A stretch of DNA of 48,687 nt from Burkholderiales bacterium. Lineage in GTDB: Bacteria; Pseudomonadota; Gammaproteobacteria; Burkholderiales; Casimicrobiaceae. Every line of letters starts with the position of its first letter. The first letter of the stretch is position 1. The position numbers were made by a program, and so were the translations under genes. This document shows positions 1-48,687 of the stretch, piece by piece. The stretch covers positions 1 through 48,687 of the forward strand of contig JAICKU010000024.1 of assembly GCA_025927765.1 (NCBI GenBank). Direction: 5' to 3'. The notes beneath the pieces are model-generated. The model ran no database searches. It had not been told where the DNA came from and saw only the letters and a program-made list of their open reading frames with translations.

Positions 1-201
1 GCCTGGGAGACCTATCGCACGCTGGGCAGCATTCCGCTCTTCGGCGGCGAGGCGCAAGACGCATGTTGCGCAGGCGAAACGCATGGCCAGGCCACAGCAG
101 CGGATGCCTGCTGCGCCTCGCGAGAGAGCGCGGAAACGTCGCATTGTGCGCCCGCCGAAGCGCGTGAGCAGGCGGCCGTGAAGGCATGTTGCTCGCCGTA
201 G
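1..201 (+). CDS. C-terminal end of a Cys-rich protein (partial)
   Basis: Frame 1 is open from the first base to a TAG at 199-201, giving the last 66 residues of a protein that begins outside the window. The tail carries three Cys-Cys pairs plus a single Cys: ACCAGE, DACCAS, SHCAP and a final KACCSP. Terminal Cys pairs like these are known in metal- or metalloid-handling proteins such as arsenite methyltransferases, but no family could be recognised from this fragment. An OsmC-type thiol protein follows on the same strand 116 bp downstream, which fits a redox or metal theme without proving it. Reading frame fairly sure; function unknown. Confidence 0.55.
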   Translation, partial: AWETYRTLGSIPLFGGEAQDACCAGETHGQATAADACCASRESAETSHCAPAEAREQAAVKACCSP

Positions 202-317
202 GTCGACCGACGCTTTCCGATCGGCCGTGTTCCCGTCGCATCGCCGCGCGGTCGGCAACGCGAAGCGCCTGAGGATATAGCTCGACGCCCTGCTCCAACG
301 AAAGCACGGAAGGCAGG

Positions 318-719
318 ATGCACATTTTCGCGACCGTCAGGAATTCCCCCACTGCGCATGAGGTGCAATTGCGCACCGGTGCGGTTGCGCAGACGCTGCC
401 GGTGGCGGCCAAGGCTACGGGCCGAGGCTCTTCGATCAACGGTGGCGAATTCCTCATGCTGGCGCTCGCCACCTGCTACTGCAACGACCTCTTCCGAGAG
501 GCTGCCCGGTTGGGCGTTCCGCTGACGGCAGCGGAGGTCGAGGCGAGCGCGGACTTCCCGGGCGTCGGTCTCGCCGCGACCAACATTCGCTACCGCGTGC
601 GGGTGGAATCGTCCGCCTCCGAAGCGGACGTCGCGAGGCTGGTCCGCGAGACCGACGCCGTGGCCGAGGTGCACAACACGCTCCGCGCAGGTGTTCCGGT
701 CGAACTCGCGGCCGGGTAG
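318..719 (+). CDS. OsmC/Ohr-like family protein
   Basis: A 133-residue protein of the OsmC/Ohr fold, a family of thiol-dependent peroxidases and related proteins acting in the cytoplasm. The family core is visible: a GGEFLMLALATCYCND segment with Cys at the usual helix position, followed by strands and a VAEVHNTLR segment near the C-terminus. The two reactive cysteines of classical OsmC lie far apart; here only the CYC pair in the first helix is present, so this belongs to the divergent OsmC-like branch and peroxidase activity is not assured. The ATG at 318 follows a GGAAGGCAGG stretch that can act as ribosome binding site. Length is normal for the family. Confidence 0.85.
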   Translation: MHIFATVRNSPTAHEVQLRTGAVAQTLPVAAKATGRGSSINGGEFLMLALATCYCNDLFREAARLGVPLTAAEVEASADFPGVGLAATNIRYRVRVESSASEADVARLVRETDAVAEVHNTLRAGVPVELAAG

Positions 720-880
720 TCACACGTCGCTGCCGAATGTCGACACCGACGCCCGCGCACCACGCCCCACAGAGCCATTTCCTCTCGCAACCCCTTCCCT
801 CGCCGGATGGAGAGACAGCCAGTATCACTGGCTCCCCACCCTCTTCAAAGGGTGTTGCAGTTACTTTGTGAATCCGCCGG

Positions 881-971
881 GCCTAACCCTACGGTCAACC
901 GGACGCGCCGGTTCATGCCTTGATCTTCGGTCAAGGTCGGGGCGGAGCGCCGGTTACCTCCAACGTTAGGC
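881..971 (+). mobile_element. attC: integron attC recombination site (complete)
   Basis: A 91-bp imperfect palindrome with all attC parts. The R'' box GCCTAAC (881-887) pairs with the R' box GTTAGGC (965-971). The L'' box TCAACCGG (895-902) pairs with the L' box CCGGTTA (950-956) except for an extra C at 896, the extrahelical base typical of attC. The centre holds a small hairpin, CCTTGA and TCAAGG, as variable terminal structure. R' fits the GTTRRRY consensus, so the crossover would fall after G965. The HAD gene begins 41 bp after the site, as expected of the next cassette. No integrase gene is in the window, so this could be an isolated attC cluster. Confidence 0.85.
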
Positions 972-1011
972 GGCGCGCGGCAGTATTCACCCATCCGCCG
1001 GACGCGATCTC

Positions 1012-1620
1012 GTGATCAAAGCCGTCTTCTTCGACTATGACGGCGTACTGACCAGAGACAAGACCGGATCGCTCACGACAAACCGCTTTCTGAGTGAGCA
1101 CACAGGGATTTGCTTCGAAACGGTTTGCGAGGCCTTCCGTCCGTACAATGCCGAGCTGAACGAAGGGAAGAGGAATTACTCGGATATATGGCCGGCAGTT
1201 TGTGCCACCCTGCGGCACGCACTCCCACGCGAACTTCTTCTCGCAGCGTTCGAGAGCACCCCTATGAATGCAGAGATGTTCGCGATGGCCCGTGAGCTCA
1301 AGACCCGCTGCTCCGTTGGCATCATCACCGATAACAAGAAGGAACGGATCGAGCACCTGAGGCAATACCAGCACCTTGATGAACTGTTTGCTCCGATCGT
1401 GGTATCGGCGGAGCTACGCTGTACGAAGGCGACACCTGCCATCTTTCAGTACGCACTTGCCTGTCTGGGGGTGCGACCCGAGGATAGCCTGTTCATCGAC
1501 AACAGCGTAGAGAATCTTTTTGCGCCCGCTGCGCTTGGAATGAAGGCGGTCTACTTCGATGAAGAGAAGAATGACGTTCCCGCCCTCGCCCGCCACATCA
1601 GCAACGAGCTTGGAGCTTGA
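1012..1620 (+). CDS. HAD superfamily hydrolase (phosphatase-like)
   Basis: A 202-residue haloacid-dehalogenase-type hydrolase, probably a small-molecule phosphatase. Motif I is FFDYDGVLT near the N-terminus (Asp nucleophile and second Asp), motif II is the Thr in GIITDNKK, motif III is the Lys in CTKATPAIF, and motif IV is LFIDNSVENL, where the usual DD is DN. The start is a GTG; no better ATG lies upstream. The gene sits directly behind a complete attC site and its own 3' end runs into a half attC site, so it looks like a captured integron cassette. Its base composition is visibly less GC-rich than the later genes, which supports transfer. Substrate unknown. Confidence 0.88.
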   Translation: MIKAVFFDYDGVLTRDKTGSLTTNRFLSEHTGICFETVCEAFRPYNAELNEGKRNYSDIWPAVCATLRHALPRELLLAAFESTPMNAEMFAMARELKTRCSVGIITDNKKERIEHLRQYQHLDELFAPIVVSAELRCTKATPAIFQYALACLGVRPEDSLFIDNSVENLFAPAALGMKAVYFDEEKNDVPALARHISNELGA

Positions 1621-1829
1621 ATGCTCGCCGCCCAACCATACGGTCGATCGAACGGGCCGGCGAGGCCATCTGGGACAGCATCACCGGCACCCCGGAAGCT
1701 GTCGAGTTGACCGATGAGCAAAGGGCTGAACTCGGTCGCCGGCTTGGCGTAAACCAATGCACGTCGCGGAGCGAAGAGCACGATGAACGCTTTGGTCCAC
1801 GGCACCTGCCGTCTCCGTCTGGTCATTGA
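1617..1829 (+). pseudogene. truncated addiction-module antitoxin remnant
   Basis: An open frame of 70 residues whose middle, EAIWDSITGTPEAVELTDEQ followed by RAELGRRL, resembles the C-terminal helix of the short addiction-module antitoxins (Pfam unstable antitoxin type, usually about 70 residues and ending with a Trp-containing tail). The preceding residues RPTIRSIERAG are just the translated half attC site, so the true N-terminus is gone. After RRL the sequence no longer matches the family in any of the three frames. The TTG at 1617 overlaps the HAD stop and is unlikely to be a genuine start. No toxin gene of the RelE/ParE kind was found on either strand nearby. Most likely non-functional debris. 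Confidence 0.45.
1630..1667 (+). mobile_element. half attC site (R''/L'' side only)
   Basis: The stretch starting GCCCAAC (1630-1636) matches the 5' half of the complete attC at 881: box, spacer TACGG and L''-like segment align base for base with only a few changes through about 1660. The matching 3' half (an L' box and a GTTRRRY box) was not found downstream to 2080. It therefore looks like the attC of the HAD cassette, cut in the middle by a deletion or end-joining event. Confidence 0.6.
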
Positions 1830-2079
1830 AGATCGACCACGTTCGCAAACACGCACTGTCGCTCCGGGTTGTCACAGGGGCGTCGGTTGGAGTGCGCGTG
1901 CGATTACCGATGGCGGTTCCGAGTGTTGTCGAGCAACTCGTTACTCTCGCCTATGAGACCCGGCTTGCGAACAACGCCCGGCGAAAGACGAAGAGGCGAA
2001 CACCGCGACGGTCCGTCTCTCGAAGCCGCTGACGAACTTGGTGCCGGCAGGTAGCCGACACATCGACCCCGGGTATCAA
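1830..2079. other. no gene recognised
   Basis: This stretch between the antitoxin remnant and the RidA-like gene holds only short open frames without family resemblance. It carries no GTTRRRY box that could complete an attC site. It is probably cassette debris plus the upstream region of the RidA-like gene. Confidence 0.5.
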
Positions 2080-2481
2080 ATGCAGAGAAAACTCATCAGT
2101 TCAGGTTCTCCCTTCGAGAGCGAGATCGCCTATTCCCGGGCCGTCGTGCAGGGTGATTGGATTTTCGTTTCGGGAACCACCGGATTCAATTACGGGACGA
2201 TGAACATCTCCGACCGGATAGACGAGCAATGCGAGCAATGTTTAAAAAATATAGAAGCAGCACTTGGGGAGGCCGGGGCTTCTTTGCACGACGTAGTGCG
2301 AGTGCGCTACATCCTGCCCAATGGAGAAGACTTCTCGAAATGCTGGCCGGTGCTACGCAGGTATTTCGGGGAGATTCGACCTGCAGCCACCATGATTTCA
2401 GCCATGCTTCTCGATCCGCGGATGTTGATCGAGATCGAAGTCACTGCGCTGCGCGTTGAACGTCAGCAGCGTGAGGCGTGA
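2080..2481 (+). CDS. RidA family (YjgF-like) protein
   Basis: A 133-residue protein of the Rid/YjgF/YER057c fold, whose RidA branch hydrolyses reactive enamine/imine intermediates as a cytoplasmic trimer. Family features include WIFVSGTTGFN, the QCEQCLKNIEAAL helix, the VVRVRYILPN strand and the closing LIEIEVTALRV strand. The Arg that binds the substrate carboxylate in RidA (in the PAR segment before the last strand) is Ala here (RPAATMI), so classical imine deaminase activity is not expected; other Rid subfamilies lack it too. The ATG at 2080 (MQRKLI) is preferred over an upstream GTG at 2041 because it gives the usual family N-terminus. It overlaps or abuts the next small gene, suggesting co-transcription. 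Confidence 0.88.
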   Translation: MQRKLISSGSPFESEIAYSRAVVQGDWIFVSGTTGFNYGTMNISDRIDEQCEQCLKNIEAALGEAGASLHDVVRVRYILPNGEDFSKCWPVLRRYFGEIRPAATMISAMLLDPRMLIEIEVTALRVERQQREA

Positions 2482-2491
2482 AAGAATCGTT

Positions 2492-2773
2492 GTGCATGCA
2501 ATCGAAAGTGACGCCCTGACCGACGAACCACGCTACTGGTTTCCCGCCAAACGATATGGGTGGGGATGGGGCCCGCCGCGGACGTGGCAGGGCTGGGCGG
2601 TCATTGTCATGTACGTGGCATTCGTTGCCGCTGGCCTCGTTCTGATTTCTCCTGCTGTCAAGCCGGGACTATTCAGCGCCTATTTGCTTCTTCTCACACT
2701 TTTGCTCGTCGTCATCTGCTGGTTGACAGGTGAACCGCCGCGCTGGCGTTGGGGCAGGCGAAAGGGTGGTTAG
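2492..2773 (+). CDS. small two-helix membrane protein
   Basis: About 93 residues with an aromatic N-terminal motif YWFPAKRYGWGWG, then two predicted membrane helices (roughly GWAVIVMYVAFVAAGLVLI and AYLLLLTLLLVVICWL) and a basic GEPPRWRWG tail. Proteins of this shape are common conserved hypotheticals in proteobacteria and, as far as I recall, are often found in integron or other mobile contexts. The start is uncertain: GTG at 2492 has a GAAAG sequence upstream, but GTG 2471 or TTG 2456 are in frame and would overlap the RidA-like gene by up to 26 bp. Function unknown. Confidence 0.75.
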   Translation: MHAIESDALTDEPRYWFPAKRYGWGWGPPRTWQGWAVIVMYVAFVAAGLVLISPAVKPGLFSAYLLLLTLLLVVICWLTGEPPRWRWGRRKGG

Positions 2774-2888
2774 AGCCGTGCGCTCCTTCAGCCGTAGGTC
2801 GGGACCAGCGCGGCGGTTCCTGAAGCGCATCCCTTGCGCGCATCGGTCGTAATACCATTGAGTCTGCCTTGTACGACGCCGCCCCGAC

Positions 2889-3317
2889 ATGACCGCCCCG
2901 TCCTCGCACCCGCGTACGACAGCCGCGCGCGTTGCCGTCGCGGCTTCCGCTGCACTCGCCGCGCCGGTCGCGCCGCCGGCCATGGACTTCATGCTTTCCT
3001 CGGGTCTGTTCACCGTGGAATCGGTAGGTCCGTCGACGCTCCTCGCGGCTGCTGACGGCGCCTGGGTTCTCTACGCGCCGACCTTGTCGGTCGATTGCTC
3101 ACCGCCACGCGGCTGCTATGCGAAAACGCAGCGGATCCATTACGACTTCCGCTGCTCGCCGCGCTATGCGGTCATGACCGAGCGGATATCGATGGACATC
3201 AACGGCGCGATCGTCAAGCACGAGGTGGCCGACGCGTCTTCGGCGTATGCGCCGTCGTACGACGCGGGCGCGAGCAGCGTGCTGGACGCGTTCTGCCCAC
3301 TCCCACCGCGCGACTGA
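2889..3317 (+). CDS. exported protein, surface-adhesin-E-like
   Basis: A 142-residue protein. The first 30 residues are Ala-rich with an early Arg and resemble an export signal. The remainder has the small Cys-containing beta-fold pattern seen in surface-adhesin protein E type domains: a VLYAPTLSVDC strand, an IHYDFRCSPRYAVM core with one Cys, an amphipathic MDINGAIV strand, and a final Cys near LDAFCP. Four Cys in the mature part could form two disulfides, consistent with the periplasm or cell surface. Family placement rests on pattern only. The ATG at 2889 is the first start in the frame. A second gene follows after 31 bp on the same strand. Confidence 0.7.
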   Translation: MTAPSSHPRTTAARVAVAASAALAAPVAPPAMDFMLSSGLFTVESVGPSTLLAAADGAWVLYAPTLSVDCSPPRGCYAKTQRIHYDFRCSPRYAVMTERISMDINGAIVKHEVADASSAYAPSYDAGASSVLDAFCPLPPRD

Positions 3318-3348
3318 CGCGTCGCGCCGCTGCATTTTCGGAGGCGAT

Positions 3349-3837
3349 ATGGCCGAGGCGAACAACGAGCAGGACGTCGCAACGTGGCATCGCAGGTTCG
3401 CCGTCGAGTCGAACAATCGCGCATGGCAGCTATCCGAAGCCGAGGCACGCTCGAGCGCCGAAGACCAGGAGATGCTCGAGGCGGCCCACGCCGCCGCCTA
3501 CCATTGGCGCAAGGTCGGCACCGCCGTGCATGCCGCGCGCGCCGACATGCTGCTGGCCCACGTGCATGCGCTCCTCGGGCATGGCGCCATCGCCATGCCG
3601 TATGCGCAGGCGTCGTTCGCATCGGTCACTTCGCGCGAGAGCCCGGATTGGGAACTCGCCTTCGCGCACGCCGTGCTCGCCAATGCGGCCTTCGCCGCCG
3701 CTGACGCCCCTCTGCACGCGCATCACTATGCGCTCGCGCAGAAGATCGGGTCCGGTCTCGCAAACGCGGAAGACCGCACGATCTTCGAAGCGACGTTTTC
3801 GCGCATCCCCGACCCGAATTCGACGCTCGACCGATGA
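3349..3837 (+). CDS. conserved helical protein of unknown function
   Basis: A 162-residue protein, Ala-rich and almost entirely helical by composition, with paired helices (LEAAHAAAYHWRKVG, ARADMLLAHVHALLG, AFAHAVLANAAFAAAD) that suggest a TPR-like helical bundle. No enzyme motif is visible. The ATG at 3349 is chosen over an upstream in-frame codon because it is preceded by GGAGGCGAT, a good ribosome binding site, and because the upstream part is Arg/Ser-rich out-of-family sequence overlapping the previous gene. It lies 31 bp after the adhesin-E-like gene and may be co-transcribed with it. Confidence 0.75.
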   Translation: MAEANNEQDVATWHRRFAVESNNRAWQLSEAEARSSAEDQEMLEAAHAAAYHWRKVGTAVHAARADMLLAHVHALLGHGAIAMPYAQASFASVTSRESPDWELAFAHAVLANAAFAAADAPLHAHHYALAQKIGSGLANAEDRTIFEATFSRIPDPNSTLDR

Positions 3838-3961
3838 CCGGAGCCTCGTCAGGCGCGTGTGTCGTGCACGGCAGCACGCGGCTGCGACCATCCGCGTTCT
3901 CCGCATCACCCAAGCGACATGATCGAAGCATCAGGCGCCACGAACGACGCCGCTCCCGCTC

Positions 3962-4168
3962 GTGATCCGCAACGGCTGGCCGTCGGCGACGTCGACCGCC
4001 ACGTCGATCCTTGCCGTCGTGCTGCAGGTGGTAGCCCTGTTTCGATCGCTTCGCCTCGAAGACAACGACGAGGGCGAATATCGGAAGACGGTCCACTGGT
4101 TCGTCGCGTCGGCGGTCGTGCTCCTGATCGGGTTCTTCGTGGCCCTCGTCGAATCCGGGCTCGAGTAA
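3962..4168 (+). CDS. small two-helix membrane protein
   Basis: A 68-residue protein with two hydrophobic segments (SILAVVLQVVALF and WFVASAVVLLIGFFVALV) separated by a charged stretch rich in Asp, Glu and Arg. No family recognised. The frame is closed by a TGA about 40 bp upstream, leaving GTG 3962 as the only usual start. Its stop codon overlaps the ATG of the acetyltransferase gene (TAATG), so the two are probably translated together. Confidence 0.6.
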   Translation: MIRNGWPSATSTATSILAVVLQVVALFRSLRLEDNDEGEYRKTVHWFVASAVVLLIGFFVALVESGLE

Positions 4169-4632
4169 TGATCGAAATCCGTGTGGACGATCTCACCGCC
4201 GCGGACATCCGCGCGCTGCTCGAAGAACACCTGGCCGAGATGCATCGCACCTCGCCCCCGGAGAGCGTGCATGCGCTCGACCTCGCCGGCTTGAAGCGGC
4301 CCGACGTGACGTTCTGGAGCGTGCGCTCCAACGACCTGCTCGTGGGTTGCGGAGCCCTGAAGGAACTCGACCCGGTGCACGGCGAAATCAAATCGATGCG
4401 CACGGTCCGAGGACGCCGGCGCGAAGGCATCGCGTGTGCCATGCTCGCGCACATCATCGCGGAGGCGCGCCACCGACGCTACCGCCGGCTGAGCCTTGAA
4501 ACAGGCTCCATGGAAGCGTTCGCGCCCGCTCGCCGCTTGTACGAAAGCTTCGGGTTCACCTACTGCGCGCCGTTTGCGAGTTACGTCGACGACGCGAACA
4601 GCGTCTTCCTCACTCGCGTGCTGGAACCTTAG
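4168..4632 (+). CDS. GNAT family N-acetyltransferase
   Basis: A 154-residue acetyl-CoA-dependent N-acyltransferase. Typical GNAT parts follow in order: N-terminal helices (IRALLEEHLAEMH), a central strand LVGCGALKEL, the EIKSMRTV strand, the acetyl-CoA pyrophosphate loop RGRRREGIACAML, and the C-terminal SLETGSMEAFAPARRLYESF segment. This subtype, with PPESVHALD near the N-terminus, is widespread in proteobacteria; substrate unknown. A much longer open frame extends upstream, but the ATG at 4168 fits the family N-terminus (MIEIRVDDL) and overlaps the stop of the preceding small gene. Confidence 0.92.
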   Translation: MIEIRVDDLTAADIRALLEEHLAEMHRTSPPESVHALDLAGLKRPDVTFWSVRSNDLLVGCGALKELDPVHGEIKSMRTVRGRRREGIACAMLAHIIAEARHRRYRRLSLETGSMEAFAPARRLYESFGFTYCAPFASYVDDANSVFLTRVLEP

Positions 4633-4708
4633 TCGAGAAGCGTCCCGTTTGCGACGCGCGACTCGGCGCGATATTCTCGCGTCTCCCGATTGGGCCGAGG
4701 GGGACCCG

Positions 4709-5401
4709 ATGAGACTCAGTGCGCTCGCCGTCATTGCACTCGTGCTGGCCCGGGCGTCGGTCTGCGCATCTGCAGCGCGCATCTCGTGCGAAAGCCGCAA
4801 CTTCCAGCGCAACTATTGCTCCACCGCCGAGCGCATTGCCAGCGTCCGCCTCGTCGCGCAACAGTCTCGATCGCCGTGCGTCCAGGGCCGCACGTGGGGT
4901 TACGACAGCCGCGGCATCTGGGTCACCCAGGGCTGCGCGGCCGAGTTCGATTACAAGCGAGCCGGCGGAGGTCCGCCAATGCCGGGACCGGGGCGCCAAA
5001 TCGCCTGTGCCAGCAGGGATTATCAGCAGCAGTTCTGCCGCAGCGAGCGCCGCATCGCCCGCGCACGCCTCGTCGAGCAACGCTCACGGGCGGCTTGCGT
5101 GCAAGGCCGCAGCTGGGGATTCCGCGAGGACGGCATCTGGGTGTCGAACGGATGCAGCGGCCTCTTTGCCGTCGAAGAGCGTCACCGGCCTCCTTCTCCA
5201 CCGTCGGTGAACCGCGTCACATGCGAGAGTCGCGGCTATCAGCGTTCGTTCTGTGGCGTGGGGCCGGCGATCCGGCGCGCATGGCTCCACGAGCAGCGCT
5301 CGCGTGCGGCGTGCATCGAGGGCGACACGTGGGGCTATCAGCGCAACGGCATCTGGGTCGATCGGGGCTGCAGCGGCGTGTTCGCGTTCGACACACGATA
5401 A
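4709..5401 (+). CDS. secreted DUF3011 protein with three tandem repeats
   Basis: A 230-residue exported protein: signal peptide MRLSALAVIALVLARASVCA, then three copies of a roughly 60-residue unit. Each unit has a CESR/CASR start, a second Cys, a conserved R-LVEQ(R/Q)SR-A/P-CVQG core, WG(Y/F), GIWV and a closing GC(S/A). That pattern, with four Cys per copy, is the DUF3011 family. Copies begin near residues 25, 95 and 170, separated by Pro-rich linkers. Cys content and signal suggest a disulfide-bonded periplasmic or surface protein. Function of the family is unknown. The start ATG follows a GAGGGGGACCCG stretch. Confidence 0.9.
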   Translation: MRLSALAVIALVLARASVCASAARISCESRNFQRNYCSTAERIASVRLVAQQSRSPCVQGRTWGYDSRGIWVTQGCAAEFDYKRAGGGPPMPGPGRQIACASRDYQQQFCRSERRIARARLVEQRSRAACVQGRSWGFREDGIWVSNGCSGLFAVEERHRPPSPPSVNRVTCESRGYQRSFCGVGPAIRRAWLHEQRSRAACIEGDTWGYQRNGIWVDRGCSGVFAFDTR

Positions 5402-5407
5402 GTCCGC

Positions 5408-5890
5408 GTGACGCGCATCCTCGACGTCGCGATCACGCACGCGGCCAAGCCCGCCGTGATCGAGCGTCTGCTGGACGCTTATCTCGAGGAACTGCTCGGC
5501 GCCGGGCATCGCGATTACCCCTACCTCTCCCGCTATTGGTCGGAGCCGGACCGCCATCCTTTCGTCATCCTGGCCGATCGTCGGACGGCCGGATTCGCCC
5601 TGGTACGCGACGTCGAGCCGGATGTCCTCCACGAAATGTCGGAGTTCTACGTGGTGCCTGCGCTGCGGCGTCAGGGCGTGGGACGCAGGGCGGCCACGCT
5701 GCTCTTCGAGCGATTCGGCGGGCGCTGGCAGCTGCAGTTCGCGGTTGCGAACGCCAGGGCGCGAAGCTTCTGGCGATTCGTGGTGCCGGCGGCCACGGAA
5801 ACGCCGAATCCGAATGTCCTCGTTCACACCATGACATGGATCGCCTCCAACCCGTCGACCGGCACGCGCACGCCGGACGTGTCGCGGTGA
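5408..5890 (+). CDS. GNAT family N-acetyltransferase
   Basis: A 160-residue GNAT protein starting at GTG 5408, only 6 bp after the DUF3011 gene. The core is clear: PFVILADRRTAGFALV strand pair, the MSEFYVVPALRRQGVGRRAA motif A with the Q-R-x-G-x-G/A acetyl-CoA loop, and the QLQFAVANARARSFWR motif B with the usual Asn and Phe. The last 15 or so residues (SNPSTGTRTPDVSR) extend beyond the family core. Substrate unknown; unrelated in detail to the GNAT protein at 4168. Confidence 0.9.
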   Translation: MTRILDVAITHAAKPAVIERLLDAYLEELLGAGHRDYPYLSRYWSEPDRHPFVILADRRTAGFALVRDVEPDVLHEMSEFYVVPALRRQGVGRRAATLLFERFGGRWQLQFAVANARARSFWRFVVPAATETPNPNVLVHTMTWIASNPSTGTRTPDVSR

Positions 5891-6021
5891 AACACGGATG
5901 AAGCCAGCGAAGAAGTGGCAGCTGCTCGCCGTCGTCGCCTGTGTGCTGGCACGATACCCTCGGTGGTGGCGATCCGAACCTCTTTGCGCATAATGGGCGC
6001 TTTGCCCGCGACCGCCGACCC

Positions 6022-6654
6022 ATGTACATCCCCGAGCACTTCGCCGAAACGCGCAACGAGCAACTGCACGCACTGATCCACGCGCATCCGCTCGGCGCGC
6101 TCGTCATTGCGGGACCACACGGGCTCGATGCCAACCACGTGCCGTTCGAGCTCGACCTCAACGCAGGAGCGCACGGTCACCTGCTCGCTCACGTCGCGCG
6201 CGCGAATCCGCTATGGCTCGAAGCGAAGGACGGCGCCGAGGCGCTGGTGATCTTTCGTGGGCCGCAGGGCTACATTTCGCCGAACTGGTACCCGAGCAAG
6301 CACGAAACGCATCGGCAGGTGCCCACGTGGAACTACCAGGTCGTGCACGTGCACGGGCGGTTGCGCATCCGCGACGACGAGCGCTTCGTGCGCGGTCTCG
6401 TCGCGCGTCTCACGCGCGCCCATGAAGCGCAGTCGGGTGCCGCCAGGCCGTGGCGGATGACGGACTCGACGCCCGAATTCATCGACCAGATGCTGGCCGC
6501 AATCGTCGGCATCGAAATCGAAATCGAGCGCATGGTCGGCAAGTGGAAGCTCGGCCAGAACCGCGAAATGCGCGACCGGGTGGGCGCGGCCGAAGCGTTG
6601 CAGCGTCTCGGCCACGAGGACATCGCCGCTGCCATGCTGGCCGTTGCGACGTAA
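6022..6654 (+). CDS. PaiB-like FMN-binding regulator/flavoprotein
   Basis: A 210-residue protein matching the PaiB family (FMN-binding split-barrel; Bacillus PaiB was described as a negative regulator of sporulation and protease genes). Family signatures are the MYIPEHFAE start, LGALVIAGPHGLDANHVPF, the GPQGYISPNWYPSK block and VPTWNYQVVHVHG, followed by a C-terminal helical part with the VGIEIEIERMVGKWKLGQN segment. In proteobacteria the role is unclear; it may act as a flavoprotein rather than a repressor. Start chosen at ATG 6022 since it gives the conserved N-terminus. An upstream in-frame extension (to 5941) does not match the family. Confidence 0.92.
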   Translation: MYIPEHFAETRNEQLHALIHAHPLGALVIAGPHGLDANHVPFELDLNAGAHGHLLAHVARANPLWLEAKDGAEALVIFRGPQGYISPNWYPSKHETHRQVPTWNYQVVHVHGRLRIRDDERFVRGLVARLTRAHEAQSGAARPWRMTDSTPEFIDQMLAAIVGIEIEIERMVGKWKLGQNREMRDRVGAAEALQRLGHEDIAAAMLAVAT

Positions 6655-6684
6655 GCGCGTTCCACCACGCGAACGCTCGCGACG

Positions 6685-6936
6685 ATGGACGCCACCGCAA
6701 GAACGATCCGCGTGCGCGTCAAGCCGCGTTCGAGCGTGAGCGCGCTCGAAGAAACCAGCGATGGCACCTACATCGCGCGACTCAAGTCGGCGCCGGTCGA
6801 AGGCGAAGCCAACAAGGAACTGGTGGAACTCGTCGCGCGCCACTTCGGTTGCAGCAAGTCTTCGATCTCGATCAAGAGCGGCGCCACGGCGCGCACGAAG
6901 TTGCTGAAGATCGCAACCCGAGGAGAATCGCACTGA
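6685..6936 (+). CDS. DUF167 family protein (YggU-like)
   Basis: An 83-residue protein of the UPF0235/DUF167 family, small alpha/beta proteins of unknown cellular role. Conserved elements visible: the IRVRVKPRSSV strand, YIARLKSAPVEGEANKELVELVA with the P-x-E-G-x-A-N motif, and the SSISIKSGATARTKLLKI segment. Complete and of normal length, 30 bp behind the PaiB-like gene. Confidence 0.92.
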   Translation: MDATARTIRVRVKPRSSVSALEETSDGTYIARLKSAPVEGEANKELVELVARHFGCSKSSISIKSGATARTKLLKIATRGESH

Positions 6937-7023
6937 TGCCCGCACTGCTCGCCGCCGGCGGCGCCGTCCTGCTTTGACTCGTCGCGTCGCTCGTTCTCAC
7001 CCTTCCGATATCCGTCACCGCTC

Positions 7024-7671
7024 ATGTCCAAAGTTCGCGTGCACTCGATCGCGATGTCGATCGATGGGTTCAGCGCCGGTCCGCATCAGGACCTCGATCA
7101 TCCGCTTGGCGTGGGCGGCCCCGCCCTCTTCGACTGGTTCTTCCCCACGCGCACGTTCCAACGCATGCATGGTGCGGGCGACGGCGAGACCGGCCTCGAC
7201 GACGACATCGCGGCGGCAGGCTTCGAGAACGTCGGCGCATGGATTCTCGGACGCAACATGTTCGGCCCGGTGCGTGGTCCATGGCCTGACGACGCATGGA
7301 AGGGCTGGTGGGGCGACGAGCCGCCGTATCACGTGCCCGCGTTCGTGCTCACGCACCATCCCCGCGCTCCAATCGAAATGACAGGCGGCACGACGTTTCA
7401 TTTCGTCACCGAAGGCATTCACGTCGCACTCGATCGCGCACGCGCAGCGGCTGGCGGACGCGATGTGCGCGTGGGCGGTGGCATGGCCACGATTCGCCAG
7501 TTCCTCCGCGCGCAGCTCATCGACGAAATGCACGTGGCGATCGCGCCCGTGCTGCTTGGCGGTGGCGAATCGCTGTTCCACGGCCTCGACCTGCCCGCGC
7601 TCGGCTACGCGTGCACCGAGCATCGGCCGGGAACGCGTGCGGTCGCGCACGTCGTGATTCGCAGGCGATGA
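7024..7671 (+). CDS. dihydrofolate-reductase-like (RibD C-terminal) family protein
   Basis: A 215-residue protein of the RibD C-terminal/dihydrofolate-reductase fold, typically NADPH-dependent reductases. It starts with the SKVRVHSIAMSIDGF strand, contains the AWILGRNMFG dinucleotide-binding region, HVPAFVLTHHPR, the VRVGGGMATIRQFL glycine motif, and the IDEMHVAIAPVLLGGGESLF end. These are the standard motifs of this branch, which is common as a stand-alone gene without riboflavin genes; substrate unknown. The ATG at 7024 begins the conserved strand. Confidence 0.92.
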   Translation: MSKVRVHSIAMSIDGFSAGPHQDLDHPLGVGGPALFDWFFPTRTFQRMHGAGDGETGLDDDIAAAGFENVGAWILGRNMFGPVRGPWPDDAWKGWWGDEPPYHVPAFVLTHHPRAPIEMTGGTTFHFVTEGIHVALDRARAAAGGRDVRVGGGMATIRQFLRAQLIDEMHVAIAPVLLGGGESLFHGLDLPALGYACTEHRPGTRAVAHVVIRRR

Positions 7672-7677
7672 GCCCGT

Positions 7678-8346
7678 TTGCCGGACGCTGACGGCCTGCC
7701 CGCACTTCCCCTCGCCGTCGCGCTCGCCGCGACTGCGGGCTGGGTCGACGCCGTGGGCTACCTGCACTTCGCGCACGTGTTCGTGTCGTTCATGAGCGGC
7801 AACAGCACGATCCTCGGCATCGCCGTCGGACAGGCGAACTGGGGGCAGGCATTGTCGCCACTGCTCGCCATCGCGTTCTTCGTGCTCGGCTCGTTCATCG
7901 GCTCGTTCCTGCGCGGATCCGCCGACGCATGGCGCGTGCCGGCGATTCTGTCGTTCGAGGCGACCGTGCTGATCGTCGCGCTCGCGCTACCCGAGCGCGC
8001 CGGTGAATTGGCGCCTGCACTCGCGCTGCTCGCGAGCGCGATGGGCGCGCAGAACGCGGTGATGCGTGAAGTGGGCGGTGTGCGCGTGAGCCTCACCTAC
8101 GTCACGGGCGCACTCGTGAATCTCGGCCAGAGCCTCGCCGAAGCCGTGCTTCGCCGCGATGCGCCGTCGGGCTGGTCCGTCCACGCGATCATGTGGATCG
8201 GACTGATCGCCGGCGGGGTTGGCGGCGGGTTCACGTACCTGCATGCCGGCTTCGACGCCCTTGCCGTGCCCACGGTGGCGCTCATCGCGCTCGGCTCACT
8301 CGAAACCCTGCTGGTCGTACGCAGCCGTCGACCGACGCCGTTGTAG
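7678..8346 (+). CDS. DUF1275 (YoaK-like) membrane protein
   Basis: A 222-residue inner-membrane protein with about six hydrophobic segments. The N-terminal TAGWVDAVGYL and the VFVSFMSGNSTILG motif are diagnostic of the DUF1275/YoaK family, as is ALLASAMGAQNAVMR in the middle and VSLTYVTGALVNLGQSL later. Function of the family is not established. The start used is a TTG 6 bp after the previous stop; no ATG is available near the conserved beginning, so the exact start is uncertain. Confidence 0.9.
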   Translation: MPDADGLPALPLAVALAATAGWVDAVGYLHFAHVFVSFMSGNSTILGIAVGQANWGQALSPLLAIAFFVLGSFIGSFLRGSADAWRVPAILSFEATVLIVALALPERAGELAPALALLASAMGAQNAVMREVGGVRVSLTYVTGALVNLGQSLAEAVLRRDAPSGWSVHAIMWIGLIAGGVGGGFTYLHAGFDALAVPTVALIALGSLETLLVVRSRRPTPL

Positions 8347-8376
8347 TATGCCGGTTCGAGATCCCGCCTTCGACGC

Positions 8377-9426
8377 TTGCCCGCCGGCCGTCTTCATCGC
8401 GACAACAACTTCGACGCGCTGCGGCTCGTCGCGGCGACGCTCGTCATCCTCTCGCACAGCTGGGCGCTCACCGGCAGCGTCGTCGACCCGGTCGTCGCGC
8501 TGACCGGCGGTCGTCTCTACGCCGGCGAGCTCGGCGTGTGGATCTTCTTCGCGATGAGCGGCTATCTCGTCACCGATAGCTTTCGCACGCGCCGCTCGCT
8601 CTTCGCGTTCCTCGAAGCGCGTGCGCTGCGCATCTATCCCGCGTTCTTCGTCGCGCTCGTGTTCGGAATCGCGGTCGGTGCGCTCGTCACGACGCTGCCG
8701 CTCCGCGCGTACATCGCACACGCCGACACGTGGGGCTATCTCTTTCGCAACCTGTGGTTCGAACTGCGCTACGACCTGCCCGGGGCCTTCGCGACGAACC
8801 CCTTTCCACGCGCGGTCAACGGCTCGATCTGGACGCTTCCCGCCGAGGCGGTCATGTACCTGTTCGTCGCGGCACTCGGCCTCATGACGCTGTTGTGGCA
8901 TCGGCGTGTCTGCGGCTTCCTGTTGGCGGCGCTCGTCGCGATGATCGCAGCCGAGCCGTCGATCGTGGTGGCCGTGCCCCGCATCGGGTCGCCCATCTAC
9001 GCGTTGCCCGCGATCAGCTTCCTGCTCGGCATGCTGATGCTGCTCTACCGCGACCGCGCCGTGCTGCATGCGGCGATCGTCGTCGCGCTCGTCGCGCTGA
9101 TACTGATCGCCGCGCCGTACGTGCCCGACGCGGTGCCGCTCTATGCCTGCGTCGCCGGCGTCTACGTCACGTTCTATCTCGCGTTCCATCGCGTGCGCGT
9201 GCGCGTTCCCGGGCGGATCGGCGACGTGTCGTACGGCCTGTACGTCTACGCGTTCCCCGTGCAGCAGCTCGTCGTCTGGCTCGTCCCCGCGATCGGCCCG
9301 TGGAGGCTCTTCGCTGTCGCGTTCCCTTTGACGTTCGTGCTCGCGTGGCTGTCGTGGCATTTTGTCGAGCGGCCGGCGCTGTCGCTGAAGGGCAGCCTCG
9401 CCCTGCCGACGCCGCAGCCAACGTGA
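8377..9426 (+). CDS. acyltransferase 3 family membrane protein
   Basis: A 349-residue integral membrane acyltransferase of the AT3 family, which moves acetyl or other acyl groups onto cell-surface or exported sugars. The N-terminal FDALRLVAATLVILSHSWAL carries the conserved Arg and His; ELGVWIFFAMSGYLVTDSF and ARALRIYPAFFVAL follow in the usual order, then GSIWTLPAEAVMYLF and a row of helices ending in WHFVERPA. The target glycan cannot be deduced. The TTG start fits the first conserved residues. Its TGA overlaps the GTG of the next gene, so coupling is likely. Confidence 0.92.
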   Translation: MPAGRLHRDNNFDALRLVAATLVILSHSWALTGSVVDPVVALTGGRLYAGELGVWIFFAMSGYLVTDSFRTRRSLFAFLEARALRIYPAFFVALVFGIAVGALVTTLPLRAYIAHADTWGYLFRNLWFELRYDLPGAFATNPFPRAVNGSIWTLPAEAVMYLFVAALGLMTLLWHRRVCGFLLAALVAMIAAEPSIVVAVPRIGSPIYALPAISFLLGMLMLLYRDRAVLHAAIVVALVALILIAAPYVPDAVPLYACVAGVYVTFYLAFHRVRVRVPGRIGDVSYGLYVYAFPVQQLVVWLVPAIGPWRLFAVAFPLTFVLAWLSWHFVERPALSLKGSLALPTPQPT

Positions 9427-10127
9427 TCCCGGCCGCACGACGTCACCGCGAGCGCCACAGCACGGACCGCGTCGGGTGGCTTCGCGCCGCCGTGCTCGGT
9501 GCGAACGACGGCATCGTTTCGACCGCGAGCCTCGTGCTCGGCGTCGCGGCGGCGAGCGCGACGCACGAGGACATCCTCGTCGCCGCGATCGCGGCGCTCG
9601 TCGCGGGCGCGATGTCGATGGCGGCCGGCGAATACGTATCGGTACATTCGCAGGCCGACGCCGAGCAGGCCGATCTCGAGCGCGAGCGCAAGGAGCTCCA
9701 TACCGATGCGCATGGCGAGCTGAACGAGCTCACCGCGATCTACGTGCGTCGCGGCCTCGAGCAGAAGCTCGCGCGCGAAGTCGCGAAGCAACTGACCGCG
9801 CACGACGCGCTCGCCGCGCACGCGCGCGACGAGCTCGGCATTTCCGAGCTCAACGCGGCACGCCCGCTGCAGGCGGCGCTCGCGTCCGCGGCGAGCTTCG
9901 CCACCGGCGCCGCGTTGCCGCTTGCCGTGACCGCGCTTTCGCCGGTGAACCTGCTGATTCCGCTGGTGGCCGCAACATCGCTCGTGTTCCTGGCCGTGCT
10001 CGGCGCGGTGGCCGCGCACGCGGGCGGCGCGCCGCTGCTGAAGGCCGCGACACGCGTGACCGTATGGGGCGCCATCGCGATGGCGGTCACGTCGGCCATC
10101 GGCAGGCTGTTCGGCACCACCGGTTGA
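9423..10127 (+). CDS. VIT1/CCC1-family membrane protein (Fe/Mn transporter type)
   Basis: A 234-residue membrane protein of the vacuolar iron transporter family, which exports or sequesters Fe(II)/Mn(II). Signatures: VLGANDGIVSTASLVLGVAAAS in the first helix, AGAMSMAAGEYVSVHSQADAE in helix two, then a Glu-rich cytoplasmic metal-binding loop (AEQADLERERKELHTD onward), followed by three hydrophobic segments at the C-terminus. The GTG at 9423 overlaps the preceding stop codon and gives the usual N-terminal length. Metal specificity is inferred from the family only. Confidence 0.92.
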   Translation: MIPAARRHRERHSTDRVGWLRAAVLGANDGIVSTASLVLGVAAASATHEDILVAAIAALVAGAMSMAAGEYVSVHSQADAEQADLERERKELHTDAHGELNELTAIYVRRGLEQKLAREVAKQLTAHDALAAHARDELGISELNAARPLQAALASAASFATGAALPLAVTALSPVNLLIPLVAATSLVFLAVLGAVAAHAGGAPLLKAATRVTVWGAIAMAVTSAIGRLFGTTG

Positions 10128-10144
10128 AGCCGCGGAACCAAGCC

Positions 10145-10663
10145 GTGAATCTCGACCTCCATACGCTCGGCGCCCACGACTTTCCGCACGTCGTCGACTC
10201 GCTCGCCGCGCACCTCGAACGCACCGAGGCGTGGTTGCGCCGCTTCGGCGCGCGCGAAGCGTTGTGCCGTGCGGGGCGGCATCACGCGATCTACGGAACG
10301 GCGGGCATCGCGGGCAAGCTGCTTGCGCTATCGGCGCGGCGCGCGGTCGCCGCGGCGATCGGCGACGAAGCCGAGGCGATCGTCTACCTCTACGCGGCGA
10401 GCGATCGCGATCGTTTCCACCCGCGCATCGGCACGCGTGACGAATGCGCGTTCGCCGATCGCTTCGACGGATGCGACCATCCGATCTCAGGGACGATGCT
10501 TCGCGACTTCTGCGAGCTCACGCTCGCGAACGAACTGGAACTCGCGTCGTCGTCGGCCGCGTTTCGTCGCAAGCATCGAGACGATCTGCTTGCCTTGACC
10601 GAGCGCATGCACGCGTACGTCAGCGTCGCTGCGTACGCGGCGATGCGCGAGACGCTGGGGTAA
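10145..10663 (+). CDS. DUF6817-like protein
   Basis: A 172-residue protein starting at GTG 10145. It has the pattern DSLAAHLERTEAWLRRFGAR, EALCRAGRHHAIYGTAG, VYLYAASDRDRF, known to me from DUF6817 domain proteins. Conserved His pairs (HH before IYGT) and Asp residues suggest a metal-binding, HD-like helical fold, but no activity is known. Placed 17 bp behind the VIT gene and 4 bp before the NUDIX gene, so likely in the same transcript. Confidence 0.8.
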   Translation: MNLDLHTLGAHDFPHVVDSLAAHLERTEAWLRRFGAREALCRAGRHHAIYGTAGIAGKLLALSARRAVAAAIGDEAEAIVYLYAASDRDRFHPRIGTRDECAFADRFDGCDHPISGTMLRDFCELTLANELELASSSAAFRRKHRDDLLALTERMHAYVSVAAYAAMRETLG

Positions 10664-10667
10664 CGCA

Positions 10668-11171
10668 ATGCCGATGTCCGATTACATGCGAAAGCTCCGC
10701 GCGATGGTCGGCACCACGGTGCTCGAAGTGCCGACCGTGAGCGTCGTCGCCTTCGACGACGCCGGGCGCGTGCTGCTCGTGCGGCACAGCGAAGGCGGCG
10801 ACTGGACGACGCCCGGCGGCATGATCGAGCCGTTCGAGCTTCCCGCCGACGCCGCCGTGCGCGAAACGTGGGAGGAGACGGGACTGTTCGTCGAGCTGAC
10901 CGGACTGATCGGTGTGTTCGGCGGGGAACTGTGCGCCAGCGCGTACGCGAACGGCGATCGGCTGTCGTGGATCGCGAGCGTGTTCGCCGCGAAGCCGATC
11001 CGCGGCACGTTGCGCCCCGATGGCGAAGAGACGCTCGACGTGCGCTGGTTCGCGCGCAACGACGTGGCGTCGCTGCGCTGCAAGCCGCATGTCGCGCTGT
11101 TCCTCGACGCGGCGTGGGCACAGGATCCGCGCGCGCACTTCCAGCCCGCGACGTGGCGCCCGGAGCCTTGA
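10668..11171 (+). CDS. NUDIX hydrolase
   Basis: A 167-residue Nudix protein that would cleave a nucleoside-diphosphate-linked compound. The Nudix box is complete: GGMIEPFELPADAAVRETWE followed by ETGL, matching G-x5-E-x7-R-E-U-x-E-E-x-G-U. Strands VPTVSVVAFDDAGRVLLVRH and the WTTPGG entry are also typical. Specificity cannot be read from sequence. Begins 4 bp after the DUF6817-like gene. Confidence 0.93.
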   Translation: MPMSDYMRKLRAMVGTTVLEVPTVSVVAFDDAGRVLLVRHSEGGDWTTPGGMIEPFELPADAAVRETWEETGLFVELTGLIGVFGGELCASAYANGDRLSWIASVFAAKPIRGTLRPDGEETLDVRWFARNDVASLRCKPHVALFLDAAWAQDPRAHFQPATWRPEP

Positions 11172-11181
11172 GGCGATCCGC

Positions 11182-12442
<1,261 letters not shown>

Positions 12443-12489
12443 GCGCATGGAACGAGGATCCGACACGAACGCCGACGCCGGCCGGCCCC

Positions 12490-12517
12490 CGGTGCACGCG
12501 CGGACGCGCGCGCACCG
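12490..12517. terminator. hairpin between convergent genes
   Basis: An inverted repeat with about 13-base arms (one mismatch) and a two-base loop: GGTGCACGCGCG at 12491-12502 against CGCGCGCGCACC at 12505-12516. It lies between the 3' ends of the VOC gene (plus) and the ScyD/E-like gene (minus), where a bidirectional terminator is expected. No clear T-run follows, so rho-independent action is uncertain. Confidence 0.4.
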
Positions 12518-12537
12518 TCCAGGATCGCGTCGACCGC

Positions 12538-13626
12538 TCAGTGAAGGTCGACCCGCACCACTTCTCCGGCGCCGGCCGGAAAGCCGTAGCCGAAGTTCGA
12601 CACATACAGGTTGCCGTCGGGCCCCATCGTCATCGCACTGGGAAAGAAGAGCCCGGTCGCTACGACGTCGAGCTTCGCCTGGTTGCCCGAACGTGGCACG
12701 CGCAGCACGCGCCCCGCGCACGGCGCGGCCACGAACCCGCCCTCGTTTTCCAGGATGTAGATCGACCCGCCGGACACGACGAGCCCGGTGATCGACGTCA
12801 GGCCGTCGACGACGGTTTGCATCTGCCCGCCAGGCGTGACCTTGATCACCTTGCCGAGGAAACCGTCCTCGAACGTGCCGAGCGTGCCGACGTAGAAGTT
12901 GCCGTCGTACGCGAGGGCCGTGGGCACGAGGTGGCCGTACTTGGCGGACACGTCGGCAACGCGATGGATCGTGCCGTCGAGCGACACCCGGTCGATCTCC
13001 CCGTGATTCGGCTCCACCGTATAGAGCTGCCCGCGAACGGCGGCCAGGCTGTACCACGTGCCGTCGGGCTCGAAGTCGCCCGGGTTCTCGTTGGCCGTCG
13101 GGTTGGCGAGCGCGAACGCGCCGACGTCGGCAATCGGCTGGATGCTGCTCCCGCTGACGGCGAAGACCGTGTTTTGCGAATCGACGTGGGCGTGCGAGCA
13201 TCCGGCACCCGCCATCACCCCATACAGTGCGTTGCCGATGAACGCGACGTCGGCGACGCCGCTCACGAACGCTCCCGTGTCGTCCGTCGTGCGACTCGAC
13301 GGCAGGCCGGTCACGATCCGCGCGAGCGTGCCGTCGGGCTCTATGCGCGCGATGCTCGAGGTGAATCCTCCCGTATACGGGCCGACCTCCGGCACCTGCA
13401 GTTCCGGGCAGATGTCGACGGTCGAGAGCGTGCCCTCGGCGGTGCCGCCCTCGGCCACGTACAGGTTGCCGTCCGGCCCGAACTTCAGTCCCCGGGGATT
13501 GTTGAGGCCCGCCTTGACCGTACTCACGTTGGGGGACGTCGTGCACACTTGCGACGTCGCCGCGATGGGCGCGCCGGCCAGCGCGGCCACGAGACAAGCG
13601 GCGAGGATTTTCCTTCGTCTTGTCAT
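12538..13626 (-). CDS. secreted ScyD/ScyE-like beta-propeller protein
   Basis: A 362-residue exported protein. The signal peptide MTRRRKILAACLVAALAG precedes a run of NHL/six-bladed-propeller-like repeats: LNNPRGLKFGPDGNLYVAEG, SSIARIEPDGTLARI, VADVAFIGNALYGVM, PTALAYDGNFYVGTLG, and MTMGPDGNLYVSNFG. Overall layout matches the ScyD/ScyE family (named from cyanobacterial scytonemin clusters but widespread); no pigment genes are nearby, so the name gives the family only. The ATG at 13626 is chosen because a GAGGA ribosome binding site precedes it and it opens the signal peptide; the longer upstream frame is spurious. Confidence 0.9.
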   Translation of the reverse strand: MTRRRKILAACLVAALAGAPIAATSQVCTTSPNVSTVKAGLNNPRGLKFGPDGNLYVAEGGTAEGTLSTVDICPELQVPEVGPYTGGFTSSIARIEPDGTLARIVTGLPSSRTTDDTGAFVSGVADVAFIGNALYGVMAGAGCSHAHVDSQNTVFAVSGSSIQPIADVGAFALANPTANENPGDFEPDGTWYSLAAVRGQLYTVEPNHGEIDRVSLDGTIHRVADVSAKYGHLVPTALAYDGNFYVGTLGTFEDGFLGKVIKVTPGGQMQTVVDGLTSITGLVVSGGSIYILENEGGFVAAPCAGRVLRVPRSGNQAKLDVVATGLFFPSAMTMGPDGNLYVSNFGYGFPAGAGEVVRVDLH

Positions 13627-13787
13627 CCTGTTTCTCCTCGGAAACGTTGAACCACGACCATGCGACACTACTCGCACGGAAATTGCCTTCGTGGAATGGA
13701 GACAAGGGGTGGCCCGCAACGGAGACGCGAGCCCCGAACCTCCGCGATGTCGCGACCGAAGGCGCGGCCGATTCTCCTCCCATTTCA

Positions 13788-14486
13788 ATGACACGTCGCC
13801 TCCCCCGTTTGGCATACGCCGCGTGGTTCGCCCTCGCGATTTCGGCTCATGCCGCCCCGCTTTCGACCGTCGCCGTCACCGCGCCTGCCGGGTATGGGTC
13901 GCGCTGGGCGACCGCGTTTGCAACGTTCGACGCCGACGACGCCGCGCACCCGCGTGCGCCCGGCGGCGTGCTCTTCGTCGGCAGCTCGTCGATTCGCTTC
14001 TGGACGGACGTCGAGGCGCAGTTCGCGAACCTGCCCGTCGTCATCAACCGCGGCTTCGGCGGATCGCAGCTGTCGGATTGCGTGCGTCACCTGAGCCGGC
14101 TCGTGCTCGCCTACCGCCCGCGCACCGTGCTGGTGTATGCCGGCGACAACGACCTCGCCGCCGGTGTGGCGCCGCAGGACGTGCTGCGGCGCTTCGTCAC
14201 GTTCGTCGACGGCGTGCACGAAGAGCTGCCGTGGACCCGGATCGTCTACATCTCGATCAAGCCCAGCCCGTCGCGCGCCCGGCTGCTGTCGAAGATACGC
14301 GAGGCCAATGCGCTGATTCGCGACTACGCGTCCGAGACCGAGGAGGTCGCGTTCGCCGACGTCTTCACGCCGATGCTCGACGACGCCGGCCATCCCCGCG
14401 GCGAATTGTTCCGCAAGGACGAATTGCACCTGAACGCGCAGGGCTACGCGCTCTGGAAGCAGGTCATCGCACAGTACGTGTACTGA
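13788..14486 (+). CDS. exported SGNH/GDSL hydrolase
   Basis: A 232-residue secreted esterase/lipase-type hydrolase. After a signal peptide (MTRRLPRLAYAAWFALAISA) the SGNH blocks appear: FVGSSSIRFW (block I, with GSS in place of GDS; Ser67 the likely nucleophile), INRGFGGS (block II Gly), YAGDNDL (block III Asn) and the C-terminal DELHLNAQGY (block V Asp and His). All catalytic residues are present. Probable substrates are acyl esters on surface carbohydrates or lipids; not decidable here. Divergent from the ScyD/E-like gene (161 bp between starts) and overlapping tail to tail by 23 bp with the OpgC-like gene. Confidence 0.92.
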   Translation: MTRRLPRLAYAAWFALAISAHAAPLSTVAVTAPAGYGSRWATAFATFDADDAAHPRAPGGVLFVGSSSIRFWTDVEAQFANLPVVINRGFGGSQLSDCVRHLSRLVLAYRPRTVLVYAGDNDLAAGVAPQDVLRRFVTFVDGVHEELPWTRIVYISIKPSPSRARLLSKIREANALIRDYASETEEVAFADVFTPMLDDAGHPRGELFRKDELHLNAQGYALWKQVIAQYVY

Positions 14487-15630
14487 GTCGCCGTCCGAGT
14501 GCCTGACGGAACGTCAGCGTCCACCCGGAAGCCTCCTGCAGCACGCGCGCCACGCCGTAGAGGGCCAGCAGCGTTGCAGCGACGAGGTTGATCTCGAGAA
14601 TGCTGAGATGCGGCTTCGGCGCGTCGCCGAGTGTGGCGAGCAGCGTGAGGCAGATCACGAGATGCGCAGCGAACACGCCGAGCGACGAGCGGCCCATCAC
14701 GGCGATCGACGACGCTTCGGCCCATTCGCGCAGTACGCGTCGGCCGCACACGACGAGCCACGCCAGCACCGCGAAGTTCAGCAGGCGCAGCGGCCCGAGG
14801 TGCCATTTGTCGACCAGCGCGTTCAATGCGATCCCGTTCGGGAACGGCACCTGGCCGGCGAGATGCCGCCACACGAAGAACGCGCCTGCGACGCCGACCG
14901 CAATGCCGAGCGCCATGCGCGACCTGCGATCGCCGTATCGTGCCGGCGGCGTCTGCGGCCGGGCGCCGAGATACAGCCCGACCAGCCACAGCAACTGCCA
15001 CGCAAGGTAGACGAAGGCGCCGGTCGCGGCATAGGGCACGGGCCATCCGGTCAACGCCGCGACAGCCTCGTAGACATGGCGACCGCCGTCATACTGCGCG
15101 AACAGCCACACGACGCTGCTGACGGCGAGCAGGCCGCCGAAGCCGTTCCGCAGGCCGTGCCGAAGCAGCCACGGCGACGCCGCCAGGAACAGCACGTACA
15201 TCGGCAGGATGTCGAGGAGCGGCGGGTTGTACGTCAGCAGAAGGCCGCTGGCGAGCGCGAGCCGCGGGCGCTCGAGGTAATACGACGCGAGGTCGGTGAT
15301 CGCGTGCGCGTCGCGCGACAGCGCGAACGGCACGAGGACGAGCAGCAGGAACACGAGCAGCGCGGCGTGCACCGCATACACCTTGAGCGTACGGTGCCAA
15401 AGCGCGCGGCGCATCGCGTCGACGCCGTGCACGCGCGCCCGTCGACCGTACACGGTGCCAACGAGATACGCCGACAGGAACACGAAGCCTTCCGCCGCGG
15501 AAACGTAGCCGAACGGCTGACCGGCACGCGTGCTGAACCATGTAGGCAGGTGCGTGAACGTCATCAGCACCAGCATGGTGCCGCGCAACCAGTCGAGCTC
15601 AGCCTGTCGTTCCATCGCATGCGCGCTCAT
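14464..15630 (-). CDS. OpgC-like membrane protein
   Basis: A 388-residue multi-spanning inner-membrane protein related to OpgC, which succinylates osmoregulated periplasmic glucans. Family features: RQAELDWLRGTMLVLMTFTHLPTW at the N-terminus, GYVSAAEGFVFLSAYLVGTVYGR, TYNPPLLDILPMYVLFL, and roughly ten hydrophobic segments in all. No glucan synthase genes (opgGH) are in the window, so the acceptor is unknown. The ATG at 15630 (MSAHAMERQ) or the one at 15615 (MERQ) are both possible. A longer frame upstream lies inside the 3' end of the Lhr gene and is not used. Confidence 0.88.
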   Translation of the reverse strand: MSAHAMERQAELDWLRGTMLVLMTFTHLPTWFSTRAGQPFGYVSAAEGFVFLSAYLVGTVYGRRARVHGVDAMRRALWHRTLKVYAVHAALLVFLLLVLVPFALSRDAHAITDLASYYLERPRLALASGLLLTYNPPLLDILPMYVLFLAASPWLLRHGLRNGFGGLLAVSSVVWLFAQYDGGRHVYEAVAALTGWPVPYAATGAFVYLAWQLLWLVGLYLGARPQTPPARYGDRRSRMALGIAVGVAGAFFVWRHLAGQVPFPNGIALNALVDKWHLGPLRLLNFAVLAWLVVCGRRVLREWAEASSIAVMGRSSLGVFAAHLVICLTLLATLGDAPKPHLSILEINLVAATLLALYGVARVLQEASGWTLTFRQALGRRLSTRTVR

Positions 15631-15673
15631 CGGGTTGGGCGAGCGGGTTGTGACCGTCGTGCTGGTCGCGCGT

Positions 15674-18600
15674 TCAGTCGCCGGGCGCGATTGAAACGAA
15701 CGGTTGCAATGACGCGTCACGATGGATGAGCGCGCGTTCGACGGCGCGCATCGTGCCGAGATCGAGCGGCGCCAGCGGCACGACGTCGCCGGCGACGAGC
15801 GCGGCGAGTGCGATGCCATCGCGAAAGAGGATGCGGTTCCCGGTCAGCGCGGGAACCTTCGCGCCGGGCAGCAACGTGCCGACGAGATTGAGCGGGTCAG
15901 CGGCGCTCACCACGGTCGTTTCGTTCGTCACCGGCGAGCGGCGCACGTCGCGCAGCAGCGAGATCGCATCCGGGAGCGCGAACTGCTCGCCGGTGATGCT
16001 CGCGACGAAGCGGCCGCCGCGCACGTCCCCGCGCGCTTCGAGGCGGCGATAGGTCCGGGAAAGCTCGCGCCACGGCGGAAGCCACGCCGCTTCGCGCGCA
16101 AGCACCTTCCACGAGACGACGCCGTAGCGGCGCAGCAGCGCGAGCGCGAGCGCCTCGACGTGCGCGTGGGCCGTCTCCGGTGCTGCTGCGTTGCGACGGC
16201 GTGCGAGTGACCAGCGGCCCGCGTCGTCGATGCCGAAAAGTGCACCGCGGCGCCGGCCGCGGCCGGCGAGCCGCTTGCGCTTCGCCGAGGGCGTCAGCAG
16301 CGCACGCAATCCGGCGAAGCTGTCGGAAGTCACGAGGCCCAGGGCGACCAGTTCGGCGAGCGCCTCCTCCACCTCGGTGCGCAGCATGCGCGTGGCGTCG
16401 ACGATCTCGTCGAAGAACGACGCGCCGTGCGTGCGCAGCATGTCGGCGATGCGCGCGGCGCGGCCGCTCGTCGCGATGCGCTCGGCATCGAGGGTCGGGG
16501 CCGTGTCGAGCCACGGCGCGCCGGCGCGCCGCGGCAGCAGCGCGATCGGTGTCGAGCGCAGCACGCCGGCGCTCGCCGTGGCGAGCGGCGGCGACAGCCG
16601 CGCCCACACGACACGGCCGGCCAGGCACGCGTCGTCGAGCCACGTGAAGTCGTAATCGATGAGGCGCAGCGGCAGCAGCTCGGACTCCCACGCCGCCGCG
16701 GGCGCCTCGAATCCGGCGAGCGATGCTACGACGGCGTCGAGCGCATCGGGACCCTGCCGAGCGTCGCCTCGCGCGATGCGCTGCCAGCGGAACAGAAAGC
16801 GGACGAAGTCCTGCGTCGAGACCGGCTGGATTTCCTGGCGCAGCCGCTTGACGGTGTAGCGATGGATGCGCGCGAGCAGCGCGCGGTCGCACCACTGGAC
16901 GTCGTCGATGCGGCGCGTGTAGCGCCCCTCCATCGCGACGCCTTCCTGCCCAAGACGTCCGAGGGCGATCGCGATTTCCGCCACCGGAACTGCGCAGGAT
17001 GCCGCCATCGTGGCGACGGTGACCGGGCCGAGCGCCTGCAGCCGGCTGCGGACGAGTTCGAGCACGGCGTCGTCGCGCGTCCACGCCTTCGCGCATTCGT
17101 CGGGTGCCTGGATCGACGGCGTACGCAAGGCGGTCGGATGCACGGCGTCGACGAGCGGCAGGCGCTCGGCGGCGACGAGCACGCGCGTCGCGGCGTCGAG
17201 CGTGACGAAGGTCGCGCGGCGTGCCTGCGCGAGCGCGTCGACCCAGGCGTGCGCGTCGTCGCCGAACGCCGCGACTTCGGCGTGCGCGAGAAAGCCGAGC
17301 GTCAGCAAGGCGTCGTGCAGTTCGTCGGCATCGCGCGCAAGCGGCCACGCCTCGCTCTTCACGCGGTCGATCGCGTCCTCGTCGAGATCGCCGAGGCGGC
17401 CCGCGGCGTCGTCCTCCGACCAGCGGCGTGCCATCACGGCCTGCGTGCGGCGCTCTTCGAGCGGCGCGTCGTCGAGATACGCGTAGGGACGCGCGTTGAG
17501 GATTTCCATCGCCAGCGGCGACGGCGCCGGCAGGTCGCGCGCGACGATGGCGATGTCGCCGCGCTCGATGCGCGTCAGCAGGCGCTCGAGGCCGTCGACG
17601 TCCATCGCGTCGTGCAGGCAATCGTCGATCACCTGCCGCACCAGCGGGTGATCCGGGATCTCGCGGTCGCCGACGATGTTCTCCGCGCACGCGATCTGGT
17701 CGGGGAACACGCTCGCGATCAGGTCCTCGGCGCGCATCCGCTGCAGCGGTGCCGGCACCTTCTTCCCGCCGCGAAAGCGCGGCAGCGCGAGCGACGTCGA
17801 CGCCACCCAGCGCCAGCGCGCCGCGAACATGGGTGCTGCGAGCATCGCCTGCACGAGCACGTCGCGCACCGTGCGTGCGTTGAGGTAGCGCGCGACGTCG
17901 GCGAGCGGGAAGCTGTGCGACGTCGACAGCGACAGCACGATCGCGTCCTCGGTGGCCGCCGCCTGCAGCTCGAAGTTGAAGCGCACGCAGAAGCGCTTGC
18001 GCAGCGCGAGCCCGAAGGCACGATTGATGCGGCTGCCGAACGGCGCGTGGATGACGAGCTGCATGCCGCCCGACTCGTCGAAGAAGCGCTCGAGCACGAG
18101 CGTGTCCTGCGTGGGCAGCGTACCGAGCACGGCGTGCGCGCTCGCGAGGTACTCGACGAGCTGCGAGCGCGCGGCGGCGCCGACGCCTTCGGCAAAACGA
18201 GCGTCCGACCCACTTTCCTGTCTGAACCGTGCGCAAAGCCGCGACACCGCGTACGACAGCTCGTCGCTGCGCGCCGGCGCTTCGCCCAGCCAGAACGGGA
18301 TGTTCGGCGCCTGACCCTGCGCGTCCTCGACGCGCACGCGTCCCGCCTCGATGCGGCGGATCCGGTACGACGTGTTGCCGAGCTGGAACACGTCGCCGGC
18401 GAGGCTCTCGACCGCGAAGTCCTCGTTGACCGTGCCGACCATGTGTCCGGCAGGCTCGAGGATCACCTCGTAATCGGCCGTGTCCGGGATCGCGCCGCCG
18501 GACGTCACGGCCGTCATGCGCGCGCCGCGCCGCGCGCGCAGCATGCCGTTCACGGCGTCGCGGTGCAGGAACGCGCCCGCGTGACCGCGCTGCGTGGTGA

Positions 18601-19963
18601 AGCCGTCGGCGAGCATGCGCACGACCTCGAGGTAATCGTCGTACGCCAGTTCGCGATACGGCCACGCGGTCGTGACGAGCGCGTAGAGATCGCGCTCGTG
18701 CACGTCGCGCCCGGCCACCTCCGCGACGATCTGCTGCGCGAGCACGTCGAGCGGCTTCGCCGGAATGACCAGCCGGTCGAGTTCGCCGCGTTGCACGGCC
18801 TCGAGCAGCGCCGCGCATTCGACGAGATCGTCGCGCGACAGCGGAAACAACCGCGCCTTCGGCGTGCCGCTCACCTGATGGCCCGCACGGCCGGCGCGCT
18901 GCAGGAACGTCGCGATCGAGCGCGGCGAGCCGATCTGGCAGACGAGGTCCACGTCGCCGATATCGATGCCGAGTTCGAGCGACGCAGTCGCGACGAGCGC
19001 CCGCAGCTCGCCGTTCTTGAGGCGCGTCTCGGCGACGAGGCGCAGCTCCTTCGCCATGCTGCCGTGATGCGCGCCGACGTGCTCGGCGCCCACCAGCTCG
19101 GCCAGATGACGCGTGACGCGCTCCGCCATACGGCGCGTGTTCACGAACACGAGCGTCGTGCGATGCGTGGCGACGAGATCGGCGAGCCGCGCGTACACCT
19201 GCTGCCACGTCTCGTTCGACATCACCGCCTCGAGCGGCGACGCCGGCACTTCGAGCGCGAGATCCCGGTGCCGCATATGACCGTCGTCGACGATCTCGCA
19301 GCTCCCGTTCGGGCCGGCCAGAAAACGCGCGACGTCCTCGATCGGCTTTTGTGTCGCCGACAGGCCGACGCGCACGAGCGGCCGCCCGGCGAGCGCCTCG
19401 AGGCGCGCGACCGACAGCGCGAGATGGCTGCCGCGCTTGTTCGGCGCGAGCGCGTGGATTTCGTCGACGATCACGCTGCGTGTCGTCGACAGCATGCGAC
19501 GGCCCGACGCCGAGCCCAGCAGCACGTACAGCGACTCGGGCGTGGTGACGACGATGTGCGGCGGACGCTTGCGCATCGCCGCGCGTTCGTGCTGCGTGGT
19601 GTCGCCGGTGCGCACGAGCGTGCGGATCGCAACGTCCGGATCGCCGCGCGCGCGAAGCTCGTCGCGAATGCCGGCGAGCGGCACTTCGAGGTTCTTGCGC
19701 ACGTCGTTCGACAGCGCCTTCAGCGGCGAGACGTAGACCACCGACGTTTCGTCGCGCAATGTGCCCTGCTCGATGCCCTCGCGCACCAGCGCGTCGATCG
19801 ACGCGAGGAACGCCGCGAGCGTCTTGCCCGAGCCGGTGGGTGCGGCGATCAGGACGTTGCGTCCCGCGGCCACGTGCGGCCACGCCCGCGCCTGCGCCGG
19901 CGTGGGTGCTGCGAACGCCTTGCCGAACCACGCGCAAACGGCAGGATGAAACACGTTGTTCAT
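15674..19963 (-). CDS. lhr: Lhr-type ATP-dependent DNA helicase (full length)
   Basis: A 1,429-residue superfamily 2 helicase of the large Lhr type (E. coli Lhr is about 1,540), implicated in DNA repair; it moves 3' to 5' on DNA. Walker A is [10 protein letters not shown] with Lys47; the DEIH box is in [14 protein letters not shown]; motif V/VI are [12 protein letters not shown] and [11 protein letters not shown]. The Lhr core and a large C-terminal region follow without interruption. The length shows this is not the shorter ligase-associated Lhr (about 800 residues). The ATG at 19963 is preferred to a GTG at 19978. Transcribed divergently from the exported-protein/kinase operon. Confidence 0.95.
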
Positions 19964-20083
19964 GCCTGATTGTGACACGTTTGCATCACCTCTTCCGCCG
20001 CTCGGCGGGAGACCTCTTCCGAGCGTGGATTTCGGGGTTTCGCTGCGCTAACCTCGCGGACTCCCCAACCGCGCGAATCGACG

Positions 20084-20743
20084 ATGCGCCTGTCCCTGCT
20101 GCCGCTGCTTGTCGCGCTTTGCACCTCCGGCGTGGCCCCGGCGCAGGCCGACGGCTTTCGCTTTTCGCAACCCGATACGAGCGAACAGCGCGAAGCGCAG
20201 GCGCGCGACGCGCGCGTCGCGCAGGACCTCGCCGTGCCGTGCCGCGCGGACCTCCTGAACCGCAAGATCATGGTCGTGATCGGCGAAACGATGTCGAACG
20301 GCACGATCGACGCGCACCAGGAAAACTTCGGGCCGCATTACCGTGCGATCAACCGGCGGTTGCAGGCGCTGGGGCTGCGTACGTACACGCCCGAGCAAAT
20401 CAAGAAGCAGATCGCGCAGGCGGAGCTCGACGCGTATTTCCGCAACGACCCCGACACCGCGCTCGCCGCGTCGAAGAAGCTCGGCGCGAGCTTCGTGCTG
20501 CGCGGGCTCATCACGACCGACGCGGCGATCAATCCGATGATGGCCGTGAACCAGGTTTCCGTGAACATGGGATTCACGCTGACCGCGAGCAACGGTCGCG
20601 TGGTTTCCGACACCGAGGCGAGCGCGAGCTCCTATGCCGGCGCCGACGTCCGGCGCATGGCGCTGACGCTCGTCGACGAGCAGGCGGACGAGGTCGTCGC
20701 GAAGCTCTACGGGGACTACTGCCGCAACGCCGCGCGCAAGTGA
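20084..20743 (+). CDS. exported CsgG/FlgT-like protein, first gene of kinase operon
   Basis: A 219-residue protein with signal peptide MRLSLLPLLVALCTSGVAPAQA. The mature part has an alternating pattern KIMVVIGET, an amphipathic helix HYRAINRRLQALGLRTYTPE, a helix KKLGASFVLRGLI and a strand pair VNMGFTLTASNGRVVS followed by SASSYAG. That is the anticodon-binding-like fold seen in CsgG, LpoB and FlgT middle domains, which bind partners in the periplasm or outer membrane. Family assignment is by pattern and therefore tentative. It opens a three-gene unit with an exported CsgG-like protein (41 bp later) and a membrane kinase. Confidence 0.75.
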   Translation: MRLSLLPLLVALCTSGVAPAQADGFRFSQPDTSEQREAQARDARVAQDLAVPCRADLLNRKIMVVIGETMSNGTIDAHQENFGPHYRAINRRLQALGLRTYTPEQIKKQIAQAELDAYFRNDPDTALAASKKLGASFVLRGLITTDAAINPMMAVNQVSVNMGFTLTASNGRVVSDTEASASSYAGADVRRMALTLVDEQADEVVAKLYGDYCRNAARK

Positions 20744-20784
20744 CGCGTCCGGCGACAAAGGGAAACTACCACCGGAGTGAGATC

Positions 20785-21618
20785 ATGAAGCAGCGCTTTG
20801 CCCGCATTGCCTCGCCGCTCGCCGGCGTCATCGTCGCGCTTTGCGCGACGCCGCTTCTTGCGCAGCCCACGTTCGGCAATCCGTCGCCGACCGCAGGCAG
20901 CGACACTTCGCAGCGTGCCAACGAGTCCGCCGACCAGGCGATGTACCGGCCGGTCGAATACGTGAACAAGGCAAAGAAGGGACCCGCGGTCATCGTGATC
21001 CCGGGCGAGATCAAGAGCAACAACGCCACGTTCATGCAGAAGTTCACGGCGAACAACATCGCGGACTTCGGCGAGCTCGAGCTCTCGAGCGCCAACTTCC
21101 CGGTGCTCGAGCGCGCGAACCTCGGACCGCTGCTGAACGAATTCCAGCTCGCCTACAACCTCGGCGATCCGCAGGCAGCGCGCAAGTTCCTCGGCATGGG
21201 CAAGTTGAAGAGCACGAAGTACGTCGTGAAGTTCGACATCCTGAAGGCCGAGCAGGTCGCCGCCGCGCAGCAGGGGTTCGATGGCGGGGCGATCGGGCAG
21301 ATCGCGGGTGCGCTCGGCGCGTTCAGCGGGTCGTGGGGTGGCGCCCGCGCAGGCGCCGTGGGCCAGGCGGCGGTAGGCTCCGTGCACACCGGCGAATCGT
21401 CGGGCGTGTGGATCATCGGCATGCGCTACAAGATCATCAACGCCGAAACGACCGAGCAGGTGGCGCAGGGCTACACCGAGGAGAAGATGGAGGTTGGCGC
21501 GAAGTCGACGTCGGTGCTCGGGGTGTCGCAGTCGCAGCAGGGCGGCGTGTCGCTCGACACGATGGTGCAGCGCCTCGTGCAGAAGTCGGTGTGGGACATC
21601 GACAGCAAGTACAAGTAA
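20785..21618 (+). CDS. exported CsgG-family-like protein
   Basis: A 277-residue protein with signal peptide MKQRFARIASPLAGVIVALC and mature start after LLAQ. It shows the CsgG-type order: AVIVIPGEIKSNNATF strand, TANNIADFGELELSSANFPVLERANL (loss of regulation of a helix then the ER-x-x-L element common in CsgG proteins), the KYVVKFDILKAEQVAA strand, a Gly/Ala-rich hydrophobic middle (GGAIGQIAGALGAFSG), and VWIIGMRYKIINAETTEQVAQGY. CsgG proteins form outer-membrane secretion pores or anchor surface structures; here no curli genes are present. No lipobox Cys is seen, unlike CsgG itself. Only one base separates it from the kinase start. Confidence 0.8.
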   Translation: MKQRFARIASPLAGVIVALCATPLLAQPTFGNPSPTAGSDTSQRANESADQAMYRPVEYVNKAKKGPAVIVIPGEIKSNNATFMQKFTANNIADFGELELSSANFPVLERANLGPLLNEFQLAYNLGDPQAARKFLGMGKLKSTKYVVKFDILKAEQVAAAQQGFDGGAIGQIAGALGAFSGSWGGARAGAVGQAAVGSVHTGESSGVWIIGMRYKIINAETTEQVAQGYTEEKMEVGAKSTSVLGVSQSQQGGVSLDTMVQRLVQKSVWDIDSKYK

Positions 21619-21619
21619 G

Positions 21620-23962
21620 GTGATCGAACGGCTCGGCAAGTACGAGATCCGCCGCGAGCTGGCGCGCGGCGCGATGGGCATCGTATACGAGGCGTACGAC
21701 GCGCAGATCAAGCGGCGCGTCGCGCTGAAGACCATTCGGCCCGACCAGCTCGACGGCGAGCGCGCATCCGACATGATCGCGCGCTTCCGCCGGGAGGCGC
21801 AGGCCGCCGGGCGCCTGACGCACCCCAACATCGTGGCGATCTACGACTTCGACGAGGACGACGGCACGTCGTACATCGCGATGGAGTTCGTCGAGGGCCG
21901 CGAGCTGCGCGAGCGATTCGCCGCGGACGAGCGCTTCCGCCTGTCCGACGTCGTGCGGATGATGAGCGAGATCCTCGCCGCACTCGAGTATTCGCACGCG
22001 CGCGGCGTCGTGCATCGCGACATCAAGCCGGCGAACATCTTCGTGCAGGACGACGGCACGGTGAAGGTCGCCGATTTCGGGATCGCGCACATCGAGGCGT
22101 CGAATCTCACGCAGGTCGGCACCGTCGTCGGCACGCCGAACTACATGTCGCCCGAGCAGATCATGGGAATGCCGGTCGACGGGCGCACCGATCTCTTCGC
22201 CGCGGGCGTCATCCTCTACCAGTTCCTGACCGGCGAGCGGCCATTCGCGGGATCGACCGCGACGACGATGCAGAAGGTGCTGAAGGAGGAGCCGCTGCCG
22301 CCGTCGACGCTCAACGTGCAGCTGCCCGCCGCGATCGACGCGGTGGTGAAGAAGGCGCTCGCCAAGCGGCCGGAAGAGCGGTTCCAGACGGCGGCGGAAT
22401 TTTCGCGCGCGCTGGCCGATGCGGCACGTGTCGCGACCTACGCTGCCGATGCCGATGCGACTGCGATCGCCCCGGCATCCGAGGCGGTCGCCGGAACGGT
22501 CGTGCACGCACCGGGCGTTCCGTCGCCTCCTTCGGCGATGCCGAAGCCGGCGCCGTCGCGACAACGCGCAGCGATCGCGGTCGTCATCGTGCTGCTCATC
22601 GTCGGCATCGCCGCGGTGACCACGGCGCTGCGCACCGCGCCGGCGCCGTCCTCCGGCGCGGTCGACGTCGCCGCCGCGGCAAGGACGAAAGCCGGCGACC
22701 CGCCGCTTTCGAAGGGCACCAACGCCGAGGACGTCCGACCGGCCAGCGCTGCCGCAGCGGCTGCCATACCGGCGACGCAACCCGGCACCCTGCTCATCAC
22801 GGCGGTCGGCTATGCCGATCCGTCGAGCCCGCGTTACGCGAGCGACCGCACGCTGCTGCAGTCCGACGTGCGCGCCGATTCGCGCCGGCAACTGGTCGAG
22901 AAGGCGGTGCGGCTGATGCTCGACCGCCAGTCGGTGACGAGCCACTACGACCTGCTCGACGCGAAGCTGCTCGCGCAAAGCAGCGATTACATCGGCAGCG
23001 TCGTGAAGGAAGATGCGCCCGTCAGCGGCGCCGACGGACTCGTATCGGTGACGACGCAGGCGGTCGTCGACGTGCAGGCAATCCGGCGTGCGCTCGATCG
23101 CATGTCGCGCGACGAGCGCGTGCAGTGGATCCGCGCGAGCGGCGACCCGAGGGTCGCCGTGCGCATCGGCGTGCGCGACGAAGGCGCGGGCGGCGCCGGC
23201 GCGCCGTCGTCGATCGCCGAGAACATCGTCAAGGAACGCATCAAGTCGTTCGGGTTTCGCACGTGGACCGAAGCGCCCGACCGCGCCGGCATGCAGGACG
23301 CCGACTTCGTCGTGACCGGCGAAGTGTCACTGCGCAAGCTGTCGACGAAGCTCGCCGCCTCCGGGCTCGTGATCACGAAGTACGCACCGGCGTCGTGGAC
23401 GGTCAAGTGCACCGATCGCGCGAGCGGCGAGGAAATCTACTTCGATACGAAGATGCCCAAGGGCCTCCGCAGCTACGCCAGCGAGGAAGCCGCATTGCGG
23501 GCGATCGGGGCGAGCGTCGCCGACGCGTTCAGCCGCGACTTCTTCCTCGCCCATCTGCCGGTGCGCGGACAAACGGTCGCGCTCGCGATGAGCGGGCTAC
23601 CCGATCGCGAAAGCGAGAACCTCGTCGCGCGCGAGATCGTCGCGCTGCCCGGCGTGATCGGTGCGCACGTCGGTCCGCCGGCGTCGCCGCGCATGTACGA
23701 GGTCGACCTGCCCGCCGGCAGCGGCAGTGCGTCGATCGTGCGCGACATCGTGTCGCCGCTCAATGCCAAGCTCGGCGACGCATGCTTCTCCGTCGGTGCA
23801 AGCACGCCGGCACGCGTCGAGATCGCGTTCGACGCCCGCTGCGCGGATGGGTTGCGTGCACGGCTCGAATCGACGCCGCCCGCGGCGCTGTACGATGCGC
23901 CGCCCGCGCGGCGAAAGGCCATCATCAGCAATCCGGCGCTGCGGAAGAAGCTGATGGTGTGA
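21620..23962 (+). CDS. transmembrane Ser/Thr protein kinase with extracytoplasmic FlgT/LPP20-like region
   Basis: A 780-residue Hanks-type kinase. Residues 1-270 carry every catalytic motif: Gly loop ELARGAMGIVYEA, Lys37 in VALKTIR, HRDIKPANIFV, DFGIAH, GTPNYMSPEQ and DLFAAGVILYQFL. A low-complexity linker leads to one membrane helix at about 314-337 (AAIAVVIVLLIVGIAAV). The remaining 440 residues lie outside the cytoplasm; they include a SDVRADSRRQLVEKAVRLML segment and YIGSVVKED that resemble FlgT/LPP20 domains, then two further alpha/beta units. No PASTA repeats. Starting at GTG 21620 it is nearly contiguous with the CsgG-like gene, so the exported proteins may be ligands or partners of the sensor part. 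Confidence 0.9.
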   Translation: MIERLGKYEIRRELARGAMGIVYEAYDAQIKRRVALKTIRPDQLDGERASDMIARFRREAQAAGRLTHPNIVAIYDFDEDDGTSYIAMEFVEGRELRERFAADERFRLSDVVRMMSEILAALEYSHARGVVHRDIKPANIFVQDDGTVKVADFGIAHIEASNLTQVGTVVGTPNYMSPEQIMGMPVDGRTDLFAAGVILYQFLTGERPFAGSTATTMQKVLKEEPLPPSTLNVQLPAAIDAVVKKALAKRPEERFQTAAEFSRALADAARVATYAADADATAIAPASEAVAGTVVHAPGVPSPPSAMPKPAPSRQRAAIAVVIVLLIVGIAAVTTALRTAPAPSSGAVDVAAAARTKAGDPPLSKGTNAEDVRPASAAAAAAIPATQPGTLLITAVGYADPSSPRYASDRTLLQSDVRADSRRQLVEKAVRLMLDRQSVTSHYDLLDAKLLAQSSDYIGSVVKEDAPVSGADGLVSVTTQAVVDVQAIRRALDRMSRDERVQWIRASGDPRVAVRIGVRDEGAGGAGAPSSIAENIVKERIKSFGFRTWTEAPDRAGMQDADFVVTGEVSLRKLSTKLAASGLVITKYAPASWTVKCTDRASGEEIYFDTKMPKGLRSYASEEAALRAIGASVADAFSRDFFLAHLPVRGQTVALAMSGLPDRESENLVAREIVALPGVIGAHVGPPASPRMYEVDLPAGSGSASIVRDIVSPLNAKLGDACFSVGASTPARVEIAFDARCADGLRARLESTPPAALYDAPPARRKAIISNPALRKKLMV

Positions 23963-23966
23963 TGCC

Positions 23967-24005
23967 GGAAAGTAGGGTCAAACCCCGGGTCGGACCCTAC
24001 TTTCC
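23967..24005. repeat. GGGTC/GACCC palindrome between convergent genes
   Basis: Perfect 13-base arms, GGAAAGTAGGGTC (23967-23979) and GACCCTACTTTCC (23993-24005), around a 13-base loop that itself contains CCCGGG. It starts four bases after the kinase stop and ends four bases before the dodecin stop on the other strand. Related GGGTC palindromes stand at 32125, 36844 and the window end. It may double as a bidirectional terminator. Confidence 0.8.
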
Positions 24006-24009
24006 TCGC

Positions 24010-24219
24010 TCAGTCCTCGATGCGGAAGCCGACCTTCAGCGCCACCTGGTAGTGCGCGATACGGCCGTTCTCGACATGGCCGCGCGACTCGATCACCTGG
24101 TACCAGTCGATGTGCTTGACGGTGGCCGCCGCTTTCTCGATCGCGTTGCGGATCGCGTCGTCGGTGCTCGCGGGCGACGTGCCCACGAGTTCGATCAGCT
24201 TGTACGTATGTGCGGCCAT
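24010..24219 (-). CDS. dodecin (flavin-binding)
   Basis: A 69-residue dodecin, a small protein that assembles into a hollow dodecamer binding and storing flavins (FMN, riboflavin). The typical core is present: YKLIELVGTSPASTDDAIRNAI, a KHIDWYQVIESRGHVENG segment with the flavin-stacking Trp and the Glu-rich strand, and IAHYQVALKVGFRIE at the end. Start at ATG 24219 is favoured: AGGAG lies six bases upstream, whereas the ATG at 24225 would sit directly on that site. It opens the minus-strand side of the stress cluster. Confidence 0.94.
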   Translation of the reverse strand: MAAHTYKLIELVGTSPASTDDAIRNAIEKAAATVKHIDWYQVIESRGHVENGRIAHYQVALKVGFRIED

Positions 24220-24262
24220 CGGCATCTCCTGTGCATCGCGGCGTGACGACGCCGCATCGGGG

Positions 24263-24763
24263 TCATCGTGACAACGCGTCGTCGTCGCGCACCGCGAACG
24301 CCGGCAGGCTCACCACGAGCGTCTCCTCCTTCCACTCGAGCCGCGGCACGTCGACGACCATGTCGTCGCCCGGCGCTCTCCAGGTCGGCACGTCGACGTC
24401 CAACGTCTCATCCTGCAGCACCGGCACGGCGACGTCGACATACACGTCCTGCCAACGCGTCGTGCACGTATTCGGCAGCCAGGAATCCGCGTACTTGCAT
24501 TCGAACACCGGCACCACGCCGATCTTGCGCTGCACGAACTCGAAATCGGGCAACGCGTGGCGGACGGGCGCGCTGCGCCATTCGAGCGACGCCGGCGCGC
24601 GCACCACGCGATGGTCGACCGTCCAGTGCGGCGCGAGCAGATGCCAGCGATATTCGACGACGGTCGGCACGAGCGGCCGCAGCGGCGCGTCGTGCGCGGC
24701 GACGGACGCCGACGACGCGGCGAGCAGTACGACCACCGCACGTCCGCAGGACATCGCGCCCAT
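24263..24763 (-). CDS. exported protein of unknown function
   Basis: A 166-residue protein with a probable signal peptide (MGAMSCGRAVVVLLAASSASVAA). The mature part is strand-rich and has two Cys (FECKYAD and PNTCTT) that could form a disulfide. Short valine-rich stretches recur: VYVDVAVPVL, LDVDVPTW, MVVDVPRLEW, LVVSLPAFAV. No family recognised. It starts two bases after the stop of the CBS-domain gene and is almost certainly co-transcribed with it. Confidence 0.7.
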   Translation of the reverse strand: MGAMSCGRAVVVLLAASSASVAAHDAPLRPLVPTVVEYRWHLLAPHWTVDHRVVRAPASLEWRSAPVRHALPDFEFVQRKIGVVPVFECKYADSWLPNTCTTRWQDVYVDVAVPVLQDETLDVDVPTWRAPGDDMVVDVPRLEWKEETLVVSLPAFAVRDDDALSR

Positions 24764-24765
24764 CG

Positions 24766-25191
24766 CTATTCGCCCATCGTCTCGCGCTGCTCGATGTCGA
24801 TGCGCAGTTCGTGCAGGTCCTCGTCGAGCGCGTCGCGCACCGACACGACGCCGAGCGGTCGATCGAACTCGACCACCGGCAGGTGGCGAAAGCTGCCGTC
24901 GTGCATCATCCGCAGCGCGCGCACGAACGGCTCGTCGGGGTGGATCGTTTGCGGGCGCGGGGTCATGACGTCGGCGAGCCGCGTGGTGCGCGGGTCGCGG
25001 CCGTCGGCGAGGACGCGAAACAGCGCGTCGCGCTCGGTGAAGATGCCGATGAGGCGCGCGTGGTCGACCACGAGCACGGCGCCCACGTTCTCGCGCTTCA
25101 TCAGGCGCGCGGCCTCGACGACGGTGGTGATCGAGGGCGCCTCGACCGGCGGGCGTCCGGCGATGATGGAGCGAAGTGACCGAAGCGGCAT
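24766..25191 (-). CDS. CBS-domain pair protein
   Basis: A 141-residue protein made of two CBS domains, which together bind adenine nucleotides and sense energy or redox state. First unit: TTVVEAARLMKRENVGAVLV and GIFTERDALF; second unit: ADVMTPRPQTI, VRALRMMHDGSFRHLPVV and GVVSVRDALDEDL. Stand-alone CBS pairs are common next to universal-stress or metabolic genes. The ATG at 25191 (MPLRSLRSII) begins the family match; the upstream frame lies in non-family sequence. It precedes the exported protein gene by two bases. Confidence 0.92.
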   Translation of the reverse strand: MPLRSLRSIIAGRPPVEAPSITTVVEAARLMKRENVGAVLVVDHARLIGIFTERDALFRVLADGRDPRTTRLADVMTPRPQTIHPDEPFVRALRMMHDGSFRHLPVVEFDRPLGVVSVRDALDEDLHELRIDIEQRETMGE

Positions 25192-25267
25192 GGCGTCGTC
25201 CTCGCGTCGCGAAATCAAAGCGAAGGATACGCGCGGTACCCGGCCGCGAAAAGCGCGCGCTGCCGCG

Positions 25268-25816
25268 CTAGCGGCGGCCGCGGGGGCCCGGTTGTGAGAG
25301 TCGGTCGACGTCGGCGCGCGCGGAAATGCCCTCGACATCGGAGAGCAATCCCTGCGGCCGCGCGGGATCGTGGTCGACTCCGCCGATGCTGGGCGGGTCG
25401 TTCGCGCTCGCCTCGTTCCATGCCGTGGGTGCGTTCGGCAGCGAATGGACCTGCGGCCCCGACGGCGCGAGCACGCCTGCCGCAACGCGACGTTCGTGCT
25501 CGGACGAATAACGCACCGCCAGCAGGCAGCGTCCGCCGCGCAGCGAATCGACGTACTTCTCGACGTTGGTGTCGTCCAGCAGTGCGCCGCTGAACATGCG
25601 GCTCACGACCTCGGCGAAGCCGTGCAGCTTCGGGGGCGGCTCGCCGACCTCGCGCATGGCGAAGCGGTCGCCCGCTGGCATCGGCGCTTCGCCTGGCGCG
25701 GGCCCGCATTCCACGTGAATGACATCGGCCGCCACGCCTTCGGCGAGCAACCGGTCGCGCGCGGCTTCGGCTTCGGCGCGCGATGCGAACGTCCCGATGA
25801 TGATTTCGTCTGTCAT
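25268..25816 (-). CDS. YflT-like (general stress 17M type) domain protein
   Basis: A 182-residue soluble protein. The first part, MTDEIIIGTFASRAEAEAAR followed by DRLLAEGV, is the ferredoxin-like fold of heat-induced stress protein YflT and relatives, also present at the start of the larger protein at 39433. A second strand-helix unit (CLLAVRYSSEHERRVAAGVL) completes the duplication, after which the C-terminus is long, polar and probably disordered. Role unknown; such proteins are induced by general stress in other bacteria. ATG 25816 chosen as the beginning of the conserved strand. The gene is transcribed away from the collagen-like gene at 26078. Confidence 0.85.
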   Translation of the reverse strand: MTDEIIIGTFASRAEAEAARDRLLAEGVAADVIHVECGPAPGEAPMPAGDRFAMREVGEPPPKLHGFAEVVSRMFSGALLDDTNVEKYVDSLRGGRCLLAVRYSSEHERRVAAGVLAPSGPQVHSLPNAPTAWNEASANDPPSIGGVDHDPARPQGLLSDVEGISARADVDRLSQPGPRGRR

Positions 25817-26077
25817 GGCGGGTTGGAGGAAATGGCGGCGGCGAAGTTCGCCGCGCAGCGAACGCACGGTGGCGCGCCCGCCTACGCGTCGGGAAATCTT
25901 GCGCCGGGAAGCGCCCCTTTTTGGGGATCGCGCGGGCGCCAAGACCCCGATCGCCATGCCGCCTCGCCTGTGCGGCACAGGCGGATTGCGTGGCATGCAG
26001 CCTGCTCACTGCCCATGGCACGTCACGGCGTCGCACACACGAGCGCGTCGCCAATCGATGACACGAAGGAGACCTCG

Positions 26078-26461
26078 ATGAAGACATTCACTTCCTGCGC
26101 ACTCGCGTCCGCGATCGCGCTCGCGTTCAGCATGTCGGCGAGCGCAGCGAGCACCGACGGCACCACCCATGCGTCGAAATCCAACGTACCCGCCGCCTGC
26201 GCGAGCATGACCGGTCAGGAACGCAACGATTGCGTCAAGGAACACAAGACGTCCGGGAAGAGCGCCACCGCGAAACACGGCAGCAAGTCGAACATGCGCA
26301 TGGGCGACAAGGACAAGAGCGGCAGCGGCTCGGGCAGCGTGGGCGGCAGCACGGGTCCTGCCGGCACGGCGGGCACGACCGGCTCGACGGGCGCGGCCGG
26401 CGGCGCCGCGGGCGCATCGGGCGGCGCGACGGGCGGCAATGGCGGCGGCCCGGGCAAATGA
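26078..26461 (+). CDS. small secreted protein with collagen-like tail
   Basis: A 127-residue exported protein: signal peptide MKTFTSCALASAIALAFSMSASA, a middle part with two Cys (PAACASM and NDCVKE) of the PsiF-like pattern CASMTGQERNDCVKEHK, then a basic patch and a Gly-rich tail of GPA, GTA, GTT, GST, GAA triplets. The tail begins as a true Gly-x-y repeat and then loses register. The ATG follows AAGGAGACCTCG, a strong ribosome binding site. Function unknown. Confidence 0.85.
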   Translation: MKTFTSCALASAIALAFSMSASAASTDGTTHASKSNVPAACASMTGQERNDCVKEHKTSGKSATAKHGSKSNMRMGDKDKSGSGSGSVGGSTGPAGTAGTTGSTGAAGGAAGASGGATGGNGGGPGK

Positions 26462-26567
26462 TTGTCGGGCGTTGACCTACGCGAAAACGGGCCCGCGTCC
26501 GATAACGCACGCGCGCCCCGTCACGCATGCTCGATAAGCCGCGACAGCGACCTACGGAGAGAACACC

Positions 26568-26903
26568 ATGGCAGAAACGACCGCGAAGATGGACAGCACG
26601 GGCACGGCGCGCATCCAGGATGCCACCGACAAGGCCCAGGATTACCTCGATCGGGCGGCAAATACCGCCTCGTCGAGTGTGGACAAGGTGACGGACACGG
26701 CACGCCGGAGCGTCGACACCGCTGCCGACAAGGCGAAGCAGGGCCTCGACTGGGCAGCGGACAAGGCATCGCAACTGCGCAATCGCAACGAGGCGTGGGT
26801 GAACACGCTGACCGACACCGTCACCTCGCGCCCGATGATGGCCATCGGCGTTGCCGCCGCGATCGGCTACGTGCTCGGCCGCCTGATGACCAGCCGCGAC
26901 TGA
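26568..26903 (+). CDS. DUF883 (ElaB/YqjD-like) membrane-anchored protein
   Basis: A 111-residue protein of the ElaB/YqjD/DUF883 family: a long amphipathic helix with regular Ala/Asp/Lys heptads (ADKAKQGLDWAADKASQLRN) followed by a C-terminal membrane helix with the Gly-rich pattern MMAIGVAAAIGYVLGRLM and a short basic tail. E. coli YqjD binds ribosomes at the inner membrane in stationary phase; by homology this one may have a stress or growth-arrest role. GGAGAGAACACC precedes the ATG. Confidence 0.9.
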   Translation: MAETTAKMDSTGTARIQDATDKAQDYLDRAANTASSSVDKVTDTARRSVDTAADKAKQGLDWAADKASQLRNRNEAWVNTLTDTVTSRPMMAIGVAAAIGYVLGRLMTSRD

Positions 26904-26921
26904 ACCGGCGCGTGACCTCCG

Positions 26922-26947
26922 GGGCGGCCGCCGCGGCGGCCGCCCCT
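26922..26947 (+). terminator. GC-rich terminator hairpin
   Basis: Perfect 12-base arms GGGGCGGCCGCC (26922-26933) and GGCGGCCGCCCC (26936-26947) with a two-base loop, followed by TCCTTCCTC. It sits 19 bp after the DUF883 stop and probably ends that transcript; the following pyrimidine run is short and mixed. Confidence 0.65.
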
Positions 26948-27007
26948 CCTTCCTCGACGTGAAACTGCGCCGAAGCGTCTGGCCACGCTTCGCGCACTTC
27001 GCATTGC

Positions 27008-27856
27008 GTGGCTGATCGCGCAACGCGCCGTCTCGTCACGGTCGCGGCGGCGCTGGCGCTCGCCGGTTGCGTCACGATCATGCCGACGCCGCGCGCCATC
27101 CTGCGCCACGCGGGCGCGGTATCGCTGCCATGCGACGTCGCCCGCCCGCTCGCGGCAACGTTTCGCACGAGCGCACTCGACCCGCATGCGATTCGGATCC
27201 TCACCTGGAACATTCACAAGCAGGCCGACGCCGGTTGGCTGCGCGATCTCCGCCGCTTCGCCGCGCAAAGCGACGTCGTGCTGCTACAGGAAGCGGTGCT
27301 GGACGAGCCCATCACGCATCTGATCGACGGCGAAGGCTTCGATTGGGCGATGGCGAGCTCGTTCGAGTTCGCCGGCGCCGATATCGGCGTGATGACCGTG
27401 TCGCGCGTCGCGCCGCTCGACGTGTGCACGCTGCGCGCCGACGAACCGCTGCTGCACATTCCGAAGTCGACCGTCGTCGCGCGCTATGCGCTGGCCGGAC
27501 GCGTGCAGACGCTCGCGATCGCCAACATCCACGCGATCAACTTCTCGCTGTCGCTGGATGCGTACCGTGCGCAGCTGGACGCGATCGCCGACACGCTCGC
27601 GGAGCACCGCGGGCCGCTGATCGTCGCAGGGGATCTCAACACCTGGTCGTCCGCGCGCAGCGCCGCGGTGCGCGACGTCGCGTCACGCCTGGGCCTGGCC
27701 GAAGTCGCGCTGCCGGGGAACGCACGCAGCCGCTTTCTCGGGCGCGAGGTCGACCATATCTACGTGCGGGGACTCGCACCCGTCGCGGCGTACGCCGTGG
27801 CGGTCACGTCGTCGGATCACAATCCGGTGCTCGCGACGCTGCGCGCCGGGAAGTGA
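27008..27856 (+). CDS. endonuclease/exonuclease/phosphatase family lipoprotein
   Basis: A 282-residue EEP-superfamily hydrolase (fold of DNase I, exonuclease III and sphingomyelinases). A signal peptide ends in a lipobox, ALALAGC, with Cys21, so it is likely a membrane-anchored periplasmic lipoprotein. Catalytic motifs are present in order: LTWNIHKQ (Asn), VLLQEAVL (Glu), VAGDLNTW (Asp and Asn), VDHIYV, and TSSDHNPVL (Asp-His). Substrate may be nucleic acid or phospholipid. The GTG start is the only one that keeps the signal peptide intact. Confidence 0.9.
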   Translation: MADRATRRLVTVAAALALAGCVTIMPTPRAILRHAGAVSLPCDVARPLAATFRTSALDPHAIRILTWNIHKQADAGWLRDLRRFAAQSDVVLLQEAVLDEPITHLIDGEGFDWAMASSFEFAGADIGVMTVSRVAPLDVCTLRADEPLLHIPKSTVVARYALAGRVQTLAIANIHAINFSLSLDAYRAQLDAIADTLAEHRGPLIVAGDLNTWSSARSAAVRDVASRLGLAEVALPGNARSRFLGREVDHIYVRGLAPVAAYAVAVTSSDHNPVLATLRAGK

Positions 27857-27868
27857 GCCGGACCGTCG

Positions 27869-27985
27869 TCAGACGAGCGTCGGCTGGAACACCCAGAGGA
27901 CCACGAGGACGACGAGCAGCAGGTCGAGCGTCGTTCGATTGAGGAGCTTTTCGCGCATGAGGGCAGCTTCGATGCGGTCGCGCAT
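27869..27985 (-). CDS. possible 38-residue membrane peptide
   Basis: An open frame encoding MRDRIEAALMREKLLNRTTL then LDLLLVVLVVLWVFQPTLV-type sequence: a charged amphipathic head and one very hydrophobic helix at the C-terminus. It lies tail to tail with the EEP lipoprotein gene. The charge/hydrophobic layout looks like a real small membrane protein, but there is no strong ribosome binding site before either ATG (27985 or 27958), and no family is recognised. Confidence 0.35.
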   Translation of the reverse strand: MRDRIEAALMREKLLNRTTLDLLLVVLVVLWVFQPTLV

Positions 27986-28060
27986 TTCACGGCCGCAGGG
28001 CCAGTGTCGGCATTCGAAGCACGCTCGACTATCGGCGTACGCCGCGTCGGGCTGTAGGAC

Positions 28061-29110
28061 GTGCGTGCAAGTGCACCGGTGGCCGTGAACCTGATCGAGC
28101 TTTCCCCCGCAGGCCTCTACTGCCCGCCCGGCCGATTCCACATCGACCCCTGGCGACCGGTTGCGTGCGCGGTGATCACGCACGCGCACGCCGATCACGC
28201 GCGCGCCGGTAGCGAACGCTATCTCGCCTGCGACGACGCGGCGCAGGTGCTGCGCGTGCGACTGCCAGGTGCGGCGATCGACACGCTGCCATATGGCGCG
28301 CCCATGCTGCGCGACGGCGTGCGCGTGTCGCTGCACCCTGCCGGACACGTACTCGGCGCAGCGCAGGTGCGCATCGAGTATCGCGGCGAGGTCTGGGTCG
28401 CATCCGGCGACTACAAGCGCGACGCCGATCCGACGTGCGCGCCGTTCGAGCCGCTCCGCGCGCACGCGTTCGTCACCGAGTCGACGTTCGGCCTGCCGAT
28501 CTTCCGTTGGCGCGCGCCCGCAGAGGTCGTCGACGACATCGCGGGCTGGTGGCGCGCGAACGCCGCGGCCGGCCGCACGAGCATGCTGTTCTGCTATGCG
28601 TTCGGCAAGGCGCAGCGCATCGCCGCGATGCTCGCGCGCGCACGCGCGCTCAACGTCGGGCCGCTCGCCGCGCACGGGGCGATGTCCGCACTGAACGACG
28701 CGTACCGCGCATCGGGCGTGGACCTGCCGCCGATCGTGCACGCGACCGCCCTCGCCGCTGCCGACGTGCCGCGCGCGCTGGTGCTGGCACCCCCGTCTGC
28801 GGCCGGCTCGCCGTGGATGCGCCGGTTCGGCGACTTCGCGAGCGGCTTCGCGTCGGGCTGGATGCAGACACGCGCCGGACGCCGGCGCCGCGGCATCGAG
28901 CGCGGCTTCGCGCTGTCCGATCACGTCGACTGGCCGGGCCTCCTCGCGACGATCGCGGACACCGGTGCGTCACGCGTGCTCGTGACGCACGGCGAATCGT
29001 CCGCGGTCGTGCGCTGGCTGCGCGAGCACGGGCACGATGCCGCGGCGCTGGCCACCGAGTTCGCCGCGGAAGGCGAGCCCGAGGCGATGCCCACCGCCGG
29101 CGCCGCGTGA
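28061..29110 (+). CDS. ligase-associated DNA exonuclease (metallo-beta-lactamase/beta-CASP type)
   Basis: A 349-residue nuclease of the family found beside bacterial ATP-dependent DNA ligases, related to YSH1/CPSF-type beta-CASP enzymes. Metal-binding motifs are intact: VITHAHADHARAG (H-x-H-x-D-H), LHPAGHVLGAAQV, VASGDYKRDADP (Asp), and the late LSDHVDW and VLVTHGESSAV blocks. Known members resect or process ends for a repair ligase. The start GTG at 28061 is tentative; GTG or later codons in the frame would shorten it by a few residues. The ligase-like gene follows after six bases, a usual arrangement for the family, but that partner is abnormal (see next entry). Confidence 0.93.
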   Translation: MRASAPVAVNLIELSPAGLYCPPGRFHIDPWRPVACAVITHAHADHARAGSERYLACDDAAQVLRVRLPGAAIDTLPYGAPMLRDGVRVSLHPAGHVLGAAQVRIEYRGEVWVASGDYKRDADPTCAPFEPLRAHAFVTESTFGLPIFRWRAPAEVVDDIAGWWRANAAAGRTSMLFCYAFGKAQRIAAMLARARALNVGPLAAHGAMSALNDAYRASGVDLPPIVHATALAAADVPRALVLAPPSAAGSPWMRRFGDFASGFASGWMQTRAGRRRRGIERGFALSDHVDWPGLLATIADTGASRVLVTHGESSAVVRWLREHGHDAAALATEFAAEGEPEAMPTAGAA

Positions 29111-29116
29111 TCGCCG

Positions 29117-30022
29117 ATGGAAGCGTTCGCGAGGCTCCATCGGACGCTCGAGGCGGAACGCGACGACGCGCGCATCGCGGCGATCGGCGCGTACGTGCGC
29201 GACGCGCCGCCGGACGATGCGGCGTTGGCGGTGTCGCTGTTGAAAGGCCAGCGGCCTCGCCGCATCCTGCCGGCAGCCGTCATGCGCGACGCGGCAATGC
29301 GCGCGGCCGGCATCGCGCGCTGGCTGTTCGATGCGTGCAAAACGCAGGTCGGGGATGTCGCCGAGACCGTTGCGCTCGTCGTGCCAAGCGCGTCGCGCAC
29401 GACGTTGCACGGCCTCGCCTGGTGGAGCGAGCGCATCGCTTCGCTCGCGACGGTGGACGCAGGCGCTGCAGCCACGCGCCTCGTGGAGGATTGGGACAGC
29501 CTGTCGACCGACGCGCGCATCGTCTACGCCAAGCTCGTCAGCGGCACGTACCGCTCGCCGGTGTCGCCGGCGCTGGTCGATCGCGCGCTCGCCCCGAATT
29601 TCAGCGTGCCGGTCGATCCACGGCCGCCCTTTGCGGATGCATCGCTTCGCGTCGACGCCGTGCTCGTTTACGCCGAGCCGGCGGCCCCCAAGGGCTTTGC
29701 ACTCGGCGCGTTCACGTTCGCGCTGTGGGACGAGCGCGGCGGTGCGCGCACGCTGACGCCCATCGCCAGGATCGACGACGTGGCCGAGCACGAGCGCTCG
29801 GCGCTCGAAGCGATCGTGCGTCGCACGACCGTCGAGCGCTTCGGTCCGGTGCGCCGCGTGACCCCGACGCTCGTGTGCGAACTCGCGTTCGAGGCTGTCG
29901 AAGCGTCCGGGCGGCGCAAGTCGGGATGGCGGCTGCGCGCGCCCCGCGTAGTGCGCGTGCGCGACGATGCGTCGGTCGACGACGCCGCCACGCTCGCCGA
30001 CCTCGGCAAGTACGCGCGTTGA
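29117..30022 (+). CDS. DNA ligase homologue lacking the adenylation domain
   Basis: A 301-residue protein built from the two outer parts of an ATP-dependent DNA ligase (family about 530 residues). Residues 1-159 match the N-terminal DNA-binding domain (MEAFARLHRTLEAERDD, VGDVAETVALVV, YAKLVSGTYRSPVSPALVDRA). Residues 179-301 match the OB domain (VDAVLVYAE, FTFALWDE, IVRRTTVERFGPVR, CELAFEAVEASGRRKSG). The roughly 230-residue nucleotidyltransferase domain with the KxDG lysine is absent, in frame, and only about 19 linker residues lie between. In the OB domain, motif VI (normally R-x-D-K) has become RVRDDAS. It cannot form a ligase-AMP. Probably a non-catalytic nick- or end-binding protein, or a decaying gene; long open frame and coupling to the exonuclease favour the former. 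Confidence 0.9.
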   Translation: MEAFARLHRTLEAERDDARIAAIGAYVRDAPPDDAALAVSLLKGQRPRRILPAAVMRDAAMRAAGIARWLFDACKTQVGDVAETVALVVPSASRTTLHGLAWWSERIASLATVDAGAAATRLVEDWDSLSTDARIVYAKLVSGTYRSPVSPALVDRALAPNFSVPVDPRPPFADASLRVDAVLVYAEPAAPKGFALGAFTFALWDERGGARTLTPIARIDDVAEHERSALEAIVRRTTVERFGPVRRVTPTLVCELAFEAVEASGRRKSGWRLRAPRVVRVRDDASVDDAATLADLGKYAR

Positions 30023-30028
30023 GCGGTG

Positions 30029-30682
30029 CTACTGCAGCGCGTTCGAGACGACCTTGTCCCAGGTCAGCGTCAGCGTGTTGACGTCGCGGCGCGCGAGATC
30101 GAGCCCCAGATCGGTGGCCGGCACGACGAGCCTGAAGCCGCCACCGACGCCGCGCGCGACGTCGATCACGAGCGTCAGCTTGAGCGACGTGAGCCGCACG
30201 CACGGCGGCTCGGCGGACGAGCGCATGAACGCGTCGATCGCCGCGTTCACGCTCTTCGCGACGTCGCCGGCGCCCGCCACCTCCTCGCCCACCTCGTAGA
30301 TGCGCGCCGGGCCGGTCACGTCGAACTTGAGCGCCATGTCCTGCGTCCATTTCCGATCCGCGGACGCGGACGCGTAGGGGACGAGCGCGACGCCGCCGAG
30401 CGGAATCGCGACGAGCCGCACCTGACCGCCCACGCCGATCGTGCCGAGGCGCTGCAGGTCGAGCGCGACCTGCGCGTTGCGCAGGTCGATTTCGCGCGGC
30501 TCGCCCGTGCCGCACGCCGCGCTCGCGCTCTTCACGCGCCAGTGCACGGCGCGAAGCTCCGTCTTGAGGTCGTCGAAGAACTCGGGCAGCGGCTTGCCGA
30601 CGACGGGCGCCGGCGGCGCGCTCGCGCACGCGGCGACGAGGCTTGCGCAGACGACGCCGGCGAGCGCGACGAACGGCTTCAT
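30029..30682 (-). CDS. lipoprotein with two strand-rich repeats, trypco2-like
   Basis: A 217-residue predicted lipoprotein: signal peptide MKPFVALAGVVCASLVAAC with lipobox VAAC. The mature part seems to hold two copies of a helix-then-strand unit: LPEFFDDLKTELRAVHWRV then VALDLQRLGTIGVGGQVRLV, and VNAAIDAFMRSS then LTLVIDVARGVGGGFRLVV ending NTLTLTWDKV. This pattern resembles trypsin-co-occurring domain 2, reported next to proteases; the resemblance is by eye and not proven. Its ATG overlaps the stop of the emfourin gene by four bases, so it is the last gene of the protease operon and may be tied to protease control. Confidence 0.75.
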   Translation of the reverse strand: MKPFVALAGVVCASLVAACASAPPAPVVGKPLPEFFDDLKTELRAVHWRVKSASAACGTGEPREIDLRNAQVALDLQRLGTIGVGGQVRLVAIPLGGVALVPYASASADRKWTQDMALKFDVTGPARIYEVGEEVAGAGDVAKSVNAAIDAFMRSSAEPPCVRLTSLKLTLVIDVARGVGGGFRLVVPATDLGLDLARRDVNTLTLTWDKVVSNALQ

Positions 30683-30996
30683 CGCCGTTCGCGCGCCTTG
30701 CGCGCCTCGCCGCGCACTTCGGCGACGAGATCGCGCAGCGCCGGATCGCCAATCGGCTCGTGCACGGTCATCGTCCGGCAGCGCGGTCCGTCGTCGACGG
30801 TGATCGTGAAGCTTCGCGCGTCCGGCATCGGCGCGCCGGCCTGCGCTTCGGGGCGCGTGAAGAAGTCGGCGCGCTGCACGAGATCGCGCAGTTGCGCTTC
30901 GCGCGCGGGCGGCAGCGTGTCGCATTCGATCGACACCGGCGCGTTGAAGCCCGGCAGCGCCGCGAATCCCCCGTCGACGCGAAATTGGATGCGCAT
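30679..30996 (-). CDS. emfourin-like inhibitor of M4 protease
   Basis: A 105-residue protein of the emfourin family, cytoplasmic protein inhibitors of protealysin-like metalloproteases. Characteristic segments: MRIQFRVDGGFAALPGF at the N-terminus, IECDTLPPAREAQLRDLVQR, ADFFTRP, and SFTITVDDGPRCRTMTV then a helix GDPALRDLVAEV. The gene begins on the stop codon of the protease gene (TGATG) and overlaps the next gene, an arrangement typical of protealysin-emfourin pairs and suggesting linked translation so that protease and inhibitor are made together. Confidence 0.9.
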   Translation of the reverse strand: MRIQFRVDGGFAALPGFNAPVSIECDTLPPAREAQLRDLVQRADFFTRPEAQAGAPMPDARSFTITVDDGPRCRTMTVHEPIGDPALRDLVAEVRGEARKARERR

Positions 30997-32063
30997 CACG
31001 CGTCTGCGGCGACGCCCACCTCGGACCACGCCGCCGTCACCGCGTCGCGCTCGTGCGCGCCGAACGCGTGCTCGGCGTTTTGCACGCAGAGGCGCGCGAA
31101 CTGGCGAAAAGTCGCGGTCGGCTTCAATCGCCGGTCGCGCAGCGTGTCGTACCAGATGCGCCCCGCCTTCTCCCACGCGTAGCCACCGAGCGCGACGGCG
31201 ACGAGGTAGAACGCGTGATTCGGGATGCCCGAGTTCGTGTGCACGCCGCCGTTGTCGGCCGACGTACGCACGTAGCCCGACATGTTCGCCGGCTGCGGAT
31301 CGCGGCCGAGCACCGGATCGTCGAAGGCGCTGCCCGGCGCCTTCATCGAGCGCAACGCCACGCCGTGCACCTTCGCGGTGAAGAGGCCCTCGCCGATCAG
31401 CCAATCGGCCTGCTCCGCCGTTTGCCTGCGCACGTACTGCTTGACGAGCGAGCCGAACACGTCCGACAGCGATTCGTTCAGCGCCCCCGCCTGGCCGAGA
31501 TACACGAGCTGCGCCTCGTCGCCGGTCACGCCGTGCGTGAGCTCGTGCCCGATCACGTCGAGCGAGATCGTGAAGCGGTTGAAGAGGTCGTCGTCACCGT
31601 CGCCGAACACCATCTGGCGCCCGTTCCAGAACGCGTTGTCGTACCGCTGCCCGTAGTGGACGGTGGCGTCGAGGTGCAGCCCCGCGTCGTCGATCGAATT
31701 GCGGTCGTACGCTTGCGCGAAGAAATCGAACGTCGCGCCGAGGCCGTCGTAGGCCTCGTTCACCTCGACGTCACCGCCCGCGGCCGCGCCTTCGCTGCGG
31801 ACCACGCGCCCCGGCAGCGTTTCCGTGTGATCCGCATCGTAGACCGTGCGCTGCTTGATCGCCCCGGCGAGTCCGAACAAGCCGCGCCGCGCCGGGCCAC
31901 CGAGCAGTTCGAGCGTCGCGCGGCTGGCGCGCAGCGTGTGGTCGAGGCCGAGCGTGTCGAGGGCCGCTTCGCGCTGCCGCCGGTTGCCGTTCCGCGCGAT
32001 GCGCCGCAAGAGATCGGGCGGCAGGATCGAGCAACCGTGGGGACACCGGACAGGACCGTGCAT
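30996..32063 (-). CDS. protealysin-like M4 metalloprotease
   Basis: A 355-residue thermolysin-family zinc protease. The short propeptide carries the protealysin-type CSILPPDLLRRIA motif after MHGPVRCPHG. Zinc and catalytic residues are complete: HELTH at 173-177, third ligand Glu197 in GALNESLSD, and the catalytic His275 in NGGVHTNSGIPNHAFY. No signal peptide is visible, as usual for protealysins, which may act inside the cell or leave by a non-Sec path. The ATG at 32063 is chosen as the usual start of this propeptide. First gene of an operon with emfourin and a lipoprotein. Confidence 0.95.
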   Translation of the reverse strand: MHGPVRCPHGCSILPPDLLRRIARNGNRRQREAALDTLGLDHTLRASRATLELLGGPARRGLFGLAGAIKQRTVYDADHTETLPGRVVRSEGAAAGGDVEVNEAYDGLGATFDFFAQAYDRNSIDDAGLHLDATVHYGQRYDNAFWNGRQMVFGDGDDDLFNRFTISLDVIGHELTHGVTGDEAQLVYLGQAGALNESLSDVFGSLVKQYVRRQTAEQADWLIGEGLFTAKVHGVALRSMKAPGSAFDDPVLGRDPQPANMSGYVRTSADNGGVHTNSGIPNHAFYLVAVALGGYAWEKAGRIWYDTLRDRRLKPTATFRQFARLCVQNAEHAFGAHERDAVTAAWSEVGVAADA

Positions 32064-32124
32064 GGCTTCGAGCGTCGAGGCCGCCACGAAGCGGCGCCGC
32101 CGTTTTACCACGCCCCCCGTCGGA

Positions 32125-32190
32125 TAAGTAGGGTCAGACCCTGTTTTCCGGGACGTGCCGGGCCGAAAGGCAGGAATCGACCCTACCTAA
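32125..32190. repeat. GGGTC/GACCC dispersed repeat
   Basis: GTAGGGTC at 32128-32135 is matched by GACCCTAC at 32179-32186, and inside the left arm AGGGTCAGACCCT forms a smaller palindrome (32130-32142). The unit lies in the spacer upstream of the protealysin gene, and the related units at 23967, 36844 and 48619 share the GGGTC core. The rest of the spacer (32064-32253) shows no gene. Confidence 0.65.
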
Positions 32191-32253
32191 TCGCACTCGG
32201 CAAAAATTTCCGACTTCCGGCGCGCTATTTCCGGAACGGATCGGCCACGCGCG

Positions 32254-32436
32254 TCAGGCGGCCGGGCGCTGGCCGCGAAAGATGGGCGTGACCTTCTTCA
32301 CCCCGTCGTCCTCTTCGCGCGCGCTGGTGGCCTGCGCCTGGCGCCGTGATTCGCGGCGAATGCGCGCGAACGTCTTGCGAAGATCGGTGTTCGCACTGGA
32401 CGTGTAACGGAACGTGGGGTCGAGAATCGATTTCAT
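32254..32436 (-). CDS. small conserved protein of unknown function
   Basis: A 60-residue basic protein: MKSILDPTFRYTSSANTDLR then KTFARIRRESRRQAQ and a short tail KKVTPIFRGQ. The SxxxTDLRKTFARIRRE core is, as far as I recall, a conserved motif of small hypothetical proteins in beta-proteobacteria. No membrane segment or enzyme motif. The role is unknown; basic charge would allow nucleic-acid binding. Confidence 0.6.
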   Translation of the reverse strand: MKSILDPTFRYTSSANTDLRKTFARIRRESRRQAQATSAREEDDGVKKVTPIFRGQRPAA

Positions 32437-32603
32437 TGCGCGCCTCCATGCGCTACGCGGCGACGGTTGCGGCGTGGGTTTCCGGATGGATGACCGATTG
32501 TTGCTGCAACCGGCAACGACATCGCTTGTGCAAGAACTTTGCCACGTCGGAAGACCACGCGCGCCGCGCACGTCGGCACTTTGCGCGCGGCGCCGCGCGC
32601 GTG

Positions 32604-33200
32604 TCAACGCGACGAACGGCGGATGCCGCCGCGCCAGAACCGCAGCAGCAGGTACGCGCCGGCCATGCCGCCCAAGTGGGCGAAATGCGCCACGCCCGGC
32701 TGGGTGCCGGTCACCCCGAGGAAGAGCTCGAGCACCGCGTACACGACGACGAACACGCGCGCCCGCATCGGGATCGGCGGGAACAGCAGCATCACGCGGT
32801 TGTGCGGGAAGTACATGCCGTACGCAAGCAGCAGCCCGAACACCGCGCCCGAGGCACCGATCGTCGGATAGACGGCGCCGGTCAGTGCCGCGACGATCAA
32901 CTGCGTGATCGCGGCGGAGAGCACCGACACGAGATAGAAGATCGTGTAGCGCCGCGGGCCGAATACGTGCTCGACCGCGCTTCCGAACATGTAGAGCGCG
33001 AACATGTTGAAGCCGAGGTGCAGCAGGCTGCCGTGCAGGAACGCGTACGAGAAGAGCTGCCACGGCATGAACGGCGCGCCGCCGCTGGCGCTCGAGCCGA
33101 GCGGCCACAGCGCGAACGGCACGACGATCTGCGGGGCCAGGCCCTGCAGCAGGAATATCGCGACGTTCGCGACGATGAGGGCGGTCGTGACGGGTGGCAT
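32604..33200 (-). CDS. rhomboid family intramembrane serine protease
   Basis: A 198-residue six-helix rhomboid. Active-site elements are all present: H61-x-x-x-N65 in HLGFN, the catalytic Ser118 in TIGASGAVFG, and the catalytic His175 in AHFAHLGGMAGA. WR-type loop region is replaced by PWQLFSYAFLHGS, as is common. It should cleave membrane proteins within or near the inner membrane; the substrate is not known. ATG at 33200 gives the first helix its normal position; a longer upstream frame has no family resemblance. Confidence 0.95.
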   Translation of the reverse strand: MPPVTTALIVANVAIFLLQGLAPQIVVPFALWPLGSSASGGAPFMPWQLFSYAFLHGSLLHLGFNMFALYMFGSAVEHVFGPRRYTIFYLVSVLSAAITQLIVAALTGAVYPTIGASGAVFGLLLAYGMYFPHNRVMLLFPPIPMRARVFVVVYAVLELFLGVTGTQPGVAHFAHLGGMAGAYLLLRFWRGGIRRSSR

Positions 33201-33447
33201 GGCGAGGGGAGGTGCGCGAAGGCGCACGCCTGACAGTTGGGGGCATGGACGGGGCCGGGCAAGCCGGCGCCTCGTAGAATACCGGCAGAAGGATCTGCAC
33301 CTTGTCCGCGCCGTGTTCTTTGGGCGAAGACGATGCACGAGGTGACGCGCGTCGACGTTCCCTCGCGCGCATTCGCCGACGCGCGCTTCACCGTCAACGG
33401 CTGGATCAACGCGGCCCGAGGCCGCGCCGCCGACGTCGCGTCGCGCG

Positions 33448-33825
33448 TCAGCGCGCCGTGGTCGCGGAAGGCTCGCCGCGCATCGCGATCGCGTCGCGTG
33501 CCGGGACGTCGGCGTGGGCGGCCGGCGCCGGCGCGAAGTCGAGCATGACCGAGCGATGCGTTCGTGACGAGTCGTGCTGCACAAACACGGCGCTGCCGGC
33601 GCCGGCGACGCCGACGCAAAACGCGAGCGCGATGACGTTGCGCGGCGCACGAAGCTTCGTCGTCCAGCCGCTTCGCGCGTTCGCATCGGCGTTGGTGCGC
33701 GTGACGACGGCGGCCAGGTCGCCCACCACCACGTCGGCGTGACGCGCGCGCTCGAGCTCGCGTTCGCACTCCCGGCAGAGCCTTCCGGGCCGGGGCAGCT
33801 GCTGGCTGCACAGGCGGCACTTCAT
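33448..33825 (-). CDS. zinc-ribbon protein with one membrane helix
   Basis: A 125-residue protein. The N-terminus MKCRLCSQQLPRPGRLCREC holds two C-x-x-C knuckles forming a zinc ribbon; a charged helix follows, then a hydrophobic helix (VIALAFCVGVAGAGSAVFV) and an Ala/Pro-rich C-terminal part. Likely a cytoplasmic ribbon anchored in the inner membrane with a periplasmic tail. No function known. It is divergent from the PAS-GGDEF-EAL gene with 201 bp between the starts. Confidence 0.75.
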   Translation of the reverse strand: MKCRLCSQQLPRPGRLCRECERELERARHADVVVGDLAAVVTRTNADANARSGWTTKLRAPRNVIALAFCVGVAGAGSAVFVQHDSSRTHRSVMLDFAPAPAAHADVPARDAIAMRGEPSATTAR

Positions 33826-34026
33826 GACGGATCCCTCGAGCCGGTCGTGGGTGAAGGCGAGCGCAATTCGTCGGCGGTTCGCATCGATGTCGATCGCATG
33901 AATGGCGTTGCGCGCTGAAAAGCAAATCGCGCGCCGAACGCGCTGCATTTCATCGGTCGTGGTCCATCGCTTGCTTTTCCCGGCGGAGTCACCGATGCGG
34001 CAACAGGCCTTCCCATCGCGCTTGTC

Positions 34027-36846
34027 ATGCACAACGTCACGTCGACAAATCGTCATCCTTCCGTCTTTCGCGTGCTGCGGCTCACATGGCCGTTTCTCGC
34101 GATCGTCGCGCTGCTGCTCGTGCTCGGCACGGCGAGCCTGCAGGTGATTCGCGGCGTGCGTGCCTACATCGCCGCCGAGAGCGTATGGTCGAACGCGCAG
34201 AAGGCGGCCGTCGAAGCGCTCGAGCAATACGCACAGACGCGCAACGAAGACCACTTCGATCGTTACGTCGACGAGGCGCGCGTGCTCGCGGGCGCACGCG
34301 ACGCGCGCGTCGAGCTCGACAAGCCGTTTCCCGATTTCGCGAAGGCGCTCGCGAGCCTGCTCGCCGCGCGCAATCATCCTGCCGACATCGGCGGCATGGT
34401 CGATCTCTTCCGTCGCTTTCGCCGCGCGGGCTTCATGTCGGACGCGATCGTGCTATGGACCCGCGCCGATGCGTTGAACGCGCGCATCGACGACGCGGCG
34501 CGGGCGATCCACGCCGCGGTGCAAAGGCAAGGCGCCGGCGCCGACCTGCAGCCGACGCTCGTCGAGATCCGCGCGCTCGACCGCGAGCTCACCGGCGTGG
34601 AGCGCGCGTTCTCCGCGACGTTCGCGCAGGCGTCGCGCAGCGTCGAGCTCGTGCTGACGATCGCCACGCTGGTGATCGCCGTCGCGCTCGTCGCCGTCGC
34701 GGCATTGCGTACGCATCGCCTCGTGCGCAAGGAGGATGCGTATCACGCGGCGCTGCGGGAGAGCCAGCAGCGCTACGACTACGTGATCAGCGGCACCAAC
34801 GACGGCATCTTCGACTGGAGCCTCGAGCATCGCGAGCTCTACCTGTCGCCGCGCTTCGAGGAGCTGATCGGCTACGCGCCCGGCACCGTGCACGAGACGG
34901 CGGCGTCGTTCCTGCGCCGCGTGCATCACGACGACCGGCGCGCCACCCGCGCCTGCCTGCAGCGGCACGTCGCGCAGGGCGATCCGTTCGACATCGAGTT
35001 TCGCCTGCGCACCCGTGACGGCGGCGTGCGCTGGTTCCGCGCGCGGGGACGCCCGGTGTTCGACGAGCGTGGCCGCCCGCGGCGCCTCGCCGGCTCGATC
35101 ACCGACATCTCCGATCGCAAGCACGCGGAGCGCGAGACGCGCGAGCAGAAGGAGCGTGCGCAGGTCACGCTTGCGTCGATCGCCGATGCCGTGATCACCG
35201 TCGATCTCGGCGGCTTCGTCGAGTACATGAATCCCGTCGCCGAGCGGCTCACCGGATGGCGCGACGACGAGGCGCGCGGCGCGCCGCTGCCGCTCGTGTT
35301 TGCCGCGGTCGACGAAGCGACCGGCGTCGACGTGCCCGATCCTGTCGCGCGCGCCTTTTATGACGGGGCCACCGTGCAGTCGGACGGCAACGTCGTGCTG
35401 CGTCGCCGCCACGACGGCCCGGTTGCGGTCGACTACGCGGCCGCGCCGATCCGCGACTACGCGGGCGACATCGTCGGCGTCGTGCTCGTGTTCCACGACA
35501 TGAGCCGCGAGCGGCAGTACGCGATGCGCCTTGCGCATCTCGCGAGCCACGACCCGTTGACGGGATTGCTGAACCGCCGCGAGTTCGAGCGGCGAGTGAC
35601 GATGGCGCTGGTCGAGAACCAGTACGACGCGAACCAGCACGCGATCCTGTACATCGACCTCGACGAATTCAAGGTGGTGAACGACACCTGCGGGCACGCG
35701 GCCGGCGACGAGCTGCTGCGGCAGATCGGCGCCCTGCTGCGGCCGCGCCTGCGCGAAGGCGACACGCTCGCACGCCTCGGCGGCGACGAATTCGGCGTGC
35801 TGCTCGAACATTGCGCGGCCGCCCCGGCGCTCGCCATCGCCGAAGGCCTGCGTACGGCCATCGGCGAATTCCATTTCCAGTGGAACCAGCGCTCGTTCAA
35901 GATCGGCGCCAGCCTCGGCGTGGTCGAAGTCGCCGGCGGTCCGCATACGCTGGCGGGCGTGCTGTCGGCCGCGGACGCCGCGTGCTACATGGCGAAGGAC
36001 AAGGGCCGCAACCGCGTGCAGATGTACAGTCCCGAGAGCGACGAAGTGACGCTGCGCAAGGGCGAGATGGAATGGGTGAACCGCATCCACCGCGCACTCG
36101 CCGAGGACCGCTTCTGCCTCTACGCGCAGCCCGTCGAGGACACGTGCGGCCACGGCGACGGCACGCCGTACACCGAAGTGCTGCTGCGGCTGCGCGACGA
36201 CGCGGGCGAGCTCGTGCCGCCGACGTCGTTCATCCCCGCAGCCGAGCGCTATCACCTGATGCCCGCGATCGATCGCTGGGTGATCCGCTCGGCGTTTGCG
36301 ATCATCGCGCGCCAGCTCGCGTCGCCGAACCCGCCGCTCGGCGTGTTCGCGATCAACGTGTCGGGCGCGTCGATCGGCGATGACGACTTCCTCGACTTCG
36401 TGCAGGCCGAGTTCGTGCGCGCCGACGTGCCGCACACGAGCGTGTGCTTCGAAATCACGGAGACGACGGCGGTCGCGTCGCTGTCCAAGGCGACGCAGTT
36501 CATCGATGCGCTGCGCGCGCTCGGCTGCCGCTTCGCGCTCGACGATTTCGGCGTCGGCGTGTCGTCGTTCACGTATCTGAAGCACCTGCCCGTCGATTAC
36601 CTCAAGATCGACGGGAGCTTCGTCAAGGACATGCTCGACGATCCCGTCGACTACGCGATGGTCGAGGCGATCCACCGCATCGGCCACCTGATGGGGAAGA
36701 AGACGATCGCCGAGTCGGTCGAGCAGCGCACGGCGCTGCGTGCCTTGCGCGCGATCGGCGTCGATTACGCGCAGGGCTACGGGATCGCGAAGCCCGCGCC
36801 GTTCGGGGCCCTGCGGCGCGTCTCGAAGCGCGTCGCCGCCGGCTAG
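34027..36846 (+). CDS. membrane PAS-PAS-GGDEF-EAL protein (c-di-GMP turnover)
   Basis: A 939-residue signalling protein. Order: membrane helix at about 20-41, a helical extracytoplasmic sensor resembling the DAHL type, second helix at about 211-231, PAS domain near 250-355, second PAS near 370-490, GGDEF domain with an intact GGDEF motif at 585-589 and RxxD inhibition site at 576-579, then an EAL domain. The EAL motif reads EVLLR (Glu717), a common variant, and NVSG, EITET, DDFGVG, LKIDG and AESVE metal/catalytic blocks are kept, so both cyclase and phosphodiesterase activity are plausible. Its TAG stop is part of a GGGTC palindrome. Confidence 0.94.
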   Translation: MHNVTSTNRHPSVFRVLRLTWPFLAIVALLLVLGTASLQVIRGVRAYIAAESVWSNAQKAAVEALEQYAQTRNEDHFDRYVDEARVLAGARDARVELDKPFPDFAKALASLLAARNHPADIGGMVDLFRRFRRAGFMSDAIVLWTRADALNARIDDAARAIHAAVQRQGAGADLQPTLVEIRALDRELTGVERAFSATFAQASRSVELVLTIATLVIAVALVAVAALRTHRLVRKEDAYHAALRESQQRYDYVISGTNDGIFDWSLEHRELYLSPRFEELIGYAPGTVHETAASFLRRVHHDDRRATRACLQRHVAQGDPFDIEFRLRTRDGGVRWFRARGRPVFDERGRPRRLAGSITDISDRKHAERETREQKERAQVTLASIADAVITVDLGGFVEYMNPVAERLTGWRDDEARGAPLPLVFAAVDEATGVDVPDPVARAFYDGATVQSDGNVVLRRRHDGPVAVDYAAAPIRDYAGDIVGVVLVFHDMSRERQYAMRLAHLASHDPLTGLLNRREFERRVTMALVENQYDANQHAILYIDLDEFKVVNDTCGHAAGDELLRQIGALLRPRLREGDTLARLGGDEFGVLLEHCAAAPALAIAEGLRTAIGEFHFQWNQRSFKIGASLGVVEVAGGPHTLAGVLSAADAACYMAKDKGRNRVQMYSPESDEVTLRKGEMEWVNRIHRALAEDRFCLYAQPVEDTCGHGDGTPYTEVLLRLRDDAGELVPPTSFIPAAERYHLMPAIDRWVIRSAFAIIARQLASPNPPLGVFAINVSGASIGDDDFLDFVQAEFVRADVPHTSVCFEITETTAVASLSKATQFIDALRALGCRFALDDFGVGVSSFTYLKHLPVDYLKIDGSFVKDMLDDPVDYAMVEAIHRIGHLMGKKTIAESVEQRTALRALRAIGVDYAQGYGIAKPAPFGALRRVSKRVAAG

Positions 36847-36857
36847 GGTCGACCCTA
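36844..36857. repeat. GGGTC/GACCC palindrome overlapping a stop codon
   Basis: A perfect 14-base palindrome, TAGGGTCGACCCTA, whose first three bases are the stop codon of the GGDEF-EAL gene. It is followed by CTTTTCGCCGG and a further GACCC at about 36877. It belongs with the GGGTC units at 23967, 32125 and 48619. Confidence 0.7.
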
Positions 36858-36972
36858 CTTTTCGCCGGCCAGGGCCAGACCCGGCTTCTGGCGAAGTCCC
36901 TGCGCCTGCCCGCTCCGCGCCGTCGGATCTTTACGGCGGTGCACGGCGTCCATCCCTCTGCTGCGGGGAAGC

Positions 36973-37009
36973 ATAATAATTGTCTATGCTTGCGATCAAA
37001 TAATTAAAC
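36973..37009 (+). promoter_or_regulatory. possible OxyR-like operator
   Basis: An AT-rich island in GC-rich DNA, 71-107 bp before the peroxiredoxin ATG, contains ATAA-N7-CTAT-N7-ATCA-N7-AAAC, close to the OxyR spacing of four tetramers on a seven-base interval. The left dimer site fits 7 of 8 bases; the right half is weak. The function of the downstream gene makes OxyR control plausible but unproven. Confidence 0.35.
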
Positions 37010-37079
37010 TTGCCTTATGACATCGCGCGCCCCACCATATCGATACGAACCCTGAATCCACTCGCAAAGGAGCAAAACC

Positions 37080-37826
37080 ATGGCTGAACACCTGCAAGGC
37101 CGCGAAGGCAAGCACATTCCCGACGTCGCGTTCCGCGTCCGCCGCAACGGCGACTGGGCGACCGTCACCACGAAGGACCTCTTCGCCGGCAAGAACGTCG
37201 TCGTCTTCTCGCTGCCGGGCGCCTTCACGCCCACCTGCTCGTCGACGCACCTGCCGCGCTACAACGAGCTCGCGCCCGTGTTCGCGAAGGAAGGCATCGA
37301 CGCGATCGTCTGCATCTCGGTCAACGACCCATTCGTGATGGAGGAATGGGGCAAGGACCAGGAAGCGGCGAACGTCGTGCTGATTCCCGACGGCAACGGC
37401 GATTTCACCGAGAAGATGGGGATGCTCGTCGACAAGTCCGACTTGAATTTCGGCAAGCGCTCGTGGCGCTACTCGATGCTCGTGCGCGACGGCACGATCG
37501 AGAAGATGTTCATCGAGCCGCAGGAGCCGGGCGACCCGTTCAAGGTGTCGGACGCCGACACCATGCTCCGCTACATCAACCCGAAGGCGAAGAAGCCCGA
37601 CCAGGTGGCGATCCTGACGCGCGAAGGCTGCTCGTTCTGCGCGAAGGCGAAGCAGCGCCTCGCCGACGCCGGCTACGACTACGTCGAGGTGCCGCTGCCG
37701 CATACCATCCGCACCAAGGCGGTCGGCGCGATCGCCGGCGCGCAAACGGTGCCGCAGGTGTTCGTCAACGGCAAGCTGATCGGGGGCTCGAACGAGCTCG
37801 AGGCGTACCTGCGGAAGGCAGCGTAA
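37080..37826 (+). CDS. hybrid peroxiredoxin-glutaredoxin
   Basis: A 248-residue fusion of a Prx5-type peroxiredoxin (1-165) and a glutaredoxin (about 170-248), which reduces H2O2 and organic peroxides using glutathione in the cytoplasm. The peroxidatic Cys53 is in SLPGAFTPTCSSTHLP; the glutaredoxin active site is GCSFC (Cys184 and Cys187), with the TVPQVFVNG cis-Pro loop and GG-x-x-E following. Both halves look complete. AAAGGAGCAAAACC precedes the ATG. It is separated by three bases from the disulfide reductase gene, which may keep the system reduced. Confidence 0.96.
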   Translation: MAEHLQGREGKHIPDVAFRVRRNGDWATVTTKDLFAGKNVVVFSLPGAFTPTCSSTHLPRYNELAPVFAKEGIDAIVCISVNDPFVMEEWGKDQEAANVVLIPDGNGDFTEKMGMLVDKSDLNFGKRSWRYSMLVRDGTIEKMFIEPQEPGDPFKVSDADTMLRYINPKAKKPDQVAILTREGCSFCAKAKQRLADAGYDYVEVPLPHTIRTKAVGAIAGAQTVPQVFVNGKLIGGSNELEAYLRKAA

Positions 37827-37829
37827 TTC

Positions 37830-39239
37830 ATGCAAAAGCTCACGACCGACGTTGCGGTCGTCGGCGCCGGCACGGCGGGCCTCGCGGCGTATCGCGCCGC
37901 GAAGGCCGCCGGCCGCTCGGCGCTGCTGATCGAAGGCGGCGTCTACGGCACCACGTGCGCGCGGGTCGGCTGCATGCCGAGCAAGCTGCTGATCGCGCCG
38001 GCCGAAGCGCTGCATGCGCTCGAGCGCTTTCCCGGCTTCGGGCTTCGCCTCGAGGGCGGCGTGAAGGTCGACGGCAAGGCGGTGATGGCGCGCGTGCGCA
38101 GCGAACGCGACCGCTTCGTGGGCTTCGTCGTCCAGGGCGTCGACGGGATTCCCGAGCACGACAAGCTCGGCGGCTACGCGCGCTTCGTGGACGACCACAC
38201 GCTCGACGTGCACGGCATCGAGGTGAAGGCGAAGGCGATCGTCATCGCGACCGGCTCGTCGCCGGTGTACCCGGCGGCGTGGGCGGCGCTCGGCGATCGT
38301 GTCGTCACCAACGAAACCGTGTTCGAGTGGGCCGATCTGCCGGAAAGCCTGGTGGTGTTCGGTCCGGGCGTGATCGGCCTCGAACTCGGACAGGCGCTCC
38401 ATCGCCTGGGTGTTCGTGTCAGGGTGCTCGGCCGCGGCGGCGGCGTGGGTCCACTCACGGATCCGGCGCTGATCAGCGAGGCGCGGCGCATCTTCGCCGA
38501 CGAGTTTCGCCTCGACACCGACGCGGGCGCCGAAGTGTGGCGCGAAGGCGATCGCGTGGCCGTGCGGCATCGTGATCGCGGTGGCGAGTGGGTGGTCGAG
38601 CATTTCGATCACCTGCTGGCGGCCACCGGGCGCGCACCGAACGTCGCGAAGCTCGGGTTGGAGAACACGACCGTTGCCCGCGACGCGCGGGGCGTACCGC
38701 TCTTCGATCGCCAGACGATGCAATGCGGCACGTCGCCGATCTTCATCGCGGGCGACGCGAACGACGACCTGCCGCTGCTGCACGAAGCGGCCGACGAAGG
38801 CCGCATCGCCGGCGAGAACGCCGCGCGCTTTCCCGACGTGCGTCCGGGATTGCGGCGTGCGCCGCTCGGCATCGTATTCAGCGATCCACAGATCGCGGTG
38901 GTCGGCGGCGGCCACCGCAGCGCGCAGTCGACGCGCTTCGTGACTGGCGTCGTGTCGTTCGACGACCAGGGCCGTGCACGGGTGATGCAACGCAACCGCG
39001 GCCTGCTGCACGTGTACGTGGAAGTGGGCACGGGCGCGTTCCTGGGGGCGGAGATGATCGGCCCCGACGCCGAGCATCTCGGGCACCTGCTCGCATGGGC
39101 GCGCCAGCTCGACCTCACCGTCGCCGAGATGCTGACGCTGCCGTTCTACCACCCGGTGGTGGAAGAAGGCCTGCGTACCGCGCTTCGCGATGCGTATGCG
39201 AAGCTCGAGGCCGCGGCAAAGGAACGCCGCGCGGCATAA
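37830..39239 (+). CDS. pyridine nucleotide-disulfide oxidoreductase (dihydrolipoyl dehydrogenase-like)
   Basis: A 469-residue FAD enzyme. GAGTAGLAA binds FAD, the redox pair is TTCARVGCMPSK (Cys43 and Cys48), NAD(P) binding is seen at VVFGPGVIGLELGQAL, the second FAD motif is IFIAGDAND, and the C-terminal catalytic pair is His441-Glu446 in FYHPVVEE. It resembles the dihydrolipoyl dehydrogenase-like branch with the GTTCAR variant rather than classical glutathione reductase. Directly behind the peroxiredoxin-glutaredoxin gene (three bases), so it probably supplies reducing power for peroxide defence or a related low-molecular-weight thiol. Confidence 0.93.
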   Translation: MQKLTTDVAVVGAGTAGLAAYRAAKAAGRSALLIEGGVYGTTCARVGCMPSKLLIAPAEALHALERFPGFGLRLEGGVKVDGKAVMARVRSERDRFVGFVVQGVDGIPEHDKLGGYARFVDDHTLDVHGIEVKAKAIVIATGSSPVYPAAWAALGDRVVTNETVFEWADLPESLVVFGPGVIGLELGQALHRLGVRVRVLGRGGGVGPLTDPALISEARRIFADEFRLDTDAGAEVWREGDRVAVRHRDRGGEWVVEHFDHLLAATGRAPNVAKLGLENTTVARDARGVPLFDRQTMQCGTSPIFIAGDANDDLPLLHEAADEGRIAGENAARFPDVRPGLRRAPLGIVFSDPQIAVVGGGHRSAQSTRFVTGVVSFDDQGRARVMQRNRGLLHVYVEVGTGAFLGAEMIGPDAEHLGHLLAWARQLDLTVAEMLTLPFYHPVVEEGLRTALRDAYAKLEAAAKERRAA

Positions 39240-39248
39240 GGCCGATCC

Positions 39249-39383
39249 CTACAGCAGGAAGTAGAGCGCGTACGCGATCACGACGACCACGAAGATCGCC
39301 ACGGGCACGAGCACCTTGCGCGAGCGCCACGCCGGCGGCCGCTCGTAGACGCCCACCGTGTTGTGTTTAGGTTCGCGTTCCAT
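39249..39383 (-). CDS. 44-residue single-helix membrane protein
   Basis: A short open frame beginning MEREPKHNTVGVYERPPAWR and ending in a hydrophobic helix (LVPVAIFVVVVIAYALYFLL). A polar, Pro-containing head and a C-terminal membrane helix are a common layout for small stress-linked membrane proteins. The codon use (GCG, GTC, GCC preference) fits the neighbours. It lies on the minus strand downstream of the stress protein at 39433, separated by a strong hairpin. No family recognised. Confidence 0.6.
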   Translation of the reverse strand: MEREPKHNTVGVYERPPAWRSRKVLVPVAIFVVVVIAYALYFLL

Positions 39384-39394
39384 GGCTCATGGGC

Positions 39395-39423
39395 GAGAGC
39401 GGCCGGCAGATCCGGCCGCTCTC
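39395..39423 (-). terminator. terminator-like hairpin
   Basis: Perfect 12-base arms GAGAGCGGCCGG (39395-39406) and CCGGCCGCTCTC (39412-39423) with a five-base loop. It is 10 bases past the stop of the YflT-like gene on the minus strand and before the 44-residue gene, so it may end or attenuate the stress-gene transcript. A T-run is missing on that strand. Confidence 0.55.
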
Positions 39424-39432
39424 TTCTGACGC

Positions 39433-40416
39433 TCAGTACGTGCGTGCGCCGGTGCGTCGCGGCGTCCCGCGATCCGCCGCGGATCCCGCGGTGCCGCGAT
39501 CGGCGATGGCCCCGCCGGGCCCCGCCGTCGTCGGGCCGCCCGTGACGTCTCCTGCCGGAGCGTCCTGGTACCACGTCCGCTCGCGGTCGACCTGCTCGGA
39601 CGTGTACGGCTGCGCGCCCTCGTCGAAGCCCGTCCAGCCGTGCTCACGCCATGCCTCCGCACGCCGCTCGATGTCGACGGCGCCGTGCGCGCGCATGATG
39701 TCGGCGGCACGCTCCGCCCGGGCGTCGTCGGCACGCACGGTGACGAGCGCGCCGCCGCGACGGACCGCTTCCGCGTAGTACTCGGCATCGGGTGGCGATA
39801 CGCCCATGTCGGTGAGGCCGCCGATCAAGCCCCCGGCGACGGCGCCGACGCCGGCACCGGTCAGAAGCGACACGATCGGGCCCGCCGCGATGATCGGGCC
39901 GATGCCGGGAATCGCGAGGCCCATCAGGCTCGCCGCCAAGCCCGCGGCACCGCCGACCACCCCGCCGGTCACTGCGCCGGCGGCCGCCCCACTCGCGTCG
40001 TCGACGCGGCCGTCGCGATCGCGGGCCTCCGGCGTCAGCCCGGCGCCGTCCTCCGTAAGCGCGTTGTCCGCCGCGGTGGGCGTGTAATGCTCGTTGGTGG
40101 TCGTCGTGTCGATCCGACGCGCCATGTCCGGCCCCATGCCGGGCATCGTCCCGGTGCCCGTGTCGTTGGTGAATCCGGTCGACGTGCGAGCGCCGGTCGT
40201 GCCGAGCATCGTGCCCGTGCCGGCCACGCCGGTCGACGTGTCCGCGGGCGCGTTGACGTTCCAGCCGCTCGACGTTCCGGTACCGCTATGCACACGGCTT
40301 TGCAGGTTGCTCGCCACGACGCTTACGTCGCTGTCGCGAAAACCGTCGTCCATCAGCTCGCGCGCTACCTGGTTCGCTTCGTCGAAACTGTCGAACGACC
40401 CTACGATTGTCTTCAT
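39433..40416 (-). CDS. YflT-domain stress protein with glycine-rich hydrophobic segment
   Basis: A 327-residue protein. Residues 1-50 (MKTIVGSFDSFDEANQVARE, then FRDSDVSVVAS) form the YflT/general-stress domain; a disordered Thr/Gly-rich region follows, then a Gly/Ala-rich hydrophobic stretch with glycine zipper pattern (GAVTGGVVGGAAGLAASLMG and GAGVGAVAGGLIGGL), and a second YflT-like half (YAEAVRRGGALVTVRAD, HGAVDIERR). This is the usual layout of these membrane-associated stress proteins. C-terminus is low-complexity. Function not established. ATG 40416 begins the conserved strand. Confidence 0.9.
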   Translation of the reverse strand: MKTIVGSFDSFDEANQVARELMDDGFRDSDVSVVASNLQSRVHSGTGTSSGWNVNAPADTSTGVAGTGTMLGTTGARTSTGFTNDTGTGTMPGMGPDMARRIDTTTTNEHYTPTAADNALTEDGAGLTPEARDRDGRVDDASGAAAGAVTGGVVGGAAGLAASLMGLAIPGIGPIIAAGPIVSLLTGAGVGAVAGGLIGGLTDMGVSPPDAEYYAEAVRRGGALVTVRADDARAERAADIMRAHGAVDIERRAEAWREHGWTGFDEGAQPYTSEQVDRERTWYQDAPAGDVTGGPTTAGPGGAIADRGTAGSAADRGTPRRTGARTY

Positions 40417-40657
40417 GAAATGTCCTCGCGTCGAAGTGGAAGGAATGCGCGCGTCGCTTCGCGCCAATGCGCGGTACGATGCCTCCCGCGCGCCGCCGCG
40501 CGGCGAGACCTAATGTAGGCAATGCGCCGCATCGAAATCAGCGGCCGAGCGCGCGAACCGCTGTGGGCGGCGTCCTACCTCTCCGCGCTGACGGCCTTTA
40601 CAGGCCCTGCGCGGGCATCGACAATGCTTGGCCACCGTCCACGTGCAAAGGCTCGCG

Positions 40658-41629
40658 GTGAAATCGACGCTGATTCGCATCTTCGCAATCGTCGCCGTCG
40701 CGCTGTTCGTGGGCACTTCCGCCCGCGCCGACGACTACCCGTCGCGGGCGATTCGCGTGATCGTGCCGTTCTCGCCGGGCGGCGCCGTCGACGGGCCCAT
40801 GCGACTCATCGCGCAGGAGCTCGGCAAGCGCCTCGGCCAGCCGGTCGTCGTCGAGAACAAGCCCGGCGCGGGTGCGACGATCGGTACCGACGTCGTCGCC
40901 AAGTCGGCGCCCGACGGCTACACGCTGCTGCTCGCGTCGCAGACGAACGCGATCAGCGCCACGCTCTACGCGAAACTGCCGTTCGATCCCATCGCGGACT
41001 TCACGCCGATCACGCTGATCGGGCGCGAGCCCGGCGTCGTCGTCGTGAATCCCAAGGTGCCGGCGAACACGCTGCAGGAATTCATCGCCTACGTGAAGGC
41101 GCATCCGGGCGAGGTCGACTACGCATCGTCGGGCAACGGCAGCGGGCAGCACCTGTTCGCCGCCCTGCTCGCGTCGCGCACCGGCATGCAGATGAATCAC
41201 GTCCCGTACCGCGGCAGCGGCCACGCGACGACCGATCTCCTCGCGGGCGTCGTCGCGATGGCCATTCCCGGCACGGCGGGCATGGTCGGCCACATTCGCG
41301 CAGGTAAACTTCGCGCGCTCGCCGTCACCGGCGCGAGGCGTTCGCCGCAGTTGCCCGACGTGCCCACGGTCATCGAGTCGGGCGTACCGGGGTACGAGGC
41401 CTATGTGTGGATGGGCCTGCTGGCGCCGAAGGGCACGCCGGCGCCGATCGTCGAGCGGCTGCATCGCGAGACGCTCGCCGTGCTCGGCGAGGACGACGTC
41501 AAGCGCTACATGGCGAACGCCGGCATCGAGATCGTGGGATCGACGCCGGCGGAGTTCGGGAAATTCTTCCGCGACGAGAAGGCCCTGTGGGCGAAGGTGA
41601 TCCACGACACCGGCGCGCACATCGAATGA
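40658..41629 (+). CDS. Bug/TctC-type tripartite tricarboxylate receptor
   Basis: A 323-residue periplasmic solute receptor of the Bug/TctC family, abundant in Burkholderiales, binding carboxylated small molecules. Signal peptide VKSTLIRIFAIVAVALFVGT ending SARA, then RVIVPFSPGGAVDGPMRLIA, VVVENKPGAGATIGTDVVAK, the HVPYRGSGHATTDLLAG ligand loop and a typical C-terminus. Permeases TctA and TctB are absent nearby. GTG 40658 is chosen because it begins the signal peptide; an in-frame TTG at 40628 is possible. First of six same-strand genes. Confidence 0.92.
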   Translation: MKSTLIRIFAIVAVALFVGTSARADDYPSRAIRVIVPFSPGGAVDGPMRLIAQELGKRLGQPVVVENKPGAGATIGTDVVAKSAPDGYTLLLASQTNAISATLYAKLPFDPIADFTPITLIGREPGVVVVNPKVPANTLQEFIAYVKAHPGEVDYASSGNGSGQHLFAALLASRTGMQMNHVPYRGSGHATTDLLAGVVAMAIPGTAGMVGHIRAGKLRALAVTGARRSPQLPDVPTVIESGVPGYEAYVWMGLLAPKGTPAPIVERLHRETLAVLGEDDVKRYMANAGIEIVGSTPAEFGKFFRDEKALWAKVIHDTGAHIE

Positions 41630-41639
41630 GGGAGAGGCA

Positions 41640-42596
41640 GTGACGACGAGCGCGCGGACCGCGACGCAACCGACGCCGTTGCGCGAACGCGCCGACGCGG
41701 TCGAGGGCATCGAGCATTACACGCACAAGGACGGCGTACGGCTGTTCCTGTGGGAGAAGTTCGTCGGCGAGCCGCGGGGCAAGCCGGTGGCGCTGTTCGT
41801 GCACGGCTCGTCGATGGCGTCGCAGCCGACGTTCGATCTCACCGTGCCCGGCCGTCCCGACTCGTCGGTGATGGACTGGTTCGCACGCCGCGGCTTCGCC
41901 TGCTGGAGCGTCGACATGGAAGGCTACGGGCGCTCCGACAAGCATCGCGACATTCCCTGCGACATCGCCAACGGCGCCGACGACCTCGCGGCCGCAACCG
42001 CCTACATGCGCGAGGCGCGCGGCATCGAGCAGGTGATGGCGTACGGCATCTCGTCGGGCGCGCTTCGCGCCGCGCTTTTTGCCGAGCGCCACCCCGAGCG
42101 CGTGGCGCGACTCGCGCTCGACGCGTTCGTGTGGACGGGCGAAGGCGCGCCCACGCTCGAGCAGCGGCGCAGGAAGCTGCCGGAATACACCACGCGCAAC
42201 CGCCGACCCATCGACCGCGCGTTCGTGCAGTCGATCTTTGCGCGCGATCATCCGGGCTGTGCCGAAGCGCGTGTCGTCGACGCCTTCGCCGACGCGATCC
42301 TCGCCCTCGACGATTCGATGCCCAACGGCACGTACGTCGACATGTGCAGCAGGCTGCCGCTCGTCGACCCGGCGAAGATCGTCGTGCCGACGCTGATCAT
42401 GCGCGGCCAGTACGACGGCATCGCCGCATTCGACGACCTGCTCGAATTCTTCCGGCGGCTTCCGAACGCCGACAAGCAGTTCGCGGTGATGCCCGGCATC
42501 TCGCACGCGAGCTTCCAGCAGAAGAACTACGCGATCGTCCATCACATCCTGCACGCGTTCTTCACGCAGCCTGCGCCCGTCTATCGCGGCGATTGA
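41640..42596 (+). CDS. alpha/beta hydrolase
   Basis: A 318-residue alpha/beta-hydrolase. The oxyanion region is FVHGSSMAS, the nucleophile elbow is AYGISSGALRA (Ser in GxSxG), the acid residue is likely the Asp in MRGQYDGIAAF and the catalytic His is in PGISHASFQ. SVDMEGYGRSDK is the usual strand-4 loop. No signal peptide, so it acts in the cytoplasm. It lies between the Bug-type receptor and the ABC import genes, so it probably hydrolyses the imported ester, amide or lactone. GTG start ten bases after the receptor stop. Confidence 0.92.
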   Translation: MTTSARTATQPTPLRERADAVEGIEHYTHKDGVRLFLWEKFVGEPRGKPVALFVHGSSMASQPTFDLTVPGRPDSSVMDWFARRGFACWSVDMEGYGRSDKHRDIPCDIANGADDLAAATAYMREARGIEQVMAYGISSGALRAALFAERHPERVARLALDAFVWTGEGAPTLEQRRRKLPEYTTRNRRPIDRAFVQSIFARDHPGCAEARVVDAFADAILALDDSMPNGTYVDMCSRLPLVDPAKIVVPTLIMRGQYDGIAAFDDLLEFFRRLPNADKQFAVMPGISHASFQQKNYAIVHHILHAFFTQPAPVYRGD

Positions 42597-42616
42597 CCGC
42601 GGGTCCGGAACGCGCC

Positions 42617-44491
42617 ATGGCGGATCTGATCGACGTTCGCGACCTCTCGATCGATTTCGACGATCGCGGCACGCGCATTCGCGCGCTCGACCGCGTGTCG
42701 TTTCGCATCGCGCCGGGCGATACGCTCGCGCTCGTCGGCGAGTCGGGGTCCGGCAAATCGGTGACCGCGCAGGCAATGATGCGAATCCTGCCGCGCAACG
42801 CGACGATCGCGTCGGGCAGCGTCGTGTTCACGCCGCCCGACGGCCACAACCCCATCGACATCGTGCGCCTCGTGCCGGATGGCCGGGCGATGCGGCGCAT
42901 CCGCGGCGCGCGCATCTCGATGATCTTCCAGGAGCCGATGGTGTCGCTGTCGCCGCTGCACACGATCGGCGACCAGGTGAGCGAGGCGCTGTTCCTGCAC
43001 CGGAAGATTTCGCATCGCGCCGGCATGCGCGAAACCGAGGACATGCTGCGCCGCGTCGGCTTTCCCGATCCGCCGCGCGCATTGCGCACGTATCCGTTCG
43101 AGCTGTCCGGCGGCCTGCGCCAGCGCGCGATGATCGCGATGGCGCTCGTGTGCCGGCCGTCGCTCCTGATCGCCGACGAGCCGACGACGGCGCTCGACGT
43201 CACGATGCAGGCGCAGATCCTCGAGCTCATCAAGTCGCTGCAGGCCGACCTCGGCATGGCGGTGCTGATCATCACGCACGATCTCGGCGTGGTCGCCAAC
43301 GTCGCGCAGTCGGTGGTCGTGCTCTATCGCGGGCGCGTGATGGAATCGGGGCCCATCGACGCGATCTTCGAGCGACCCGCGCATCCGTACCTGCGCGCTC
43401 TACTGCGCGCCGTGCCGCACTTCGACATGAAGCCCGGCGAACGCCTCGTGCCGGTGCGCGACGTCGAATCCGAAACGGGCCCGCTCGTGGAGACGCGCAA
43501 GGCGTGGCCGGCCGACGCGGGGTCGGAGCACCTACGTGTGCGCAACATCGTCAAGAGCTTCACGACGCGTGCCGGCGGCTTCCTGATCCGGCGCGAAGGC
43601 CCGGCGTTTCGCGCCGTCGACGACGTGAGCCTGACGATCCGCCGTGGCCAATGCTTCGGCCTCGTGGGCGAGAGCGGCTGCGGCAAGACGACGCTGTCCA
43701 AAGTGATCATGCGCGCGCTCGAGCCGGACCGCGGCGAAGTGACGTACAACGATCGCGGCCGCACGATCGACGTCGTGCATGCGAGCAGCGACGCGCTGAT
43801 GCAGTTCCGCCGCCGCGTGCAGTACATCTTCCAGGATCCGTTCGGATCGCTGTCGCCGCGGATGACCGTGTTCGACATCCTCCGCGAGCCGCTGGTGATC
43901 CACGGCATCGGCGACGCCGACCATCGCGCGCAGATGGCGAAGGAGCTGATGCGTCTCGTCGGCCTCGACCCGCGCTACCTCAACCGCTATCCGCACAGCT
44001 TCTCGGGCGGCCAGCGACAGCGGATCGGCATCGCGCGCGCGCTGGCGCTGTCGCCCGATCTCATCCTGTGCGACGAGCCGGTGTCGGCGCTCGACGTGTC
44101 GATCCAGGCGCAGGTGCTGAACCTGCTCAAGGACCTGCAGGCGGACCTCGGCCTCACGTACCTGTTCATTTCGCACAACCTCGCGGTCGTCGACTACGTG
44201 GCCGACGAGATCGCCGTGATGTGCCGCGGCCGGATCGTCGAGATCGCGCCGCGCGAAGTGCTGTTCCGCCATCCGATGCACCCGTACACGCTCGGACTCC
44301 TCGCCGCGGTGCCGTATCCCGACCTCGCACGTAAGCTCGATCTTGGCGCCGTCATGCGCGGGGCGGCGCGCCGCCCCGAGGAGTGGCCCGCCCCGTACGC
44401 GTGGACCGATGCGAGCGCGGGCGAACTCGTCCACGTCGGCGACGGGCACCGCGTGCGAATGCAGACGGCGAACGTCCGCGAGGCTGCGTGA
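42617..44491 (+). CDS. double-ATPase ABC importer protein (peptide/nickel type)
   Basis: A 624-residue protein joining two peptide-type ABC ATPases, as DppD and DppF fused. First half: GESGSGKS Walker A, ELSGGLRQR signature, LLIADEPTTALD Walker B. Second half begins near residue 310: GESGCGKT Walker A, FSGGQRQRIGIARAL signature, LILCDEPVSALD Walker B, and the usual HPYTLGLLAAVP element after each half. Such fusions (YejF/GsiA-like) energise oligopeptide, glutathione or microcin import. The ligand is undetermined. Its stop overlaps the start of the solute-binding gene. Confidence 0.95.
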   Translation: MADLIDVRDLSIDFDDRGTRIRALDRVSFRIAPGDTLALVGESGSGKSVTAQAMMRILPRNATIASGSVVFTPPDGHNPIDIVRLVPDGRAMRRIRGARISMIFQEPMVSLSPLHTIGDQVSEALFLHRKISHRAGMRETEDMLRRVGFPDPPRALRTYPFELSGGLRQRAMIAMALVCRPSLLIADEPTTALDVTMQAQILELIKSLQADLGMAVLIITHDLGVVANVAQSVVVLYRGRVMESGPIDAIFERPAHPYLRALLRAVPHFDMKPGERLVPVRDVESETGPLVETRKAWPADAGSEHLRVRNIVKSFTTRAGGFLIRREGPAFRAVDDVSLTIRRGQCFGLVGESGCGKTTLSKVIMRALEPDRGEVTYNDRGRTIDVVHASSDALMQFRRRVQYIFQDPFGSLSPRMTVFDILREPLVIHGIGDADHRAQMAKELMRLVGLDPRYLNRYPHSFSGGQRQRIGIARALALSPDLILCDEPVSALDVSIQAQVLNLLKDLQADLGLTYLFISHNLAVVDYVADEIAVMCRGRIVEIAPREVLFRHPMHPYTLGLLAAVPYPDLARKLDLGAVMRGAARRPEEWPAPYAWTDASAGELVHVGDGHRVRMQTANVREAA

Positions 44492-46374
44492 CCCCATTGC
44501 GCATCTTCGCGTTCGCGCTTCTCGCGCTCTCTTTCACGGCAGCGTTGGCCGAGGAGCCGCCCGCGTTGGCCGACGACGTCGCGGCCAAGCGTCTGCCGCC
44601 GCTCGCAAAGCGCCTGCCGGTCGTGCCGAAGGTCGTCGACGTGGTGCGTCCCGGCTGGGCGCCCGGACGCTACGGCGGTGACCTGCGGATGCTGATGGCG
44701 AAGGATCGCGACATCCGCATGATGGTCGTGTACGGCTATGCGCGGCTCGTCGGCTATGACGAGCATCTGCACCTTCAGCCCGACATCCTCGAGCGCGTCG
44801 ACAACGTCGGCAACCGGATCTTCACGCTGCACCTTCGCGCCGGGCATCGCTGGTCGGACGGCGAGCCCTTCACTGCCGAGGACTTCCGCTACTACTGGGA
44901 AGACGTCGCGAACAACAAGGACCTCTCGCCGTTCGGCTTGCCGCGCGCGCTCCTCGCCGATCACAAGGGCCCGACGTTCGAGGTGATCGACGACGAAACG
45001 GTGCGTTTCCGCTGGGACGCGCCCAATCCGCAGTTCCTCGCCGCGCTCGCCGCGCCGAGCCCCCTGTTCATCTTTCGCCCGGCGCATTACCTGAAGCAAT
45101 TCCACGCGCGCTACGTCGGACTCGACAAGGCGAACGCGATCGCCGTGGCCGCGGGGTCGCGCAACTGGGTGGGCTATCACCAGAAGCTCGACGAGCAGTT
45201 CCGCTTCGACAATCCGGCGCTCCCCACGCTCGAGCCGTGGATCAACACGACCGCCCTGCCGACGACGCGCTTCGTGCTCGAGCGCAATCCCTATTTCCAC
45301 CGCGTCGATCGCCTCGGGCGCCAGCTGCCTTACATCGATCGCGTGATCATCAACGTGACCGACGACAAGCTGATTCCGGCGCGCACCGGCGCGGGCGCGG
45401 TCGACCTGCAGGCGCGTTATCTGCGCTTCGACAACTACACGTTCCTGAAGCAGGCGGAGGAACGCAACCGCTACCACGTGTACCTGTGGGAAAAGGCGAT
45501 CGGCTCGCAGGTGGCGCTGTATCCGAACCTGAACGTCGCCGATCCCGTGTGGCAGAAGCTGATGCGCGACGTGCGCTTCCGCCGCGCGCTGTCGCTCGGC
45601 ATCGACCGCCACGAGCTGAACGAGGTCGTGTACTTCGGGCTCGGCGAGGAATCGGCGAACACGGTGCTGCCGCGAAGTGAACTCTTCCGGCCGCAGTTTC
45701 GCCGCGCGTGGGCGTCGTTCGACCTCGCGCAGGCGAACGCGCTGCTCGATCAGATCGGGCTCACGCAACGCAGCGACGACGGCCTGCGGCTGCTTCCGGA
45801 CGGCCGGCCGATGGAGCTCATCGTCGACACGTCGGGCGAGAGCACCGAGGAGACCGACGTGCTCGAGCTGATCCGCGACGACTGGCGCAAGCTCGGCATC
45901 GCGCTCTATCCCCGGCCCTCGCAGCGCGAGGTGTTCCGCAAGCGCGTGTTCTCCGGCATGTCGATGATGTCGGTGTGGTCGGGCCTGTCGAACGCGATCC
46001 CGACCGCGGAGATGAGCCCGGCGCAGCTCGCGCCGACGACGCAGGAGCAGCTCGAATGGCCGATGTGGGGCCAGTACTACGAGCTGTCCGGCAAGGGCGG
46101 CGAGAAGCCGACGCTGCCCGACGTGCTCGCGCTCGTGCGCCTGTACGACGAGTGGCGGCGCGCCACCGCCGACGACGAGCGCGAGCGGGTGTGGCTCGCG
46201 ATGCTCGCGATCCAGGCCGACCAGGTCTACACGATCGGCACCGTCGCGCGCGCGCTGCAGCCGGTCGTCGTGCGCGACGATCTTCGCAACGTACCGCAGG
46301 AGGGCTTCTTCAGCTGGGATCCCGGCGCCTACTTCGGGATGTACCACTTCGACACGTTCTGGTTCGATCGCTGA
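44488..46374 (+). CDS. long peptide-type ABC solute-binding protein
   Basis: A 628-residue periplasmic receptor of the family-5 (OppA/DppA) type. Signal peptide VTPLRIFAFALLALSFTAAL; then LRMLMAKDRDIRMM, VGYDEHLHLQPDILERV, FTLHLRAGHRWSDGEPFTAEDF, TRFVLERNPYFHRVDRLG, LMRDVRFRRALSLGIDRHEL and a C-terminal lobe. It is longer than usual (about 530), as in receptors for large or unusual cargo. Long versions of this type pair with permeases that carry extra periplasmic insertions, as here. GTG 44488 overlaps the ATPase stop; its TGA overlaps the next ATG. Confidence 0.93.
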   Translation: MTPLRIFAFALLALSFTAALAEEPPALADDVAAKRLPPLAKRLPVVPKVVDVVRPGWAPGRYGGDLRMLMAKDRDIRMMVVYGYARLVGYDEHLHLQPDILERVDNVGNRIFTLHLRAGHRWSDGEPFTAEDFRYYWEDVANNKDLSPFGLPRALLADHKGPTFEVIDDETVRFRWDAPNPQFLAALAAPSPLFIFRPAHYLKQFHARYVGLDKANAIAVAAGSRNWVGYHQKLDEQFRFDNPALPTLEPWINTTALPTTRFVLERNPYFHRVDRLGRQLPYIDRVIINVTDDKLIPARTGAGAVDLQARYLRFDNYTFLKQAEERNRYHVYLWEKAIGSQVALYPNLNVADPVWQKLMRDVRFRRALSLGIDRHELNEVVYFGLGEESANTVLPRSELFRPQFRRAWASFDLAQANALLDQIGLTQRSDDGLRLLPDGRPMELIVDTSGESTEETDVLELIRDDWRKLGIALYPRPSQREVFRKRVFSGMSMMSVWSGLSNAIPTAEMSPAQLAPTTQEQLEWPMWGQYYELSGKGGEKPTLPDVLALVRLYDEWRRATADDERERVWLAMLAIQADQVYTIGTVARALQPVVVRDDLRNVPQEGFFSWDPGAYFGMYHFDTFWFDR

Positions 46375-47372
46375 TGCTGCAATACATCGTCAAGCGCATC
46401 CTGATGATGATCCCGACGCTGCTCATGGTGAGCGTCATCGTGTTCACCATCATCCAGCTGCCGCCGGGCAACTACCTCGAAAGCTACATCGCGGAACTCG
46501 AGGCGCAGGGCGAGTCGGTCGACCGGCAGAAGGTCGAGTTCCTGCGCGAGTACTACGGACTCGACCAGCCGCTGCCGAAGCAGTACCTGCGCTGGGTGGG
46601 CGGCATGCTGCGCGGCGACTTCGGATACTCGTTCGAGTTCAACATGCCGGTGACGAAGGTGGTCGGCGATCGCATGCTGCTCACGGTGATCGTGTCGTTC
46701 GCGACGATTCTCTTCACGTGGGCGATCGCGTTTCCCATCGGAATCTATTCGGCGACGCACCAGTACAGCTGGGGCGATTACGGCCTCTCGTTCCTGGGGT
46801 TCCTCGGCATCGCGATCCCGAACTTCATGCTCGCGCTCGTGATGATGTACGTCGCGAACGTCGTGTTCGGCACGACGATCGGCGGCCTGATGGACCCCGA
46901 GTACATCGGCAAGCCGTGGACGTGGGACAAGGTGAAGTCGGTGCTCGAGCACAGCTGGATTCCGGTCGTCGTGATCGGGACGAGCGGCACCGCCGGGATG
47001 ATCCGGCGGCTTCGCGCCAACCTGCTCGACGAGCTTTCGAAACAGTACGTGGTGACCGCGCGCGCCAAGGGATTGCCGCCGCGCAAGGTGCTGCGAAAGT
47101 ATCCGCTGCGAATGGCGCTCAACTTCTTCATCTCCGACATCGGGAGCCTGCTGCCGCACATCATCTCGGGCGCGGAGATCACCGCGGTCGTGCTGTCGCT
47201 GCCGACGACCGGGCCGATGCTCCTCAATGCGCTCAAGAGCCAGGACATGTACCTCGCGGGGTCGTTCCTGATGTTCCTCGCGTTCCTGATCGTCGTCGGC
47301 GTGCTGATCTCCGACCTGGCGCTCGTCGCGCTCGATCCACGCATCCGGCTGTCGGGCGGGGTCGCGCGGTGA
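46374..47372 (+). CDS. ABC transporter permease (DppB type)
   Basis: A 332-residue inner-membrane permease. N-terminal helix (ILMMIPTLLMVSVIVFTIIQ) with PPGNYLESYIAELEAQGES, DQPLPKQYLRWVGGMLRGDFGYSFE, then the membrane core and the ATPase-coupling EAA loop (VVTARAKGLPPRKVLRKYPLR). The end LISDLALVALDPRIRL is typical of DppB/OppB proteins. Works with the DppC-type permease that follows. Starts inside the previous stop (TGATG). Confidence 0.95.
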   Translation: MLQYIVKRILMMIPTLLMVSVIVFTIIQLPPGNYLESYIAELEAQGESVDRQKVEFLREYYGLDQPLPKQYLRWVGGMLRGDFGYSFEFNMPVTKVVGDRMLLTVIVSFATILFTWAIAFPIGIYSATHQYSWGDYGLSFLGFLGIAIPNFMLALVMMYVANVVFGTTIGGLMDPEYIGKPWTWDKVKSVLEHSWIPVVVIGTSGTAGMIRRLRANLLDELSKQYVVTARAKGLPPRKVLRKYPLRMALNFFISDIGSLLPHIISGAEITAVVLSLPTTGPMLLNALKSQDMYLAGSFLMFLAFLIVVGVLISDLALVALDPRIRLSGGVAR

Positions 47373-47403
47373 TTCTCGGCGCGACGGGCGCGCGAACGCC
47401 GCG

Positions 47404-48621
47404 ATGAACATCCAGCGCGACGTCGTCATGCCCGCGCACGCCGAGGCCGAAACCGCAAAGTCCGCGGACGCGCCCGAGCACGACCACTTCGTGTCGACCG
47501 AGCCGTTCGATCCGGGCTCCGCGTCGGCGCTGCCGCCCGGGCAGGAGCGCTTCTACCTCGCGTCGCAGTGGACGCTGATGTGGTGGAAGTTCAAGCGCCA
47601 CAAGGTCGCCGTCGCCTCGGCGATCATCCTGCTCGCGATGTACGGCTCGACGCTCGTCACCGAGTTCCTGGCGCCCTACAACCTGCACACGCGGCACATC
47701 GATTTCATCTACGCATCGCCGCAGCGCGTGCATCTGTTCCACGACGGACACTTCATCGGGCCCTTCGTCTATGCGCAGACGAAGACGCTCGACATGACGA
47801 ACCTGAAGCGCGTCTACACGCCGGACCACAGCGCGCCGCGGCCGATCCGCTTCTTCTGCACCGGCGACACGTATCGCTTGTGGGGCCTCGTCGAGATGTC
47901 GTTCCACGTCGCCTGTCCCGCCGAGAACGGCACGCTGTTCCTGCTCGGCACCGACCGGCTCGGGCGCGACGTGCTGTCGCGCATTCTTTACGGTGCGCGC
48001 ATCTCGCTCACCATCGGCCTCCTCGGCATCGCGATCTCGTTCGCGCTCGGACTCGTGATCGGCGGCATCGCCGGCTATTACGGCGGCTGGGTCGACCTGG
48101 TCGTGCAGCGCGTCATCGAGGTGATCCGCTCGTTCCCCGAGTTGCCGCTGTGGATGGCGCTCTCCGCCGTGCTGCCCGTCACGTGGAGCCCGATCCTGAT
48201 CTACTTCGGCATCACCGGCATCCTCGCGCTGCTCGACTGGACGGGCCTCGCGCGCGCAGTGCGCTCGAAGCTGCTCGCGCTGCGCGAGGAGGACTACACG
48301 ACGGCCGCGCGACTGATGGGGGCAAAGCCGTCGCGCATCATCTCGCGCCACCTGCTGCCGGGCTTCATGAGCCACCTGATCGCATCGGCGACGCTGTCGA
48401 TCCCGAGCATGATCCTCGGCGAGACCGCGCTTTCGTTCCTCGGCATCGGCCTGCGTCCCCCGATCACGAGCTGGGGCGTGCTGCTGAACGAGGCGCAGAA
48501 CATCAACGTGGTCGCCCTCTATCCGTGGCTGATGCTGCCCGTCGTGCCGGTGATCGTGGTGATCCTCGCGTTCAACTTCTTCGGCGACGGGCTGCGCGAC
48601 GCAGCCGACCCGTATCGCTAA
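47404..48621 (+). CDS. ABC transporter permease (DppC type) with large insertion
   Basis: A 405-residue permease, about 100 residues longer than usual DppC. After a polar, His/Glu-rich N-terminus the first helix lies at about 73-92 (AVASAIILLAMYGSTLVTEF). Between it and the core (TDRLGRDVLSRILYGARISL onward) is an extra periplasmic segment of about 90 residues with HIDFIYASPQRVHLFHDGHF, RVYTPDHSAP and a Cys pair (FFCTGD, HVACPAEN). The core ends with ETALSFLGIGLRPPITSWG and DGLRDAADPYR. The insertion may dock the long receptor. The TAA stop is inside a repeat. Confidence 0.94.
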   Translation: MNIQRDVVMPAHAEAETAKSADAPEHDHFVSTEPFDPGSASALPPGQERFYLASQWTLMWWKFKRHKVAVASAIILLAMYGSTLVTEFLAPYNLHTRHIDFIYASPQRVHLFHDGHFIGPFVYAQTKTLDMTNLKRVYTPDHSAPRPIRFFCTGDTYRLWGLVEMSFHVACPAENGTLFLLGTDRLGRDVLSRILYGARISLTIGLLGIAISFALGLVIGGIAGYYGGWVDLVVQRVIEVIRSFPELPLWMALSAVLPVTWSPILIYFGITGILALLDWTGLARAVRSKLLALREEDYTTAARLMGAKPSRIISRHLLPGFMSHLIASATLSIPSMILGETALSFLGIGLRPPITSWGVLLNEAQNINVVALYPWLMLPVVPVIVVILAFNFFGDGLRDAADPYR

Positions 48622-48687
48622 CTTCGGGGTCAGTAACTTCGGGGTCAGAGCTGTAAGTATTCGCAGGCGAATACTTACAGCTCTGAC
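48619..48687. repeat. terminal tandem and palindromic repeat
   Basis: Two tandem copies of a 15-base unit, TAACTTCGGGGTCAG (48619-48633 and 48634-48648), the first containing the permease stop codon. Overlapping the second copy is a perfect inverted repeat with 21-base arms (48644-48664 and 48667-48687) around AG; it ends at the last base of the window, and the right arm probably continues with CCCC. The GGGGTCAG core links it to the other GGGTC units of the window. Confidence 0.85.

Follow-up and report, generated by a model that had tools for sequence, protein, structure and literature searches.

In the account of bacterial ATP-dependent ligases given in PMC10140301, a cluster of Lhr helicase, phosphodiesterase and MBL nuclease is the setting of LigB, the most widespread of these enzymes, and both the precise role of this LigB/Lhr cluster and the damage it targets are described there as not known. 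The same source reports nuclease-ligase fusions within the LigB class, in which an RMMBL domain is fused to the DNA-binding domain (DBD) of the ligase (PMC10140301). For Artemis, the binding site on the ligase IV DBD is described as its first two helices (PMC3664939), and Dnl4 that has lost its catalytic activity remains able to promote imprecise end joining in the experiments reported in PMC3694833. Among the papers listed in literature searches, which covered few subscription journals, there was no report of a natural DNA ligase without an adenylation domain.

Here we describe a short ligase homologue located in the window (i.e. the whole stretch of 48,687 nucleotides that was analyzed). It is a single-genome variant of a known ligase family, and re-use and decay are both in play. 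We tentatively read it as an offshoot of the TIGR04120 family that is confined to this lineage, can no longer ligate, and would serve as a non-catalytic partner of the exonuclease encoded upstream.

Domain content of the short ligase and its locus

The frame at 29117..30022 (+ strand; ORF call and NCBIfam matches) encodes a ligase homologue of 301 amino acids without an adenylation domain. It matched two NCBIfam families, both of ATP-dependent DNA ligases: NF006701 with 218.2 bits (cut-off 543; residues 1-164 on profile positions 1-167) and TIGR04120 with 194.9 bits (cut-off 400; residues 177-296 on positions 401-522), the latter match being spread over two stretches. Scored separately with NF006701, the two halves of the protein gave E-values of 1e-32 and 7.7e-31. 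Profile positions ~168-400, corresponding to the adenylation domain, had no counterpart in the short ligase in either the NCBIfam profiles or the alignments. Pfam detected the OB part only, below its threshold (25.5 of 27.5 bits). Profile matches and alignments thus confirm that the ORF encodes two domains of an ATP-dependent DNA ligase of the TIGR04120 type, the DBD and the OB domain, and that the adenylation domain is missing in frame. The first-pass annotation had described just such a frame, matching only the two end domains. Its figure of about 530 residues for full-length members also agrees with the 40 intact relatives aligned here (529-643 amino acids after trimming).

From profiles and alignment, the DBD comprises residues 1-164 (29117..29608, +) and the OB domain residues 179-301 (29651..30019, +); the start methionine coincides with the family start. 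In the alignment, the two are joined by a proline-rich junction (residues 165-178; 29609..29650, +), where a net 238 residues carrying motifs I-V are gone relative to the syntenic ligase of a congener (G021). Compared with TIGR04120 members, the short ligase has homologous DBD and OB domains at the orthologous locus, but it lacks the motif I lysine (KxDG) and motifs III-V, scores below 400 bits, and reads RDDA instead of RxDK at motif VI. This motif VI region (RVRDDA, residues 280-285; 29954..29971, +) had been called degenerate, which is correct in that the RxDK lysine is replaced by alanine (K285A); the change concerns a single key residue and not the entire motif, since R282 and D284 are kept. 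An OB loop at residues 189-194 (29681..29698, +) reads AAPKGF in place of the GHGRRA of most intact relatives, so that a conserved histidine and one arginine are absent from it. AlphaFold2 applied to the single sequence gave a pLDDT of 40.6, too low for use.

The gene directly upstream (28061..29110, +) encodes a ligase-associated exonuclease of the MBL/beta-CASP type (TIGR04122, 450.8 bits, cut-off 325). Its motifs THAHADH, HPAGHVLG, SGDYK and SDHVDW, which we take to be the MBL metal motifs, were all intact in the alignment. Among sequences of structure chains, CPSF73-type proteins were the best match (E 2.2e-9), and DCLRE1A matched weakly (E 0.004). The last base of the exonuclease stop codon is 29110, and the short ligase starts with an ATG at 29117, leaving a spacer of six bases (29111..29116, +). 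The intact repair exonuclease noted at this distance in the first-pass annotation is thus supported by score and motifs alike.

Several other features of the region were recorded. The frame directly upstream of the exonuclease (27008-27856, +) encodes an endonuclease/exonuclease/phosphatase-family protein (NF003840, 241.8 bits, cut-off 163), which is likewise found upstream in G021. A 548-amino-acid, arginine-rich frame (28435-30081, +) overlaps both genes in another frame; shadow frames of such length often occur in G+C-rich DNA, and nothing marks this one as a gene. A 1457-residue frame (15677-20047, -), ~8 kb away from the exonuclease, encodes a relative of large Lhr-type helicases (NF010338, 666.8 bits, below the cut-off of 849). 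The true ligase-associated helicase of the module (TIGR04121) is intact on another contig, C117 (1076.2 bits, cut-off 850).

Gene order was common to the window between ~24.2 and 36.8 kb and contig C612 of G021 (12,888 bases), with identities of 56% for the endonuclease/phosphatase-family gene and 63% for the exonuclease; downstream genes were also common to both. At the same place, G021 encodes a ligase of 539 residues. Everything between the end of the DBD and the closing residues of motif V (WWKWKIDP), these included, is missing from the short ligase, whose sequence picks up again at VDAVLVYA, where the OB domain begins. On this alignment, and with domain limits that are partly our assumption, the loss is in frame and close to the domain boundaries. 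Synteny with a complete ligase shows a net loss of 238 residues in the lineage of the window genome (G000). G000 was grouped with G021 on the basis of synteny, because trees leave the place of G000 unsettled: the exonuclease tree (15 rows left of 22 after removal of duplicates) did not resolve G000, G021 and G013, and in the ligase-domain tree the short ligase was not beside G021, a placement that is unsure for so long a branch.

Divergence of, and evidence for constraint on, the remaining domains

The 40 intact relatives were represented by one row per locus, locus repeats being dropped. Among the resulting 41 proteins, the short ligase had the lowest mean identity in both the DBD (0.40; next 0.47; median 0.59) and the OB domain (0.45; next 0.63; median 0.74). 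It kept 79/118 columns conserved to at least 90% (39/51 in the DBD and 40/67 in the OB domain), whereas the lowest shares among the intact relatives are 85% and 91%, respectively. Among the sites no longer present are the lysine of motif VI, the OB GHGRR loop and the FAKAYSGLTD segment, as well as the RVGVS stretch of the DBD, which reads RSPVS. Motif VI still has its two arginines and its aspartate, and FGPVRxVTPTLV and VGDxAET are retained. In protein trees, the branch of the short ligase measured 5.46 (median 0.34), and that of the G000 exonuclease 0.80 (median 0.33) despite its intact motifs.

Selection was estimated with a joint codon model for seven genomes, in which branch lengths were common to the exonuclease (323 codons), the DBD (165) and the OB domain (120). 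On the G000 branch, omega was 0.081 for the exonuclease, 0.252 for the DBD and 0.169 for the OB domain, compared with 0.081, 0.105 and 0.052 elsewhere (i.e. a rise of ~2.4-fold for the DBD and ~3.3-fold for the OB domain, and none for the exonuclease); as synonymous sites are saturated, these figures show direction, not size. A model in which the ligase parts change at the ratio of the exonuclease was rejected (2dlnL 40.75, 2 df), as was omega = 1 on the G000 branch (2dlnL 29.6 for the DBD and 47.4 for the OB domain). We relied on the joint model because separate-gene models gave saturated branch lengths. In these, omega on the G000 branch went from 0.095 to 0.170 for the exonuclease (2dlnL 3.49) and from 0.027 to 0.048 for the DBD (2dlnL 3.16, branch length at bound), and did not rise for the OB domain. 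The dN/dS values proposed as a check in the first-pass annotation were thus raised, but below neutrality.

Column retention and a drift simulation provided evidence independent of synonymous sites. Retention was counted over residues 1-160 (DBD) and 179-297 (OB), with variable columns taken from those where G021 and G013 agree. In the DBD, 31/41 columns conserved to at least 95% were kept, compared with 25/63 variable columns; in the OB domain the counts were 37/59 and 19/42, and the idea that OB invariants are retained no better than variable sites was dropped. For the simulation, the G021 domains were mutated randomly, without indels, until near-invariant losses matched the observed 38/116 (two base compositions, with 300 runs apiece). 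Simulated sequences contained 2.3-2.9 stops, and the short ligase none (P 0.10 and 0.05). Hydrophobic positions were kept in 69/76 cases, against 61.1-62.5 in the simulations (P 0.007 and 0.023). Acidic positions (13/15, P 0.07-0.12) were not clearly above drift, small positions (51/63, P 0.87-0.95) were not above it, and basic positions (18/23, P 0.37-0.39) behaved as under drift. Overall class retention alone was not significant (P 0.057 and 0.060); the absence of stops together with at least the observed class retention had P-values of 0.007 and 0.003. The simulation covers substitutions; that the frame has stayed open across 301 codons further favors retention. Codon-position G+C of the short ligase was also close to that of the exonuclease.

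Free neutral decay fits these data poorly (omega = 1 rejected, no stop, hydrophobic core over-retained), yet the protein has evolved far faster than its relatives. The sequence thus offers some evidence for the retention of a folded protein, and none for that of a DNA-binding surface. The stable protein proposed in the first-pass annotation is supported insofar as the sequence has not drifted freely, and qualified by the raised omega of both domains. That annotation had also named the pattern that would speak against it, namely complete ligases in all relatives together with relaxed selection on this copy. Half of this pattern was found: relatives with the gene carry it complete except for two explained fragments, and omega is raised, though not to neutrality.

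Distribution of the module and competing explanations

By protein search, a TIGR04120-type ligase was matched in 6/22 genomes of the genus, G000 included, and the exonuclease in the same six, which together with its intact motifs agrees with its proposed role as partner; four further weak exonuclease matches cover part of the query. In G014 and G020, one further ligase match each belongs to the other LigB, discussed below. Ligase and exonuclease lie on different contigs in G006, G016 and G008. The ligase and a full exonuclease match were both absent from 16/22 genomes, six of which retain the helicase. TIGR04121 helicases (E 1e-150) were found in 11/22 genomes, including these six; G008 has ligase and exonuclease and no helicase match at this level. 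Single absences are weak, as several of the genus genomes are incomplete. Within the genus, loss of the ligase/exonuclease/helicase module seems to follow a preferred course.

In wider samples, which overlap with one another and with that of the genus, ligase matches were obtained for 18/64 genomes of the family, 74/399 of the order, 14/369 of the class and 116/398 of the phylum. All matches listed sit in frames of at least 489 residues except those in G000, G090 and G1142; for the phylum, whose match rows are listed in part, a short frame among the weak matches could have escaped notice. The 145-amino-acid frame of G090 (order; L078, G090:C37:100000-112000) was rejected as a short form, being one frame of a ligase whose C-terminal part is spread over several frames, probably owing to a pseudogene or a sequencing frame error. 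The 116-amino-acid frame of G1142 (family) was rejected as well, since the contig that carries it, of 18,733 bases, ends there. The matches listed for the genus (22 genomes), the family (64), the order (399), the class (369) and the phylum (398) thus did not include a complete short form besides that of G000, nor did the protein search of 61 relatives give one; recurrence of the short form in relatives, a check suggested earlier, was not supported. A DNA pattern for the short spacing had no match in genome_contigs; this pattern is blunt, as it prefers G+C-rich codons and its two gaps vary by only 30 bases each, and long-gap versions with slightly different anchors matched 26 to 28 of 40 loci. 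A protein scan of genome_contigs and one scan of viral_contigs gave no relative.

A PF01068 search of G000 located adenylation domains at three places, all in complete ATP-dependent ligases: a complete ligase on contig C137 (NF002868, 700.4 bits, cut-off 641), a smaller ligase on C82 (NF006078, 450.7 bits, cut-off 296), and LigD on C27 (NF004628, 1093.6 bits, cut-off 895). We take the first to be LigB and the second to be LigC-like. The C137 kind also occurs in G021 (69%, cut by the contig edge), G014 and G020, so that redundancy probably preceded the loss.

A full-length gene disguised by an assembly or strain-mixing artefact is very improbable. The assembly is fragmented (148 contigs; completeness 95.64%) and the junction is known from assembled sequence alone; a slip, however, would leave normal flanks, whereas here both flanks have diverged (79 of the 118 conserved columns kept, against minima of 85% and 91% in intact relatives). 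Moreover, the motif VI lysine was lost ~100 residues from the junction, and the sole adenylation-domain matches in the genome are the three other ligases. As reads missing at the junction cannot give such divergence in the remaining domains, an assembly slip alone is unlikely, and the earlier claim of a real domain loss is borne out. We attach next to no weight to a split ligase with its adenylation domain encoded elsewhere: beyond the missing domain itself nothing suggests it, all three PF01068 matches in this assembly of 95.64% completeness lie in proteins whose family match extends past the adenylation domain, and the short ligase has lost the motif VI lysine. Also unlikely, if less so, is the DNA- or nick-binding clamp envisaged in the first-pass annotation, in which DBD and OB domain would still encircle nicked DNA and hold or block the exonuclease there. 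Basic positions were retained at the neutral rate (18/23), and the changed loops (GHGRR and FAKAYSGLTD in the OB domain, RVGVS in the DBD) are those that presumably face DNA. These points outweigh the net charge of both domains, which is within the range of intact relatives, the 18/23 conserved basic positions that are still basic, and the DBD-OB contacts that complete the ring in intact ligases, as described in PMC6698739.

A gene in decay is a serious possibility. The module would be in the process of being lost in the genus, and an internal deletion, harmless owing to the second complete LigB, would have inactivated the ligase and left an ORF that is still unbroken. Frequent loss is indicated by the 16/22 genomes without ligase and full exonuclease, six of them still with the helicase; a second LigB is found in both G000 and G021 (the G021 copy being cut by the contig edge); and a ligase broken over frames is known in G090. 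The raised omega of both ligase domains, not shared by the exonuclease in the joint model, and the very long protein branch also fit this explanation. Against it stand the rejection of omega = 1, a frame of 301 codons without a stop, hydrophobic positions over-retained relative to matched drift, and a codon-position G+C near that of the exonuclease, although these counter-tests rest on saturated synonymous divergence or modest P-values. We favor retention as an adaptor, narrowly, with decay nearly as likely. Synteny with G021, omega below 1, column retention, the drift simulations, the published nuclease-ligase and Dnl4 precedents, the intact exonuclease, its co-occurrence with the ligase in 6/22 genomes, the three other ligases and the helicase speak for the adaptor; the restriction to one genome, a branch of 5.46 against 0.34, class retention at P 0.057-0.06, basic and small positions that are not over-retained, and the long branch of the exonuclease itself (0.80 against 0.33) count against it.

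Under the adaptor reading, the nucleotidyltransferase domain was lost near the domain boundaries after the split from G021, as synteny with the complete copy shows. DBD and OB domain would have remained an open frame, probably for a folded protein, under purifying selection that was weakened without vanishing, a reading with statistical support. The remnant would most likely have been retained because its alpha-helical DBD holds the upstream MBL-fold exonuclease or brings it to DNA, and sealing would fall to the other ATP-dependent ligases of the cell. Perhaps the protein is a natural bacterial ligase pseudoenzyme, consisting of DBD and OB without the nucleotidyltransferase domain, that serves the ligase-associated MBL exonuclease as an adaptor subunit.

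Comparison with known systems

If the adaptor reading is true, the ligase has a structural role in the LigB/Lhr repair cluster apart from sealing, and a natural split of binding domains from chemistry points to a testable physical partnership between ligase and nuclease. If there is decay only, the locus shows how this module is taken apart when a second LigB is at hand.

The short form resembles the 'cisplatin damage response' ligase of TIGR04120/NF006701 (LigB type) in the locus it shares with G021, in the order of its end domains and in its exonuclease neighbour. It differs from that ligase by the absence of the adenylation domain (motifs I-V) and of the motif VI lysine, and by scores below both cut-offs. 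Artemis, an MBL/beta-CASP nuclease, was itself absent among the matches of the window exonuclease, which included CPSF73-type proteins and DCLRE1A. The Artemis-ligase IV pair is similar in that a nuclease is partnered with the DBD of an ATP-dependent ligase; there, however, ligase IV is complete and the contact described is made by Artemis peptide residues 485-495 (PMC3664939), whereas any contact within the window pair is hypothetical. The nuclease-ligase fusions reported in PMC10140301 are ligases that carry an added nuclease domain at the N-terminus, whereas in the window two ORFs with six bases between them encode the nuclease and a ligase homologue that lacks the adenylation domain. Dead yeast Dnl4 provides a likeness as a ligase with a non-catalytic role, but the proteins described in PMC3694833 are laboratory point mutants with the full set of domains.
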